Positions 1-37,506 of a stretch of DNA of 37,506 bases are shown piece by piece. Within the stretch, counting starts at the first letter, position 1, and every line of letters begins with the position of its first letter. The translations under genes were made by a program, and so were the position numbers. The stretch lies in the NCBI GenBank assembly GCA_011389835.1, contig JAABTO010000012.1, forward strand, positions 1 to 37,506, read 5' to 3'. The notes beneath the pieces are model-generated. The model saw nothing but the letters and a program-made list of their open reading frames with translations. It made no database searches and was not told where the DNA came from. The stretch comes from Desulfotignum sp. (GTDB lineage Bacteria; Desulfobacterota; Desulfobacteria; Desulfobacterales; Desulfobacteraceae).

Positions 1-767
1 ACAGCAAAATTGGTCGGTCTGACAAACCCCACCAGGGTGATGTCCATCTCTTGTGCCAGCAGAATGCTCTGGTGGGTGGGGGCCCCTCTGGAAGCCAGAA
101 CGGGTATTTCCAGTCGCCGGGCTTTGTGAACGATTTCAGAGGAGATTCGGCCGGTGCAGACCAGCATGACCCGGGAGCAGTCGATTTTTTCCAGCAGCAG
201 GGTGCCAAGTACCTTGTCAACGGCGTTGTGCCGGCCGATATCGTCGATAAAGAAATCCGGAATCCGTCCTTGAATGCTGGCGGACGCGGAATGAACCCCG
301 CCGGTGATCCGGTGCAGGTCCGAGCAGTGCTGAAGCCAGCGGATCACCTCGATAATGTCGGACCCGTGAATCTGAACATCGCTTTGAATGGGATGACGGG
401 AAGACAGTTCCATCATGGTGGTGTACATCACCCCTTTGCCGCAGCCCGAGGTATACACCCGCTGCCCCAGCAGATCAGGATCCACCAGATTCCTGACTTC
501 AATCTCGGCCCGCCATCTGGTTTCATCCAGGGAAAAGGAGATGATGTCATCGGCGGACTTGATAAATCCGGAGGTGACCAGAAACCCGCAGGCAAACGCT
601 TGGAGATGGGAAGGGGTGCACATGAGCGTGGCGATTTCCCGGCCGTTGACCTCGAAGGTCACCGGGATCTCAGCCGCCACACGGGTGTCTTGGGCAAAAA
701 GCGTGTTGTCTTTAAAACGGGTGATGGTAAAGGGAATCATTTCCGCCATCACGGTATCATCATGCAT
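1..767 (-). CDS. fdhD: Formate dehydrogenase accessory sulfurtransferase FdhD (3' end outside window)
   Basis: FdhD passes sulfur from IscS to the molybdenum/tungsten bis-MGD cofactor of formate dehydrogenase in the cytoplasm. I translated this frame by hand; it is absent from the ORF track because its stop lies beyond base 1. About 255 residues are visible, nearly the whole usual length. Visible signatures are the Cys-loop TSGCGKG, the substrate-pocket segment IGRHNAVDKVLG and the C-terminal CTGRISSEIVHKA followed by PVLASRGAPT. The loop keeps a single cysteine where E. coli has CxxC; many family members do the same. The start at 767 follows an AAGGA sequence at good spacing. Its presence implies a formate dehydrogenase elsewhere in the genome; none is in this window. 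Confidence 0.93.
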   Translation of the reverse strand, partial: MHDDTVMAEMIPFTITRFKDNTLFAQDTRVAAEIPVTFEVNGREIATLMCTPSHLQAFACGFLVTSGFIKSADDIISFSLDETRWRAEIEVRNLVDPDLLGQRVYTSGCGKGVMYTTMMELSSRHPIQSDVQIHGSDIIEVIRWLQHCSDLHRITGGVHSASASIQGRIPDFFIDDIGRHNAVDKVLGTLLLEKIDCSRVMLVCTGRISSEIVHKARRLEIPVLASRGAPTHQSILLAQEMDITLVGFVRPTNFA

Positions 768-897
768 AATCAAGATCCTTGCAGACCAGGGTTGCGACGG
801 ATATTCGGCCGGTGCCGGGCCTGACATTCAGAATTACCACATAGTGTTTATATAGCACCGGTTAATTGGATTTTAAAGGGTATGGCTGATTATTTTG

Positions 898-925
898 CCC
901 CCTTATGCCGTTGCGCAAAAGGGGG
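898..925 (-). terminator. Hairpin downstream of the small Cys-rich gene
   Basis: CCCCCTT and AAGGGGG form a 7-bp stem with a 14-base loop, 27 bases past the stop of the leftward gene at 952. There is no clear T-run on the minus strand, so termination is only a guess. The rest of 768-951 shows nothing else I can name. Confidence 0.35.
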
Positions 926-951
926 GATAGAAAAAAAGAGAAAATTTAGGA

Positions 952-1161
952 TCATCCAGTGGAGGTGCAGTCGGCCGTTGTCCGGGGATCGCAGTCCGTG
1001 ACGGATGCGGGCGCCGGTATCATCTCTTTTTTGCAGAAAGGGCAGAAAGTGGTGGCCACGTTGTTGTCATCCATGATGGATTCGGATTTGAAAGTCATTT
1101 CAAACCGGGTGGTGCCGGGGTGGCTGCAATGCACGTGGGTGCAGATATATTTTGTTTCCAT
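952..1161 (-). CDS. Small Cys-rich (zinc-ribbon-like) protein, unknown function
   Basis: A 69-residue protein if started at METKYICTHVHC. The ORF track starts 20 residues earlier, but an AAGGAG Shine-Dalgarno lies 9 bases before 1161, and a sigma-70-type promoter overlaps the longer version, so the short start is preferred. It has CTHVHC near the N-terminus and CPFCKKEM in the middle, four cysteines that could bind one zinc or iron atom. Two further cysteines lie in the tail (DCDPRTTADC). No signal peptide or membrane segment is seen. It sits alone between rtcB and fdhD. I do not recognise the family; a rubredoxin-like or zinc-ribbon fold is a guess from the cysteine spacing. Confidence 0.7.
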   Translation of the reverse strand: METKYICTHVHCSHPGTTRFEMTFKSESIMDDNNVATTFCPFCKKEMIPAPASVTDCDPRTTADCTSTG

Positions 1162-1192
1162 TTCGCAAGACTCCTTGGGTTGAATTTCGTAT

Positions 1193-1221
1193 ACTATAGC
1201 ACGTATTTTGAAAAATATCAA
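1193..1221 (-). promoter_or_regulatory. Sigma-70-type promoter of the small Cys-rich gene
   Basis: On the minus strand TTGATA is followed after exactly 17 bases by TATAGT, both close to consensus. Transcription would start near 1186, about 25 bases before the start codon at 1161. Confidence 0.7.
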
Positions 1222-1276
1222 TTTGTCTTATCGCATGCGTTTGTCAGGAACGCATTAGAAACAAATTAAATCCGTG

Positions 1277-2710
1277 TCAGCCCTTGATTACGGCCATGGG
1301 CCGCAACCGTGCTACCATTCTGGAGATTCCGGCCCCATGGACTACCCCCACCACATCCGACACATCCTTGTATGCCTCGGGCATCTCCTCGGTCAGGGTG
1401 AACCGGCCGGTGTATTTCACCACAATGCCTTTTTGTGCCAGCTCCTGCTGGATGAGCCGGCCTTTGCCCGCTTTTTTGGCGGCTTTCCGGCTCAGCACGC
1501 GCCCGGCACCGTGGCAGGTGGACCCGAATGTGTCATTCATGGCCGTGTCCGTGCCGCAAAGCACATAAGAGGCCCGGCCCATGTCTCCGGGGGTGAGAAT
1601 GGGCTGGCCCACGGCCCGGAACCGGTCAGGGATGCCTGGCTGCCCGGGCCCGAACGCCCGGGTGGCCCCTTTTCGCACCACACACACAGCCTGTTTTTTC
1701 CCATTTACCTGATGGGTCTCTTTTTTGGCGATGTTGTGACACACATCATAGAGCAGGGTCATGCGCAGGCTGTTCGGGCTGATGGACAGGGTTTTCATGA
1801 ATGTCTGCCGGGCCCGGTGCAGCATGATCTGGCGGTTGGCCCAGGCAAAATTGGCGGCACAGGCCATGGCGGACAGATAGGTCTGCCCTTCCGCCGACCG
1901 GATCATGGCACAGGCCAGGTGGCGGTCCGGCAGATTCAGCCCCAGCCGTGCCACGCTCTTTTTCATGATCCCCAGGTGATCATCACACACCTGGTATCCC
2001 AGGCCCCGGGATCCGGAATGCAGCATCACGGTCACCTGTCCGGGAAACAGACCGAACACCCGGGCGATATGCGTATCAAAAATCTCTTCCACCACCCCGA
2101 TTTCCAGAAAATGGTTCCCGGATCCCAGGGTGCCCAGCTGGTCTCTGCCCCGCTCCAGGGCTCTGTCGCTCAGCAGATCGGGGTCTGCCTGGCGCAGGCA
2201 TCCGTTTTCTTCGGTGCATTCGATATCGCTGTCTTCGCCGAATCCCTGGGCCAGGGCCCAGGCACTGCCCTGTGTCAGCACCTGTTTCAGGTCCCGGACA
2301 GACAGCCGGACCGAACCTTTGGACCCGACCCCTGACGGCACGGCCTCAAACAGTTGGTTTGTCAAAGGTTCCAGATGGGGGCGGATGTCTTTTTCTGTCA
2401 ACGCCGTGGTGGCCAGGCGCACCCCGCAGTTGATGTCGTACCCCACCCCGCCCGGCGAGATCACCCCGGTGTCCCAGTCAAAAGCCGCCACCCCGCCGAT
2501 GGGAAACCCGTATCCCAGGTGAATGTCGGGCATGGCCATGGCCGCCTTGACAATCCCCGGCAGCGTTGCCACATTGGCTACCTGCCGGATACTGCCGTCC
2601 TCTTTCAGGGCTCTGATGCCCGAAGCCGAGGCATAGATGATTCCCGGCACCCGCATCTGTCCGGTTTTCGGGATCTGCCAGCGGTATGGATCAAGCGGTT
2701 CAAGGTGCAT
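1277..2710 (-). CDS. rtcB: RNA-splicing ligase RtcB
   Basis: RtcB joins 2',3'-cyclic phosphate or 3'-phosphate RNA ends to 5'-OH ends using GTP and Mn2+. The 477-residue product is full length. Family motifs appear in order: GYGFPIGGVAAFD (about 67-79), GVGYDINCGVRL with metal-binding Cys95, LGSGNHFLEIG, MLHSGSRGLGYQV, and CHGAGR with the His (about 400) that becomes guanylylated, then YKDVSDVV near the end. The start at 2710 has a strong AAAGGAGG ribosome site. It lies 18 bases after the NlpC/P60 gene and probably ends the long leftward transcript. Neither rtcA nor an archease gene is adjacent, so its role (tRNA or rRNA repair) cannot be read from context. Confidence 0.95.
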   Translation of the reverse strand: MHLEPLDPYRWQIPKTGQMRVPGIIYASASGIRALKEDGSIRQVANVATLPGIVKAAMAMPDIHLGYGFPIGGVAAFDWDTGVISPGGVGYDINCGVRLATTALTEKDIRPHLEPLTNQLFEAVPSGVGSKGSVRLSVRDLKQVLTQGSAWALAQGFGEDSDIECTEENGCLRQADPDLLSDRALERGRDQLGTLGSGNHFLEIGVVEEIFDTHIARVFGLFPGQVTVMLHSGSRGLGYQVCDDHLGIMKKSVARLGLNLPDRHLACAMIRSAEGQTYLSAMACAANFAWANRQIMLHRARQTFMKTLSISPNSLRMTLLYDVCHNIAKKETHQVNGKKQAVCVVRKGATRAFGPGQPGIPDRFRAVGQPILTPGDMGRASYVLCGTDTAMNDTFGSTCHGAGRVLSRKAAKKAGKGRLIQQELAQKGIVVKYTGRFTLTEEMPEAYKDVSDVVGVVHGAGISRMVARLRPMAVIKG

Positions 2711-2728
2711 GGAAACCTCCTTTGTGTT

Positions 2729-4069
2729 TCAGTTCAGCAGCACCATCCGGGTCAGTTTTTCAACCAGCAGGTCTTTGGGCTGGACCAGGGGAAACTGCTC
2801 TTTGCCCGGTTCCAGCGTGGTGATCACGGTGCGACCCACCACCAGGCGGCCGGTCCGGGTGCTGAATGGCGGCCGGGTGGTGACGCCCCACATGGCATGG
2901 CAAATTACCGGGTGATCCGATGCCGGATCTAATCCCAGGTAGAGCATGATGTGGCCGGGCATGTATAACAGGGTTTGCAGCGGAATACCTTGAGTTCGGA
3001 TCAGGCCCTGTTTTTCCCGGCCGGACAGTCCTTCCAGGGAAATGCTTTCGCCGGCGTCTGCCTGGTCTCTGGAGTTTCTGGGCAAAGGGATCCCGAAACC
3101 GGCGAACACATCCTGGATCAGGGCGGAACAGTCCCGGTTTTCATACAGCCCGCCCCAGCCGTAGGACTGGCCCATCAGTGCGTTCAGTATGTCGGCAAAA
3201 TTTTCCAAGGTGGCGGAAAACGGTAGCGGCTGAATCCCGTCTTCCGGCACCCTGGCCGCCAGCAGCTCCGCATTGCCCAGATGGGTTCGTGCCGGTGCCA
3301 GGACCGTGACAAAACCGGTATCTGATGCCGGGTCCGTCATGGGCAGGGCCATGCCCACCCGGCCGGCGAAAACCGGGGGGCCGTCCTCTGGAATCACCGG
3401 TACCTGGTCGGCCGTAAATCCTGCCAGGGGATGGGTGGAATAATCCATCATGACGGCATCATCCACGGCCGCGATCTCCTGCCATCGTACCCATCCGGCC
3501 ACCCAGTCGGTTTCCACCAGCGCCCACTGCCGGTCCGCGCTTTCATGGGTGATCAGCACCGGGGTGCCGGCCGGCACCAGGGAGTTCTGCATCATGTCAA
3601 AGGGAAATCCGCGACCCGGGACCGGGGGGCCGAAAAACACGGGTTTGTGGGTGGGGAATACCCGGATGGAAGCATGGATCACGGTGATGGCCGGCTGATG
3701 CAGCAGAGGATAGGTGCCGGGTTGTGACTGCCGGGCCATGACATTCACAAAATTCGGGGGAAGCGGCCGGTTGTTTTCGCCATATAATCGCTTTAATCTG
3801 TATTTTTTCAGTCCGGAAAACACGATCTTTGCGGAATGCTTGGGAGCGGTCCGGTGCCAGGGCCTGAAAAACCGGTCTTTGAATTGTTGAAAATATTGAG
3901 CCTGGCAGGCTGAATCGATGACCGGGTCTTTTGCGTGTGCCAGATACACCCCGGCATCCTGGGGCAGCCTCTGGATATCAGCCCTGGGCAACGGCTGTCT
4001 GACGGCACATCCGGTACCGGTCAGACAGATCAGCAGCAAAAGACCGAGTGTTGGGAACCATATTTTCAT
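2729..4069 (-). CDS. NlpC/P60 family cell-wall peptidase lipoprotein with SH3-type domain
   Basis: Probably an envelope lipoprotein that cleaves peptide stems of peptidoglycan. Residues 1-21 form a lipoprotein signal ending in the lipobox LTGTGC. The middle (about 110-240) resembles the N-terminal stabilising and SH3-like domains of this class, including 'GTPVLITHESADRQWALVETDWVAGWV'. The C-terminal NlpC/P60 domain shows YGWGG..ENRDCSALI with catalytic Cys at about 314, PGHIMLYLG with catalytic His at about 373, and a third polar residue in the VICHAMWG segment. The 446 residues match multidomain members of peptidase family C40. It lies between ykgJ-like and rtcB in the leftward gene train. 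Confidence 0.88.
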   Translation of the reverse strand: MKIWFPTLGLLLLICLTGTGCAVRQPLPRADIQRLPQDAGVYLAHAKDPVIDSACQAQYFQQFKDRFFRPWHRTAPKHSAKIVFSGLKKYRLKRLYGENNRPLPPNFVNVMARQSQPGTYPLLHQPAITVIHASIRVFPTHKPVFFGPPVPGRGFPFDMMQNSLVPAGTPVLITHESADRQWALVETDWVAGWVRWQEIAAVDDAVMMDYSTHPLAGFTADQVPVIPEDGPPVFAGRVGMALPMTDPASDTGFVTVLAPARTHLGNAELLAARVPEDGIQPLPFSATLENFADILNALMGQSYGWGGLYENRDCSALIQDVFAGFGIPLPRNSRDQADAGESISLEGLSGREKQGLIRTQGIPLQTLLYMPGHIMLYLGLDPASDHPVICHAMWGVTTRPPFSTRTGRLVVGRTVITTLEPGKEQFPLVQPKDLLVEKLTRMVLLN

Positions 4070-4122
4070 GGAATGACTGTACGCGATTGCGGTATGATTT
4101 TCAAGATGCGGCAGTCATTGCA

Positions 4123-4842
4123 TTACCGGTGGTTGCTGTGATCCGTTTCCGGGCCGGTGTTGATCAGGTGTGACAGATTCCTGACAATAGGTGCCATCCG
4201 CGCCCGGTGTTCCGGCGGGATCATCAGATATTTTATGGATTCGTTTTTGACGAACAATCCTTTGTTTTTCGGGTCATGATTTTGATGCTCCTGACCGGTC
4301 ACGGCATTTTCGGATAAAGTCAGCAGCAGCATGTCCGACAGATTGCCGGAATGACCGTTCTGGTCCAGGTGTTCAATGGCCTGTAAAAACACATTGTTCA
4401 CCGTCAGTACCCAGGGGGGCATCTGCGCGCTGCCCGTTTCCCTGCAATGGGTTTCCGAGACCATGGCCCGGCACCCGAAGGGCCGGACATCATAGATTGT
4501 GCACAGGTCATTTTCCAGCAGGGGACAGTTTCCCCATGCGGGATCGTTTTCTTCTTCCGGCAGGTCGACGTCTTCCATGCACAGCCTGGCAAACCCGTTG
4601 GTACTCATTTTGGGAATATAGCGTTTTGCTGGAAACCCGTGGGTGATTGCTGCATGAAGAATCTCTCGCCGGGGTGAAGGCAGACGGTCGGTTATCATCC
4701 GGGCTTCAAGGCCTGTCAGGATCACATTGCAGGTACAGCAGCCGGCACACCCCGGGCCACATGCCAGCGCCGTAGATCTGATGATCCGGTCATACAGCTC
4801 ATAAATGTCGTTCAACCGGTCAATCATATGCGGATTTGACAT
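4123..4842 (-). CDS. YkgJ-type Cys-cluster protein (putative metal-binding)
   Basis: A 239-residue protein of the CxxCxxCC (YkgJ/UPF0153) family. The N-terminal cluster CGPGCAGCCTC (about residues 28-38) and the later NCPLLENDLCTIYDVRPFGCR are the family's two cysteine groups, thought to bind an Fe-S cluster or zinc. The RPFGCR motif is typical. The biochemical role of the family is not firmly established. No signal peptide is present, so it is likely cytoplasmic. It lies 41 bases after pyrE and 53 before the NlpC lipoprotein, on the same strand. Confidence 0.82.
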   Translation of the reverse strand: MSNPHMIDRLNDIYELYDRIIRSTALACGPGCAGCCTCNVILTGLEARMITDRLPSPRREILHAAITHGFPAKRYIPKMSTNGFARLCMEDVDLPEEENDPAWGNCPLLENDLCTIYDVRPFGCRAMVSETHCRETGSAQMPPWVLTVNNVFLQAIEHLDQNGHSGNLSDMLLLTLSENAVTGQEHQNHDPKNKGLFVKNESIKYLMIPPEHRARMAPIVRNLSHLINTGPETDHSNHR

Positions 4843-4883
4843 CCCTGCGTTGTCTTAAATAGATTCAAAGTCAACCTTTTGGA

Positions 4884-5552
4884 TCATGGGCTGCCGTATT
4901 GCGCCAGATAGGCATCGATTTTTTCCATCATGGCATCATCCAGTATCACCCGGCCGTTGATTTCCCGGTTATGGAGAAATGCCGTGATGTCGGCCAGGGT
5001 GACGATGGCATAAATGGGAATGCCCAGGGTGTCGGCCACCTCGGCCAGGGCGTTCTGGTCGGTGGTGCCTTTTTCCTGGCGGTCCACGCTGATGACGATG
5101 CCTTTGACCTTCGGATTGCCGCTGGTTTTCAGGATATCGAGGGATTCTCTGATCGCCTTGCCCGAGGTGATGACATCATCCACCAGGATGAGCCGGGTGC
5201 CGGAAGTCAGGTCCATACCCACGGTGCTGCTTTTGTCGGCATAGGTTTTGGCTTCCTTGCGGTTGAACACATATCCGGTGTCATGCCCCATGCCGGACAG
5301 GGCCATGGTCGTGGATACGCACAAGGGAATGCCTTTGTAGGCCGGGCCGTAAATGCCGTCAAATCCGGTATTGAAATACTGGTGCACGGCTTTGGCGTAA
5401 TGACCCCCCAGCTGAGTGATTTTGCCGCCGGTGTCAAACATGCCGGTATTGATGAAATAGGGGGCGATGCGGCCGCTTTTGAGTTGAAATTCCCCGAATT
5501 TCAGGGCGTTGCAGTCAATCAGAAAGCGGATGAAAGATTCTTTGTCGGTCAT
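4884..5552 (-). CDS. pyrE: Orotate phosphoribosyltransferase
   Basis: PyrE converts orotate and PRPP to orotidine 5'-phosphate, the fifth step of UMP synthesis. The 222-residue product has the N-terminal FGEFQLKSGRIAPYFINTG substrate segment, the flexible catalytic loop around FNRKEAKTYADKSS and the PRPP-binding motif LILVDDVITSGKA (about residues 120-132). Length is normal. It follows pyrK by 61 bases, so pyrD-pyrK-pyrE are very probably one transcript. Confidence 0.95.
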   Translation of the reverse strand: MTDKESFIRFLIDCNALKFGEFQLKSGRIAPYFINTGMFDTGGKITQLGGHYAKAVHQYFNTGFDGIYGPAYKGIPLCVSTTMALSGMGHDTGYVFNRKEAKTYADKSSTVGMDLTSGTRLILVDDVITSGKAIRESLDILKTSGNPKVKGIVISVDRQEKGTTDQNALAEVADTLGIPIYAIVTLADITAFLHNREINGRVILDDAMMEKIDAYLAQYGSP

Positions 5553-5613
5553 GGAGGGGCGTTCCTTTGGATGGTTGAGGTTGTTTTTTAAACCGGTATG
5601 TTGCGGTGCCCTA

Positions 5614-6435
5614 TCACTGGCACCGCCAGGTCACATAGTCGGACAGGGGAACGGCTCGGCCGGATTTGAGCAGGGCCGTGCGGTTGAAATCGGCCATGTT
5701 CCGCAGCTGTGCCGAGTCAAACACCGGCCCATCCGTGCACACCACCCGGTCGCCGCACACACAGGCCCCGCACACCCCGAACCCGCAGCGCATATACCGC
5801 TCCAGCGACACCTGGCAGGGGATGCGGTGAGACTCGCACAAGGTGAACACCGCGTGCATCATCATTTCCGGGCCGCAGGCATACACCATGTCAAACTGGT
5901 GCTGGTTCTGTACCGTCCGGTGCTGAATCTCGGCTGCCAGAAGATCGGTGACAACCCCTTTATGCCCCAGGCTGCCGTCATCCGTGGTGATATGACGGGT
6001 CCTGGCGAACCGGTCCTGAAACAGGATGAATTCTTTTGTCCTTGCCCCGTGGATGAAACACAGGTCCGGGTGGAGTTTTGTCACCAGAGGCGCCAGGGGC
6101 GCCATGCCGCAGCCGCCGGCTACCACGGCCGTATGGGGCGAGGAAACGATATCAAACCCGTTGCCGAACGGTCCTCTGATCCCCACCAGATCCCCGGGGG
6201 CCAGGGCCACAGCCCGGCGGGAAAATCGGCCTTTGGCCTCGATGGTGATGCCGAACCGGGTGGGAGAATAATAGGACAGGCTGTAAGGTTTTTCATCCAC
6301 GCCCGGAAGCCAGAGCATCACAAACTGGCCGGGACGGAAATCAATGGCAAAATCAAAAAATAACGTGGTATAAACGCTGTTGTGTATGGTTATTTCCGCC
6401 ACTTCGATCATCAGAGGGGTGTGTTCGGCGATCAT
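5614..6435 (-). CDS. pyrK: Dihydroorotate dehydrogenase electron-transfer subunit PyrK
   Basis: PyrK carries FAD and a [2Fe-2S] cluster and passes electrons between the FMN of PyrD and NAD+ in class 1B dihydroorotate dehydrogenase. The 273-residue sequence shows an FAD-binding barrel with KPYSLSYYS, an NAD-binding region with GGCGMAPLAPL and YACGPEMM, and a C-terminal Cys motif RCGFGVCGACVCG...VVC holding the [2Fe-2S] cluster. Its ATG overlaps the pyrD stop by 4 bases (ATGA), a sign of translational coupling. It is a paralogue of the reductase module in NqrF, encoded just upstream. Confidence 0.94.
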   Translation of the reverse strand: MIAEHTPLMIEVAEITIHNSVYTTLFFDFAIDFRPGQFVMLWLPGVDEKPYSLSYYSPTRFGITIEAKGRFSRRAVALAPGDLVGIRGPFGNGFDIVSSPHTAVVAGGCGMAPLAPLVTKLHPDLCFIHGARTKEFILFQDRFARTRHITTDDGSLGHKGVVTDLLAAEIQHRTVQNQHQFDMVYACGPEMMMHAVFTLCESHRIPCQVSLERYMRCGFGVCGACVCGDRVVCTDGPVFDSAQLRNMADFNRTALLKSGRAVPLSDYVTWRCQ

Positions 6436-7349
6436 GGGGTGTGCCTCCTGTCATGGGCCGCACCGATAATTTCATCCCGGGTGACATGGTGGTCGGTCAG
6501 CCAGTCGGCCAGTTCCCGGTTCACCTGATCGAACACCTCGATGCCCCGGTACCGCACGGCCGATCCCATGCCCACCAGGGTAGCCCCGGCCATGAACATT
6601 TCCACGGCATCTTCCCCGGTGGTGACGCCGCCCAGCCCGATGATGGGTATGGACACGGCCCGGTAAATATCATACACGCACCGCACGGCAACGGGTTTGA
6701 TCATGGGGCCGGACAAACCCCCCTTTTTGAAGGCCAGTACCGGCATTTGCGCTTCTATGTCAATGATCATGCCGGGTCCGGCCGTGTTGATGGCACAGAT
6801 GGCATCGGCCCCGGCATCTTCACACGCCCGGGCGATTTTGCCGATATCCGGGGCTGCCGGGGTAAGTTTGGCGATCAACGGGACGGCAATCACCCGTTTA
6901 ACCGCATTTGTGACGGCAAAGGCCGCTTTTTCATCCACGCCGAACAGCATGCCGTGGCGGTCGGAATTGGGGCAGGAGATGTTGATTTCAATAAACTCGG
7001 GTCCCTGTTCGGACACGAACCGGGCCACCTGGACGAACTCTTCCAAGGACCCGCCGTAGATGCTGGCATTGAGGGGAAATGTCCGGCCCGACAGTGCCTG
7101 CCATTCCGTATCCATGTGATCATATCCCGGCGTGGGCAGTCCCACGGCGTTGATCATGCCGAATCCCAGGTCGATCACCGTGGGATTGTTGTGACCGTCC
7201 CGGGGCCCGGGTCCGATGGATTTCATGGTTACCAGCCCGCACCCGGCCCTGTGAACCCGTTCCAGAATCCCGGCATTGTTGCCCAGGATGCCCGAGGCCA
7301 AAACCAGGGGGTTTTTCAGCTGCTTTCCAAGAAACGTGACGCTTTCCAT
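6432..7349 (-). CDS. pyrD: Dihydroorotate dehydrogenase catalytic subunit (class 1B)
   Basis: PyrD oxidises dihydroorotate to orotate with FMN. The 305-residue TIM barrel shows LKNPLVLASGILG at the start, KSIGPGPRDGHNNP, INISCPNSDRHGMLFG with the catalytic Cys of class 1B enzymes (class 2 uses Ser), LIAKLTPAAPDI, AINTAGPGMIIDI, GLSGPMIKPVAVR, and the phosphate-binding IIGLGGVTTGEDAVEMFMAGA. Class 1B is confirmed by the adjacent pyrK. The start codon overlaps the nqrF stop (TGATG), tying the pyr genes to the nqr operon. Confidence 0.95.
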   Translation of the reverse strand: MESVTFLGKQLKNPLVLASGILGNNAGILERVHRAGCGLVTMKSIGPGPRDGHNNPTVIDLGFGMINAVGLPTPGYDHMDTEWQALSGRTFPLNASIYGGSLEEFVQVARFVSEQGPEFIEINISCPNSDRHGMLFGVDEKAAFAVTNAVKRVIAVPLIAKLTPAAPDIGKIARACEDAGADAICAINTAGPGMIIDIEAQMPVLAFKKGGLSGPMIKPVAVRCVYDIYRAVSIPIIGLGGVTTGEDAVEMFMAGATLVGMGSAVRYRGIEVFDQVNRELADWLTDHHVTRDEIIGAAHDRRHTP

Positions 7350-8563
7350 CAGCTGAACTTGTCGTAGAAAATCATGTCATCCTCCACGCCCATTTCATAC
7401 AGGTCTTCAATCACCGCATCGATCATGGGCGGCGGACCGCACAGGTAATACTCGATTTCCGTGGGATCCTCATGCTCCTTGAGATAGGAATCGATGAGAT
7501 GGATATGGACAAACCCGGTGAGCCCGGTCCAGTTGTCCTCTTTTTCCGGAGCGGACAGGGCCACATGATAGGTGAAGTTGTCAAACCGTTTTTCCAGGTC
7601 CAAAAATTCCTCATGATAGAACATCTCCTTGACCGACCTGGCCCCGTACCAGAAGGTGATCTTCCGTTTGCTGTCAATGCCCTCCAGCTGATGAAGGATA
7701 TGGCTGCGTAACGGTGCCATGCCGGCCCCGCCGCCGACAAAGCACATTTCCTTGTCCGTGTCTTTTGCCATGAAATCGCCGTAGGGGCCGCTGATTTGCA
7801 CCTTGTCCCCGGGTTTGAGCCCGAAGATGAAAGAGGACCCGAATCCGGGCGGAATGCTTTCCGTGCCCGGCGGGGGGGTGGCAATGCGCACATTGAGTTT
7901 GACAATGTCTTTTTCATGGGGCGGGTTGGCCATGGAATAGGCCCGAAAACCGGGTTTGATCCCTTTGGCGGCCAGATCGAACAGGTTGTATTTTTTCCAT
8001 TCACTCACATATTTGCTGTCAATGTTGAAATCCTTGAAAGTCAGCTCGTATTCCGGCACATCGATCTGAATATAGGCCCCGGCTTCAAATTCGATGGACT
8101 CTTCAGGCTCCAGAACCAGCTCCTTGATAAAGGTGGAGACATTGTCATTGGAGACCACAATGGCATTGACTTTTTTGATGCCGAAAATGGACTCCGGCAC
8201 CTGGATGGCCATGTCCTGTTTGACCTTGAGCTGGCAGGACAGCCGGACGCCTTCCAGTTTTTCCTTTCGGGACAGATGAGCCAGTTCCGTGGGCAGGATG
8301 GCGCCGCCGCCATCGGTCACCTTGCATTTGCACATGGCGCAGGAGCCGGACCCGCCACAGGCGGACGGCAGAAAAATGTCATTGCGGGACAGGGCCGACA
8401 GCAGTGTGGGGTTGCCGGACACGGTGAGGGTATCCTCTTTGCTGTCATTGATGGTGATGGTATGGCTGCCCTGGGTGGTGACTTTGGCTTCCACAAACAG
8501 CAGCACGAACACAAGGACGATGATCACACCGGAAAAAATCAACAGGCTGATAAGGTAAATCAC
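7349..8563 (-). CDS. nqrF: Na+-translocating NADH:quinone reductase subunit F
   Basis: NqrF is the NADH-oxidising input module of the Na+ pump. The 404-residue protein has one N-terminal membrane helix (residues 1-25), a plant-type [2Fe-2S] ferredoxin domain with CGGSGSCAMCKCKV and a later Cys in RLSCQLKV, then an FAD domain (FRAYSMANPPHE) and an NADH domain (VGGGAGMAPLRSHI and YLCGPPPMIDAV). It ends in the usual DMIFYDKFS. Length and order match the family. It is the last nqr gene and is directly followed, with stop and start overlapping, by pyrD. Confidence 0.96.
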   Translation of the reverse strand: MIYLISLLIFSGVIIVLVFVLLFVEAKVTTQGSHTITINDSKEDTLTVSGNPTLLSALSRNDIFLPSACGGSGSCAMCKCKVTDGGGAILPTELAHLSRKEKLEGVRLSCQLKVKQDMAIQVPESIFGIKKVNAIVVSNDNVSTFIKELVLEPEESIEFEAGAYIQIDVPEYELTFKDFNIDSKYVSEWKKYNLFDLAAKGIKPGFRAYSMANPPHEKDIVKLNVRIATPPPGTESIPPGFGSSFIFGLKPGDKVQISGPYGDFMAKDTDKEMCFVGGGAGMAPLRSHILHQLEGIDSKRKITFWYGARSVKEMFYHEEFLDLEKRFDNFTYHVALSAPEKEDNWTGLTGFVHIHLIDSYLKEHEDPTEIEYYLCGPPPMIDAVIEDLYEMGVEDDMIFYDKFS

Positions 8564-8581
8564 TGTGTGCTCCTTGAAAAT

Positions 8582-9190
8582 CTAGAGGGTGATTCCTGAA
8601 AACATCATGAATGTCATGGCCATGAGCCCGGCGATGATCATGATGAAACCGAACCCGTCCAGGCCCTTTGGCACATCCGCGTACCTGACTTTCTTCCGGA
8701 TGGCGGCCAGGGACACGATGGCCAGCATCCACCCGGTGCCGGACCCGGCCCCGAACACCACGGATTCGATAAAGGTGTGATTACGTTCCACTATGAACAG
8801 GGACGTCCCTAAAATGGCGCAGTTCACCGCGATCAGGGGCAGAAACACGCCCAATGTGGCATACAGCAGCGGCGAATACCGGTCGATCACCATTTCTACC
8901 GCCTGAACCATGGCGGCGATCACCGCAATGAATGTGATGAATTTCAGAAAACTCAGGTCCAGTTCCGGAAATCCGGCCCAGGCCAGGGCCCCGGGTGCCA
9001 GCAGTCCATGATAGATCAGCCAGTTCACCGGACTGGTCACCGTTAAAACGAAAATCACGGCCAGCCCCAGGCCGGTGGCGGTTTCAATGGTTTTGGATAC
9101 GGCAATGAACGAACATATGCCCAGGAAATAGGCCAGCAGAATATTGCCGATGAACACGGAATTGATAAACAGACTCAGCAGATCGCCCAT
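8582..9190 (-). CDS. nqrE: Na+-translocating NADH:quinone reductase subunit E
   Basis: NqrE is an integral membrane subunit of the NqrD/RnfA type; the two related subunits hold an Fe centre between them. The 202 residues contain six hydrophobic segments. Typical stretches are [19 protein letters not shown], with a Cys in helix 1 that is an Fe ligand in the family, and [17 protein letters not shown], with the second Cys. It lies 9 bases after nqrD and 18 before nqrF. The NqrE assignment rather than RnfA rests on the operon. Confidence 0.95.
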
Positions 9191-9199
9191 GGCAGCTCC

Positions 9200-9850
9200 T
9201 TATTTTTTCTCGTGGGATATGCCGGGAAGGCTGTTTTTGAGCCAGACCAGCAGGCCGATGACAAAGAACGCCCCCGGTGCCAGCACCATGATGCCCATAT
9301 CCTGGAACCCCATGTCATACACAAACTGGGGAATCACGGAAAACCCGAAAAACTGACCGGACCCCAGGAGTTCGCGCAAAAATGCCACCGCCACCAGGAT
9401 CATACTGTAGCCCAGGCCGTTGGCAATGCCATCCACAAAGGAATCCGCCGGATTGTTGGCCAAAGCGAACGCCTCGGCCCGGCCCAGGATGATGCAGTTG
9501 GTGATGATCAGGCCCACGAAAATGGACAGCTGTTTTGAAATATCATATAAATACGCCTGGAGGATCTGATCGGTGATGATCACCAGAGAGGCAATGACCG
9601 TCAATTCCACGATGATGCGGATGTTTGAGGGGATCAAATGACGCAGGCTGGAGATGATCAAACCGGAAAATCCCGCCACCAGGGTCAAGGCAATGCTCAT
9701 GACCAGGGCGGTGGACATTTTGACCGTGACCGCCAGGGCCGAGCAGATGCCCAATACCTGGTATGCCACCGGGTTTTCCCTCCAGATGCCTTTGACCAGA
9801 ATCTCCTTGTAGTGAGAAAGATCGTTTTGCATGAAAATATCCTTATTCAT
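9200..9850 (-). CDS. nqrD: Na+-translocating NADH:quinone reductase subunit D
   Basis: NqrD is the membrane partner of NqrE. The 216 residues have about six membrane helices. LGICSALAVTV and LIITNCIILGRAEAFALANNP contain the two conserved cysteines that help ligate the intramembrane Fe centre in the family, and DGIANGLGYSMILVAVAFLRELLGSG is a family signature. Its start lies inside the end of nqrC with an 8-base overlap. Confidence 0.95.
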   Translation of the reverse strand: MNKDIFMQNDLSHYKEILVKGIWRENPVAYQVLGICSALAVTVKMSTALVMSIALTLVAGFSGLIISSLRHLIPSNIRIIVELTVIASLVIITDQILQAYLYDISKQLSIFVGLIITNCIILGRAEAFALANNPADSFVDGIANGLGYSMILVAVAFLRELLGSGQFFGFSVIPQFVYDMGFQDMGIMVLAPGAFFVIGLLVWLKNSLPGISHEKK

Positions 9851-10595
9851 CCAACAGGGTTTCTAACTGGGTTTGGGTTCCTTTTTTCTGACGGAAAATG
9901 ATGGAAACCGGTTCATATTGCATCAACGTCTCCTCCAGCCCTTCACTGAGGTATCGTCCGGTAAGGGTGGCGCCGGAAATGCCGTCCACGTAATGGTCCT
10001 GGAGGGATTCAGGCAGGTTCTCGGTTCTGCCTTTGGCAATGCTCACGGAAACCAGCTGATTGTGGGCGTTGAGAATTTTTTTCCCTTTGAAATTGTCCTG
10101 AAACCATTGGCTTTCGATTTCCCCGCCCAGGCCCGGGGTTTCGGAATGGCTGTACACGGAAAATCCGGCCACGGTTTCACCGTCCGCTTCAAACGCCAGG
10201 TACCCATGGATTTTACCCCACAGTCCCCGGGTGCTGATGGGAACGATATAGCCTTGCACCTGTTGATCTGTATGGATCAGGTACAGTTGAAGACTGTCCC
10301 CGGTGGCGCTTCTCAGGATTTGCCCCCTGGGATCGGCATGGACCTCCCGGATATGGGTGTCATAGATGGCCTGAATCTTTTCAGGGGTCATTTTTTCATT
10401 TTCCGGCAACAGGTTGGCGGCTTCCAGCAGGTTTGTTTTCTTGTCCAGAATCCGGTTTTGCTGGTGCAAAGGCTTGAGCATTGTGGCGGCGGAGGTGATC
10501 AGTACACTGAACACGAGAGCGACGGTCAGGGCAAAGAAAACCACATATACCCGGCTATCCTTGAATGATCTGTTGGATTTCTTTTTGTCAGACAT
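9843..10595 (-). CDS. nqrC: Na+-translocating NADH:quinone reductase subunit C (covalent FMN)
   Basis: NqrC carries FMN covalently bound to a threonine and is anchored in the membrane by an N-terminal helix (residues about 16-35). The 250-residue product contains the flavinylation motif DGISGATLTGRY near residue 212, where the second Thr of SGATLT is the usual attachment site. GGEIESQWFQDNFKGKK is also typical. Attachment needs the flavin transferase ApbE; no apbE gene is in this window. It overlaps nqrB by 8 bases at its start and nqrD by 8 at its end. Confidence 0.95.
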   Translation of the reverse strand: MSDKKKSNRSFKDSRVYVVFFALTVALVFSVLITSAATMLKPLHQQNRILDKKTNLLEAANLLPENEKMTPEKIQAIYDTHIREVHADPRGQILRSATGDSLQLYLIHTDQQVQGYIVPISTRGLWGKIHGYLAFEADGETVAGFSVYSHSETPGLGGEIESQWFQDNFKGKKILNAHNQLVSVSIAKGRTENLPESLQDHYVDGISGATLTGRYLSEGLEETLMQYEPVSIIFRQKKGTQTQLETLLDE

Positions 10596-11748
10596 TGGGA
10601 ATCCTCTTTGAAATGCGGTGTTTCATGACCAGATGATCCAGCAGCGGTGCAAATACGTTCATGAACAGGATGGCCAGCATCACGCCTTCGGCAAAAGCCG
10701 GGTTGGCCACCCGCAGAATCACGGTAAGAAATCCGATGAGAAACCCGAAAATCCACCGGCCCGGATTGGTGCCGGGCGCAGAGACCGGATCCGTGGCCAT
10801 GAAAGAGATGCCGAACAAAAATCCTCCGGCGCACAGATGGTAAATCGGACCCGCATCCGCCCAGGTACCGTAGGTGCCGGGAAGAAGCCAGGCCAGCAGA
10901 GCGGTCAGAATCAGCCCGGCAATGCCGCCCAGGATGATCCGATAGTTGCCGATGCGGGTGATCATGAGAATGGCGGCCCCGATCAGGCAGCACAGGGCCG
11001 AGGTTTCTCCGATGCTGCCGGGTACCAGCCCGAAAAACAGATGCGGCAGGGTAAACCCCTGGTCCGCCAACGTTGCGGTCAGGCTGGTGCCGCCGTCGGC
11101 CGTGACCGCCAGGGCCGTGGCACCGGTGATGCCGTCCACCCCGGTGGCCCCGGCCACCCAGACATTGCCGGACATGGTCACCGGATAGGAGAAAAACACG
11201 AACGCCCGGGCCGTGAGGGCCGGGTTCAGGATGTTCCGTCCGGTGCCGCCGAAAATTTCCTTGCCGATCACCACGCCGAAGGAGATGCCCAGCGCCACCT
11301 GCCACAGGGGGATGGTGGGGGGCAGTGTCAGGGGAAACAGCATGCCGGTGACCAGAAACCCTTCTGATATGGGATGGCGACGGATGGCGGCAAACAGGAT
11401 TTCCCAGAAAAAACCCACCCCATAGGACACGATGATGATGGGCATCACCACCCAGGCCCCGGACAGAAAAGCACTCCAGAAATCAAGCGATTCTCCCCTG
11501 GCCAGACCGGACTGGTACCCGGTGTTGTACATGCCGAAAAACAATACCGGCATCAAAGACAGCAGCACCACGCTCATGTAGCGCTTCAGATCCAGGTGAT
11601 CCCGGATGAACGGCCCCAGCCGGGTTTTGGGGGACGGCAGAAAGAAAAAGGTTTTGGTGGCGTCGAACAGGGGCCCGAGTTTGGCGAATTTGCCGGCATC
11701 ACTGAAATCATATTCAAGCAGGTCAAAGATCTTTTTGATGGGATTCAT
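10588..11748 (-). CDS. nqrB: Na+-translocating NADH:quinone reductase subunit B (covalent FMN)
   Basis: NqrB is the large membrane subunit, with about ten helices, that holds a second covalent FMN and forms the Na+ path. The 386-residue sequence starts with a soluble stretch, then SVVLLSLMPVLFFGMYNTGYQ. The flavinylation motif appears as VDGITGATALAV. GGTGRNILNPALTARAFVFFSYP and ATDPVSAPGTNPGRWIFGFLIG are family signatures. The start at 11748 is 12 bases after the nqrA stop. Nothing looks truncated. Confidence 0.95.
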   Translation of the reverse strand: MNPIKKIFDLLEYDFSDAGKFAKLGPLFDATKTFFFLPSPKTRLGPFIRDHLDLKRYMSVVLLSLMPVLFFGMYNTGYQSGLARGESLDFWSAFLSGAWVVMPIIIVSYGVGFFWEILFAAIRRHPISEGFLVTGMLFPLTLPPTIPLWQVALGISFGVVIGKEIFGGTGRNILNPALTARAFVFFSYPVTMSGNVWVAGATGVDGITGATALAVTADGGTSLTATLADQGFTLPHLFFGLVPGSIGETSALCCLIGAAILMITRIGNYRIILGGIAGLILTALLAWLLPGTYGTWADAGPIYHLCAGGFLFGISFMATDPVSAPGTNPGRWIFGFLIGFLTVILRVANPAFAEGVMLAILFMNVFAPLLDHLVMKHRISKRIPNV

Positions 11749-11760
11749 GATATGGTATCG

Positions 11761-13092
11761 CTATCCTTGTTTGTCCTTGTGATGGGTATCCATGCCCTGG
11801 GACAGGATCCGGGTGAGTTCGATCTTGGAGGGGCAGGTAAATGAGCACAGCCCGCACCGGCAGCAGTCCAGCAGTCCCAGTTCCAGGGCCTCTTCTATGT
11901 CGTCGCCGTGCAGGGCCTTCATGATGAAGCTGGGCATCAGGTCCACGGGACAGATATCTTCACAATAGCTGCAGTTGATGCAGGCCCGCTCTTCCCCGTG
12001 CAGGGTACCGTCCAGCTGCACTTCCCGGTCGATCAGACAGGACAGAAATGCTCTGGAAACCGTGGGTTTGTTCAGTCCCGGCCGCAGAAATCCGAACATT
12101 TCGTCTTCCGGTGTATCCGGCAGGATGTTCAGGGTGGTTTCAAAAAAGCCCAGATGGGTGTCCGGGTCCACTTTTCGGCCGTTGAACCGGCCCGTGGTGA
12201 TCAGACTGCCGGCAGGAAAGTTGCCGGCCAGCAGGGGGATGGGCGCGCCCCGGCGTGCAATCATATGGGGTTTTTTGTCGTCCCCCCGGGTGACGGTCAC
12301 CATGGTTTCCACGGGATACCGCCCGGTTTTCAGAAACCGGGCCAGATGTAACAGGTCCTGAACATGGATGTACCAGGCCGTGTTTTCTTCTGGTTTTTCC
12401 TTGATATGGTACAAAATGGCACCGGGGTTCCAGGCTGGATAGGTATCAGATACCTGGTGGGTGATCAAGTGTCTGACCGGGTTCAGTTGTTCCATGGAAC
12501 TGGTCCGGGCCGCCACAATGATCCGGTCGCAGAACCGCTTGAGCACGGCCAGACCGAATTCGAACTGCGGGATATTGTTTTCAAGCACCTGTCCCGGATG
12601 AGGGGAAAACAGGTCGTTGCCGTTGAGACAGACAATGATCAGGGGTGGGGCGGTTCCGCTGTCCGCCGTGTCTCTGGCCGGCAGCTGGCGCAGGGACTGC
12701 CATACACCGCCCTGTTTCAGCCGGTCGATCAGTTCCTGGTCGGGCAGTTGGACCAGGTCTGCCGAAGTTACCGGCCCAAACTCAACAAAGTCGTCCATGC
12801 TGTCCAGGGCAATCACCACCTCAAGCAGGCGGCGGCGGGCACCGAAGCAGATCTGTTTCACTGTGCCGGTTCCCGGGGACAGATACTGGATGGCCGGGTC
12901 CCGTTTGTCACAGAACAGCGGGGTGCCGGTTTTGACCGCCTCTTTTTCCTTGACCAGCAGTTTGGGCCGGATATGGGGGATGTCCTGGGCGGAAACGCCC
13001 ACCGTGGCGGGTCGGGTAAGCCGGATGACACTGGTATCCGGCATGCCGGCCAGTTTCAGTTTAAAGCCTTTGGAAGGTGCAAGAGTTTCCAT
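11761..13092 (-). CDS. nqrA: Na+-translocating NADH:quinone reductase subunit A with two Cys4 (ferredoxin-like) motifs
   Basis: NqrA is the peripheral subunit linked to quinone reduction. The 443 residues follow the NqrA plan: an N-terminal KGFKLKLAG and barrel-sandwich region, a central Rossmann-like part, an SLBB-like region with GSLITTGRFNGRKV, and the C-terminal domain. That last domain reads CINCSYCEDICPVDL and, about 40 residues on, CCRCGLCSFTCPSKIEL. These are two complete CxxCxxCxxxCP motifs expected to bind two [4Fe-4S] clusters, as in RnfC. As I recall the Vibrio protein, these cysteines are mostly lost there. It is the promoter-proximal gene of the operon. The start has only a weak ribosome site. 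Confidence 0.92.
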   Translation of the reverse strand: METLAPSKGFKLKLAGMPDTSVIRLTRPATVGVSAQDIPHIRPKLLVKEKEAVKTGTPLFCDKRDPAIQYLSPGTGTVKQICFGARRRLLEVVIALDSMDDFVEFGPVTSADLVQLPDQELIDRLKQGGVWQSLRQLPARDTADSGTAPPLIIVCLNGNDLFSPHPGQVLENNIPQFEFGLAVLKRFCDRIIVAARTSSMEQLNPVRHLITHQVSDTYPAWNPGAILYHIKEKPEENTAWYIHVQDLLHLARFLKTGRYPVETMVTVTRGDDKKPHMIARRGAPIPLLAGNFPAGSLITTGRFNGRKVDPDTHLGFFETTLNILPDTPEDEMFGFLRPGLNKPTVSRAFLSCLIDREVQLDGTLHGEERACINCSYCEDICPVDLMPSFIMKALHGDDIEEALELGLLDCCRCGLCSFTCPSKIELTRILSQGMDTHHKDKQG

Positions 13093-13165
13093 GTATATTA
13101 TCGTTTCCCATGGTTGTTCATGTTGATTCCACCTGGCTGAGCGGTTTGTTAACGGCGGAAACCAC

Positions 13166-13193
13166 AGTCTAACAAATTTTTGGGGCAGTTCAA
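13166..13193 (-). promoter_or_regulatory. Possible promoter of the nqr-pyr transcript
   Basis: TTGAAC and TAGACT are spaced 16 bases apart on the minus strand, about 75 bases before the nqrA start. The -10 match is only 4 of 6, so this is tentative. Confidence 0.35.
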
Positions 13194-13250
13194 TACCTGC
13201 CGGATTTTTTTTACCTTACCATAAAGAAAATCGGCCAGCAAATCAAAAAA

Positions 13251-13283
13251 CCCGTCCGGCATCCTGCCCGGATGCCGGACGGG
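13251..13283 (-). terminator. Strong GC-rich hairpin upstream of nqrA
   Basis: A perfect 13-bp inverted repeat (CCCGTCCGGCATC, 7-base loop, complement). Read on the minus strand, the stem is followed by TTTTTT, the form of a Rho-independent terminator. It lies upstream of the putative nqr promoter, where it could insulate nqr from leftward transcription, or act as a leader attenuator if a promoter lies further right. On the plus strand it has only three Ts. Confidence 0.65.
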
Positions 13284-13386
13284 TTTCAACAGAACCGGTT
13301 TTTAACCTTGATTTTACCATCCGGTTTATTATAGAAGAAAAACTTATCATAAAACCATTTTAAGACGTTGAGGATTGGTGAAACTG

Positions 13387-13776
13387 ATGGATCAGAACGC
13401 GATTAAAAACATTTTCACCCGGGAATTCTGTGACACGCTGCTGCCTCCCCATACCACTGACCGGTTTTTCGAGGCACTGTATGGGGATGTGTCGGAAGGG
13501 GCTTATGATATCCGTCTGAATTGCGAGTCCCTCAGACCCGGAACCGTGGAACTGGGGTTTCACCTGACCCAGCGGCCCGGCAAATGCCTGGTGTGCAGCC
13601 TCACTTATGGATTGCCCAACGTGTTTGCAAGGCATCCACTCATCGATATCCAGGGCATGATTCAGAAAATCAAGGAGGCCGGGGTCCCGGTCAAGGACTG
13701 GCGCCTGGGACAGACCATCGAGAAAAAAAGATCTCTGCATGTGATTCCTTTTTATATCGATACGATGACGTCCTGA
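13387..13776 (+). CDS. Conserved small protein of unknown function
   Basis: A 129-residue soluble protein from ATG at 13387 (MDQNAIKNIFTREF). The ORF track starts 12 bases earlier at TTG. GGTGA just before the ATG and GAGG further upstream leave the exact start open. It contains DRFFEALYGDVSEGAYDIRL and RPGKCLVCSLTYGLPNVFARHP, with CLVC as a possible metal or redox pair. It has no signal peptide or membrane helix. From memory, similar sequences occur in Desulfobacterales and carry a misleading 'pancreas/duodenum homeobox' name; there is no homeodomain here. It is divergent from nqrA and convergent with the cyclophilin gene. Confidence 0.75.
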   Translation: MDQNAIKNIFTREFCDTLLPPHTTDRFFEALYGDVSEGAYDIRLNCESLRPGTVELGFHLTQRPGKCLVCSLTYGLPNVFARHPLIDIQGMIQKIKEAGVPVKDWRLGQTIEKKRSLHVIPFYIDTMTS

Positions 13777-13816
13777 TATTTAGAGAAACTATCAAACAGA
13801 AATACCGCAACAGAAC

Positions 13817-13842
13817 CGCCGGACAGAATCCTCTGTCCGGCG
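13817..13842. terminator. Hairpin between convergent genes
   Basis: A perfect 10-bp stem (CGCCGGACAG / CTGTCCGGCG) with a 6-base loop sits between two convergent stops (13776 and 13869). It probably terminates in both directions, although the flanking T-runs are weak. Confidence 0.55.
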
Positions 13843-13868
13843 ATTCTATCGTGTGATACCCATCATGA

Positions 13869-14399
13869 CTAAGCTTTGGACAGTTTGGGAAATTTTTTGT
13901 TCAATGTCTTGTTCCATTCATCCAGCTGAGGCTTGATCTTTTTGAACAAAGATCCCACATTCCCTTGGATGGTGACGCTTTCAATGGTATCCCCCTGGGC
14001 GATGCTGTCCACGACCTTCTGGTCGGCGTCGCCTTCAACCACGCCGAAGACCGTGTGCATGCCGTCCAGATGCGGTGTGGGACCATGGGTGATGAAAAAC
14101 TGGGACCCGTTGGTGCCGGGCCCGGCATTGGCCATGGACAGAATTCCCGGCCGGTCATGTTTGAGATCTTTTTTGCACTCATTTTCAAACTCGTATCCCG
14201 GTCCGCCCATGCCGTTGCCGAACGGGCATCCGCCCTGGATCATGAAGTCATTGATCACCCGGTGAAATTTGAGTCCGTTGTAATATTCCCGGTTGGCCAG
14301 GTTGACAAAACTGCCGCAGGTGACAGGGGTTTGATCGGCAAACAGTTTCAGACGGATGGTTCCTTTGCTGGTTTCCATGACAGCGGTTAAATCAGGCAT
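13869..14399 (-). CDS. Cyclophilin-type peptidyl-prolyl cis-trans isomerase
   Basis: Catalyses proline isomerisation during protein folding. The 176 residues carry the cyclophilin core: [39 protein letters not shown], with the catalytic Arg in FHRV and the QGG segment, then [36 protein letters not shown]. There is no signal peptide, so it is cytoplasmic. The C-terminal 25 residues ([25 protein letters not shown]) form a Lys-rich extension. It stands alone, with AT-rich sequence upstream. Confidence 0.94.
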
Positions 14400-14602
14400 C
14401 TGTTTCTCCTCAATTGGAATTTAAAAATATCAACTATGATAATAATTCCTTCTCAATTGTCAATTAACAGGGTGATAAGCAGTGATGAGAATTTTGAAGG
14501 TCTGTGTGAAATCATTTATGGGCCTGGAATATTTTTTTGCATTATGCAGCACTTTGATATAGGTTGTTCAACATCAAGAGGATAAAAATCAAAAGATAAT
14601 TT

Positions 14603-14668
14603 ATGTCGATGACGGACAAAAAATGCAAAGCCCTTGAAACCATCATGCTGGTGGACGATGAACAATAA
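14603..14668 (+). pseudogene. Possible remnant of a response-regulator N-terminus
   Basis: A 21-codon frame ends in KALETIMLVDDEQ then TAA. The ILLVDDE-like string is the first strand and acidic pocket of a receiver domain, and the frame breaks off there. It overlaps the start of the M24 peptidase gene in another frame. It may be a decayed fragment or chance. The rest of the 14400-14657 gap is AT-rich with no other recognisable feature. Confidence 0.25.
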
Positions 14669-15863
14669 CGCATTTTCAACACCGGTCCCTGTGTCTGAAA
14701 TCTCGAGCCGGATTCATGCCCTGAAAGCCCGCATGGAAAATACCGGCACCGGTGCGGTTTTTTTAACACACAAACCCGATATCTATTATTTTTCCGGCAC
14801 AGCCCAGGATGCTTATCTGTATGTGCCGGTGAACCAAGACCCGTTGCTGTTCGTCAAGCGGTACCTGCCCCGGGCGGTGGCGGAAACCGGAATCGAGCAG
14901 GTGATTCCGGTGGCATCCATTACCCGGATACCCGAGCAGATCCATTCAGTTCATGGCCGTTTCCCAACGTCACTGGGCCTGGCATTCGATGTGGTGCCGG
15001 TACGGGATTTTCAGTTTTTCGAAACCCTGTTCTCTCCCGCTGTGATGACGGATGCGACATCGATGATCACAGGCTGCCGAATGATCAAATCCGACTGGGA
15101 GATCGACCGGATGGCGATAGCAGCCAGGCTGTCAAGAGACACGTTTTCCTTTGTCCGTGAACACATGACCCCCGGCGAATCGGAGATCGCGTTCTGCGGC
15201 CGGGTGGAAGCCTTTGCCCGTGCCCATGGTCATTCCGGCAAGCTGCTGGTCCGTCACTACCGGGCCGAAGGGTTTTGCCATCATCTGATGAGCGGGGTTT
15301 CCGGGGGGCTGGGCGGCGCCCTGGACAGCCCGGTGTGCGGCACCGGCACGTGCAGTGCCTATCCTTACGGGTCCGGGCACAAACTGATTCAGAAAAACGA
15401 ACCCATCCTCCTGGACCTGGGCACCATGGTCAACGGGTATCACATGGATGAGACCCGGATGCTGGTGATGGGAACCCTGCCTTCAGAAGCCCAACAGGCC
15501 GGGCAGGCAGCCATCGATATTCTGCATCATGTCCGGGACAAGATGGCGCCAGGGGTATTGGCGGGCGAGGTGTTCTCCGCTGCCGTGAACCGGGCCGGGA
15601 AACTGGGCCTGCATCAGACCTTTCTCGGGCTGCCCGGGCTCAAATCCCGTTTCATCGGGCATGGTGTGGGCCTGGAACTGGTGGAGGCCCCTGTTCTGTC
15701 CAAGGGCAATCCACAGGAACTGATGCCCGGCATGGTGTTTGCCGTGGAACCCAAGTTCATTTTCAAGGACCGGTTTGCCGCAGGCATTGAAAGTGTCATC
15801 CAGGTGACGGACACAGGCGCCCGGTTTCTGAGCGTCACTGAAAACCGGATTTTTTCTCTCTGA
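14658..15863 (+). CDS. M24 family metallopeptidase (Xaa-Pro aminopeptidase-like)
   Basis: Probably removes N-terminal residues before proline, using two metal ions. The 401 residues have a creatinase-type N-terminal domain (FLTHKPDIYYFSGTAQDAYLYV) and a pita-bread catalytic domain. The metal ligands are visible as Asp in LLDLGTMVNGYHMDETR (two Asp), His in IGHGVGLELVEAP, Glu in MVFAVEPKF and Glu in GIESVIQV. The annotated ATG at 14658 is preferred over the TTG at 14634 because GGTGG lies about 6 bases before it, and the extra residues (MKPSCWWT) do not look like the family. The AEC transporter gene starts one base after its stop, so the two are coupled. Confidence 0.9.
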   Translation: MNNNAFSTPVPVSEISSRIHALKARMENTGTGAVFLTHKPDIYYFSGTAQDAYLYVPVNQDPLLFVKRYLPRAVAETGIEQVIPVASITRIPEQIHSVHGRFPTSLGLAFDVVPVRDFQFFETLFSPAVMTDATSMITGCRMIKSDWEIDRMAIAARLSRDTFSFVREHMTPGESEIAFCGRVEAFARAHGHSGKLLVRHYRAEGFCHHLMSGVSGGLGGALDSPVCGTGTCSAYPYGSGHKLIQKNEPILLDLGTMVNGYHMDETRMLVMGTLPSEAQQAGQAAIDILHHVRDKMAPGVLAGEVFSAAVNRAGKLGLHQTFLGLPGLKSRFIGHGVGLELVEAPVLSKGNPQELMPGMVFAVEPKFIFKDRFAAGIESVIQVTDTGARFLSVTENRIFSL

Positions 15864-15864
15864 C

Positions 15865-16779
15865 ATGCTGGTTATCAATACCCTGTTTCCCCTGTTTTTC
15901 CTGCTGCTGCTCGGATGGGGCCTGAAACGATCCGGCATGACCGATCAACGGTTTCTGGCCATGTCGGATCGCCTGGTATATTACGTGTTTTTTCCGGTGC
16001 TGCTGTTCTGGAAGATCGGAAGCGGCACGCCGGACCAGGGTGTGAGTGGGGGCCTGGTCCTGGCCGGTCTGACCGGCGTTTGCCTGGCATTTGCCGTCAG
16101 CCTTGCGGCGATTCATTATTTCAGGATTTCCGCGTTTCAGGCAGGCGCTTTCTGTCAGGCCTGCTTCCGGTTCAACACCTATATTGGCATGGCACTGGTT
16201 TTGGCGGTGCTGGGAGAAGAAGGGGTCCGGAATTTCGGGATTCTGGCCGGAGTGGTCATCCCGGTGATCAATGTGCTGTCGGTTTCCGTGCTGGTGTGGT
16301 ATTCCGGGGGCAAACCTTCCATCCGGCAAAACCTGCGGTATTTTGTTCGTTCTCTGGTTTCCAATCCCCTGATCATCGGGTGTGTGGCCGGATTTCTATT
16401 TTCCCGGTCAAATCTGGTGTTTCCCGTGTTTGTGAGCAACAGCTTTTCTTTGATGACTGCTGTGACCCTGCCGCTGGCCCTGATTTCCATCGGCGGGTCC
16501 CTGCGGTTCAAGGGGCTCGCCGATCATGCACGGGTGTCGCTTGTGGCGGCAGGCATCAAGCTGATGTTTCTTCCGGCGGCGGGGTTTTTATTGCTCAAGG
16601 CGTTTCAGGTAGCCGGCCCGGCCTTTACCGTGGGCATGATCTTTTTCTCTTTGCCCACCTCCACGGCCATTTACGTGCTGTCCGGTCAGTTGAATTCAGA
16701 TACGGAACTGGCATCCGGGGCCATCATGATTTCCACGCTGCTGTCTTTTATCCCGCTGACCCTGTCTTTGCTGATTTAA
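15865..16779 (+). CDS. AEC family transporter (first copy)
   Basis: A membrane carrier of the auxin-efflux-carrier family, which in bacteria usually exports or exchanges organic acids or amino acids. The 304 residues contain about ten hydrophobic helices in two repeats. Visible family features are LFPLFFLLLLGWGLKRSGMT at the start, NTYIGMALVLAVLGEEG in the first repeat, and LPLALISIGGSLRF and SLPTSTAIYVLSGQLN in the second. Coupling to the peptidase gene suggests transport of a peptide-derived compound, but the substrate is unknown. Its stop overlaps the convergent tetR stop by 4 bases. Confidence 0.88.
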   Translation: MLVINTLFPLFFLLLLGWGLKRSGMTDQRFLAMSDRLVYYVFFPVLLFWKIGSGTPDQGVSGGLVLAGLTGVCLAFAVSLAAIHYFRISAFQAGAFCQACFRFNTYIGMALVLAVLGEEGVRNFGILAGVVIPVINVLSVSVLVWYSGGKPSIRQNLRYFVRSLVSNPLIIGCVAGFLFSRSNLVFPVFVSNSFSLMTAVTLPLALISIGGSLRFKGLADHARVSLVAAGIKLMFLPAAGFLLLKAFQVAGPAFTVGMIFFSLPTSTAIYVLSGQLNSDTELASGAIMISTLLSFIPLTLSLLI

Positions 16780-17414
16780 GCGCTTTTTGTTTCCTGAACA
16801 TCCTTTTCCAGGCATCCGGTCCCGGCACCTAAGGTCTCCAGGGCGCTCTGCCGTATGGACCGGGCGATTTCCTCCAGGGAATCCAGGTTTTTCAAAGAAT
16901 TGCGAAGAATGCCCAGCCCTTCGGAAAGGGCAAGAATGGTGGCGGCCGCCTTTTCCTTGTCCGGCACGTGGACCAGACCGGCATTTTCCCAGGCGGTGAT
17001 CTCTTTGATGCCGAAGGCGATGAATTTTTTCTGCATGGCCTGGATCCGGTCCCGGATATCGGGATTTCTGAACCCCATGGCATAGCAGGACCAGAACACC
17101 GCATCCCGCTGGGGCCCTTTGGAGCTGGTGGAGAACAGGATGTGCATCAGACACTGGAACCGGTCTTCGGGGGTGGTGTGTTTTTCCAGTTCCGCATGAT
17201 AGGATTCCATGGAAATTTTGAACAGATAATCCACCATTTCCATGATCAGGCCTTCCTTGCTTTTGAAATAATGGATCAGCAGCCCTGAGTTGACCCCCAT
17301 GCGGTTGGCGATCTTGCCGATGGTCATGCCCATGAACCCCTCATCTTCCACCACTTGATAGGTATGGCGAAGGATTTCGGGTTTCCGGATGTGAGAGATG
17401 CTTTTGCGGCCCAT
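16776..17414 (-). CDS. TetR family transcriptional regulator
   Basis: A 212-residue repressor-type protein. The N-terminal helix-turn-helix shows RKPEILRHTYQVVEDEGFMGMTIGKIANRMGVNSGLLIHYFKSKEGLI (residues about 10-57), a typical TetR/BetI-like DNA-binding domain. The C-terminal part is a helical ligand-binding and dimer domain with no recognisable ligand. An AAGGA ribosome site precedes the start, and a near-consensus promoter lies 35-65 bases upstream. It is convergent with the AEC gene and downstream of cooS. Its target may be its own promoter, where a CCCGTACAGGG near-palindrome sits between -35 and -10. Confidence 0.9.
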   Translation of the reverse strand: MGRKSISHIRKPEILRHTYQVVEDEGFMGMTIGKIANRMGVNSGLLIHYFKSKEGLIMEMVDYLFKISMESYHAELEKHTTPEDRFQCLMHILFSTSSKGPQRDAVFWSCYAMGFRNPDIRDRIQAMQKKFIAFGIKEITAWENAGLVHVPDKEKAAATILALSEGLGILRNSLKNLDSLEEIARSIRQSALETLGAGTGCLEKDVQETKSA

Positions 17415-17449
17415 GCACAGGATCCTTTTTTTGATTGTCTGTCCGCTTA

Positions 17450-17478
17450 TTTATATAAGGCCCTGTACGGGATGTCAA
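17450..17478 (-). promoter_or_regulatory. Sigma-70 promoter of tetR with embedded near-palindrome
   Basis: TTGACA, a 17-base spacer and TATAAA on the minus strand, only one mismatch to the consensus -10. The spacer contains CCCGTACAGGG, a near-palindrome that could be an autoregulatory operator. Confidence 0.75.
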
Positions 17479-17540
17479 TTTTTTTCACCGGGCAAACAGA
17501 GGCAGATTACCACAGATGCCGGAATGATGGACGTTTGGCA

Positions 17541-17559
17541 AAGCGGCAGCGGACCGCTT
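17541..17559. repeat. Short hairpin AAGCGG / CCGCTT
   Basis: A 6-bp perfect stem with a 7-base loop in the cooS-tetR gap, close to the larger inverted repeat. Together they may end the cooS transcript. Confidence 0.4.
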
Positions 17560-17576
17560 CGATAGAGTGACGCAAT

Positions 17577-17650
17577 GGTGGGGGCGCCTGACTGACGGCC
17601 GGGAATCCACAACGTGGCTCCGACAGTCCGCCAGTCAGACACCTCCCACC
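17577..17650. repeat. Long inverted repeat after cooS
   Basis: Arms of about 22 bases (GGTGGGGGCGCCTGACTGACGG and CCGCCAGTCAGACACCTCCCACC) pair with few mismatches around a 29-base centre. It begins 25 bases past the cooS stop. There is no T-run next to it, so it may be an RNA-stabilising 3' structure, a structured RNA or a small mobile palindrome rather than a simple terminator. I see no gene in 17415-17674. Confidence 0.6.
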
Positions 17651-17674
17651 AAGGGGTTGGGTTTGCAAAGGTTA

Positions 17675-19636
17675 TCAGGCCATGGCCCGGCGGTCGTTCA
17701 TATCCACCAGCACGCGTTCCCGGGCCTTGTCAATGCCCAGTTCCCGGCGTTTTTTGTCGATATGGGCGATCATCAATCTGGCGATTTCGATCGGGTCGGT
17801 GGCCATGCCCCATTTGCCGTATCCCTGTTTTTCCAGTCCGTTGAACAAGAGATCATGGAACCGGGTGCCGGCCAGGGCGGGAAAACCCACACCAAACACC
17901 GTGTAGACCCCGGACGACACAAAATACTGACCAATGGCCAGGGCTTTTTCGCTCATCCACTCCGGTGCGCACCCGGCCGCAGGCAGATCGGCAATGCTGT
18001 TGCCCAGGCCGCCGGCCTTGACCATGGCGGATGCGGCAATCAGAATCCGGGTGTTGTCCACGCAGGATCCCAGACCCAGCACCGGGGGCATGCCCACGGT
18101 CTCACACACCTCGGACAGTCCCGGTCCGGCCAGGGCCCCGGCTTCAGGGGTCAGAAAGCCGGCTTTGGCCAGAGCGATCTGAGAGCATCCGGTCTGAAGC
18201 ACCAGCACATCGTTTCTAATCAGCTCTCTGACCAGTTCCACATGCACGGAATCTTGCTGAACTTTGGGGTTGGTGCATCCCACCACCCCGGCCACGCCCC
18301 GGATCCGGCCGTTGATGATGTTGTCGTTCAGCGGGGAGTAAGATCCCCGGAACGTGCCGCCCAGCATATATTCGATGTATTCATGGGAAAAACCGTGAAT
18401 GCCTTTCTGGACCTGGTTGGGAATCTGAACCGGTTTGCTTCGGGACCCGAACCGGGAGATGGCCTTGATCAGGACTTCATCCGTACATGCCCGGGGATCG
18501 GTTTCATCGAATTGAATATGAGTGGCGCCCTCGATGTGTGCCCGGTCGCTGGTGGTGATCAGATGCGTGTCATAACACTGGGCCACCTGGGCCAGTCCCT
18601 GTTTGATGCACTGGATATCCACCACCATGGCATCCACCGCGCCCGTGACCAGGACCGCTTCCGTGGACGAGAAGTTGCCGGCATGGGGGATCCCGTGCCG
18701 GGACATCATCTCCGCACCGGAGCAGCACATGCCCACCAGGTTGATGCCGGCGGCCCCCTTGTCTTTGGCGGCCTGGATGAAGAACGGTTCGTTCACCGCC
18801 GCCAGCATGCCTTCGAACATGGCCGGTTCGTGACCGTGGACAATCACGTTCACATGGTCTTCCTTGAGAACGCCCATGTTCACCTCCGCCAGAATCGGAG
18901 ACGGCGTGCCGAACATGATGTCGGACAGTTCCGTGGCCACCATGGACCCTCCCCATCCGTCGGCCAGGGCCGTACGGCTGATCTGTTTCATCAGGTGGGC
19001 ATAATCCTGGTCGCACCCGATATGGGTCCGGCTCATCATCTCCATGACCTCTTTCATGGCGCCCCGGGGGACGATGCCGTCCTTGCGCCACAGTTCCAGA
19101 GTGGCAGGCGGTACCCGTTTCATGAACGGCATTTCACCGTCTACATTGGAAAAGGTCTTTTCCAGTTCGTCGCACAGATCTTTTGCCACCTCTTCAATAA
19201 GGCGGTCTTCGGTGTCAATACCCAGCTCCTGTGCAATCTGTTGCAGTTTGAGGGGGTTGGCAATGGTAAAGTCGGTAACATTTTTTTCGACAATGCCTTT
19301 GAACAGGTGAAGGATGTGCTGGCCATGGTCATTGTGGGACGCCGAGCCCGTGGCCACATTCCGAGCCAGGTTGCGGGCCGTGATGGTATCTATGGTGGCA
19401 CCGCAGATACCGACTTTCTTGTACGGGTCCCGGGGATTCAGGCGGCAGGGTCCCATGAAACAATGCTTGCAGCAGGCCGACTCCACGCCGATGGGGCAGG
19501 CTTTCATGTCCACGGCCCGGTCCAGGTTGAGAATGACGCCGTCTTTACGGGCTTTTTCCAGCATCTGGCGGGTGGCTTCACATGTGGTCCGTTCTGATGC
19601 CGGCACCTGTTTGGTGACAGGGATATCCTTGGGCAT
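17675..19636 (-). CDS. cooS: Anaerobic carbon monoxide dehydrogenase catalytic subunit
   Basis: CooS oxidises CO to CO2 (or the reverse) at a [Ni-4Fe-4S] C-cluster in a cytoplasmic homodimer. The 653 residues contain Cys47 and Cys55 (D-cluster) and Cys56, Cys59, Cys64, Cys78 (B-cluster), the same spacing as the Rhodospirillum enzyme. The C-cluster ligands are all visible: His in VHGHEPAMFEG and Cys in GMCCSGAEM, VDIQCIKQ, VVGCTNPK, LQTGCSQIA and LGSCVDNTR. The start has an AGAGGAG ribosome site. No cooF, cooC or acetyl-CoA synthase gene is adjacent, so the electron partner and nickel-loading factor must be elsewhere. Upstream neighbours are an unrelated-looking redox/metal gene trio. Confidence 0.97.
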   Translation of the reverse strand: MPKDIPVTKQVPASERTTCEATRQMLEKARKDGVILNLDRAVDMKACPIGVESACCKHCFMGPCRLNPRDPYKKVGICGATIDTITARNLARNVATGSASHNDHGQHILHLFKGIVEKNVTDFTIANPLKLQQIAQELGIDTEDRLIEEVAKDLCDELEKTFSNVDGEMPFMKRVPPATLELWRKDGIVPRGAMKEVMEMMSRTHIGCDQDYAHLMKQISRTALADGWGGSMVATELSDIMFGTPSPILAEVNMGVLKEDHVNVIVHGHEPAMFEGMLAAVNEPFFIQAAKDKGAAGINLVGMCCSGAEMMSRHGIPHAGNFSSTEAVLVTGAVDAMVVDIQCIKQGLAQVAQCYDTHLITTSDRAHIEGATHIQFDETDPRACTDEVLIKAISRFGSRSKPVQIPNQVQKGIHGFSHEYIEYMLGGTFRGSYSPLNDNIINGRIRGVAGVVGCTNPKVQQDSVHVELVRELIRNDVLVLQTGCSQIALAKAGFLTPEAGALAGPGLSEVCETVGMPPVLGLGSCVDNTRILIAASAMVKAGGLGNSIADLPAAGCAPEWMSEKALAIGQYFVSSGVYTVFGVGFPALAGTRFHDLLFNGLEKQGYGKWGMATDPIEIARLMIAHIDKKRRELGIDKARERVLVDMNDRRAMA

Positions 19637-19691
19637 AATAATCTCCTCTAAAAGTTTATAAACGATTTTTTTTTACGATACTTGTGGAAGA

Positions 19692-19713
19692 GACAATCGG
19701 TCACCCGATTGTC
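19692..19713. repeat. Perfect palindrome upstream of cooS
   Basis: GACAATCGG and CCGATTGTC flank a 4-base centre. It could be an operator or a hairpin in the cooS leader; it matches no regulator site that I can name with confidence. Confidence 0.5.
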
Positions 19714-19718
19714 GGTTT

Positions 19719-19760
19719 ATCTTCCCCCTTGTGATATCTATGATGCACAAGGGGGAAGAT
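19719..19760. terminator. 15-bp hairpin between the MBL gene and cooS
   Basis: ATCTTCCCCCTTGTG and CACAAGGGGGAAGAT are perfectly complementary with a 12-base loop. It lies just past the stop at 19796 of the leftward MBL gene and is a likely end of that transcript, although the T-run is on the plus-strand side. Confidence 0.55.
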
Positions 19761-19795
19761 TTATTCCTTGATTTATGTCAAGAAGTTCAGAAAAA

Positions 19796-20548
19796 TTACG
19801 CGCCGATCACGTCCATGGCTGCAAAGCGCGGTTCATGCAAGGGGATGAGAATATCCGCCTGTTTTTTGACGGTTTCCAGAATATTGTATGCGTCATAGGC
19901 ATTCACATGGGTACCCGGCGGGATCACCGCCATTTCCATGCCCAGAATTTCCGGCGGCGGGTTCAGGTTTTCATCGATGATGCAGAATCCGGTGATGGCG
20001 GCCCTGCCTTTGGGTGTGTCCACAAGCACGGTCATGCCGCCCTGGGTGTGGGCCGGCGTGTGAATCATCCGGATGCCGGGAACGATGTCCGAGTCAGCGG
20101 TCACAACCTGAATCTGGCCGTTGTCTTCAATATCCTCGATATAGTCCTCCAGATACCGGTAATCCAGGGGATGCGGATTATGGACCGCTTCCAGCTCTTT
20201 TTCATGAACAAAGAACCGGGCGTTTTCGCATTTGTAATCATTTTCGCAGTGGTCCGTGTGCAGGTGGGTGTGAATTACGATATCGATGTCTTTGGGGGTC
20301 AGTCCGTGGCGGGCCAGTCCTTTCTCAAAGGTATGGATTCGGCCGTTGATGGCTGCCTCCCGGTCTTCGGACTGAATGGGGTGCATCTCGCCGGTGTCCA
20401 CTAAAATGGTCTGATCTCCGCCCTTGATGAGCCAGCTGTAGATAGGGATGGTATAAGTCTGGCCCTGTCCGTGCTGATAGGTCATCATGCTCTTGTCAAA
20501 TACTTTGGTTCCCAGGACAATGGGATGAATGATCAATGATCCGGTCAT
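19796..20548 (-). CDS. Metallo-beta-lactamase fold hydrolase with altered metal ligand
   Basis: A 250-residue MBL-fold protein, similar in layout to the lactonase-like branch. Metal-binding motifs are HTHLHTDH (about residues 93-100), His in TPAHTQGG and His in LIPLHEPRF. Where the family normally has a bridging Asp (often 'TGD'), this protein reads AITGFCIIDEN, placing a Cys there. The nearby Asp of IIDEN might substitute. There is no signal peptide. An AAAGGAAG site precedes the start. It follows the winged-helix-like gene by 12 bases, so the trio is probably one transcript. The substrate is unknown. Confidence 0.87.
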   Translation of the reverse strand: MTGSLIIHPIVLGTKVFDKSMMTYQHGQGQTYTIPIYSWLIKGGDQTILVDTGEMHPIQSEDREAAINGRIHTFEKGLARHGLTPKDIDIVIHTHLHTDHCENDYKCENARFFVHEKELEAVHNPHPLDYRYLEDYIEDIEDNGQIQVVTADSDIVPGIRMIHTPAHTQGGMTVLVDTPKGRAAITGFCIIDENLNPPPEILGMEMAVIPPGTHVNAYDAYNILETVKKQADILIPLHEPRFAAMDVIGA

Positions 20549-20560
20549 GACGGGCTTCCT

Positions 20561-21133
20561 TTAGGCTGAAACAACAGCAGTCAGTTTCTGGTTCAGGGCA
20601 TCGGCCCTGTTTTGCTTCAGATTTTGGTGCAGGGAGGTGAAAATTTCTCTGACAATACCGGTTTTGGGTTTTGGGGACAGCAACTGAATTTCCATGGTCT
20701 TGATATCCATCAACACCTCTTCCACCCATGCATACGGCTGTTTTTCTTTTTCCACCACTTTTTTGATCTCAGCCACCAGCCCGGTCACCATATGTATTCT
20801 GTCCGGGTCGAGCACCGGGTCTTGGCCCAGGGACAGTGCCTGGTCCGGATGAGACGACTTCGATGATTTTCCCAGGGCCGTGAGGCCGGCGGCGGTGATG
20901 CCGATGCCTCCGGACAGGGTTTTGAGTTCTGCAAAATCCTGGATAAACAGCGATTCCGCCAGCGTGCCGGCCTCGGATTTTTCCAGGCCCAGGGCCGCAC
21001 CGATGTCATACATGGACACCTGAATCCCCGGATCTCCCTGGGTCATTATGTACAATTGGTTCAAATAGGCATGTTCTTCCGGATTTTCCATAATCTCCTT
21101 GGGGGGACTTTCTTTTCTGAGGATCGTCTGCAT
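20561..21133 (-). CDS. Winged-helix-like protein of unknown function
   Basis: A 190-residue protein starting MQTILRKESPPKEI. The ORF track begins 17 residues earlier, but the ATG at 21133 overlaps the stop of the preceding gene (TGATG), which is the likelier coupled start. Residues about 25-95 (HAYLNQLYIMTQGDPGIQVSMYDIGAALGLEKSEAGTLAESLFIQDFAELKTLSGGIGITAAGLTAL) look like a winged helix: helices, a recognition helix, and a wing ending 'GIGITAAGLTAL'. The rest is helical. It could regulate the trio or cooS. I cannot place it in a named family. Confidence 0.7.
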   Translation of the reverse strand: MQTILRKESPPKEIMENPEEHAYLNQLYIMTQGDPGIQVSMYDIGAALGLEKSEAGTLAESLFIQDFAELKTLSGGIGITAAGLTALGKSSKSSHPDQALSLGQDPVLDPDRIHMVTGLVAEIKKVVEKEKQPYAWVEEVLMDIKTMEIQLLSPKPKTGIVREIFTSLHQNLKQNRADALNQKLTAVVSA

Positions 21134-21525
21134 CAATGATGGTGACCGCATCCGCCCTGTTTCTTGTTTTTCTTTCCCTGGCACAGATCAAACATGTGGA
21201 ACAGCTGGAGATCACCGGACTTCATCAAATCCAGGTTTTCTCCCACCGTGTCCTTCTGGGCCGCATAGACGCGGATCTCAGCGCTGTGCATATTTCTCTG
21301 GCCTCCGTCTCCGATACATTTGGTGACCACGGCATCCACAGTATCTGATTTGTCGAATATCCCGGTTTTGCAGCCGGCATCGGGATTGTCGATTTTCCGG
21401 TTTGTCCGGGTCTGAATATCACCGGTGTCAAGATCCACCACTAAAAACAGCTTGGCTGTGCCGAAATGATCATTGACCCGGCTGTCCAGTCCTTTGTCTT
21501 CGGTGACCGGAAATGCGATTTTCAT
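21133..21525 (-). CDS. NifX/NifB-type FeMo-cofactor domain protein with His-rich tail
   Basis: A 130-residue protein of the dinitrogenase iron-molybdenum cofactor domain family. MKIAFPVTEDKGLDSRVNDHFGTAKLFLVVDLDTG is the usual N-terminal half, and TVDAVVTKCIGDGGQRNMHSAEIRVYAA the second half. Such domains bind Fe-S or Mo-Fe-S clusters and often occur near Mrp/NifB-like genes in anaerobes. The C-terminus adds LFHMFDLCQGKKNKKQGGCGHHH, a Cys/His tail that could bind metal, perhaps nickel or iron. GGAGGAG precedes the start. No nitrogenase gene is here, so a general metal-cluster role is more likely. Confidence 0.85.
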   Translation of the reverse strand: MKIAFPVTEDKGLDSRVNDHFGTAKLFLVVDLDTGDIQTRTNRKIDNPDAGCKTGIFDKSDTVDAVVTKCIGDGGQRNMHSAEIRVYAAQKDTVGENLDLMKSGDLQLFHMFDLCQGKKNKKQGGCGHHH

Positions 21526-21636
21526 GGGCTCCTCCGTGCGTGTGATAATGATTTACCAGGCTGTCGACCCAGTTATAAAACTAAAATAACGCATTCACGG
21601 ACAAAATCAACCTTGAAGCCGGCCGCCCAAAGAAAA

Positions 21637-22860
21637 TTATATGACAACCGTTTTGGGCAAAGGTTTGATAAACGATTGTCTCAAGCTGTAGGTGTAAGCC
21701 CCCTGAAACGGAATCATCAGAATATCCCCTTCCTGAATGTCGGAACCGAAAAACGAGTACCCCCAGACATCATGGGGGGTGCATAGCGATCCCAGGATGC
21801 GGCAGGGCTGTTCGGTCAGGCCGGGCCGGGTCAGGTTCAGCACGGGAAAATAATCGGATTCAAACCGTTCCCACCCCACGGCATTGGTGCCGGCATCCGT
21901 GATCACCATGTCCGGCATTTTTTTATCAATGACCTGAACGACGATGTGCACGGCATCATGACAGATCCACCGGCCTGGCTCAAAACAGATGACCGGGGAC
22001 ATATGCGGCATCACATGATCGGTCACGGCTTTGGACAGCTCCTGTGCAAAGGTATCCAGAGGCGCGGCCGGCAGATGATAATGGCATAGAGGATCATCCG
22101 ACACCAGCCATTCGCCTGTTTCCGGCCAGTATCCGCCGCCGATGTCGATAAACCGGCACCCGGCAAGAAAATCCGCCGGCATTTGCCCGAGCAGGGCGCC
22201 TGCATGCCGGATGATTTCCTTTTGCCGGTCCGGGGTCAGGTTCCAGGAAGAATGAAACTGGATGCCTGAGCATGACAGAAACGGGTGAGCCAGAATTTCC
22301 TGGATCAGGGACGAAACCTGGTCCGGAAGAATACCGAATTTCCGCCACAATCCTTCCGGCTGGCAGTTGAGCCGGATCCCGGCGGACAGCGTCTGGCTTT
22401 TTTCCGCCAGAATGCCCATGAACCGCCGGCATTCTCCGACACTGTCCATCAGCAGGGTCACCCGGTCCGGATGGGCCGCCGCCATCATCAGTTCATCTCT
22501 GGTTTTGCCGGGACCGCTGAAAATGATTTCCTCTGCTCCCAGATCCAGGGCCGCTGCCAGTTCCAGGCCCGACGATACATCCAGGCCGAACCCTTTGCTG
22601 ATCAGGATTCGGGAGATGTCAGGCATGTTGTTGCTTTTCACGGCAAAATAAAACCGGGTGGCAGGCAGCCGGGATGCAAAGGCAATCCGGAACCGTGCGG
22701 CCTGATCAGCGAGTTTGGCCGAATCCAGCAGATACAGGGGCGATCCATGGGTTTCAACCGTTTCAAGATAGCGCTGCGACCGATCAAACAGCGGCCCCAC
22801 CTGACTGGTGAGAAACTCAGGTGTCATCACGGGATGGGGATGATCCGCCTGCAAAGTCAT
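21637..22860 (-). CDS. Fold-type III PLP-dependent decarboxylase (ornithine/diaminopimelate decarboxylase-like)
   Basis: A 407-residue enzyme started at MTLQADHP, where ATGA overlaps the preceding gene's stop. The alanine-racemase-like barrel contains FYFAVKSNN with the PLP lysine (about 75), GLDVSSGLELAAAL, IIFSGPGKTRDEL, DIGGGYWPETGEW and FEPGRWICHDAVHIV. The C-terminal barrel has SLCTPHDVWGYSF, with Cys and Asp in the positions used by ornithine and diaminopimelate decarboxylases to bind the substrate from the partner subunit. The segment usually HVGSG reads FHSSWN, unlike standard family members, so the substrate is probably not ornithine, lysine or DAP. It is the last gene of the leftward operon. 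Confidence 0.87.
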   Translation of the reverse strand: MTLQADHPHPVMTPEFLTSQVGPLFDRSQRYLETVETHGSPLYLLDSAKLADQAARFRIAFASRLPATRFYFAVKSNNMPDISRILISKGFGLDVSSGLELAAALDLGAEEIIFSGPGKTRDELMMAAAHPDRVTLLMDSVGECRRFMGILAEKSQTLSAGIRLNCQPEGLWRKFGILPDQVSSLIQEILAHPFLSCSGIQFHSSWNLTPDRQKEIIRHAGALLGQMPADFLAGCRFIDIGGGYWPETGEWLVSDDPLCHYHLPAAPLDTFAQELSKAVTDHVMPHMSPVICFEPGRWICHDAVHIVVQVIDKKMPDMVITDAGTNAVGWERFESDYFPVLNLTRPGLTEQPCRILGSLCTPHDVWGYSFFGSDIQEGDILMIPFQGAYTYSLRQSFIKPLPKTVVI

Positions 22861-24137
22861 GGCTGGATCTCGATTTCCAGGCGCCGGACCATCAGGGAGC
22901 ACCGGGTTTCAGGGAAGTTCCACCCATAGGTGTCAAAGATGATGTGTCCCAGCAGCCAAGAGTCATAGTCTTCCGGCGGCAGGACAATCCGGTGGCCGGG
23001 CTTTCGCATTATATGAATCTGTTTGACCCGGGGTTCCGAAGCCAGATCTCGGTGATTTATTTCCCTGAGAGTCCCGCTTTTTCCGGCATGAATCCGCAGG
23101 GCCATGTGGGGTGAGAACTGGACCCCGGAGAGGTCCCACGGCCGGTTGCCGGCCACATCCAGGGTCAGCTTCAGGATGTCCAGATGCCCGGATATATCCA
23201 GCAGCCAGGGCAGACAGTCGCCGCCCGGCCGAGGCGTGATTTCCAGCAGATACGGCCGGTTGTGTCTGACCACAAAATCCACCATGCAGATACCGGTCTC
23301 AAGTCCCAGGGCCCGGGCCGCCTTTTCCAGCACAGGAGTCAATGTCTCAACCGGCAGGTGCAAAGGCAGAATGCCGGGCACTTCATATCCGGCGGCCGTA
23401 CCGAACGGCATGCCGGCAGGAATCATTTTCCGGGCCAGCCGGATCAGGGTCAGGCCGGTGTCCGTTAGAATGAAATCCGCGCTGTATTCCGGCCCGCAGA
23501 TCCGTTCTTCAGCCAGAACCAGTTGATCCGGATGACCGAACAACGCGTTTTCCTTTCTTTTTTCCAGGCCGGCGGTCAATGTCTGCCATGCGGTTTCCGC
23601 CTCTTTTCTGTTGCCGCATTGAAACACCAGCTCGCTGCCGCTGCCCCAGGCCGGTTTCAGCACCAGGCCGGCTTTCGCGTCCTTGAGGATCCGCATCACA
23701 TCCGAGATGCCGTGAACCGGCCAGACCCGGGGACAGGGAACCCCCTGGGTCTGCCACAACTGTTTGGAAATCAGTTTGTCCCGGCAGTTCAGGATGGCGG
23801 ATTCCCCGGGATAAGAAAGTCCCAGGATTTTTGCCAGCCGGGATGCCGTGATCATGGCCTCACAGTCGAAACAGGCAATGCCCGCAGGCGTCTGGGACCA
23901 GGTTTTCAAATGGGCTTTGACCTTGTTCATCAGCGCGGCCGTATCCGACAGGTCGCACACCAGTTCCTCGGAAGGATCCGGCACCGGTTCCTGAGCCGAC
24001 TGACGGACAGACGACGCCGTGATGAAAAGCGCTTCACCCGGGTACCGGGTCCGGATCCACTCAATATAGTCGGCAGTGGTGCCCACCACCAGCACTTTAG
24101 GCGTGCTAAGCGCAGCGGACGTGTTGGTGGTCGGCAT
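22857..24137 (-). CDS. ATP-grasp ligase-like protein
   Basis: Likely forms an amide or peptide bond through an acyl-phosphate intermediate. The 426-residue product (start MPTTNTSAAL; the track's earlier start at 24179 has no ribosome site and would overlap the GNAT gene by 74 bases) has an N-terminal Rossmann-like domain (KVLVVGTTADYIEWIRTRYP), then the ATP-grasp core: LVLKPAWGSGSELVF (Lys and glycine loop), VLAEERICGPEYSADFIL, and GICMVDFVVRHNRPYLLEITPRPGGDCLPW with the Mg-binding Glu. This layout resembles carboxylate-amine ligases of the PylC/biotin carboxylase branch. It overlaps the GNAT gene by 32 bases and the decarboxylase by 4. Confidence 0.85.
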   Translation of the reverse strand: MPTTNTSAALSTPKVLVVGTTADYIEWIRTRYPGEALFITASSVRQSAQEPVPDPSEELVCDLSDTAALMNKVKAHLKTWSQTPAGIACFDCEAMITASRLAKILGLSYPGESAILNCRDKLISKQLWQTQGVPCPRVWPVHGISDVMRILKDAKAGLVLKPAWGSGSELVFQCGNRKEAETAWQTLTAGLEKRKENALFGHPDQLVLAEERICGPEYSADFILTDTGLTLIRLARKMIPAGMPFGTAAGYEVPGILPLHLPVETLTPVLEKAARALGLETGICMVDFVVRHNRPYLLEITPRPGGDCLPWLLDISGHLDILKLTLDVAGNRPWDLSGVQFSPHMALRIHAGKSGTLREINHRDLASEPRVKQIHIMRKPGHRIVLPPEDYDSWLLGHIIFDTYGWNFPETRCSLMVRRLEIEIQP

Positions 24138-25077
24138 GAATACCGGACTCCCGGGCAAGGGGGTAGGTGCGGATTTCAAACAAAGGAACCGGGGTCAGCC
24201 GGAACCGCTGTTTCCAGTTGAAATCCCCGCATAGAAAATCCACGTATTTCAGGTGATGTGTGCACGCCCATTTCAGGTGATGACGGTTGATGAGCTTGGC
24301 CACACCTGGAAATTCCGGGTTGGTGCCCCCGGCCATCACGGTATAGGTGCCTTTCCACAAAGCCCCCATGTCCACGGCTGCCAGTCTGCCTTTGATGTGC
24401 ACACAGGTCATGCGCAGCAGCCCCATTTTGTGGAGAAATTCGGCCAGCAGTTCAAAGGCGCGAAGAAACCGGGGGTCGTAAAAATAGGCATCCGGCCCGA
24501 AGGCAGCCAGGTTCAGGCGGAACAGATGGTCCATGTCCGACAGGTTTCCTTGGGAGATGCAGACATCCTGCGCTTCCAGCTTGCGGATGTCCGCGGTCAG
24601 TTTTTTCCGGGTTTTGCCGGGGATGGACTGCCAGTAGGTATCGAAATCGAATCCGAAAGATCCGGGAAAAAACAGGTACCGGGTTTCGTCCGGATGCAGC
24701 AGCCCGGTTTGGTTCATGCCGGTCCGGTATTTGATGTACCGCAGATCCACCGGACCCGGCAAGGCATCCAGAAGCGCTTCCAGGATTTCAGGCGTGTGCG
24801 CGATGATCCGGTTCTGCTCCAGCCAGGTTCTGCCCTGCCAGGTTTCACCGGGAAACTGAACATAGGTCCCGGCGTCGTTATTTCTGCACAACGCCAGCAG
24901 ACCCACGGGCCGGCCGGCCTGTTCGGCCGCGTGAAACGCCAGGGGCCGGTTGAATGCCTTGTGAAAGCACCATCTGACCGGCCACAGATCGAACAGGACC
25001 CGGCCGGGCCACAGACTTTCCCACAATTTTCTGCAATGGGCCGGGTCCTGGTACAGGACAGGGTGGATGCCGTTCAT
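24106..25077 (-). CDS. GNAT/FemAB-like acyl- or aminoacyltransferase
   Basis: A 323-residue cytoplasmic protein with the layout of GNAT 'Acetyltransf_6' (BioF2/FemAB-like) proteins. The C-terminal half shows YWQSIPGKTRKKLTADIRKLEAQ, a family hallmark, then FRLNLAAFGPDAYFYDPRFLRAFELLAEFLHKMGLLRMTCVHIKGRLAAVDMGALWKGTYTVMAGGTNPEFPGVAKLINRHHLKWA, ending in FLCGDFNWKQRFRL. Known members transfer acetyl or aminoacyl groups to amines or cell-wall precursors; the acceptor here is unknown. Its ATG directly abuts the stop of the SpeD-like gene (TAAATG). Confidence 0.82.
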   Translation of the reverse strand: MNGIHPVLYQDPAHCRKLWESLWPGRVLFDLWPVRWCFHKAFNRPLAFHAAEQAGRPVGLLALCRNNDAGTYVQFPGETWQGRTWLEQNRIIAHTPEILEALLDALPGPVDLRYIKYRTGMNQTGLLHPDETRYLFFPGSFGFDFDTYWQSIPGKTRKKLTADIRKLEAQDVCISQGNLSDMDHLFRLNLAAFGPDAYFYDPRFLRAFELLAEFLHKMGLLRMTCVHIKGRLAAVDMGALWKGTYTVMAGGTNPEFPGVAKLINRHHLKWACTHHLKYVDFLCGDFNWKQRFRLTPVPLFEIRTYPLARESGIHADHQHVRCA

Positions 25078-25479
25078 TTACAAGCGCTGGGTGACGGAAA
25101 CCCTGGAAAAAGACCCGCCGAAACTGGTTTGGGAAAACTGCCGGACCACTTCCGGATCATACGCTTTGCAGCTGAACACATCCAGGTACACCGTGTTGGT
25201 CAGGTTGGCAAAATGGGCGGATATCAAAGAGGTTTCGATCAACTGAACCATGGAGAACCCCGCCACTTTTTCATCTTCCCCGAAATGCACCACCTGGGTC
25301 TCTCCAAAGCGTTTCATCTCGATAAGGTCGCACAGCTGCACCACAAATGATTTGATAAAACCGGCATCCCGGATTTTTTCCGGGTCGCAGTCATAAATGT
25401 CGATGGCAGATGCCATGCCCCAGGGTTCCGGGACGGTTTCCAGGGTGACGTTGGGTCGAATGCAAGGGGATACGTTCAT
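25078..25479 (-). CDS. S-adenosylmethionine decarboxylase-like (SpeD/SpeH fold) pyruvoyl enzyme
   Basis: A 133-residue homologue of bacterial AdoMet decarboxylase, which cleaves itself at a Ser to form a pyruvoyl cofactor. GMASAIDIYDCDPEKIRDAGFIKSF matches the SpeH start. The catalytic trio Ser84, His89, Cys104 keeps the exact spacing of SpeH Ser63, His68, Cys83 (5 and 15 residues). The residue before the cleaved Ser is Thr, not Glu, and the AdoMet-binding H-x-[WF]-P-E motif reads HFANL. Cofactor formation may be kept while the substrate has changed. No spermidine synthase gene is nearby. Some SpeD homologues have been shown to be ornithine or arginine decarboxylases, so this is a plausible alternative. 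Confidence 0.8.
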   Translation of the reverse strand: MNVSPCIRPNVTLETVPEPWGMASAIDIYDCDPEKIRDAGFIKSFVVQLCDLIEMKRFGETQVVHFGEDEKVAGFSMVQLIETSLISAHFANLTNTVYLDVFSCKAYDPEVVRQFSQTSFGGSFSRVSVTQRL

Positions 25480-25513
25480 TTGAAGCTTCCTTTTCTTTTA
25501 AGGCAGCGCACAG

Positions 25514-25678
25514 CTACCATTTTTGTCTGATTCGATTTTTCTGATTTGATTTTCTGTCTGATTTTTTCCGATGATCGAGGCGTTCCCGCCGGTCTTCCCA
25601 GCACAGATCCTCTTCCTGGTTTTCCTTGAATTTCGGGGCCTTGTGCCTGAAATGCCGGTTGCTCTCTCTCTGACTCAT
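25514..25678 (-). CDS. 54-residue highly charged protein, first gene of the operon
   Basis: Not in the ORF track because it is short. I translated it by hand: it begins MSQRESNRHFRHKAPKFKEN, contains EEDLCWEDRRERLDH and ends RIRQKW-stop. It is rich in Arg, Lys, His, Asp and Glu, with one Cys and no hydrophobic segment. A strong GGAAGG ribosome site precedes the ATG. It lies 34 bases before the SpeD-like gene and 75 bases after the sigma-54 promoter, so it should be the first translated product. It may be a substrate or carrier of the pathway, an RNA-binding regulator or a leader peptide. I do not recognise a family. Confidence 0.65.
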   Translation of the reverse strand: MSQRESNRHFRHKAPKFKENQEEDLCWEDRRERLDHRKKSDRKSNQKNRIRQKW

Positions 25679-25753
25679 GGGGTACCTTCCTGTTTTTTTT
25701 TGTGCCCGGTGGATGACCGGGTCTGAATCGGTTGTATTTGTGGAACCCGATTA

Positions 25754-25769
25754 AGCAGAAAGTGTGCCA
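25754..25769 (-). promoter_or_regulatory. Sigma-54 (-24/-12) promoter of the SpeD-like operon
   Basis: On the minus strand TGGCACACTTTCTGCT has GG and GC exactly 12 bases apart, differing from the TGGCAC-N5-TTGC consensus by one base. The start would fall near 25743. A sigma-54 activator gene is divergently adjacent, which strengthens the call. Confidence 0.75.
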
Positions 25770-25842
25770 GGGGTTAAATTGTTATTAATTTACTATAAAA
25801 TCAAAAGGTTGCAGGAAATTTTTTGACAGTGGTGTGGAGAAG

Positions 25843-26040
25843 TTTTCGGTATTTTTTTACTTAAAATATAATATTTCGGGTTATGAATACCGAAAATTTT
25901 TCAACCCGGTTTCCGGATACGTCATCCAGTACCTGTATTCAAAGGAATAAAATTCTGTTTTTTCTGGATTTTTTGATAGAACTGCGGTATGTTTTTTTAC
26001 CGGCGTGGAACCGGAAGGCGTGGTGACATTCGGTATTTAT
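25843..26040. repeat. Repeated CGGTATT elements in the divergent control region
   Basis: TTTTCGGTATT (25843-25853) and its exact inverse AATACCGAAAA (25886-25896) form a spaced inverted repeat. Related copies are CGGTATGTTTTTTTAC (25985-26000; compare CGGTATTTTTTTAC at 25847) and TTCGGTATTTAT (26029-26040). All lie 75-270 bases upstream of the sigma-54 promoter, where activator sites are expected. The 396-base stretch 25679-26074 has no gene on either strand that I can support. Confidence 0.6.
25867..25872 (+). promoter_or_regulatory. Possible -10 element for the sigma-54 activator gene
   Basis: A perfect TATAAT lies between the two arms of the CGGTATT inverted repeat, the left arm sitting at the -35 position. 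Binding there could repress the activator gene. No good -35 hexamer is seen, so this is tentative. Confidence 0.35.
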
Positions 26041-26074
26041 TTGCCGGAAATTGTTGAATAAGGAGATCCTGTTT

Positions 26075-27502
26075 GTGCTGACCCGGCTTGTCTGTGCTGT
26101 AAAAGAAAAAAAACTGGCGGCTGCCATTGAAAAACGGCTGGCCCATGCGGATGTCCGGCTCAATATTTTCCATCACCCGGACAATACCTGGCAGGATCTG
26201 GTACGAAGCTGTGCCGATGTGTTTTTGATCAGCCGGACCCTGATCCCAAAGCCAGTGGATGCCAGTGTCGCGATTCTCAACAACCTGCCGGAAAAACCCA
26301 TTACTATTGTTCTGGATGACCGGGAGTCTTCCAAGGCCCATGCCGATCTTCTGGGCGCGGGAGCGGATATGGTGCTTTATGCCGGCCTGCCCCCGGACCG
26401 GCTCGTGGAAGCCATTGAAACCACCCTGGCGTCCCGGCAGCAGTTCTATGATTTGAACCGGTTCGACCACCGGGGCCGGACCCAGCCCCGGCTGCATGAT
26501 TTTACATCCAGCAGCCGGGACATGCAGCTGTTTCTGGAAGAGGTCCGTCAGGTGGTGGCCACGGATGTCACCTTATTGCTCCAGGGAGAGACCGGGGTGG
26601 GAAAAGAGCATCTGTCCAAAGCCATTCACATGGAAAGCCACCGTGCCAAGGGCCCGTTTATTGCTTTGAATATGGCGGCCATTCCGGATCAGCTCATGGA
26701 AAGTGAGTTGTTCGGCCATGAACAGGGCGCGTTCACCGGTGCGGTCCGTTCCCGGAGAGGCGCGTTCGAACTGGCCCATGGGGGCACCCTCTTTCTGGAT
26801 GAGATCGCTGAGATGCCTTTGAAAATGCAGTCCAAGCTCCTCAGGGTGCTTCAGGATTTCGAGTTCACTCCGGTGGGCGGGGAATCTTCTGTGTGGGTGG
26901 ATGTCCGGGTTATCGCCGCCACCAACAAAGATCTGACCCGGGAGGTGGAAAATAAACGATTCCGCCAGGATCTGTATTACCGGCTGGGGGTCATCACCCT
27001 GACCCTGCCGCCGCTGCGCCAGCGCAAAGAGGATATTCCGGGTGTGGCCGAACATTTTCTGATTCAGCAGGTCCAGCGCATGGGGCGGGATATTGAAGGC
27101 TTTTCAGACGATGCGGTTCATGCCCTGTGCGAGTATGCCTGGCCCGGAAACGTCCGGGAACTGATGAACGTGATTGAGCGGGCGGTGTTGCTTTGTCGGT
27201 CGAATCGGATTACACTTAAAGACCTTCCATCCGGATTTCATGCGGCAAAGGAAATGCCCGGAAACGGGAACTGGATGGGTGCGGTGGAAACCGATCCTGA
27301 ACTTGCCTGGGAAGGCCGGACCCTGGAACAGGTCAAATCCCGGGTCGTCACCCGGGTGGAGAAACAATACCTGGAGATGCTGCTGGAGAAAACCCGGGGC
27401 CGGGTGGGGGAAGCCGCCCGATTGGCAGGCATCCATCCCAGGGGCCTGTACGGGAAAATGAAAAAACTGGGCATTGACAAGGATCGGTTCAAATCCGTAT
27501 AA
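26075..27502 (+). CDS. Sigma-54-dependent activator with pseudo-receiver domain
   Basis: A bacterial enhancer-binding protein that opens sigma-54 promoters using ATP. Numbers are from GTG at 26075, chosen because AAGGAG lies 9 bases before it. The track's TTG at 26051 would add a first beta-strand (KEILFVL) and remains possible. Domains: a receiver-like N-terminus (to about 120) in which the phosphorylated Asp is absent ([10 protein letters not shown]); AAA+ core with Walker A GETGVGKE (about 171), GAFTGA (about 218), Walker [13 protein letters not shown] and WPGNVREL; and a Fis-type C-terminal helix-turn-helix ([26 protein letters not shown]). It is divergent from the SpeD-like operon, its likely target. 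Confidence 0.92.
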
Positions 27503-27536
27503 AAAAAGGGCAGTTACTTTCTGACGGAGATGATGT

Positions 27537-28385
27537 ATGACCTTGAGATGGTTGAATTCAAAAACAAGATCCAGACCTTTGATGATCCCTGCCCTGTGTC
27601 TGGTCTTGGCGGTGGCCCTGCTGTATGTCAAACCATTTCTGGCCGGCCGGATATTTCATTATCCGGTTTCGATGCCGGTTCTTTCCGAAAGCCGGCCCGA
27701 TACTGACATTACCATTCTGTATCACGAACGGCCGCCGTATTATGTCACCGGCCCCCTTGGGATTTATGGCTTGTGTGTGGATCCGGTGAAAAAAGCGTTT
27801 TCAGCCTCTGATATCGGCGTTGAATGGGTCAAAATGCCGGCGGCCAGACAGCTGGAGATGTTGAAATCCAATGCCAAAAATATTTGTGCCATCGGCTGGT
27901 TTAAGAATCCTGAACGGAAAAAATTTGCCGTGTATTCCCATGCCCTGTATCAGGACAAGCCGATGATCGCTTTGGCCCGGTCCGATAACCCCCGGCTCAT
28001 ATCCCAGCGCTCTCTGGCTCAGACGCTTGAAAATGAGGCGGTGACACTTTTGCGTAAGGATGGATATTCTTATGGCCAATATATCGATGACATGATTTTG
28101 AAACATGGTCCCCGTCAGGAGATCACCACGGCGGAAAACATCGGTATGCTCAAAATTCTTCATGACGGGCTGGCGGATTATTTTTTCATATCTGAAGAGG
28201 AAGCCGCCGAACTGATCCATACGTCCGGTCTGCTGGCAGACACATTTCAATTCATCCGTTTTACGGATGTCCCGGCGGGAAACAAACGGTATCTGCTGTT
28301 CAGCAAATCAACGGACAAACGTATTGTTGACAGGGTGGATGCCGCCATCATCCAAGTGCGAGCCGGCTCGGCAAAAGAGGAATGA
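27537..28385 (+). CDS. Membrane-anchored solute-binding protein (family 3-like)
   Basis: A 282-residue protein with one N-terminal hydrophobic helix (MIPALCLVLAVALLYVKPFLAG, about 16-37) and a periplasmic domain like amino-acid-type solute-binding proteins: TDITILYHERPPYYVTGPLGIYGLCVDPVKKAF, VKMPAARQLEMLKSNAKNICAIGWFKNPERKKFAVYS and the late ISEEEAAELI. There is no lipobox and no permease gene nearby, so a sensory role is more likely than transport. It sits between the sigma-54 activator (34 bases) and the hybrid kinase (18 bases) and may present a ligand to the kinase. Confidence 0.8.
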   Translation: MTLRWLNSKTRSRPLMIPALCLVLAVALLYVKPFLAGRIFHYPVSMPVLSESRPDTDITILYHERPPYYVTGPLGIYGLCVDPVKKAFSASDIGVEWVKMPAARQLEMLKSNAKNICAIGWFKNPERKKFAVYSHALYQDKPMIALARSDNPRLISQRSLAQTLENEAVTLLRKDGYSYGQYIDDMILKHGPRQEITTAENIGMLKILHDGLADYFFISEEEAAELIHTSGLLADTFQFIRFTDVPAGNKRYLLFSKSTDKRIVDRVDAAIIQVRAGSAKEE

Positions 28386-28403
28386 CATGAGAAGAGGCCT
28401 GTT

Positions 28404-30500
28404 TTGAACCGTAAATATTTTACCGTCATCGCAGCCGCAGCGTTGCTGTTTCTGGTTTTGTACACCACCCTGGTGCTCATTCATGAATACCAGGTCCGGA
28501 AAAAAGCTCATGCCAGAATAGCGGTCCATGCAGATATGATGTCCAGTCTTCTGTGGAACTATAATGAGAAAGCAGCTTCCCAGTATCTGTTTCTTGCCGC
28601 TGAACTGGAAAATTATGCCTCTGTCATGGTGATGGATACCCGGGGAAATGTGTTTCAAAAAGTGTCTAAAGAGCCTTTCCAGGGAATGGAACGGTTTTCC
28701 TCGGCCATCGGACTGATGAACCACCTGCATCCCCTTGAGGCACCGGTCCGGTACAATGACAGGATCATCGGCACCCTTCAGGCAAAACGTATCTGTAAAA
28801 CCATTTATTTTGATGCCATGCTGCTGCTGCTGTTGGTCCTGATATTCATGATTTTTGTGCTTTACACCCGGCTGGCTGGTGAAAAAAAAGTGCTGGAAAA
28901 CCGGGTTGGCGATCGCACCCGAGCGTTATCGGAACTGAACGTGAACCTGCAGGACGAAATCCGTCAGCACAAAGCCGCCAGACAGGCCCTGGAAAAAAGT
29001 GAACAACGGTACCGGGCCTATTTTGAGGAAAATATTGCCGGCGCTTATATTTCAACCCCTTCCGGCCGGCTGATTGACTGCAACCAGAAGTATCTGGATA
29101 TTTTCGGTTTCAGGGACAAGGCCCAGGCCCTGGACACACCCATCAAAGATATTTACGACCATCGTGAAGAGCGGCGGCAGTTTCTGGATGCCCTGGTTGA
29201 AAATAAAAAAGTGTCTGCCTTTGAAACCACATTCCGGAAAATCGACGGCAGCAAAATTCATCTGATCGAAAATGCCGCAGCCGTATTTGATGAAAACGGC
29301 CGTCTGGATCACATCCGGGGATTTCTTCTGGATGTGACGGAAAAACATCGCCTTGAAATGCAACTGATACAGACACAGAAAATGGAGTCCATCGGGCGCC
29401 TGGCCGGCGGGGTGGCCCATGATTTCAACAACATGCTCAATGTGATTCTCGGACATACGGACCTGGCTCTGGACAAGATCGATGCATCCGAGCCGCTGCA
29501 CAACCATCTGCAGCAGATCCGGCATGCCGCCGAGCATTCAACGGATATCACCCGGCAGCTGCTGGCATTTGCCAGAAAACAGACCATTTCTCCAAGGGTT
29601 CTGGATCTGAACAAAACGGTTGAAGGCACGCTCAAAATGCTGCGTCGGCTGATCGGTGAAGATATCGATCTGGTGTGGAAACCGGCGGATCATCCCGGGG
29701 CTGTGAAAATGGATCCGTCACAGATCCACCAGATTCTGGCCAATCTGTGTGTGAACGCCCGGGATGCCATCGAGGGCGTGGGGCGCGTCATCATTGAAAC
29801 CCGAAAGAAACGATTTTATGAACAGGATGATTCGGATCTCCCGGACGCTATTCCAGGCGAATTTGTGATGCTGCGCGTCACTGACGATGGATGCGGCATG
29901 GATCAGCATACCCTGGACAACCTGTTCGATCCCTTTTTCACCACCAAGGAGGTCGGCAAGGGCACGGGCCTGGGATTGTCCACGGTCTATGGCATCGTGA
30001 AACAGAACAACGGGTTCATCCATGTGAATTCACAATTGAACCAGGGATCTTCATTTGATATTTTCCTGCCCTGTTATAAAGATACCGCTGTGACCCATGG
30101 AAGTGATTCCCCTGAGAGTGCTCCGGCCGGCAAAGGAGAGAGTATTCTGGTGGTGGAGGATGAAGTCTCCATCATGGAGCTGCTTGAGACCATGCTCGGA
30201 CAACTGGGATACACCGTGCTGGCCGAATCCTCTCCCCGGGCCGCCCTGGACCTGGTCAAAGCCCATACCGGCCGGATTGACATGCTGATCACGGACGTGA
30301 TCATGCCGGATATGAACGGCCGTGAACTGGCCAGGCAGGTCAGAGAACTGTATCCGGAAATCCGGTTGTTGTTCATGTCCGGCTATCCTGCCGATGTCAT
30401 TGCACAGCAGGGGGTCCTGGACAAAGGTGTTCAGTTCATTCAGAAGCCTTTTTCCATGCAGGATATCGCCATGAAGGTCCATCAGGCCTTAAAGGATTAA
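28404..30500 (+). CDS. Hybrid sensor histidine kinase (TM-PAS-HisKA-HATPase-receiver)
   Basis: A 698-residue membrane kinase. It starts at TTG 28404, with AGAGG 6 bases before it; the nearest upstream ATG frame stops at once. Helix 1 spans residues about 6-27, a periplasmic loop about 28-133, helix 2 about 136-158. After a coiled stretch comes a PAS domain (about 200-315), then GRLAGGVAHDFNN with phosphorylated His339, the ATPase part (NLCVNARDAI, DDGCGMD, GKGTGLGLSTVYGIVKQ) and a C-terminal receiver with phospho-acceptor Asp631 (LITDVIMPDMNG) and KPFS. With the solute-binding protein it probably senses the signal that controls the divergent operon. The phosphorylation route to the pseudo-receiver activator is unclear. 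Confidence 0.93.
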   Translation: MNRKYFTVIAAAALLFLVLYTTLVLIHEYQVRKKAHARIAVHADMMSSLLWNYNEKAASQYLFLAAELENYASVMVMDTRGNVFQKVSKEPFQGMERFSSAIGLMNHLHPLEAPVRYNDRIIGTLQAKRICKTIYFDAMLLLLLVLIFMIFVLYTRLAGEKKVLENRVGDRTRALSELNVNLQDEIRQHKAARQALEKSEQRYRAYFEENIAGAYISTPSGRLIDCNQKYLDIFGFRDKAQALDTPIKDIYDHREERRQFLDALVENKKVSAFETTFRKIDGSKIHLIENAAAVFDENGRLDHIRGFLLDVTEKHRLEMQLIQTQKMESIGRLAGGVAHDFNNMLNVILGHTDLALDKIDASEPLHNHLQQIRHAAEHSTDITRQLLAFARKQTISPRVLDLNKTVEGTLKMLRRLIGEDIDLVWKPADHPGAVKMDPSQIHQILANLCVNARDAIEGVGRVIIETRKKRFYEQDDSDLPDAIPGEFVMLRVTDDGCGMDQHTLDNLFDPFFTTKEVGKGTGLGLSTVYGIVKQNNGFIHVNSQLNQGSSFDIFLPCYKDTAVTHGSDSPESAPAGKGESILVVEDEVSIMELLETMLGQLGYTVLAESSPRAALDLVKAHTGRIDMLITDVIMPDMNGRELARQVRELYPEIRLLFMSGYPADVIAQQGVLDKGVQFIQKPFSMQDIAMKVHQALKD

Positions 30501-31012
30501 ATTTTTCTGTCCGTCTCCTCTAAACTGCATTCATCCGGGTTCTCAAAGCATTGATCCACATCGTTGTGCGATACCGCCCGGGTGTCGACATGTTTGACCA
30601 CCAGCCAGTATCCGATGCTCGTGGCAAATACCACTGCAGCCGTGGCAAACATATAACTTGGTTCCACCACTTTGAAATCCAGGATGATGACTTTCCGGGC
30701 GATAGCCATCAGGGCCGTGGCCATCACGATTTTGACGTGAATCACATCATCCCTGAGATAGATGGTGATGTTGATGAATATTTCAATGGCGATGAGCACG
30801 GCCATGAACGCGCCGAAGGTGGCCAGAATGTCGCTGATATTCATGAGCATGACCGGCGGGGTGCGCAGTTTCATATAGATTTCCCAGGCCACGTCCACCA
30901 CCCCCCAGAGAATCACCAGGGTCATCAGGACCGCCAGACTCCGAACGCTGAAACGGATTAAAACCCGCAGTTTCTGAATCAACGGTTCTTTGGGGTTGTC
31001 CATATCATCCAT
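30497..31012 (-). CDS. PsiE family membrane protein
   Basis: A 171-residue protein with four hydrophobic helices matching the phosphate-starvation-inducible PsiE family: SLAVLMTLVILWGVVDVAWEIY, ISDILATFGAFMAVLIAIEIFINITIYLRDDVIHVKIVMATALMAIARKVIILD and the following MFATAAVVFATSIGYWLV. The role of the family is not settled. The acidic tail (CFENPDECSLEETDRKI) is cytoplasmic. Its stop overlaps the convergent kinase stop. It is the last gene of a leftward run with the YeeE pair. Confidence 0.85.
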   Translation of the reverse strand: MDDMDNPKEPLIQKLRVLIRFSVRSLAVLMTLVILWGVVDVAWEIYMKLRTPPVMLMNISDILATFGAFMAVLIAIEIFINITIYLRDDVIHVKIVMATALMAIARKVIILDFKVVEPSYMFATAAVVFATSIGYWLVVKHVDTRAVSHNDVDQCFENPDECSLEETDRKI

Positions 31013-31041
31013 GGCAGATCCCTTTCAATTTGAAACCGGGT

Positions 31042-31071
31042 GCCGGTGCATACGCATCTGTATGAACCGGC
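31042..31071 (-). terminator. Hairpin after the YeeE pair
   Basis: GCCGGT-G-CATAC and GTATG-A-ACCGGC pair with one internal mismatch and a 6-base loop, 14 bases past the stop at 31085. There is a short TTT beyond it on the minus strand, so it is a weak terminator candidate. Confidence 0.4.
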
Positions 31072-31084
31072 CCCCGGAATGAGG

Positions 31085-31612
31085 TTACAGGCCTTTTTTT
31101 TCAAGCCATCTGAAAAGAAGCAACCCTCCGGCAACTAATATCGGAATAATAATCCAGTGATGGATTCCCAGCACCTGGGGCAGGGTGATCTTGCCCAGAT
31201 CTCCCCAGGTGTAGACGGTTTTCTGGAGTACGGGATAGACTTCCGCAAACACCGCGGCCCCCGCAATCATCCCCAGGATACCCCAGACCGCATCCCAGCG
31301 GCCTTCGCCCAGAGCACCCATGGAGGTGCCGGGGCAGTACCCCAGAAGGCCCCATCCAAGGCCGAATATCAGGCCCCCGATGATGACCGGTCCCAGGATC
31401 GTGGCTTTGATGGACAACGATACCACGCCCAGATCCCTGAGCAGGTAAATCCCCACCATCCCCACCAGCACACTTGAAAGCATGAACTTGACAATGGTCA
31501 TGTCTATGAGCCGCATGGCACCCATCTGTTTGTCGTAGCGCAGCACCCGTCCTTTCTGAAGCAGAAAGCCGAACAGCAGTCCGGTGATCAGTCCGTATAT
31601 GAGCATATCCAT
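31085..31612 (-). CDS. YeeE/YedE family sulfur-compound transporter, second half-size subunit
   Basis: A 175-residue membrane protein starting MDMLIYGLITGLLFGF. The ORF track extends it to 31924, but that extra part is a frame-shifted shadow of the upstream gene. A GGAGG site lies 7 bases before the ATG at 31612. It has about five helices and the family motif GWGLLGYCPGTSMGALGEGRWDAVWGILGM, whose Cys is one of the residues lining the substrate path in the thiosulfate transporter YeeE. It is 11 bases after the first half gene and probably pairs with it to make one transporter. Confidence 0.88.
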   Translation of the reverse strand: MDMLIYGLITGLLFGFLLQKGRVLRYDKQMGAMRLIDMTIVKFMLSSVLVGMVGIYLLRDLGVVSLSIKATILGPVIIGGLIFGLGWGLLGYCPGTSMGALGEGRWDAVWGILGMIAGAAVFAEVYPVLQKTVYTWGDLGKITLPQVLGIHHWIIIPILVAGGLLLFRWLEKKGL

Positions 31613-31623
31613 GGATGGCCTCC

Positions 31624-32136
31624 TTATTTGTAAATCAGTCGGGCGACAAATATGCCGCCGATAAAGAAACAGACGAGCGCGATAAACCCGCTGACCGCCA
31701 GTTGAAGCGTACCGCTCAACCCGTGGCCGCTGGGTCAGCCGCCGGCCAGTCGGGCACCGAACAGCGCCACGGCACCGCCGAAAAACGCGAAGATCGCCCG
31801 TTTGCCGACACTTTGGGCACCGAACCGTTCCGCCCACATGTCCGGCACGGCCTGCAGTTTGAAAGATCCCGATGTGACTGCAGAGATAAAAGCGCCCAGA
31901 ACAATACCAATCATGAACATCCACTGCCAGTCAATTTTGGGCACCACTCTGATGAAATAATCCATCTGCGCCACCCGTTCCGGTCCGAAAAACTGTTCGA
32001 TCATTCCGGCGGTCCGGACAAACGAGGTGGAGGCACCGAAATACTTTCCAGCGATCACCACGGACAAAATCCCCACCACACCGGCAAGGGCCCCGGCCAG
32101 ATAGGGGCTCCATCCGCCATTGTCAGTCTGTTTCAT
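31624..32136 (-). CDS. YeeE/YedE transporter, first half-size subunit, with in-frame TGA (candidate selenocysteine)
   Basis: The ORF track stops this gene at 31735 after 133 residues, ending GARLAGG. The same frame continues past TGA (31735-31737) as PSGHGLSGTLQLAVSGFIALVCFFIGGIFVARLIYK to a TAA at 31624, giving 170 residues. The family motif is GARxAGGC-x-SGHGLSG, so the TGA occupies exactly the conserved Cys position and the conserved sequence resumes directly after it. A hairpin follows (31701-31720). Selenocysteine is the best reading; a nonsense mutation is the alternative. A strong AAAGGAGG precedes the start. In the thiosulfate transporter YeeE such cysteines contact the passing substrate, so Sec is chemically plausible. 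Confidence 0.75.
31701..31720 (-). promoter_or_regulatory. SECIS-like hairpin after the TGA codon
   Basis: On the minus strand GTTGAGCG-GTA-CGC-T-TCAAC folds into an 8-bp stem with one bulged T and a GTA loop. The loop begins 22 bases after the TGA, within the range of bacterial selenocysteine insertion elements, and starts with the expected G. The E. coli fdhF element has a GU loop 19 bases after its UGA and its bulged U on the other side. Confidence 0.5.
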
Positions 32137-32219
32137 GTTTGCCTCCTTTCAGCTGTTGGATTGACTGATTTTTTGAATTCTACGGCAGAAAAGATCGTAT
32201 TGCAAAGGGAAAATATCGG

Positions 32220-33482
32220 TCACATCAGGACCAGTGCCACGGCACAACCCGGAATCATGGCCGCGAGCATCAGCAGCGGCAGTTTGAAATGTACTTTGTA
32301 TCCGGCGATAAAAGCAAATATCACCCCCTTGACCAGGGTGTTGGTCAAACAGGCCAGAAGAATCCCCAGCACCGCCACTTCCGAAGCCAGGTCCTGCCTG
32401 GCGGATCGGGACAGGGACAGCACAATGGCATCCACATCGATCAGTCCGGATACCACGGACAGCACATAGATGCCGGAACTGCCGAACCATTCCTTCATGG
32501 CTTCGGAAAGAAACAGCACCGCCGCCAGAATCAGGCCGAACTGCAATGCCATGCCCAGCTGCAGCGGATTTTTCAGCACCACCGGCTGATGATCTCCGGT
32601 TTCTTTTTGGTCCCGTTGCCACCAGATCCAGGCCAGGGCGCATAACAGGCCGGCGAACATGGTGGCCAGGGGCAGCCACAATGCCTTGAGCAGTCCGGGA
32701 TACACCACAAGCACTTCGATCACCACCCGGATGAACATGATGGCGGCGGCCACCAGGACCCCGGCGGAAAAAACGAGGCTGGTTTTCTGTTCTCTGGCGA
32801 ACCGGGCCAGGCTGATGGTGACGGCCGTGGAAGAGACCATGCCCCCGGCAATGGCGGTGACCAGGGTGCCTTTTTTTTCTCCCACCAGCTGTATAATCAC
32901 ATACCCCAGAAAAGAGATGCCCGAGATCAGTACCACCATCCACCAGGTCCAGTATGGGTTCAATGCTTCCCAGGGACCATATCCCCTGTTGGGCAGCAGC
33001 GGCAGCAGCACCAGGGAAATGATCAGCAGTTTGAGCCCGGAGAAAAAGTCCCTGGGCCGGATGGTCCTGAGCCAGGAATGCAGCTCCGGTTTGTATCCCA
33101 GCAGGGAAATCACGATCACGGTCACGGTCATGGCTGGAATCGGATGTCCGAACGCGGCCCAGGCAGACAGGACAAACGACAGCATCATGGTAAAGGCCGT
33201 GGTGGTGCCCATGTCCTTGTCTGTCCGGGCCTCCAGGATGTGGGCCGCGATGATCAGGGCACACACCCCGGGAAACGCGGCCACCATGAACCAGGGCGTG
33301 GTCTGCTCGGAAATCAGGGCGCAGACCCCTCCCAGCAGGCCGATGAGGCTGAAGGTCCGGATGCCGGCCACCCGTTCCCCTTCATCTTCCTCACGGTCGC
33401 GCCATCCCCGTTCGATACCGATCAAAAGTCCGATAGCCAGGGCGGCCAGCAGTTTGATTGCCAGGTTGTAGGAAGTGTCCAT
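32220..33482 (-). CDS. MgtC/DUF4010 family membrane protein
   Basis: A 420-residue protein with about eleven to twelve hydrophobic helices. The N-terminal part is MgtC/SapB-like (KLLAALAIGLLIGIERGWRDREEDEGERVAGIRTFSLIGLLGGVCALI), including the conserved IGxERG..R and GIRTF motifs. The remainder matches the DUF4010 layout with AIAGGMVSSTAVTISLARFAR and GLIDVDAIVLSLSR. The function is not established; Mg2+-related transport or sensing is often suggested for the MgtC part. It lies 46 bases after the second AEC gene and 83 before the YeeE pair. Confidence 0.86.
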   Translation of the reverse strand: MDTSYNLAIKLLAALAIGLLIGIERGWRDREEDEGERVAGIRTFSLIGLLGGVCALISEQTTPWFMVAAFPGVCALIIAAHILEARTDKDMGTTTAFTMMLSFVLSAWAAFGHPIPAMTVTVIVISLLGYKPELHSWLRTIRPRDFFSGLKLLIISLVLLPLLPNRGYGPWEALNPYWTWWMVVLISGISFLGYVIIQLVGEKKGTLVTAIAGGMVSSTAVTISLARFAREQKTSLVFSAGVLVAAAIMFIRVVIEVLVVYPGLLKALWLPLATMFAGLLCALAWIWWQRDQKETGDHQPVVLKNPLQLGMALQFGLILAAVLFLSEAMKEWFGSSGIYVLSVVSGLIDVDAIVLSLSRSARQDLASEVAVLGILLACLTNTLVKGVIFAFIAGYKVHFKLPLLMLAAMIPGCAVALVLM

Positions 33483-33528
33483 GTCTTGTCTATCTCAGTT
33501 CCGGCCTTTTTTGTCAAGACATCCCGGA

Positions 33529-34479
33529 TCACCCGGCAACCGTCTGCCACAGGGACAGCCACAGCGGCATGGCCAGGATGCACACCAGGTACTGGAGCAG
33601 CATCATGCTGGCCACGGACCGTTCATCCCCGCCATAGTTTCTCACCATGAGGATCAGGTTGGTGGCCGGCGGTGACGATGTCTGGAGAATGATCAGACTG
33701 CAGAACAAGGGCAGGGTATGATACAGACCCAGACCGTACATCACCGCAAAGGCGGCCCCGGGCACCAGGATGAATTTGACGCCGGTGACCCGGATCACAT
33801 CGGTTAAAGGCGGCATGTCTGTCAGGGAGATGCTGCCCAGGGTGGCGCCCAGGATAAAGACGGCCAGGGGCACTGTGGCCTGGCCCAGCAGATCCATGGC
33901 GGACAGCAGGGTGTCGGGCATGGCTGTGGCCGTGCCGGATACCACCAGAAAAATGGCGGCAAGAGTGGCCACCAGGGGCGGGGTGACAAAATCCTGCCAC
34001 CGGATGGCCGCATTCCGGTCCCCGCTGACCAGCACCTTGCCCACACTCCACATGATGGGGGACTGGCCTAAGATCAGCAGAAAACAATACAGGGCCAGCC
34101 GGTCGAACTGGTCCGGAAACACCAGCTGGCCGATGGGCAGCACAATATACACCGCGTTCTGAAAACTGGCCATGGAGATGAACGCCCGTTTTTCCGGTCT
34201 GCGGCCGAAAAGCCCAAACGCCATGCCAAGCCCGGCCAGGGCAATCAAAACCCCGGACAGGGGCAGCAGCCACCATTGGGCAAATCCGGACGGATCAAAC
34301 TGGCTCACGGTCTTGACCACGATCAGACAGGGCAGAAAAACGTTCACGGTCACAGCGGACAGGGCCTGGATATGGGCCTGGGACACAATTTTTGTCCGCA
34401 CCAGGACCCCGGCGGCGGCTGAGATGAGGAACAGCTGGAAAACAGCGGAAAAAACCGTGGTAAACGTGGGGATGAACAT
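33529..34479 (-). CDS. AEC family transporter (second copy)
   Basis: A 316-residue carrier with about ten helices. Family features include FQLFLISAAAGVLVRTKIVSQ at the start, LSAVTVNVFLPCLIV, ASFQNAVYIVLPIGQLVFP in the first repeat, LGQATVPLAVFILGATLGSI, and ILQTSSPPATNLILMVRNYGGDE in the second repeat. It is distinct from the copy at 15865, which lacks the SSPPATN string. It lies 12 bases after the Mut7-C gene, suggesting co-transcription. The substrate is unknown. Confidence 0.88.
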   Translation of the reverse strand: MFIPTFTTVFSAVFQLFLISAAAGVLVRTKIVSQAHIQALSAVTVNVFLPCLIVVKTVSQFDPSGFAQWWLLPLSGVLIALAGLGMAFGLFGRRPEKRAFISMASFQNAVYIVLPIGQLVFPDQFDRLALYCFLLILGQSPIMWSVGKVLVSGDRNAAIRWQDFVTPPLVATLAAIFLVVSGTATAMPDTLLSAMDLLGQATVPLAVFILGATLGSISLTDMPPLTDVIRVTGVKFILVPGAAFAVMYGLGLYHTLPLFCSLIILQTSSPPATNLILMVRNYGGDERSVASMMLLQYLVCILAMPLWLSLWQTVAG

Positions 34480-34491
34480 AAGCCGGTGGTG

Positions 34492-35241
34492 TCACTCCTT
34501 TCCGGAAAACAGGCCAAGAGATGTGAATGTTTCTATCATGGCATCGTAATGGGACCCTTTCCAGAAAATGTTCAGACATTGAGGGCATTGGAAAAAGTCG
34601 AAAAAATATTTTTTTGTCTTGGGTTCCAGCAGGTGAAGAATATCGGTTTTGGCCACCTTTACCAGGGGCTGGTTGCACCGGGTGCAGCGGGAAAAAAACG
34701 CGGTCCGGTCATGCAGCCCGAAAAAGTCGACCACCTCCTGAACCTGATCATAGGGAAGGTTGGACCGGATTCGTCTGGCAAACACAATTTTTTTGCGTTT
34801 CAGCAGGAGGGTGTCCCGGGTCAACACGATGCGGGATTCCGATTCGGACAGATCCGCAATCTGTTCATCGGTAAACGATGAGGAACAGGCCACGTCAAAT
34901 CCCAGCAGAATGAGCAGGCGTCCCAGTTTGAGCACATTCACGTCGGCGATGAACCGGATCCGGCCCAGTGGTTCCGGCCGCAGCAAAGACGGGGAGCGCA
35001 CATCAAACGGCGGATCGATCCCATGAACGGTCATGTTCCCGGGCGTGTGCGGAATAAAGGAAAAATCGATGTTCTGTCCGTTGAACCGGATCCCGCCCAC
35101 CTCGGTATGGGGAACCCCCATCGATTCGATGATATCCTTGACCGACGCGCTGCGGATCAACGCATAGTCCAGTTCATTTCCTTTATGGCGGTCCGCCAGG
35201 AAAAAATCCAGCGCCGGATCAAATGTCACCGAAATATTCAC
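34492..35241 (-). CDS. Mut7-C RNase-domain protein with ubiquitin-like N-terminus
   Basis: A 249-residue cytoplasmic protein. Residues 1-85 (FDPALDFFLADRHKGNELDYALIRSASVKDIIESMGVPHTEVGGIRFNGQ) form the ubiquitin-like domain often fused to Mut7-C. Residues about 95-240 are the PIN-like Mut7-C domain: RIRFIADVNVLKLGRLLILLGFDVACSSSFTDEQIADLSESESRIVLTRDTLLLKRK holds its acidic residues. A zinc ribbon follows with CTRCNQPL and CPQCLNIFWKGSHY. It is presumed to be an RNase, but the target is unknown. It is divergent from the GGDEF gene. Confidence 0.9.
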   Translation of the reverse strand: MNISVTFDPALDFFLADRHKGNELDYALIRSASVKDIIESMGVPHTEVGGIRFNGQNIDFSFIPHTPGNMTVHGIDPPFDVRSPSLLRPEPLGRIRFIADVNVLKLGRLLILLGFDVACSSSFTDEQIADLSESESRIVLTRDTLLLKRKKIVFARRIRSNLPYDQVQEVVDFFGLHDRTAFFSRCTRCNQPLVKVAKTDILHLLEPKTKKYFFDFFQCPQCLNIFWKGSHYDAMIETFTSLGLFSGKE

Positions 35242-35360
35242 GAAGTACTTGTACTATGCCGGCACAAAATTGCAAATGGTTTTTTACCTGAATTTATGAA
35301 CCCTTGATGGTTCAGATTTCCTGAATTTTGAAGCGGTCCTTGTCTTTTTGGATTGGCTTG

Positions 35361-35366
35361 TATAAT
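35361..35366 (+). promoter_or_regulatory. Possible -10 element of the diguanylate cyclase gene
   Basis: A perfect TATAAT lies 55 bases before the ATG at 35421. No good -35 hexamer is seen. The 35242-35420 gap also has a 6-bp hairpin at 35297-35314 and little else. Confidence 0.4.
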
Positions 35367-35420
35367 GTATTTATGATCCAAAAACCCATAACATATTTTG
35401 AATCAGGCAAGTGATTGAAA

Positions 35421-37088
35421 ATGAAAACCGTTTCAGCTGAAAAATACCATGTTTTGTTTGAACAATCGCAAGATGCCAATTTGATAATTGAAAATACGGA
35501 GATCACAGCCTGTAATCAGGCAGCCATTGAAATGTTCGGCTATAAAAGTAAAACCGCACTTATTAAAGTTCATCCATCGAATTTATCCCCGGCCCATCAG
35601 CCGGATGGTCAGGATTCCTTTGCAAAAGCAGAAAAAATGATGGGGCTTGCTCTGAAAAACGGCAGTACCAGATTTGAGTGGTATCACAAAAAGGCAAATG
35701 GGGAAATTTTTCCTGCAGAGGTTCTTTTAACGGCAATTTCTCACAAGGAAGGTAATCGGTCGATTCATGTTGTTCTACATGATATAACCGCCCGTAAGCA
35801 GCTCGAAAAAGCCAGGCAGAAAGAGAAAGAGATGCTTTCAATTATTCTTGAAAGTACGCCTCACGGTATCACATTGATCGATAATCAGGACAATTATCTT
35901 TATGTAAATCCTTATTTCACGGAAATCACGGGATATACGATCAAAGATATACCCACCAAAGAGGAATGGTTTAAAAAAGCGTATCCTGATAAGAATTATC
36001 GACAAAAGGTACTTAACGCATGGCGTAATGACAGGGGGCATAAAGGCCTGGAAAAAAATCGTGAGTTTAAAATCAGGAGTAAAGACGGCCGGTCAAAATA
36101 TATTGAGTTCAGAACAGCTTTTTTAAAGGATCAGAAAATTTCCGTTCTTACGGATATTACAAAAAACAAAAAAATGTGGGAAGAACTCAAAGAGAGTAGA
36201 AAAAGATTAAAAAGCATCCTTTCTGTGACTCCCAATCCAATCGTGATTTACGGCCGTCAGGGCAAGCCTGACTATGTGAACCCGGCCTTTGTGAACATGT
36301 TTGGCTGGACCCTGGATGAACTTAAAGGAAAACGCATCCCGTTTGTGCCGGAAGACCAGCAGAAAATCACTTCTGAAAGATTAAAAGAGTTACTGGATTC
36401 AGGGGGGAAAGTACAATTCGAAACAAAAAGGCTTACAAAACACGGCAGATGTATAGATGTTATTGTAAGCACATCCTGTATAAAAGATTTAAAAGGGAAA
36501 ATATCAAACCTTGTCGTAATTTTAACAGACATCACAGATCAGAAAATTGTCAAACAACAACTAAAAACATTGAATCGGAAACTGGAACATGAGGCGACAC
36601 ACGATTCTTTAACCGGGGCCCCGAACCGGCGCGCAATCATGGAGAAGCTGGATAGTGAACTGAGCCGCGCCAAAAGAATGGGTTCCGGGTTAAGCATTGG
36701 GCTGTGTGATATTGATCATTTCAAGTATGTCAATGACAAGTACGGTCATCAGGTGGGTGATGATGTTCTGTGCTGTTTTGTGAAAACTGTAAAAACCATT
36801 CTCAGACCCTATGATCATGTGGGAAGATACGGAGGGGAAGAATTTTTACTGATTGTGCCCGAATCTGCTGAATCGGTTAAAGAAGTTGTTTTTGAACGTA
36901 TAAGAAGTAAAATAGCCAATGGCAAAATGCTCACAAGATCCGGGGATGTAAATATCACGATTAGTATCGGCATTGCAGATGCAGATTTAAACAAAAATGA
37001 TACTGTCGATTCACTGATCGCAGCTGCTGATCTGGCTTTGTACAAGGCTAAAAACAGTGGGCGTAATCAGCTGGCTTTTTCACCTTAG
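35421..37088 (+). CDS. PAS-PAS-PAS-GGDEF diguanylate cyclase
   Basis: Makes cyclic di-GMP from two GTP. The 555-residue soluble protein (ATG 35421; the track's TTG two codons earlier is less likely) has three PAS domains (about 5-130, 135-250, 260-380): VLFEQSQDANLIIENTEITACNQAAIEMFG, ILESTPHGITLIDNQDNYLYVNPYFTEITGY and ILSVTPNPIVIYGRQGKPDYVNPAFVNMFGWT. The C-terminal GGDEF domain has HDSLTGAPNRRAIMEKL, FKYVNDKYGHQVGDD and GRYGGEEFLLIVP. The RxxD inhibitory site (RPYD) sits five residues before GGEEF, so product feedback is likely. The gene is visibly richer in A and T than its neighbours. Confidence 0.93.
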   Translation: MKTVSAEKYHVLFEQSQDANLIIENTEITACNQAAIEMFGYKSKTALIKVHPSNLSPAHQPDGQDSFAKAEKMMGLALKNGSTRFEWYHKKANGEIFPAEVLLTAISHKEGNRSIHVVLHDITARKQLEKARQKEKEMLSIILESTPHGITLIDNQDNYLYVNPYFTEITGYTIKDIPTKEEWFKKAYPDKNYRQKVLNAWRNDRGHKGLEKNREFKIRSKDGRSKYIEFRTAFLKDQKISVLTDITKNKKMWEELKESRKRLKSILSVTPNPIVIYGRQGKPDYVNPAFVNMFGWTLDELKGKRIPFVPEDQQKITSERLKELLDSGGKVQFETKRLTKHGRCIDVIVSTSCIKDLKGKISNLVVILTDITDQKIVKQQLKTLNRKLEHEATHDSLTGAPNRRAIMEKLDSELSRAKRMGSGLSIGLCDIDHFKYVNDKYGHQVGDDVLCCFVKTVKTILRPYDHVGRYGGEEFLLIVPESAESVKEVVFERIRSKIANGKMLTRSGDVNITISIGIADADLNKNDTVDSLIAAADLALYKAKNSGRNQLAFSP

Positions 37089-37125
37089 ATGACAGCGATT
37101 GTTGACGAAGGGCATCAAGCTGTCG

Positions 37126-37160
37126 ATGGTCATTTGAAATTGAGCCACTAGTGGAATGAA
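37126..37160. other. Stretch resembling an IS21-type element end
   Basis: GGTCATTTGAAATTGAGCCACT followed by the palindrome CCACTAGTGG resembles, from memory, the terminal repeats of some IS21-family elements. There is no transposase gene and only one copy, so it would be a leftover. Confidence 0.25.
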
Positions 37161-37183
37161 CATTAGGGATAAACAAAAGATCT

Positions 37184-37506
37184 CTAATGTGCCCCTCCCG
37201 CATTGATCAGAAAAATCGCCACGCAGGCCATGGCCAGGAACAGGTAGTTGGCCGGCCGAAGCGTTTCTTTCCAGAAAACCATGCTGATCAGGGTGGTGAC
37301 GGCGATCACGCCCAGTCCCAGGGTGGGGTAGGCGATGGCGCCGGGCAGGTGGGACAGGGCCCGGATCCAGAACCAGGTGGCCAGGACATTGGTGGTGCCT
37401 AGGGCCGTGCCCCAGAACAGACAGGCCCGGCCGGGAGGTGTCAAGCCTTTGAGCCGGGGCAGGGTGAACACCAGGGCGGTGCCGAAAATGGTGGCCATGA
37501 ATGCTT
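37184..37506 (-). CDS. EamA/DMT family transporter, C-terminal part (5' end outside window)
   Basis: The last ~107 residues of a drug/metabolite-type carrier; the frame is open to the right edge, so the true start lies outside. Four helices are visible: MATIFGTALVFTL, FWGTALGTTNVLATWFWIRAL, IAYPTLGLGVIAVTTLISMVFWKETL and ANYLFLAMACVAIFLINAGGAH. The 'VFWKE' string before the last helix is a usual EamA end. The substrate cannot be read. A weak inverted repeat (ACATTAGGGA/TCTCTAATGT, 37160-37190) overlaps the stop. Confidence 0.75.
   Translation of the reverse strand, partial: AFMATIFGTALVFTLPRLKGLTPPGRACLFWGTALGTTNVLATWFWIRALSHLPGAIAYPTLGLGVIAVTTLISMVFWKETLRPANYLFLAMACVAIFLINAGGAH

Follow-up and report, generated by a model that had tools for sequence, protein, structure and literature searches.

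Two conserved Cys4 motifs in NqrA of Desulfotignum and other marine sulfate reducers: predicted [4Fe-4S] clusters in an NADH:quinone reductase

The closest described counterparts of the complex considered here are the Na+-NQR of Vibrio cholerae (7xk3, 8a1u and relatives), the Rnf complexes of C. tetanomorphum (7zc6), A. vinelandii (8ahx), and A. woodii (9eri), and the Tol2-type Rnf of Desulfobacteraceae. For V. cholerae, the quinone-pocket residues have been named as NqrB K54, E144, E157, and G158 and NqrA R372 (PMC12779168, PMC9325719), with R372 facing NqrB E157 (PMC12779168), and the loop 330-375/C-terminal domain of NqrA anchors this subunit to NqrB (PMC9325719). As late as 2025, reviews and structural studies describe NqrA as lacking redox cofactors and any assignable function (PMC12174285, PMC11889175, PMC9588780), and the genome paper of Desulfotignum phosphitoxidans calls its Nqr identical with Vibrio Nqr. 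In those open-access papers on NqrA and [4Fe-4S] clusters that were read, and in that on the A. woodii Rnf structure, NqrA is either presented as cofactor-free or not discussed; an earlier mention in other papers, those in subscription journals included, is possible. RnfC occupies the equivalent subunit position in Rnf, and in C. tetanomorphum the distance from riboflavin to the first RnfC cluster is 11.7 Å (PMC9588780). The RnfC of the Tol2-type complex was reported to be without NADH and SLBB domains, and for this kind of Rnf in Desulfobacula toluolica an acceptor different from NAD was held to be necessary (PMC5109826). With respect to origin, Reyes-Prieto et al. stated that NqrA lost the cluster cysteines, derived NQR from an RnfB loss that disabled RnfC within Chlorobi/Bacteroidetes, and called the early-branching NQR of Desulfobacteraceae anomalous, inferring a transfer from Chlorobi/Bacteroidetes (PMC4014512).

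The window, i.e., the whole stretch of 37,506 nucleotides of Desulfotignum sp. that was analyzed, carries a complete nqrABCDEF operon running from 13092 down to 7349, in which every gene was assigned by NCBIfam and Pfam. When the interval 11761-13092 is read on the plus strand, its frame is interrupted by stops. The features are as follows:

11761..13092, minus strand: nqrA (443 aa, ATG start), opening the nqr operon and of the eight-cysteine (Cys8) type
12802..13074, minus strand: barrel-sandwich hybrid domain at the N-terminus of NqrA, residues 7-97 (Pfam PF05896 NQRA_N, E 1.7e-22)
12319..12741, minus strand: NqrA second alpha/beta domain, residues 118-258 (Pfam PF24836 NQRA_2nd, E 1.2e-20)
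11986..11988, minus strand: Arg369 of NqrA, counterpart of the quinone-pocket residue NqrA-R372 of V. cholerae
11947..11982, minus strand: first Cys4 motif of NqrA, CINCSYCEDICP, residues 371-382
11830..11865, minus strand: second Cys4 motif of NqrA, CCRCGLCSFTCP, residues 410-421, with ligands C410, C413, C416, and C420
10588..11748, minus strand: nqrB (386 aa), FMN-attachment Thr (TGAT) present
9843..10595, minus strand: nqrC (250 aa), SGAT flavinylation motif
9200..9850, minus strand: nqrD (216 aa), both membrane [2Fe-2S] cysteines
8582..9190, minus strand: nqrE (202 aa), both membrane [2Fe-2S] cysteines
7349..8563, minus strand: nqrF (404 aa), input subunit (NADH/FAD/[2Fe-2S]) in which the four cluster cysteines are present (NCBIfam TIGR01941, 554 bits)

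The host genome is a metagenome-assembled genome (MAG) of 405 contigs and 3.17 Mb with a completeness of 88%; its nearest named relatives by NqrA are Desulfotignum MAGs with 83% identity. It also contains apbE and, on contig C338 (663-4701), an Rnf cluster that includes a gene resembling those of c-type cytochromes and whose RnfC has all eight cysteines and no FMN loop, as in the Tol2 type. Within the window, pyrD, pyrK, and pyrE follow nqrF directly on the minus strand (4884-7349), the pyrD start lying at the nqrF stop (7349), an adjacency through which the oxidation of dihydroorotate could be coupled to the Na+ pump by way of NADH. Upstream, a divergent 133-aa open reading frame with no Pfam match (13375-13776, plus strand) adjoins a cyclophilin gene (13869-14399), and a member of the prismane/CO dehydrogenase family, either of the CooS type or a hybrid-cluster protein, is encoded at 17675-19636 on the minus strand.

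The operon shares with V. cholerae Na+-NQR the gene order ABCDEF, the NqrF input, the membrane cofactor ligands, the quinone-pocket residues, and the N-terminal and middle domains of NqrA; the difference lies in the cysteines, of which V. cholerae NqrA, with no cofactor bound, has two of eight and Desulfotignum NqrA all eight. The two motifs had been quoted exactly in the first-pass annotation, and its statement that Vibrio-type NqrA is nearly devoid of these cysteines while RnfC has them was borne out: of the ligand cysteines, V. cholerae NqrA retains the last two and none of the first six, as do the Klebsiella and Aeromonas proteins, one is left in Ruegeria and Phocaeicola and two in Bacteroides, and all eight are present in RnfC. 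This NqrA resembles RnfC in having two CX2CX2CX3C motifs within a ferredoxin-like domain at the C-terminus. RnfC, however, binds FMN and NAD (GLGGAxFPT and NGxECEP), and the second domain of this NqrA possesses neither the FMN loop nor the NGxECEP motif; across entries, loop and ECEP motif were found in none of 113 Cys8 NqrA (some genomes repeated) versus nine of nine canonical RnfC. The AlphaFold model of the whole NqrA chain reached a TM score of 0.87 to V. cholerae NqrA and of 0.68 to 0.70 to RnfC, the Fe-S domain having pLDDT values mostly below 50 when predicted from 17 sequences and of about 55 to 60 from 52 sequences, a confidence too low for reading off cluster geometry. In profile searches, NqrA matched NCBIfam NF003761 over its full length with 425 bits, just below the cut-off of 450, which some Cys8 relatives pass, and TIGR01936 with 239 bits (cut-off, 321); the equivalog threshold is therefore not reached, such a cut-off being a curated score that involves no mechanistic criterion. 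Pfam dicluster models scored at or just under their cut-offs (e.g., 27.1/27, 25.6/25.5, and 22.6/22.2) and exceeded them in one relative, L104.

The ligand set of NqrA comprises C371, C374, C377, C381, C410, C413, C416, and C420 and follows the RnfC-type pattern for two [4Fe-4S] clusters, C411 being an additional, nonconserved cysteine. All eight are invariant across 17 relatives of the same order and in an alignment of 60 diverse sequences that are 25 to 82% identical to this NqrA, where they account for eight of the 20 invariant columns. Since the other six cysteines (61, 82, 155, 188, 352, and 411) vary in the same 60 sequences, the motif is conserved beyond chance. The frequency of the trait was determined with a profile that ends ahead of the Fe-S domain and thus avoids selecting for the motif; it detected NqrA in 138 of 292 Desulfobacterales genomes. 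Ninety matches were followed to the C-terminus, 30 of them returned automatically and 60 picked over the score range, the lowest included. All eight cysteines were found in 83 of these, one had seven plus masked bases, one, probably because of a frameshift, had six and a divergent C-terminal sequence, and the other five were complete proteins of the Vibrio type with one or two cysteines. The comparison of NqrA C-termini that the first-pass annotation had proposed thus sets one or two cysteines in Vibrio, Klebsiella, Aeromonas, Ruegeria, and Bacteroides against eight in 83 of 90 Desulfobacterales proteins. Consequently, the Desulfotignum genome is not special in this respect: Cys8 NqrA characterizes a whole clade, a large one, of sulfate-reducing bacteria from marine habitats. 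At least three genomes (G025, G399, and G456) encode both a Cys8 and a Vibrio-type cysteine-poor NqrA and provide a natural within-cell comparison of the two enzymes.

A set of 80 named Cys8 loci, found by patterns that require the cysteines and therefore informative on taxonomic spread and not on frequency, belonged without exception to Desulfobacterota or to unassigned Proteobacteria/Deltaproteobacteria MAGs, cultured strains included. Mis-assembly or contamination was ruled out, as the motif recurs in cultured Desulfospira joergensenii, Desulfobacter vibrioformis, and Desulfonema magnum. No relatives were found in viral contigs scanned with the NqrA alignment, and RsxC was the sole match of the dicluster consensus in plasmids. 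At locus L143 (G013, contig C8), the middle domain of NqrA has extra insertions and about 3 kb separate nqrA from nqrB.

Several features mark the complex as an NQR. NqrF contains the [2Fe-2S] cysteines together with the FAD and NAD domains, and NqrB retains the quinone-pocket residues K54, E144, E157, and G158 (V. cholerae numbering). Nearly every NQR compared, whether Cys8, Cys-less, or hybrid, has the same pocket residues, the exceptions being Q at 54 in L104 and A at 158 in three Cys-less sequences. RnfD is without E157 and mostly without K54. On the NqrA side, the equivalent of Arg369 is invariant in all NQR types compared and missing from RnfC. As the RnfC FMN/NAD motifs are absent and the quinone-pocket residues, NqrF cysteines, and other cofactor ligands are kept, we predict that the Cys8 complex is a genuine NADH:quinone reductase that has two additional clusters, and not a misnamed Rnf. 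Tol2-type Rnf likewise has kept the clusters and lost the FMN/NAD output site, but it is of the RnfC/RnfD type, without NqrF and the NQR quinone-pocket residues. Given the absent FMN/ECEP motifs and the present pocket residues, the clusters of Cys8 NqrA appear to have been kept without the NAD/FMN output site of RnfC but together with a quinone site.

Two MAGs of one family, from the same phylum as the Desulfotignum genome and the only two of their order among the genomes examined, carry a hybrid arrangement (G112, loci L134/L242; G077, loci L133/L243). In L134 (contig C106, 2143-7621), the A subunit is followed by NQR-type B, C, D, E, and F, and in L133 (contig C299, 893-4722) by NQR-type B, C, and D, where the contig ends. 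These hybrids resemble the Desulfotignum NQR in their Cys8 A subunit, NQR-type B/C/D, and equivalent of R369, and the NqrF scores above its own cut-off (311 versus 295). The difference is that the A subunit is RnfC-like: its matches to two Pfam models, RnfC_N and the FMN-binding domain of Nuo51, lie above the cut-offs, and it scores 221 bits as RnfC versus 124 as NqrA. It combines the eight cysteines with the NQR Arg and Lys. Judged from these sequences, the hybrid looks like a stage after the gain of NqrF and the quinone pocket and before the loss of FMN, represented by two MAGs on a long branch.

Trees were calculated from concatenated NqrB, NqrD, and NqrE with RnfD, RnfE, and RnfA (about 790 columns), excluding NqrA/RnfC, and rooted on Rnf; Chlorobi, Chlamydiae, and Planctomycetes lay outside the comparisons and trees. 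The Cys8 NQR formed a clade (support 99/99) that was sister to the Cys-less NQR (97/93), and the hybrid L134 branched below both (100/100). In the approximately unbiased (AU) test, a grouping of the hybrid with Cys8 was rejected (p 0.0006), while groupings of Cys8 with the Bacteroides or the proteobacterial lineage alone were not (p 0.059 and 0.089); either alternative would most simply require further cysteine losses, not gains. Because eight cysteines are found in RnfC and the hybrid as well as in the Cys8 clade, the pattern is explained most simply if the cysteines were lost once, on the branch of the Cys-less NQR. The eight cysteines of NqrA are thus probably an ancestral retention. The first-pass annotation had suggested an intermediate between Rnf and Nqr, which is supported if it is taken to mean that an ancestral character was retained, with Cys8 sister to Cys-less and a more Rnf-like NQR below in trees that are free of NqrA. 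Cys8 NqrA does not fit descent from Cys-less Bacteroidetes, in a comparison made without Chlorobi.

With all eight ligands in place, NqrA very probably binds [4Fe-4S] clusters. In the usual ferredoxin pairing, each cluster is held by three cysteines of one motif and the last cysteine of the other. By this pairing, cluster 1 would be coordinated by C371/374/377/420 and cluster 2 by C381/410/413/416. Electrons from NADH would enter at NqrF and pass via its [2Fe-2S] cluster, the [2Fe-2S] cluster of NqrD/E, the FMN of NqrC, the FMN of NqrB, and riboflavin to menaquinone in NqrB. The proximal cluster (C371/374/377/420) would lie beside the quinone pocket, C371 being located two residues past R369, and the distal cluster (C381/410/413/416) would lead toward the cytosol, so that a soluble one-electron carrier would swap electrons with the quinone site through both clusters. 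A cytosolic relay is the most likely role because FMN and NAD binding has been lost, and a route through both clusters is favored since both are equally conserved. We consider a redox relay between the NqrA clusters and a cytosolic carrier to have about an even chance of being correct, and we are equally divided on the proposal as a whole, namely, an early-diverging Na+-NQR with the NqrA clusters serving as a cytosolic relay at the riboflavin/quinone end. A proximal cluster near the quinone site might short-circuit the pump, which the relay would need to prevent. One carrier common to the Cys8 NQR and the Rnf of this genome that lacks the FMN loop is a matter of speculation.

A broader reading, which we regard as doubtful, is a three-way Na+ pump of Desulfobacterota on which a low-potential carrier of the cytosol, for example ferredoxin, would meet NADH and menaquinone via the NqrA clusters and which arose from Rnf by gain of NqrF and the quinone pocket, followed by loss of FMN and then of the clusters. 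Its path would run through an Rnf still equipped with clusters and FMN, as in the L134-type hybrid, and would replace the published route by RnfB loss.

The search across the order for a conserved electron-partner gene beside the nqr operon found none: pyrD-pyrK-pyrE lie downstream in 16 loci only, and the cyclophilin gene and the small divergent gene are kept upstream in about 30. This absence also suits two roles that need no soluble carrier. In the first, the proximal cluster would act as an electron buffer that stores one electron and speeds the two-electron reduction of menaquinone without exchange with a soluble carrier. The intact quinone pocket and the start of the first motif two residues from R369, the counterpart of V. 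cholerae R372 (PMC12779168), agree with such a buffer; we nevertheless hold it to be unlikely, as it leaves the equally strict conservation of the distal cluster unexplained. In the second, both clusters would be bound solely to stabilize the C-terminal domain and the contact through which it docks on NqrB. Conservation of every ligand and the anchoring function of the V. cholerae counterpart domain (PMC9325719) are consistent with this role, which is rather improbable all the same: NqrA subunits of the Vibrio and Bacteroides types persist without clusters, which indicates that folding does not require the clusters, and clusters placed as in RnfC would be within electron-transfer distance of riboflavin.

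Reacquisition of the Fe-S domain through a swap of the RnfC C-terminus, instead of inheritance, would account for the equal ligand spacing in RnfC and Cys8 NqrA and could have drawn on the rnf operons also present in these genomes. It is disfavored to the point of being highly improbable because the Fe-S domain bears the NQR-specific residues G366, R369, and K423, which are common to Cys8, Cys-less, and hybrid NQR; R369 is missing from all RnfC compared, and K423 from all except the Tol2-like L140. That the operon encodes a wrongly annotated variant of Rnf and no NQR at all, as its NqrA scores under the equivalog cut-offs and its rnfC-like cysteines might suggest, deserves next to no credence, given that NqrF, the NqrB quinone pocket, and the order ABCDEF are all those of an NQR, that the A to F genes are all accounted for and no RnfB polyferredoxin gene is in the operon, NqrF standing in place of the RnfB of Rnf complexes, and that a separate rnf cluster is found elsewhere in the genome.

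The clade-wide occurrence of intact motifs contradicts the general statement that NqrA is cofactor-free, and it gives this subunit a possible function that is directly testable. Cys8 NQR may preserve an evolutionary step between Rnf and Nqr, Cys8 and hybrid NQR being surviving steps of the Rnf-to-NQR transition. For the organisms themselves, Cys8 pumps with an extra electron connection may be at work, and the Cys8 NQR thus bears on the energy conservation of abundant marine sulfate reducers.
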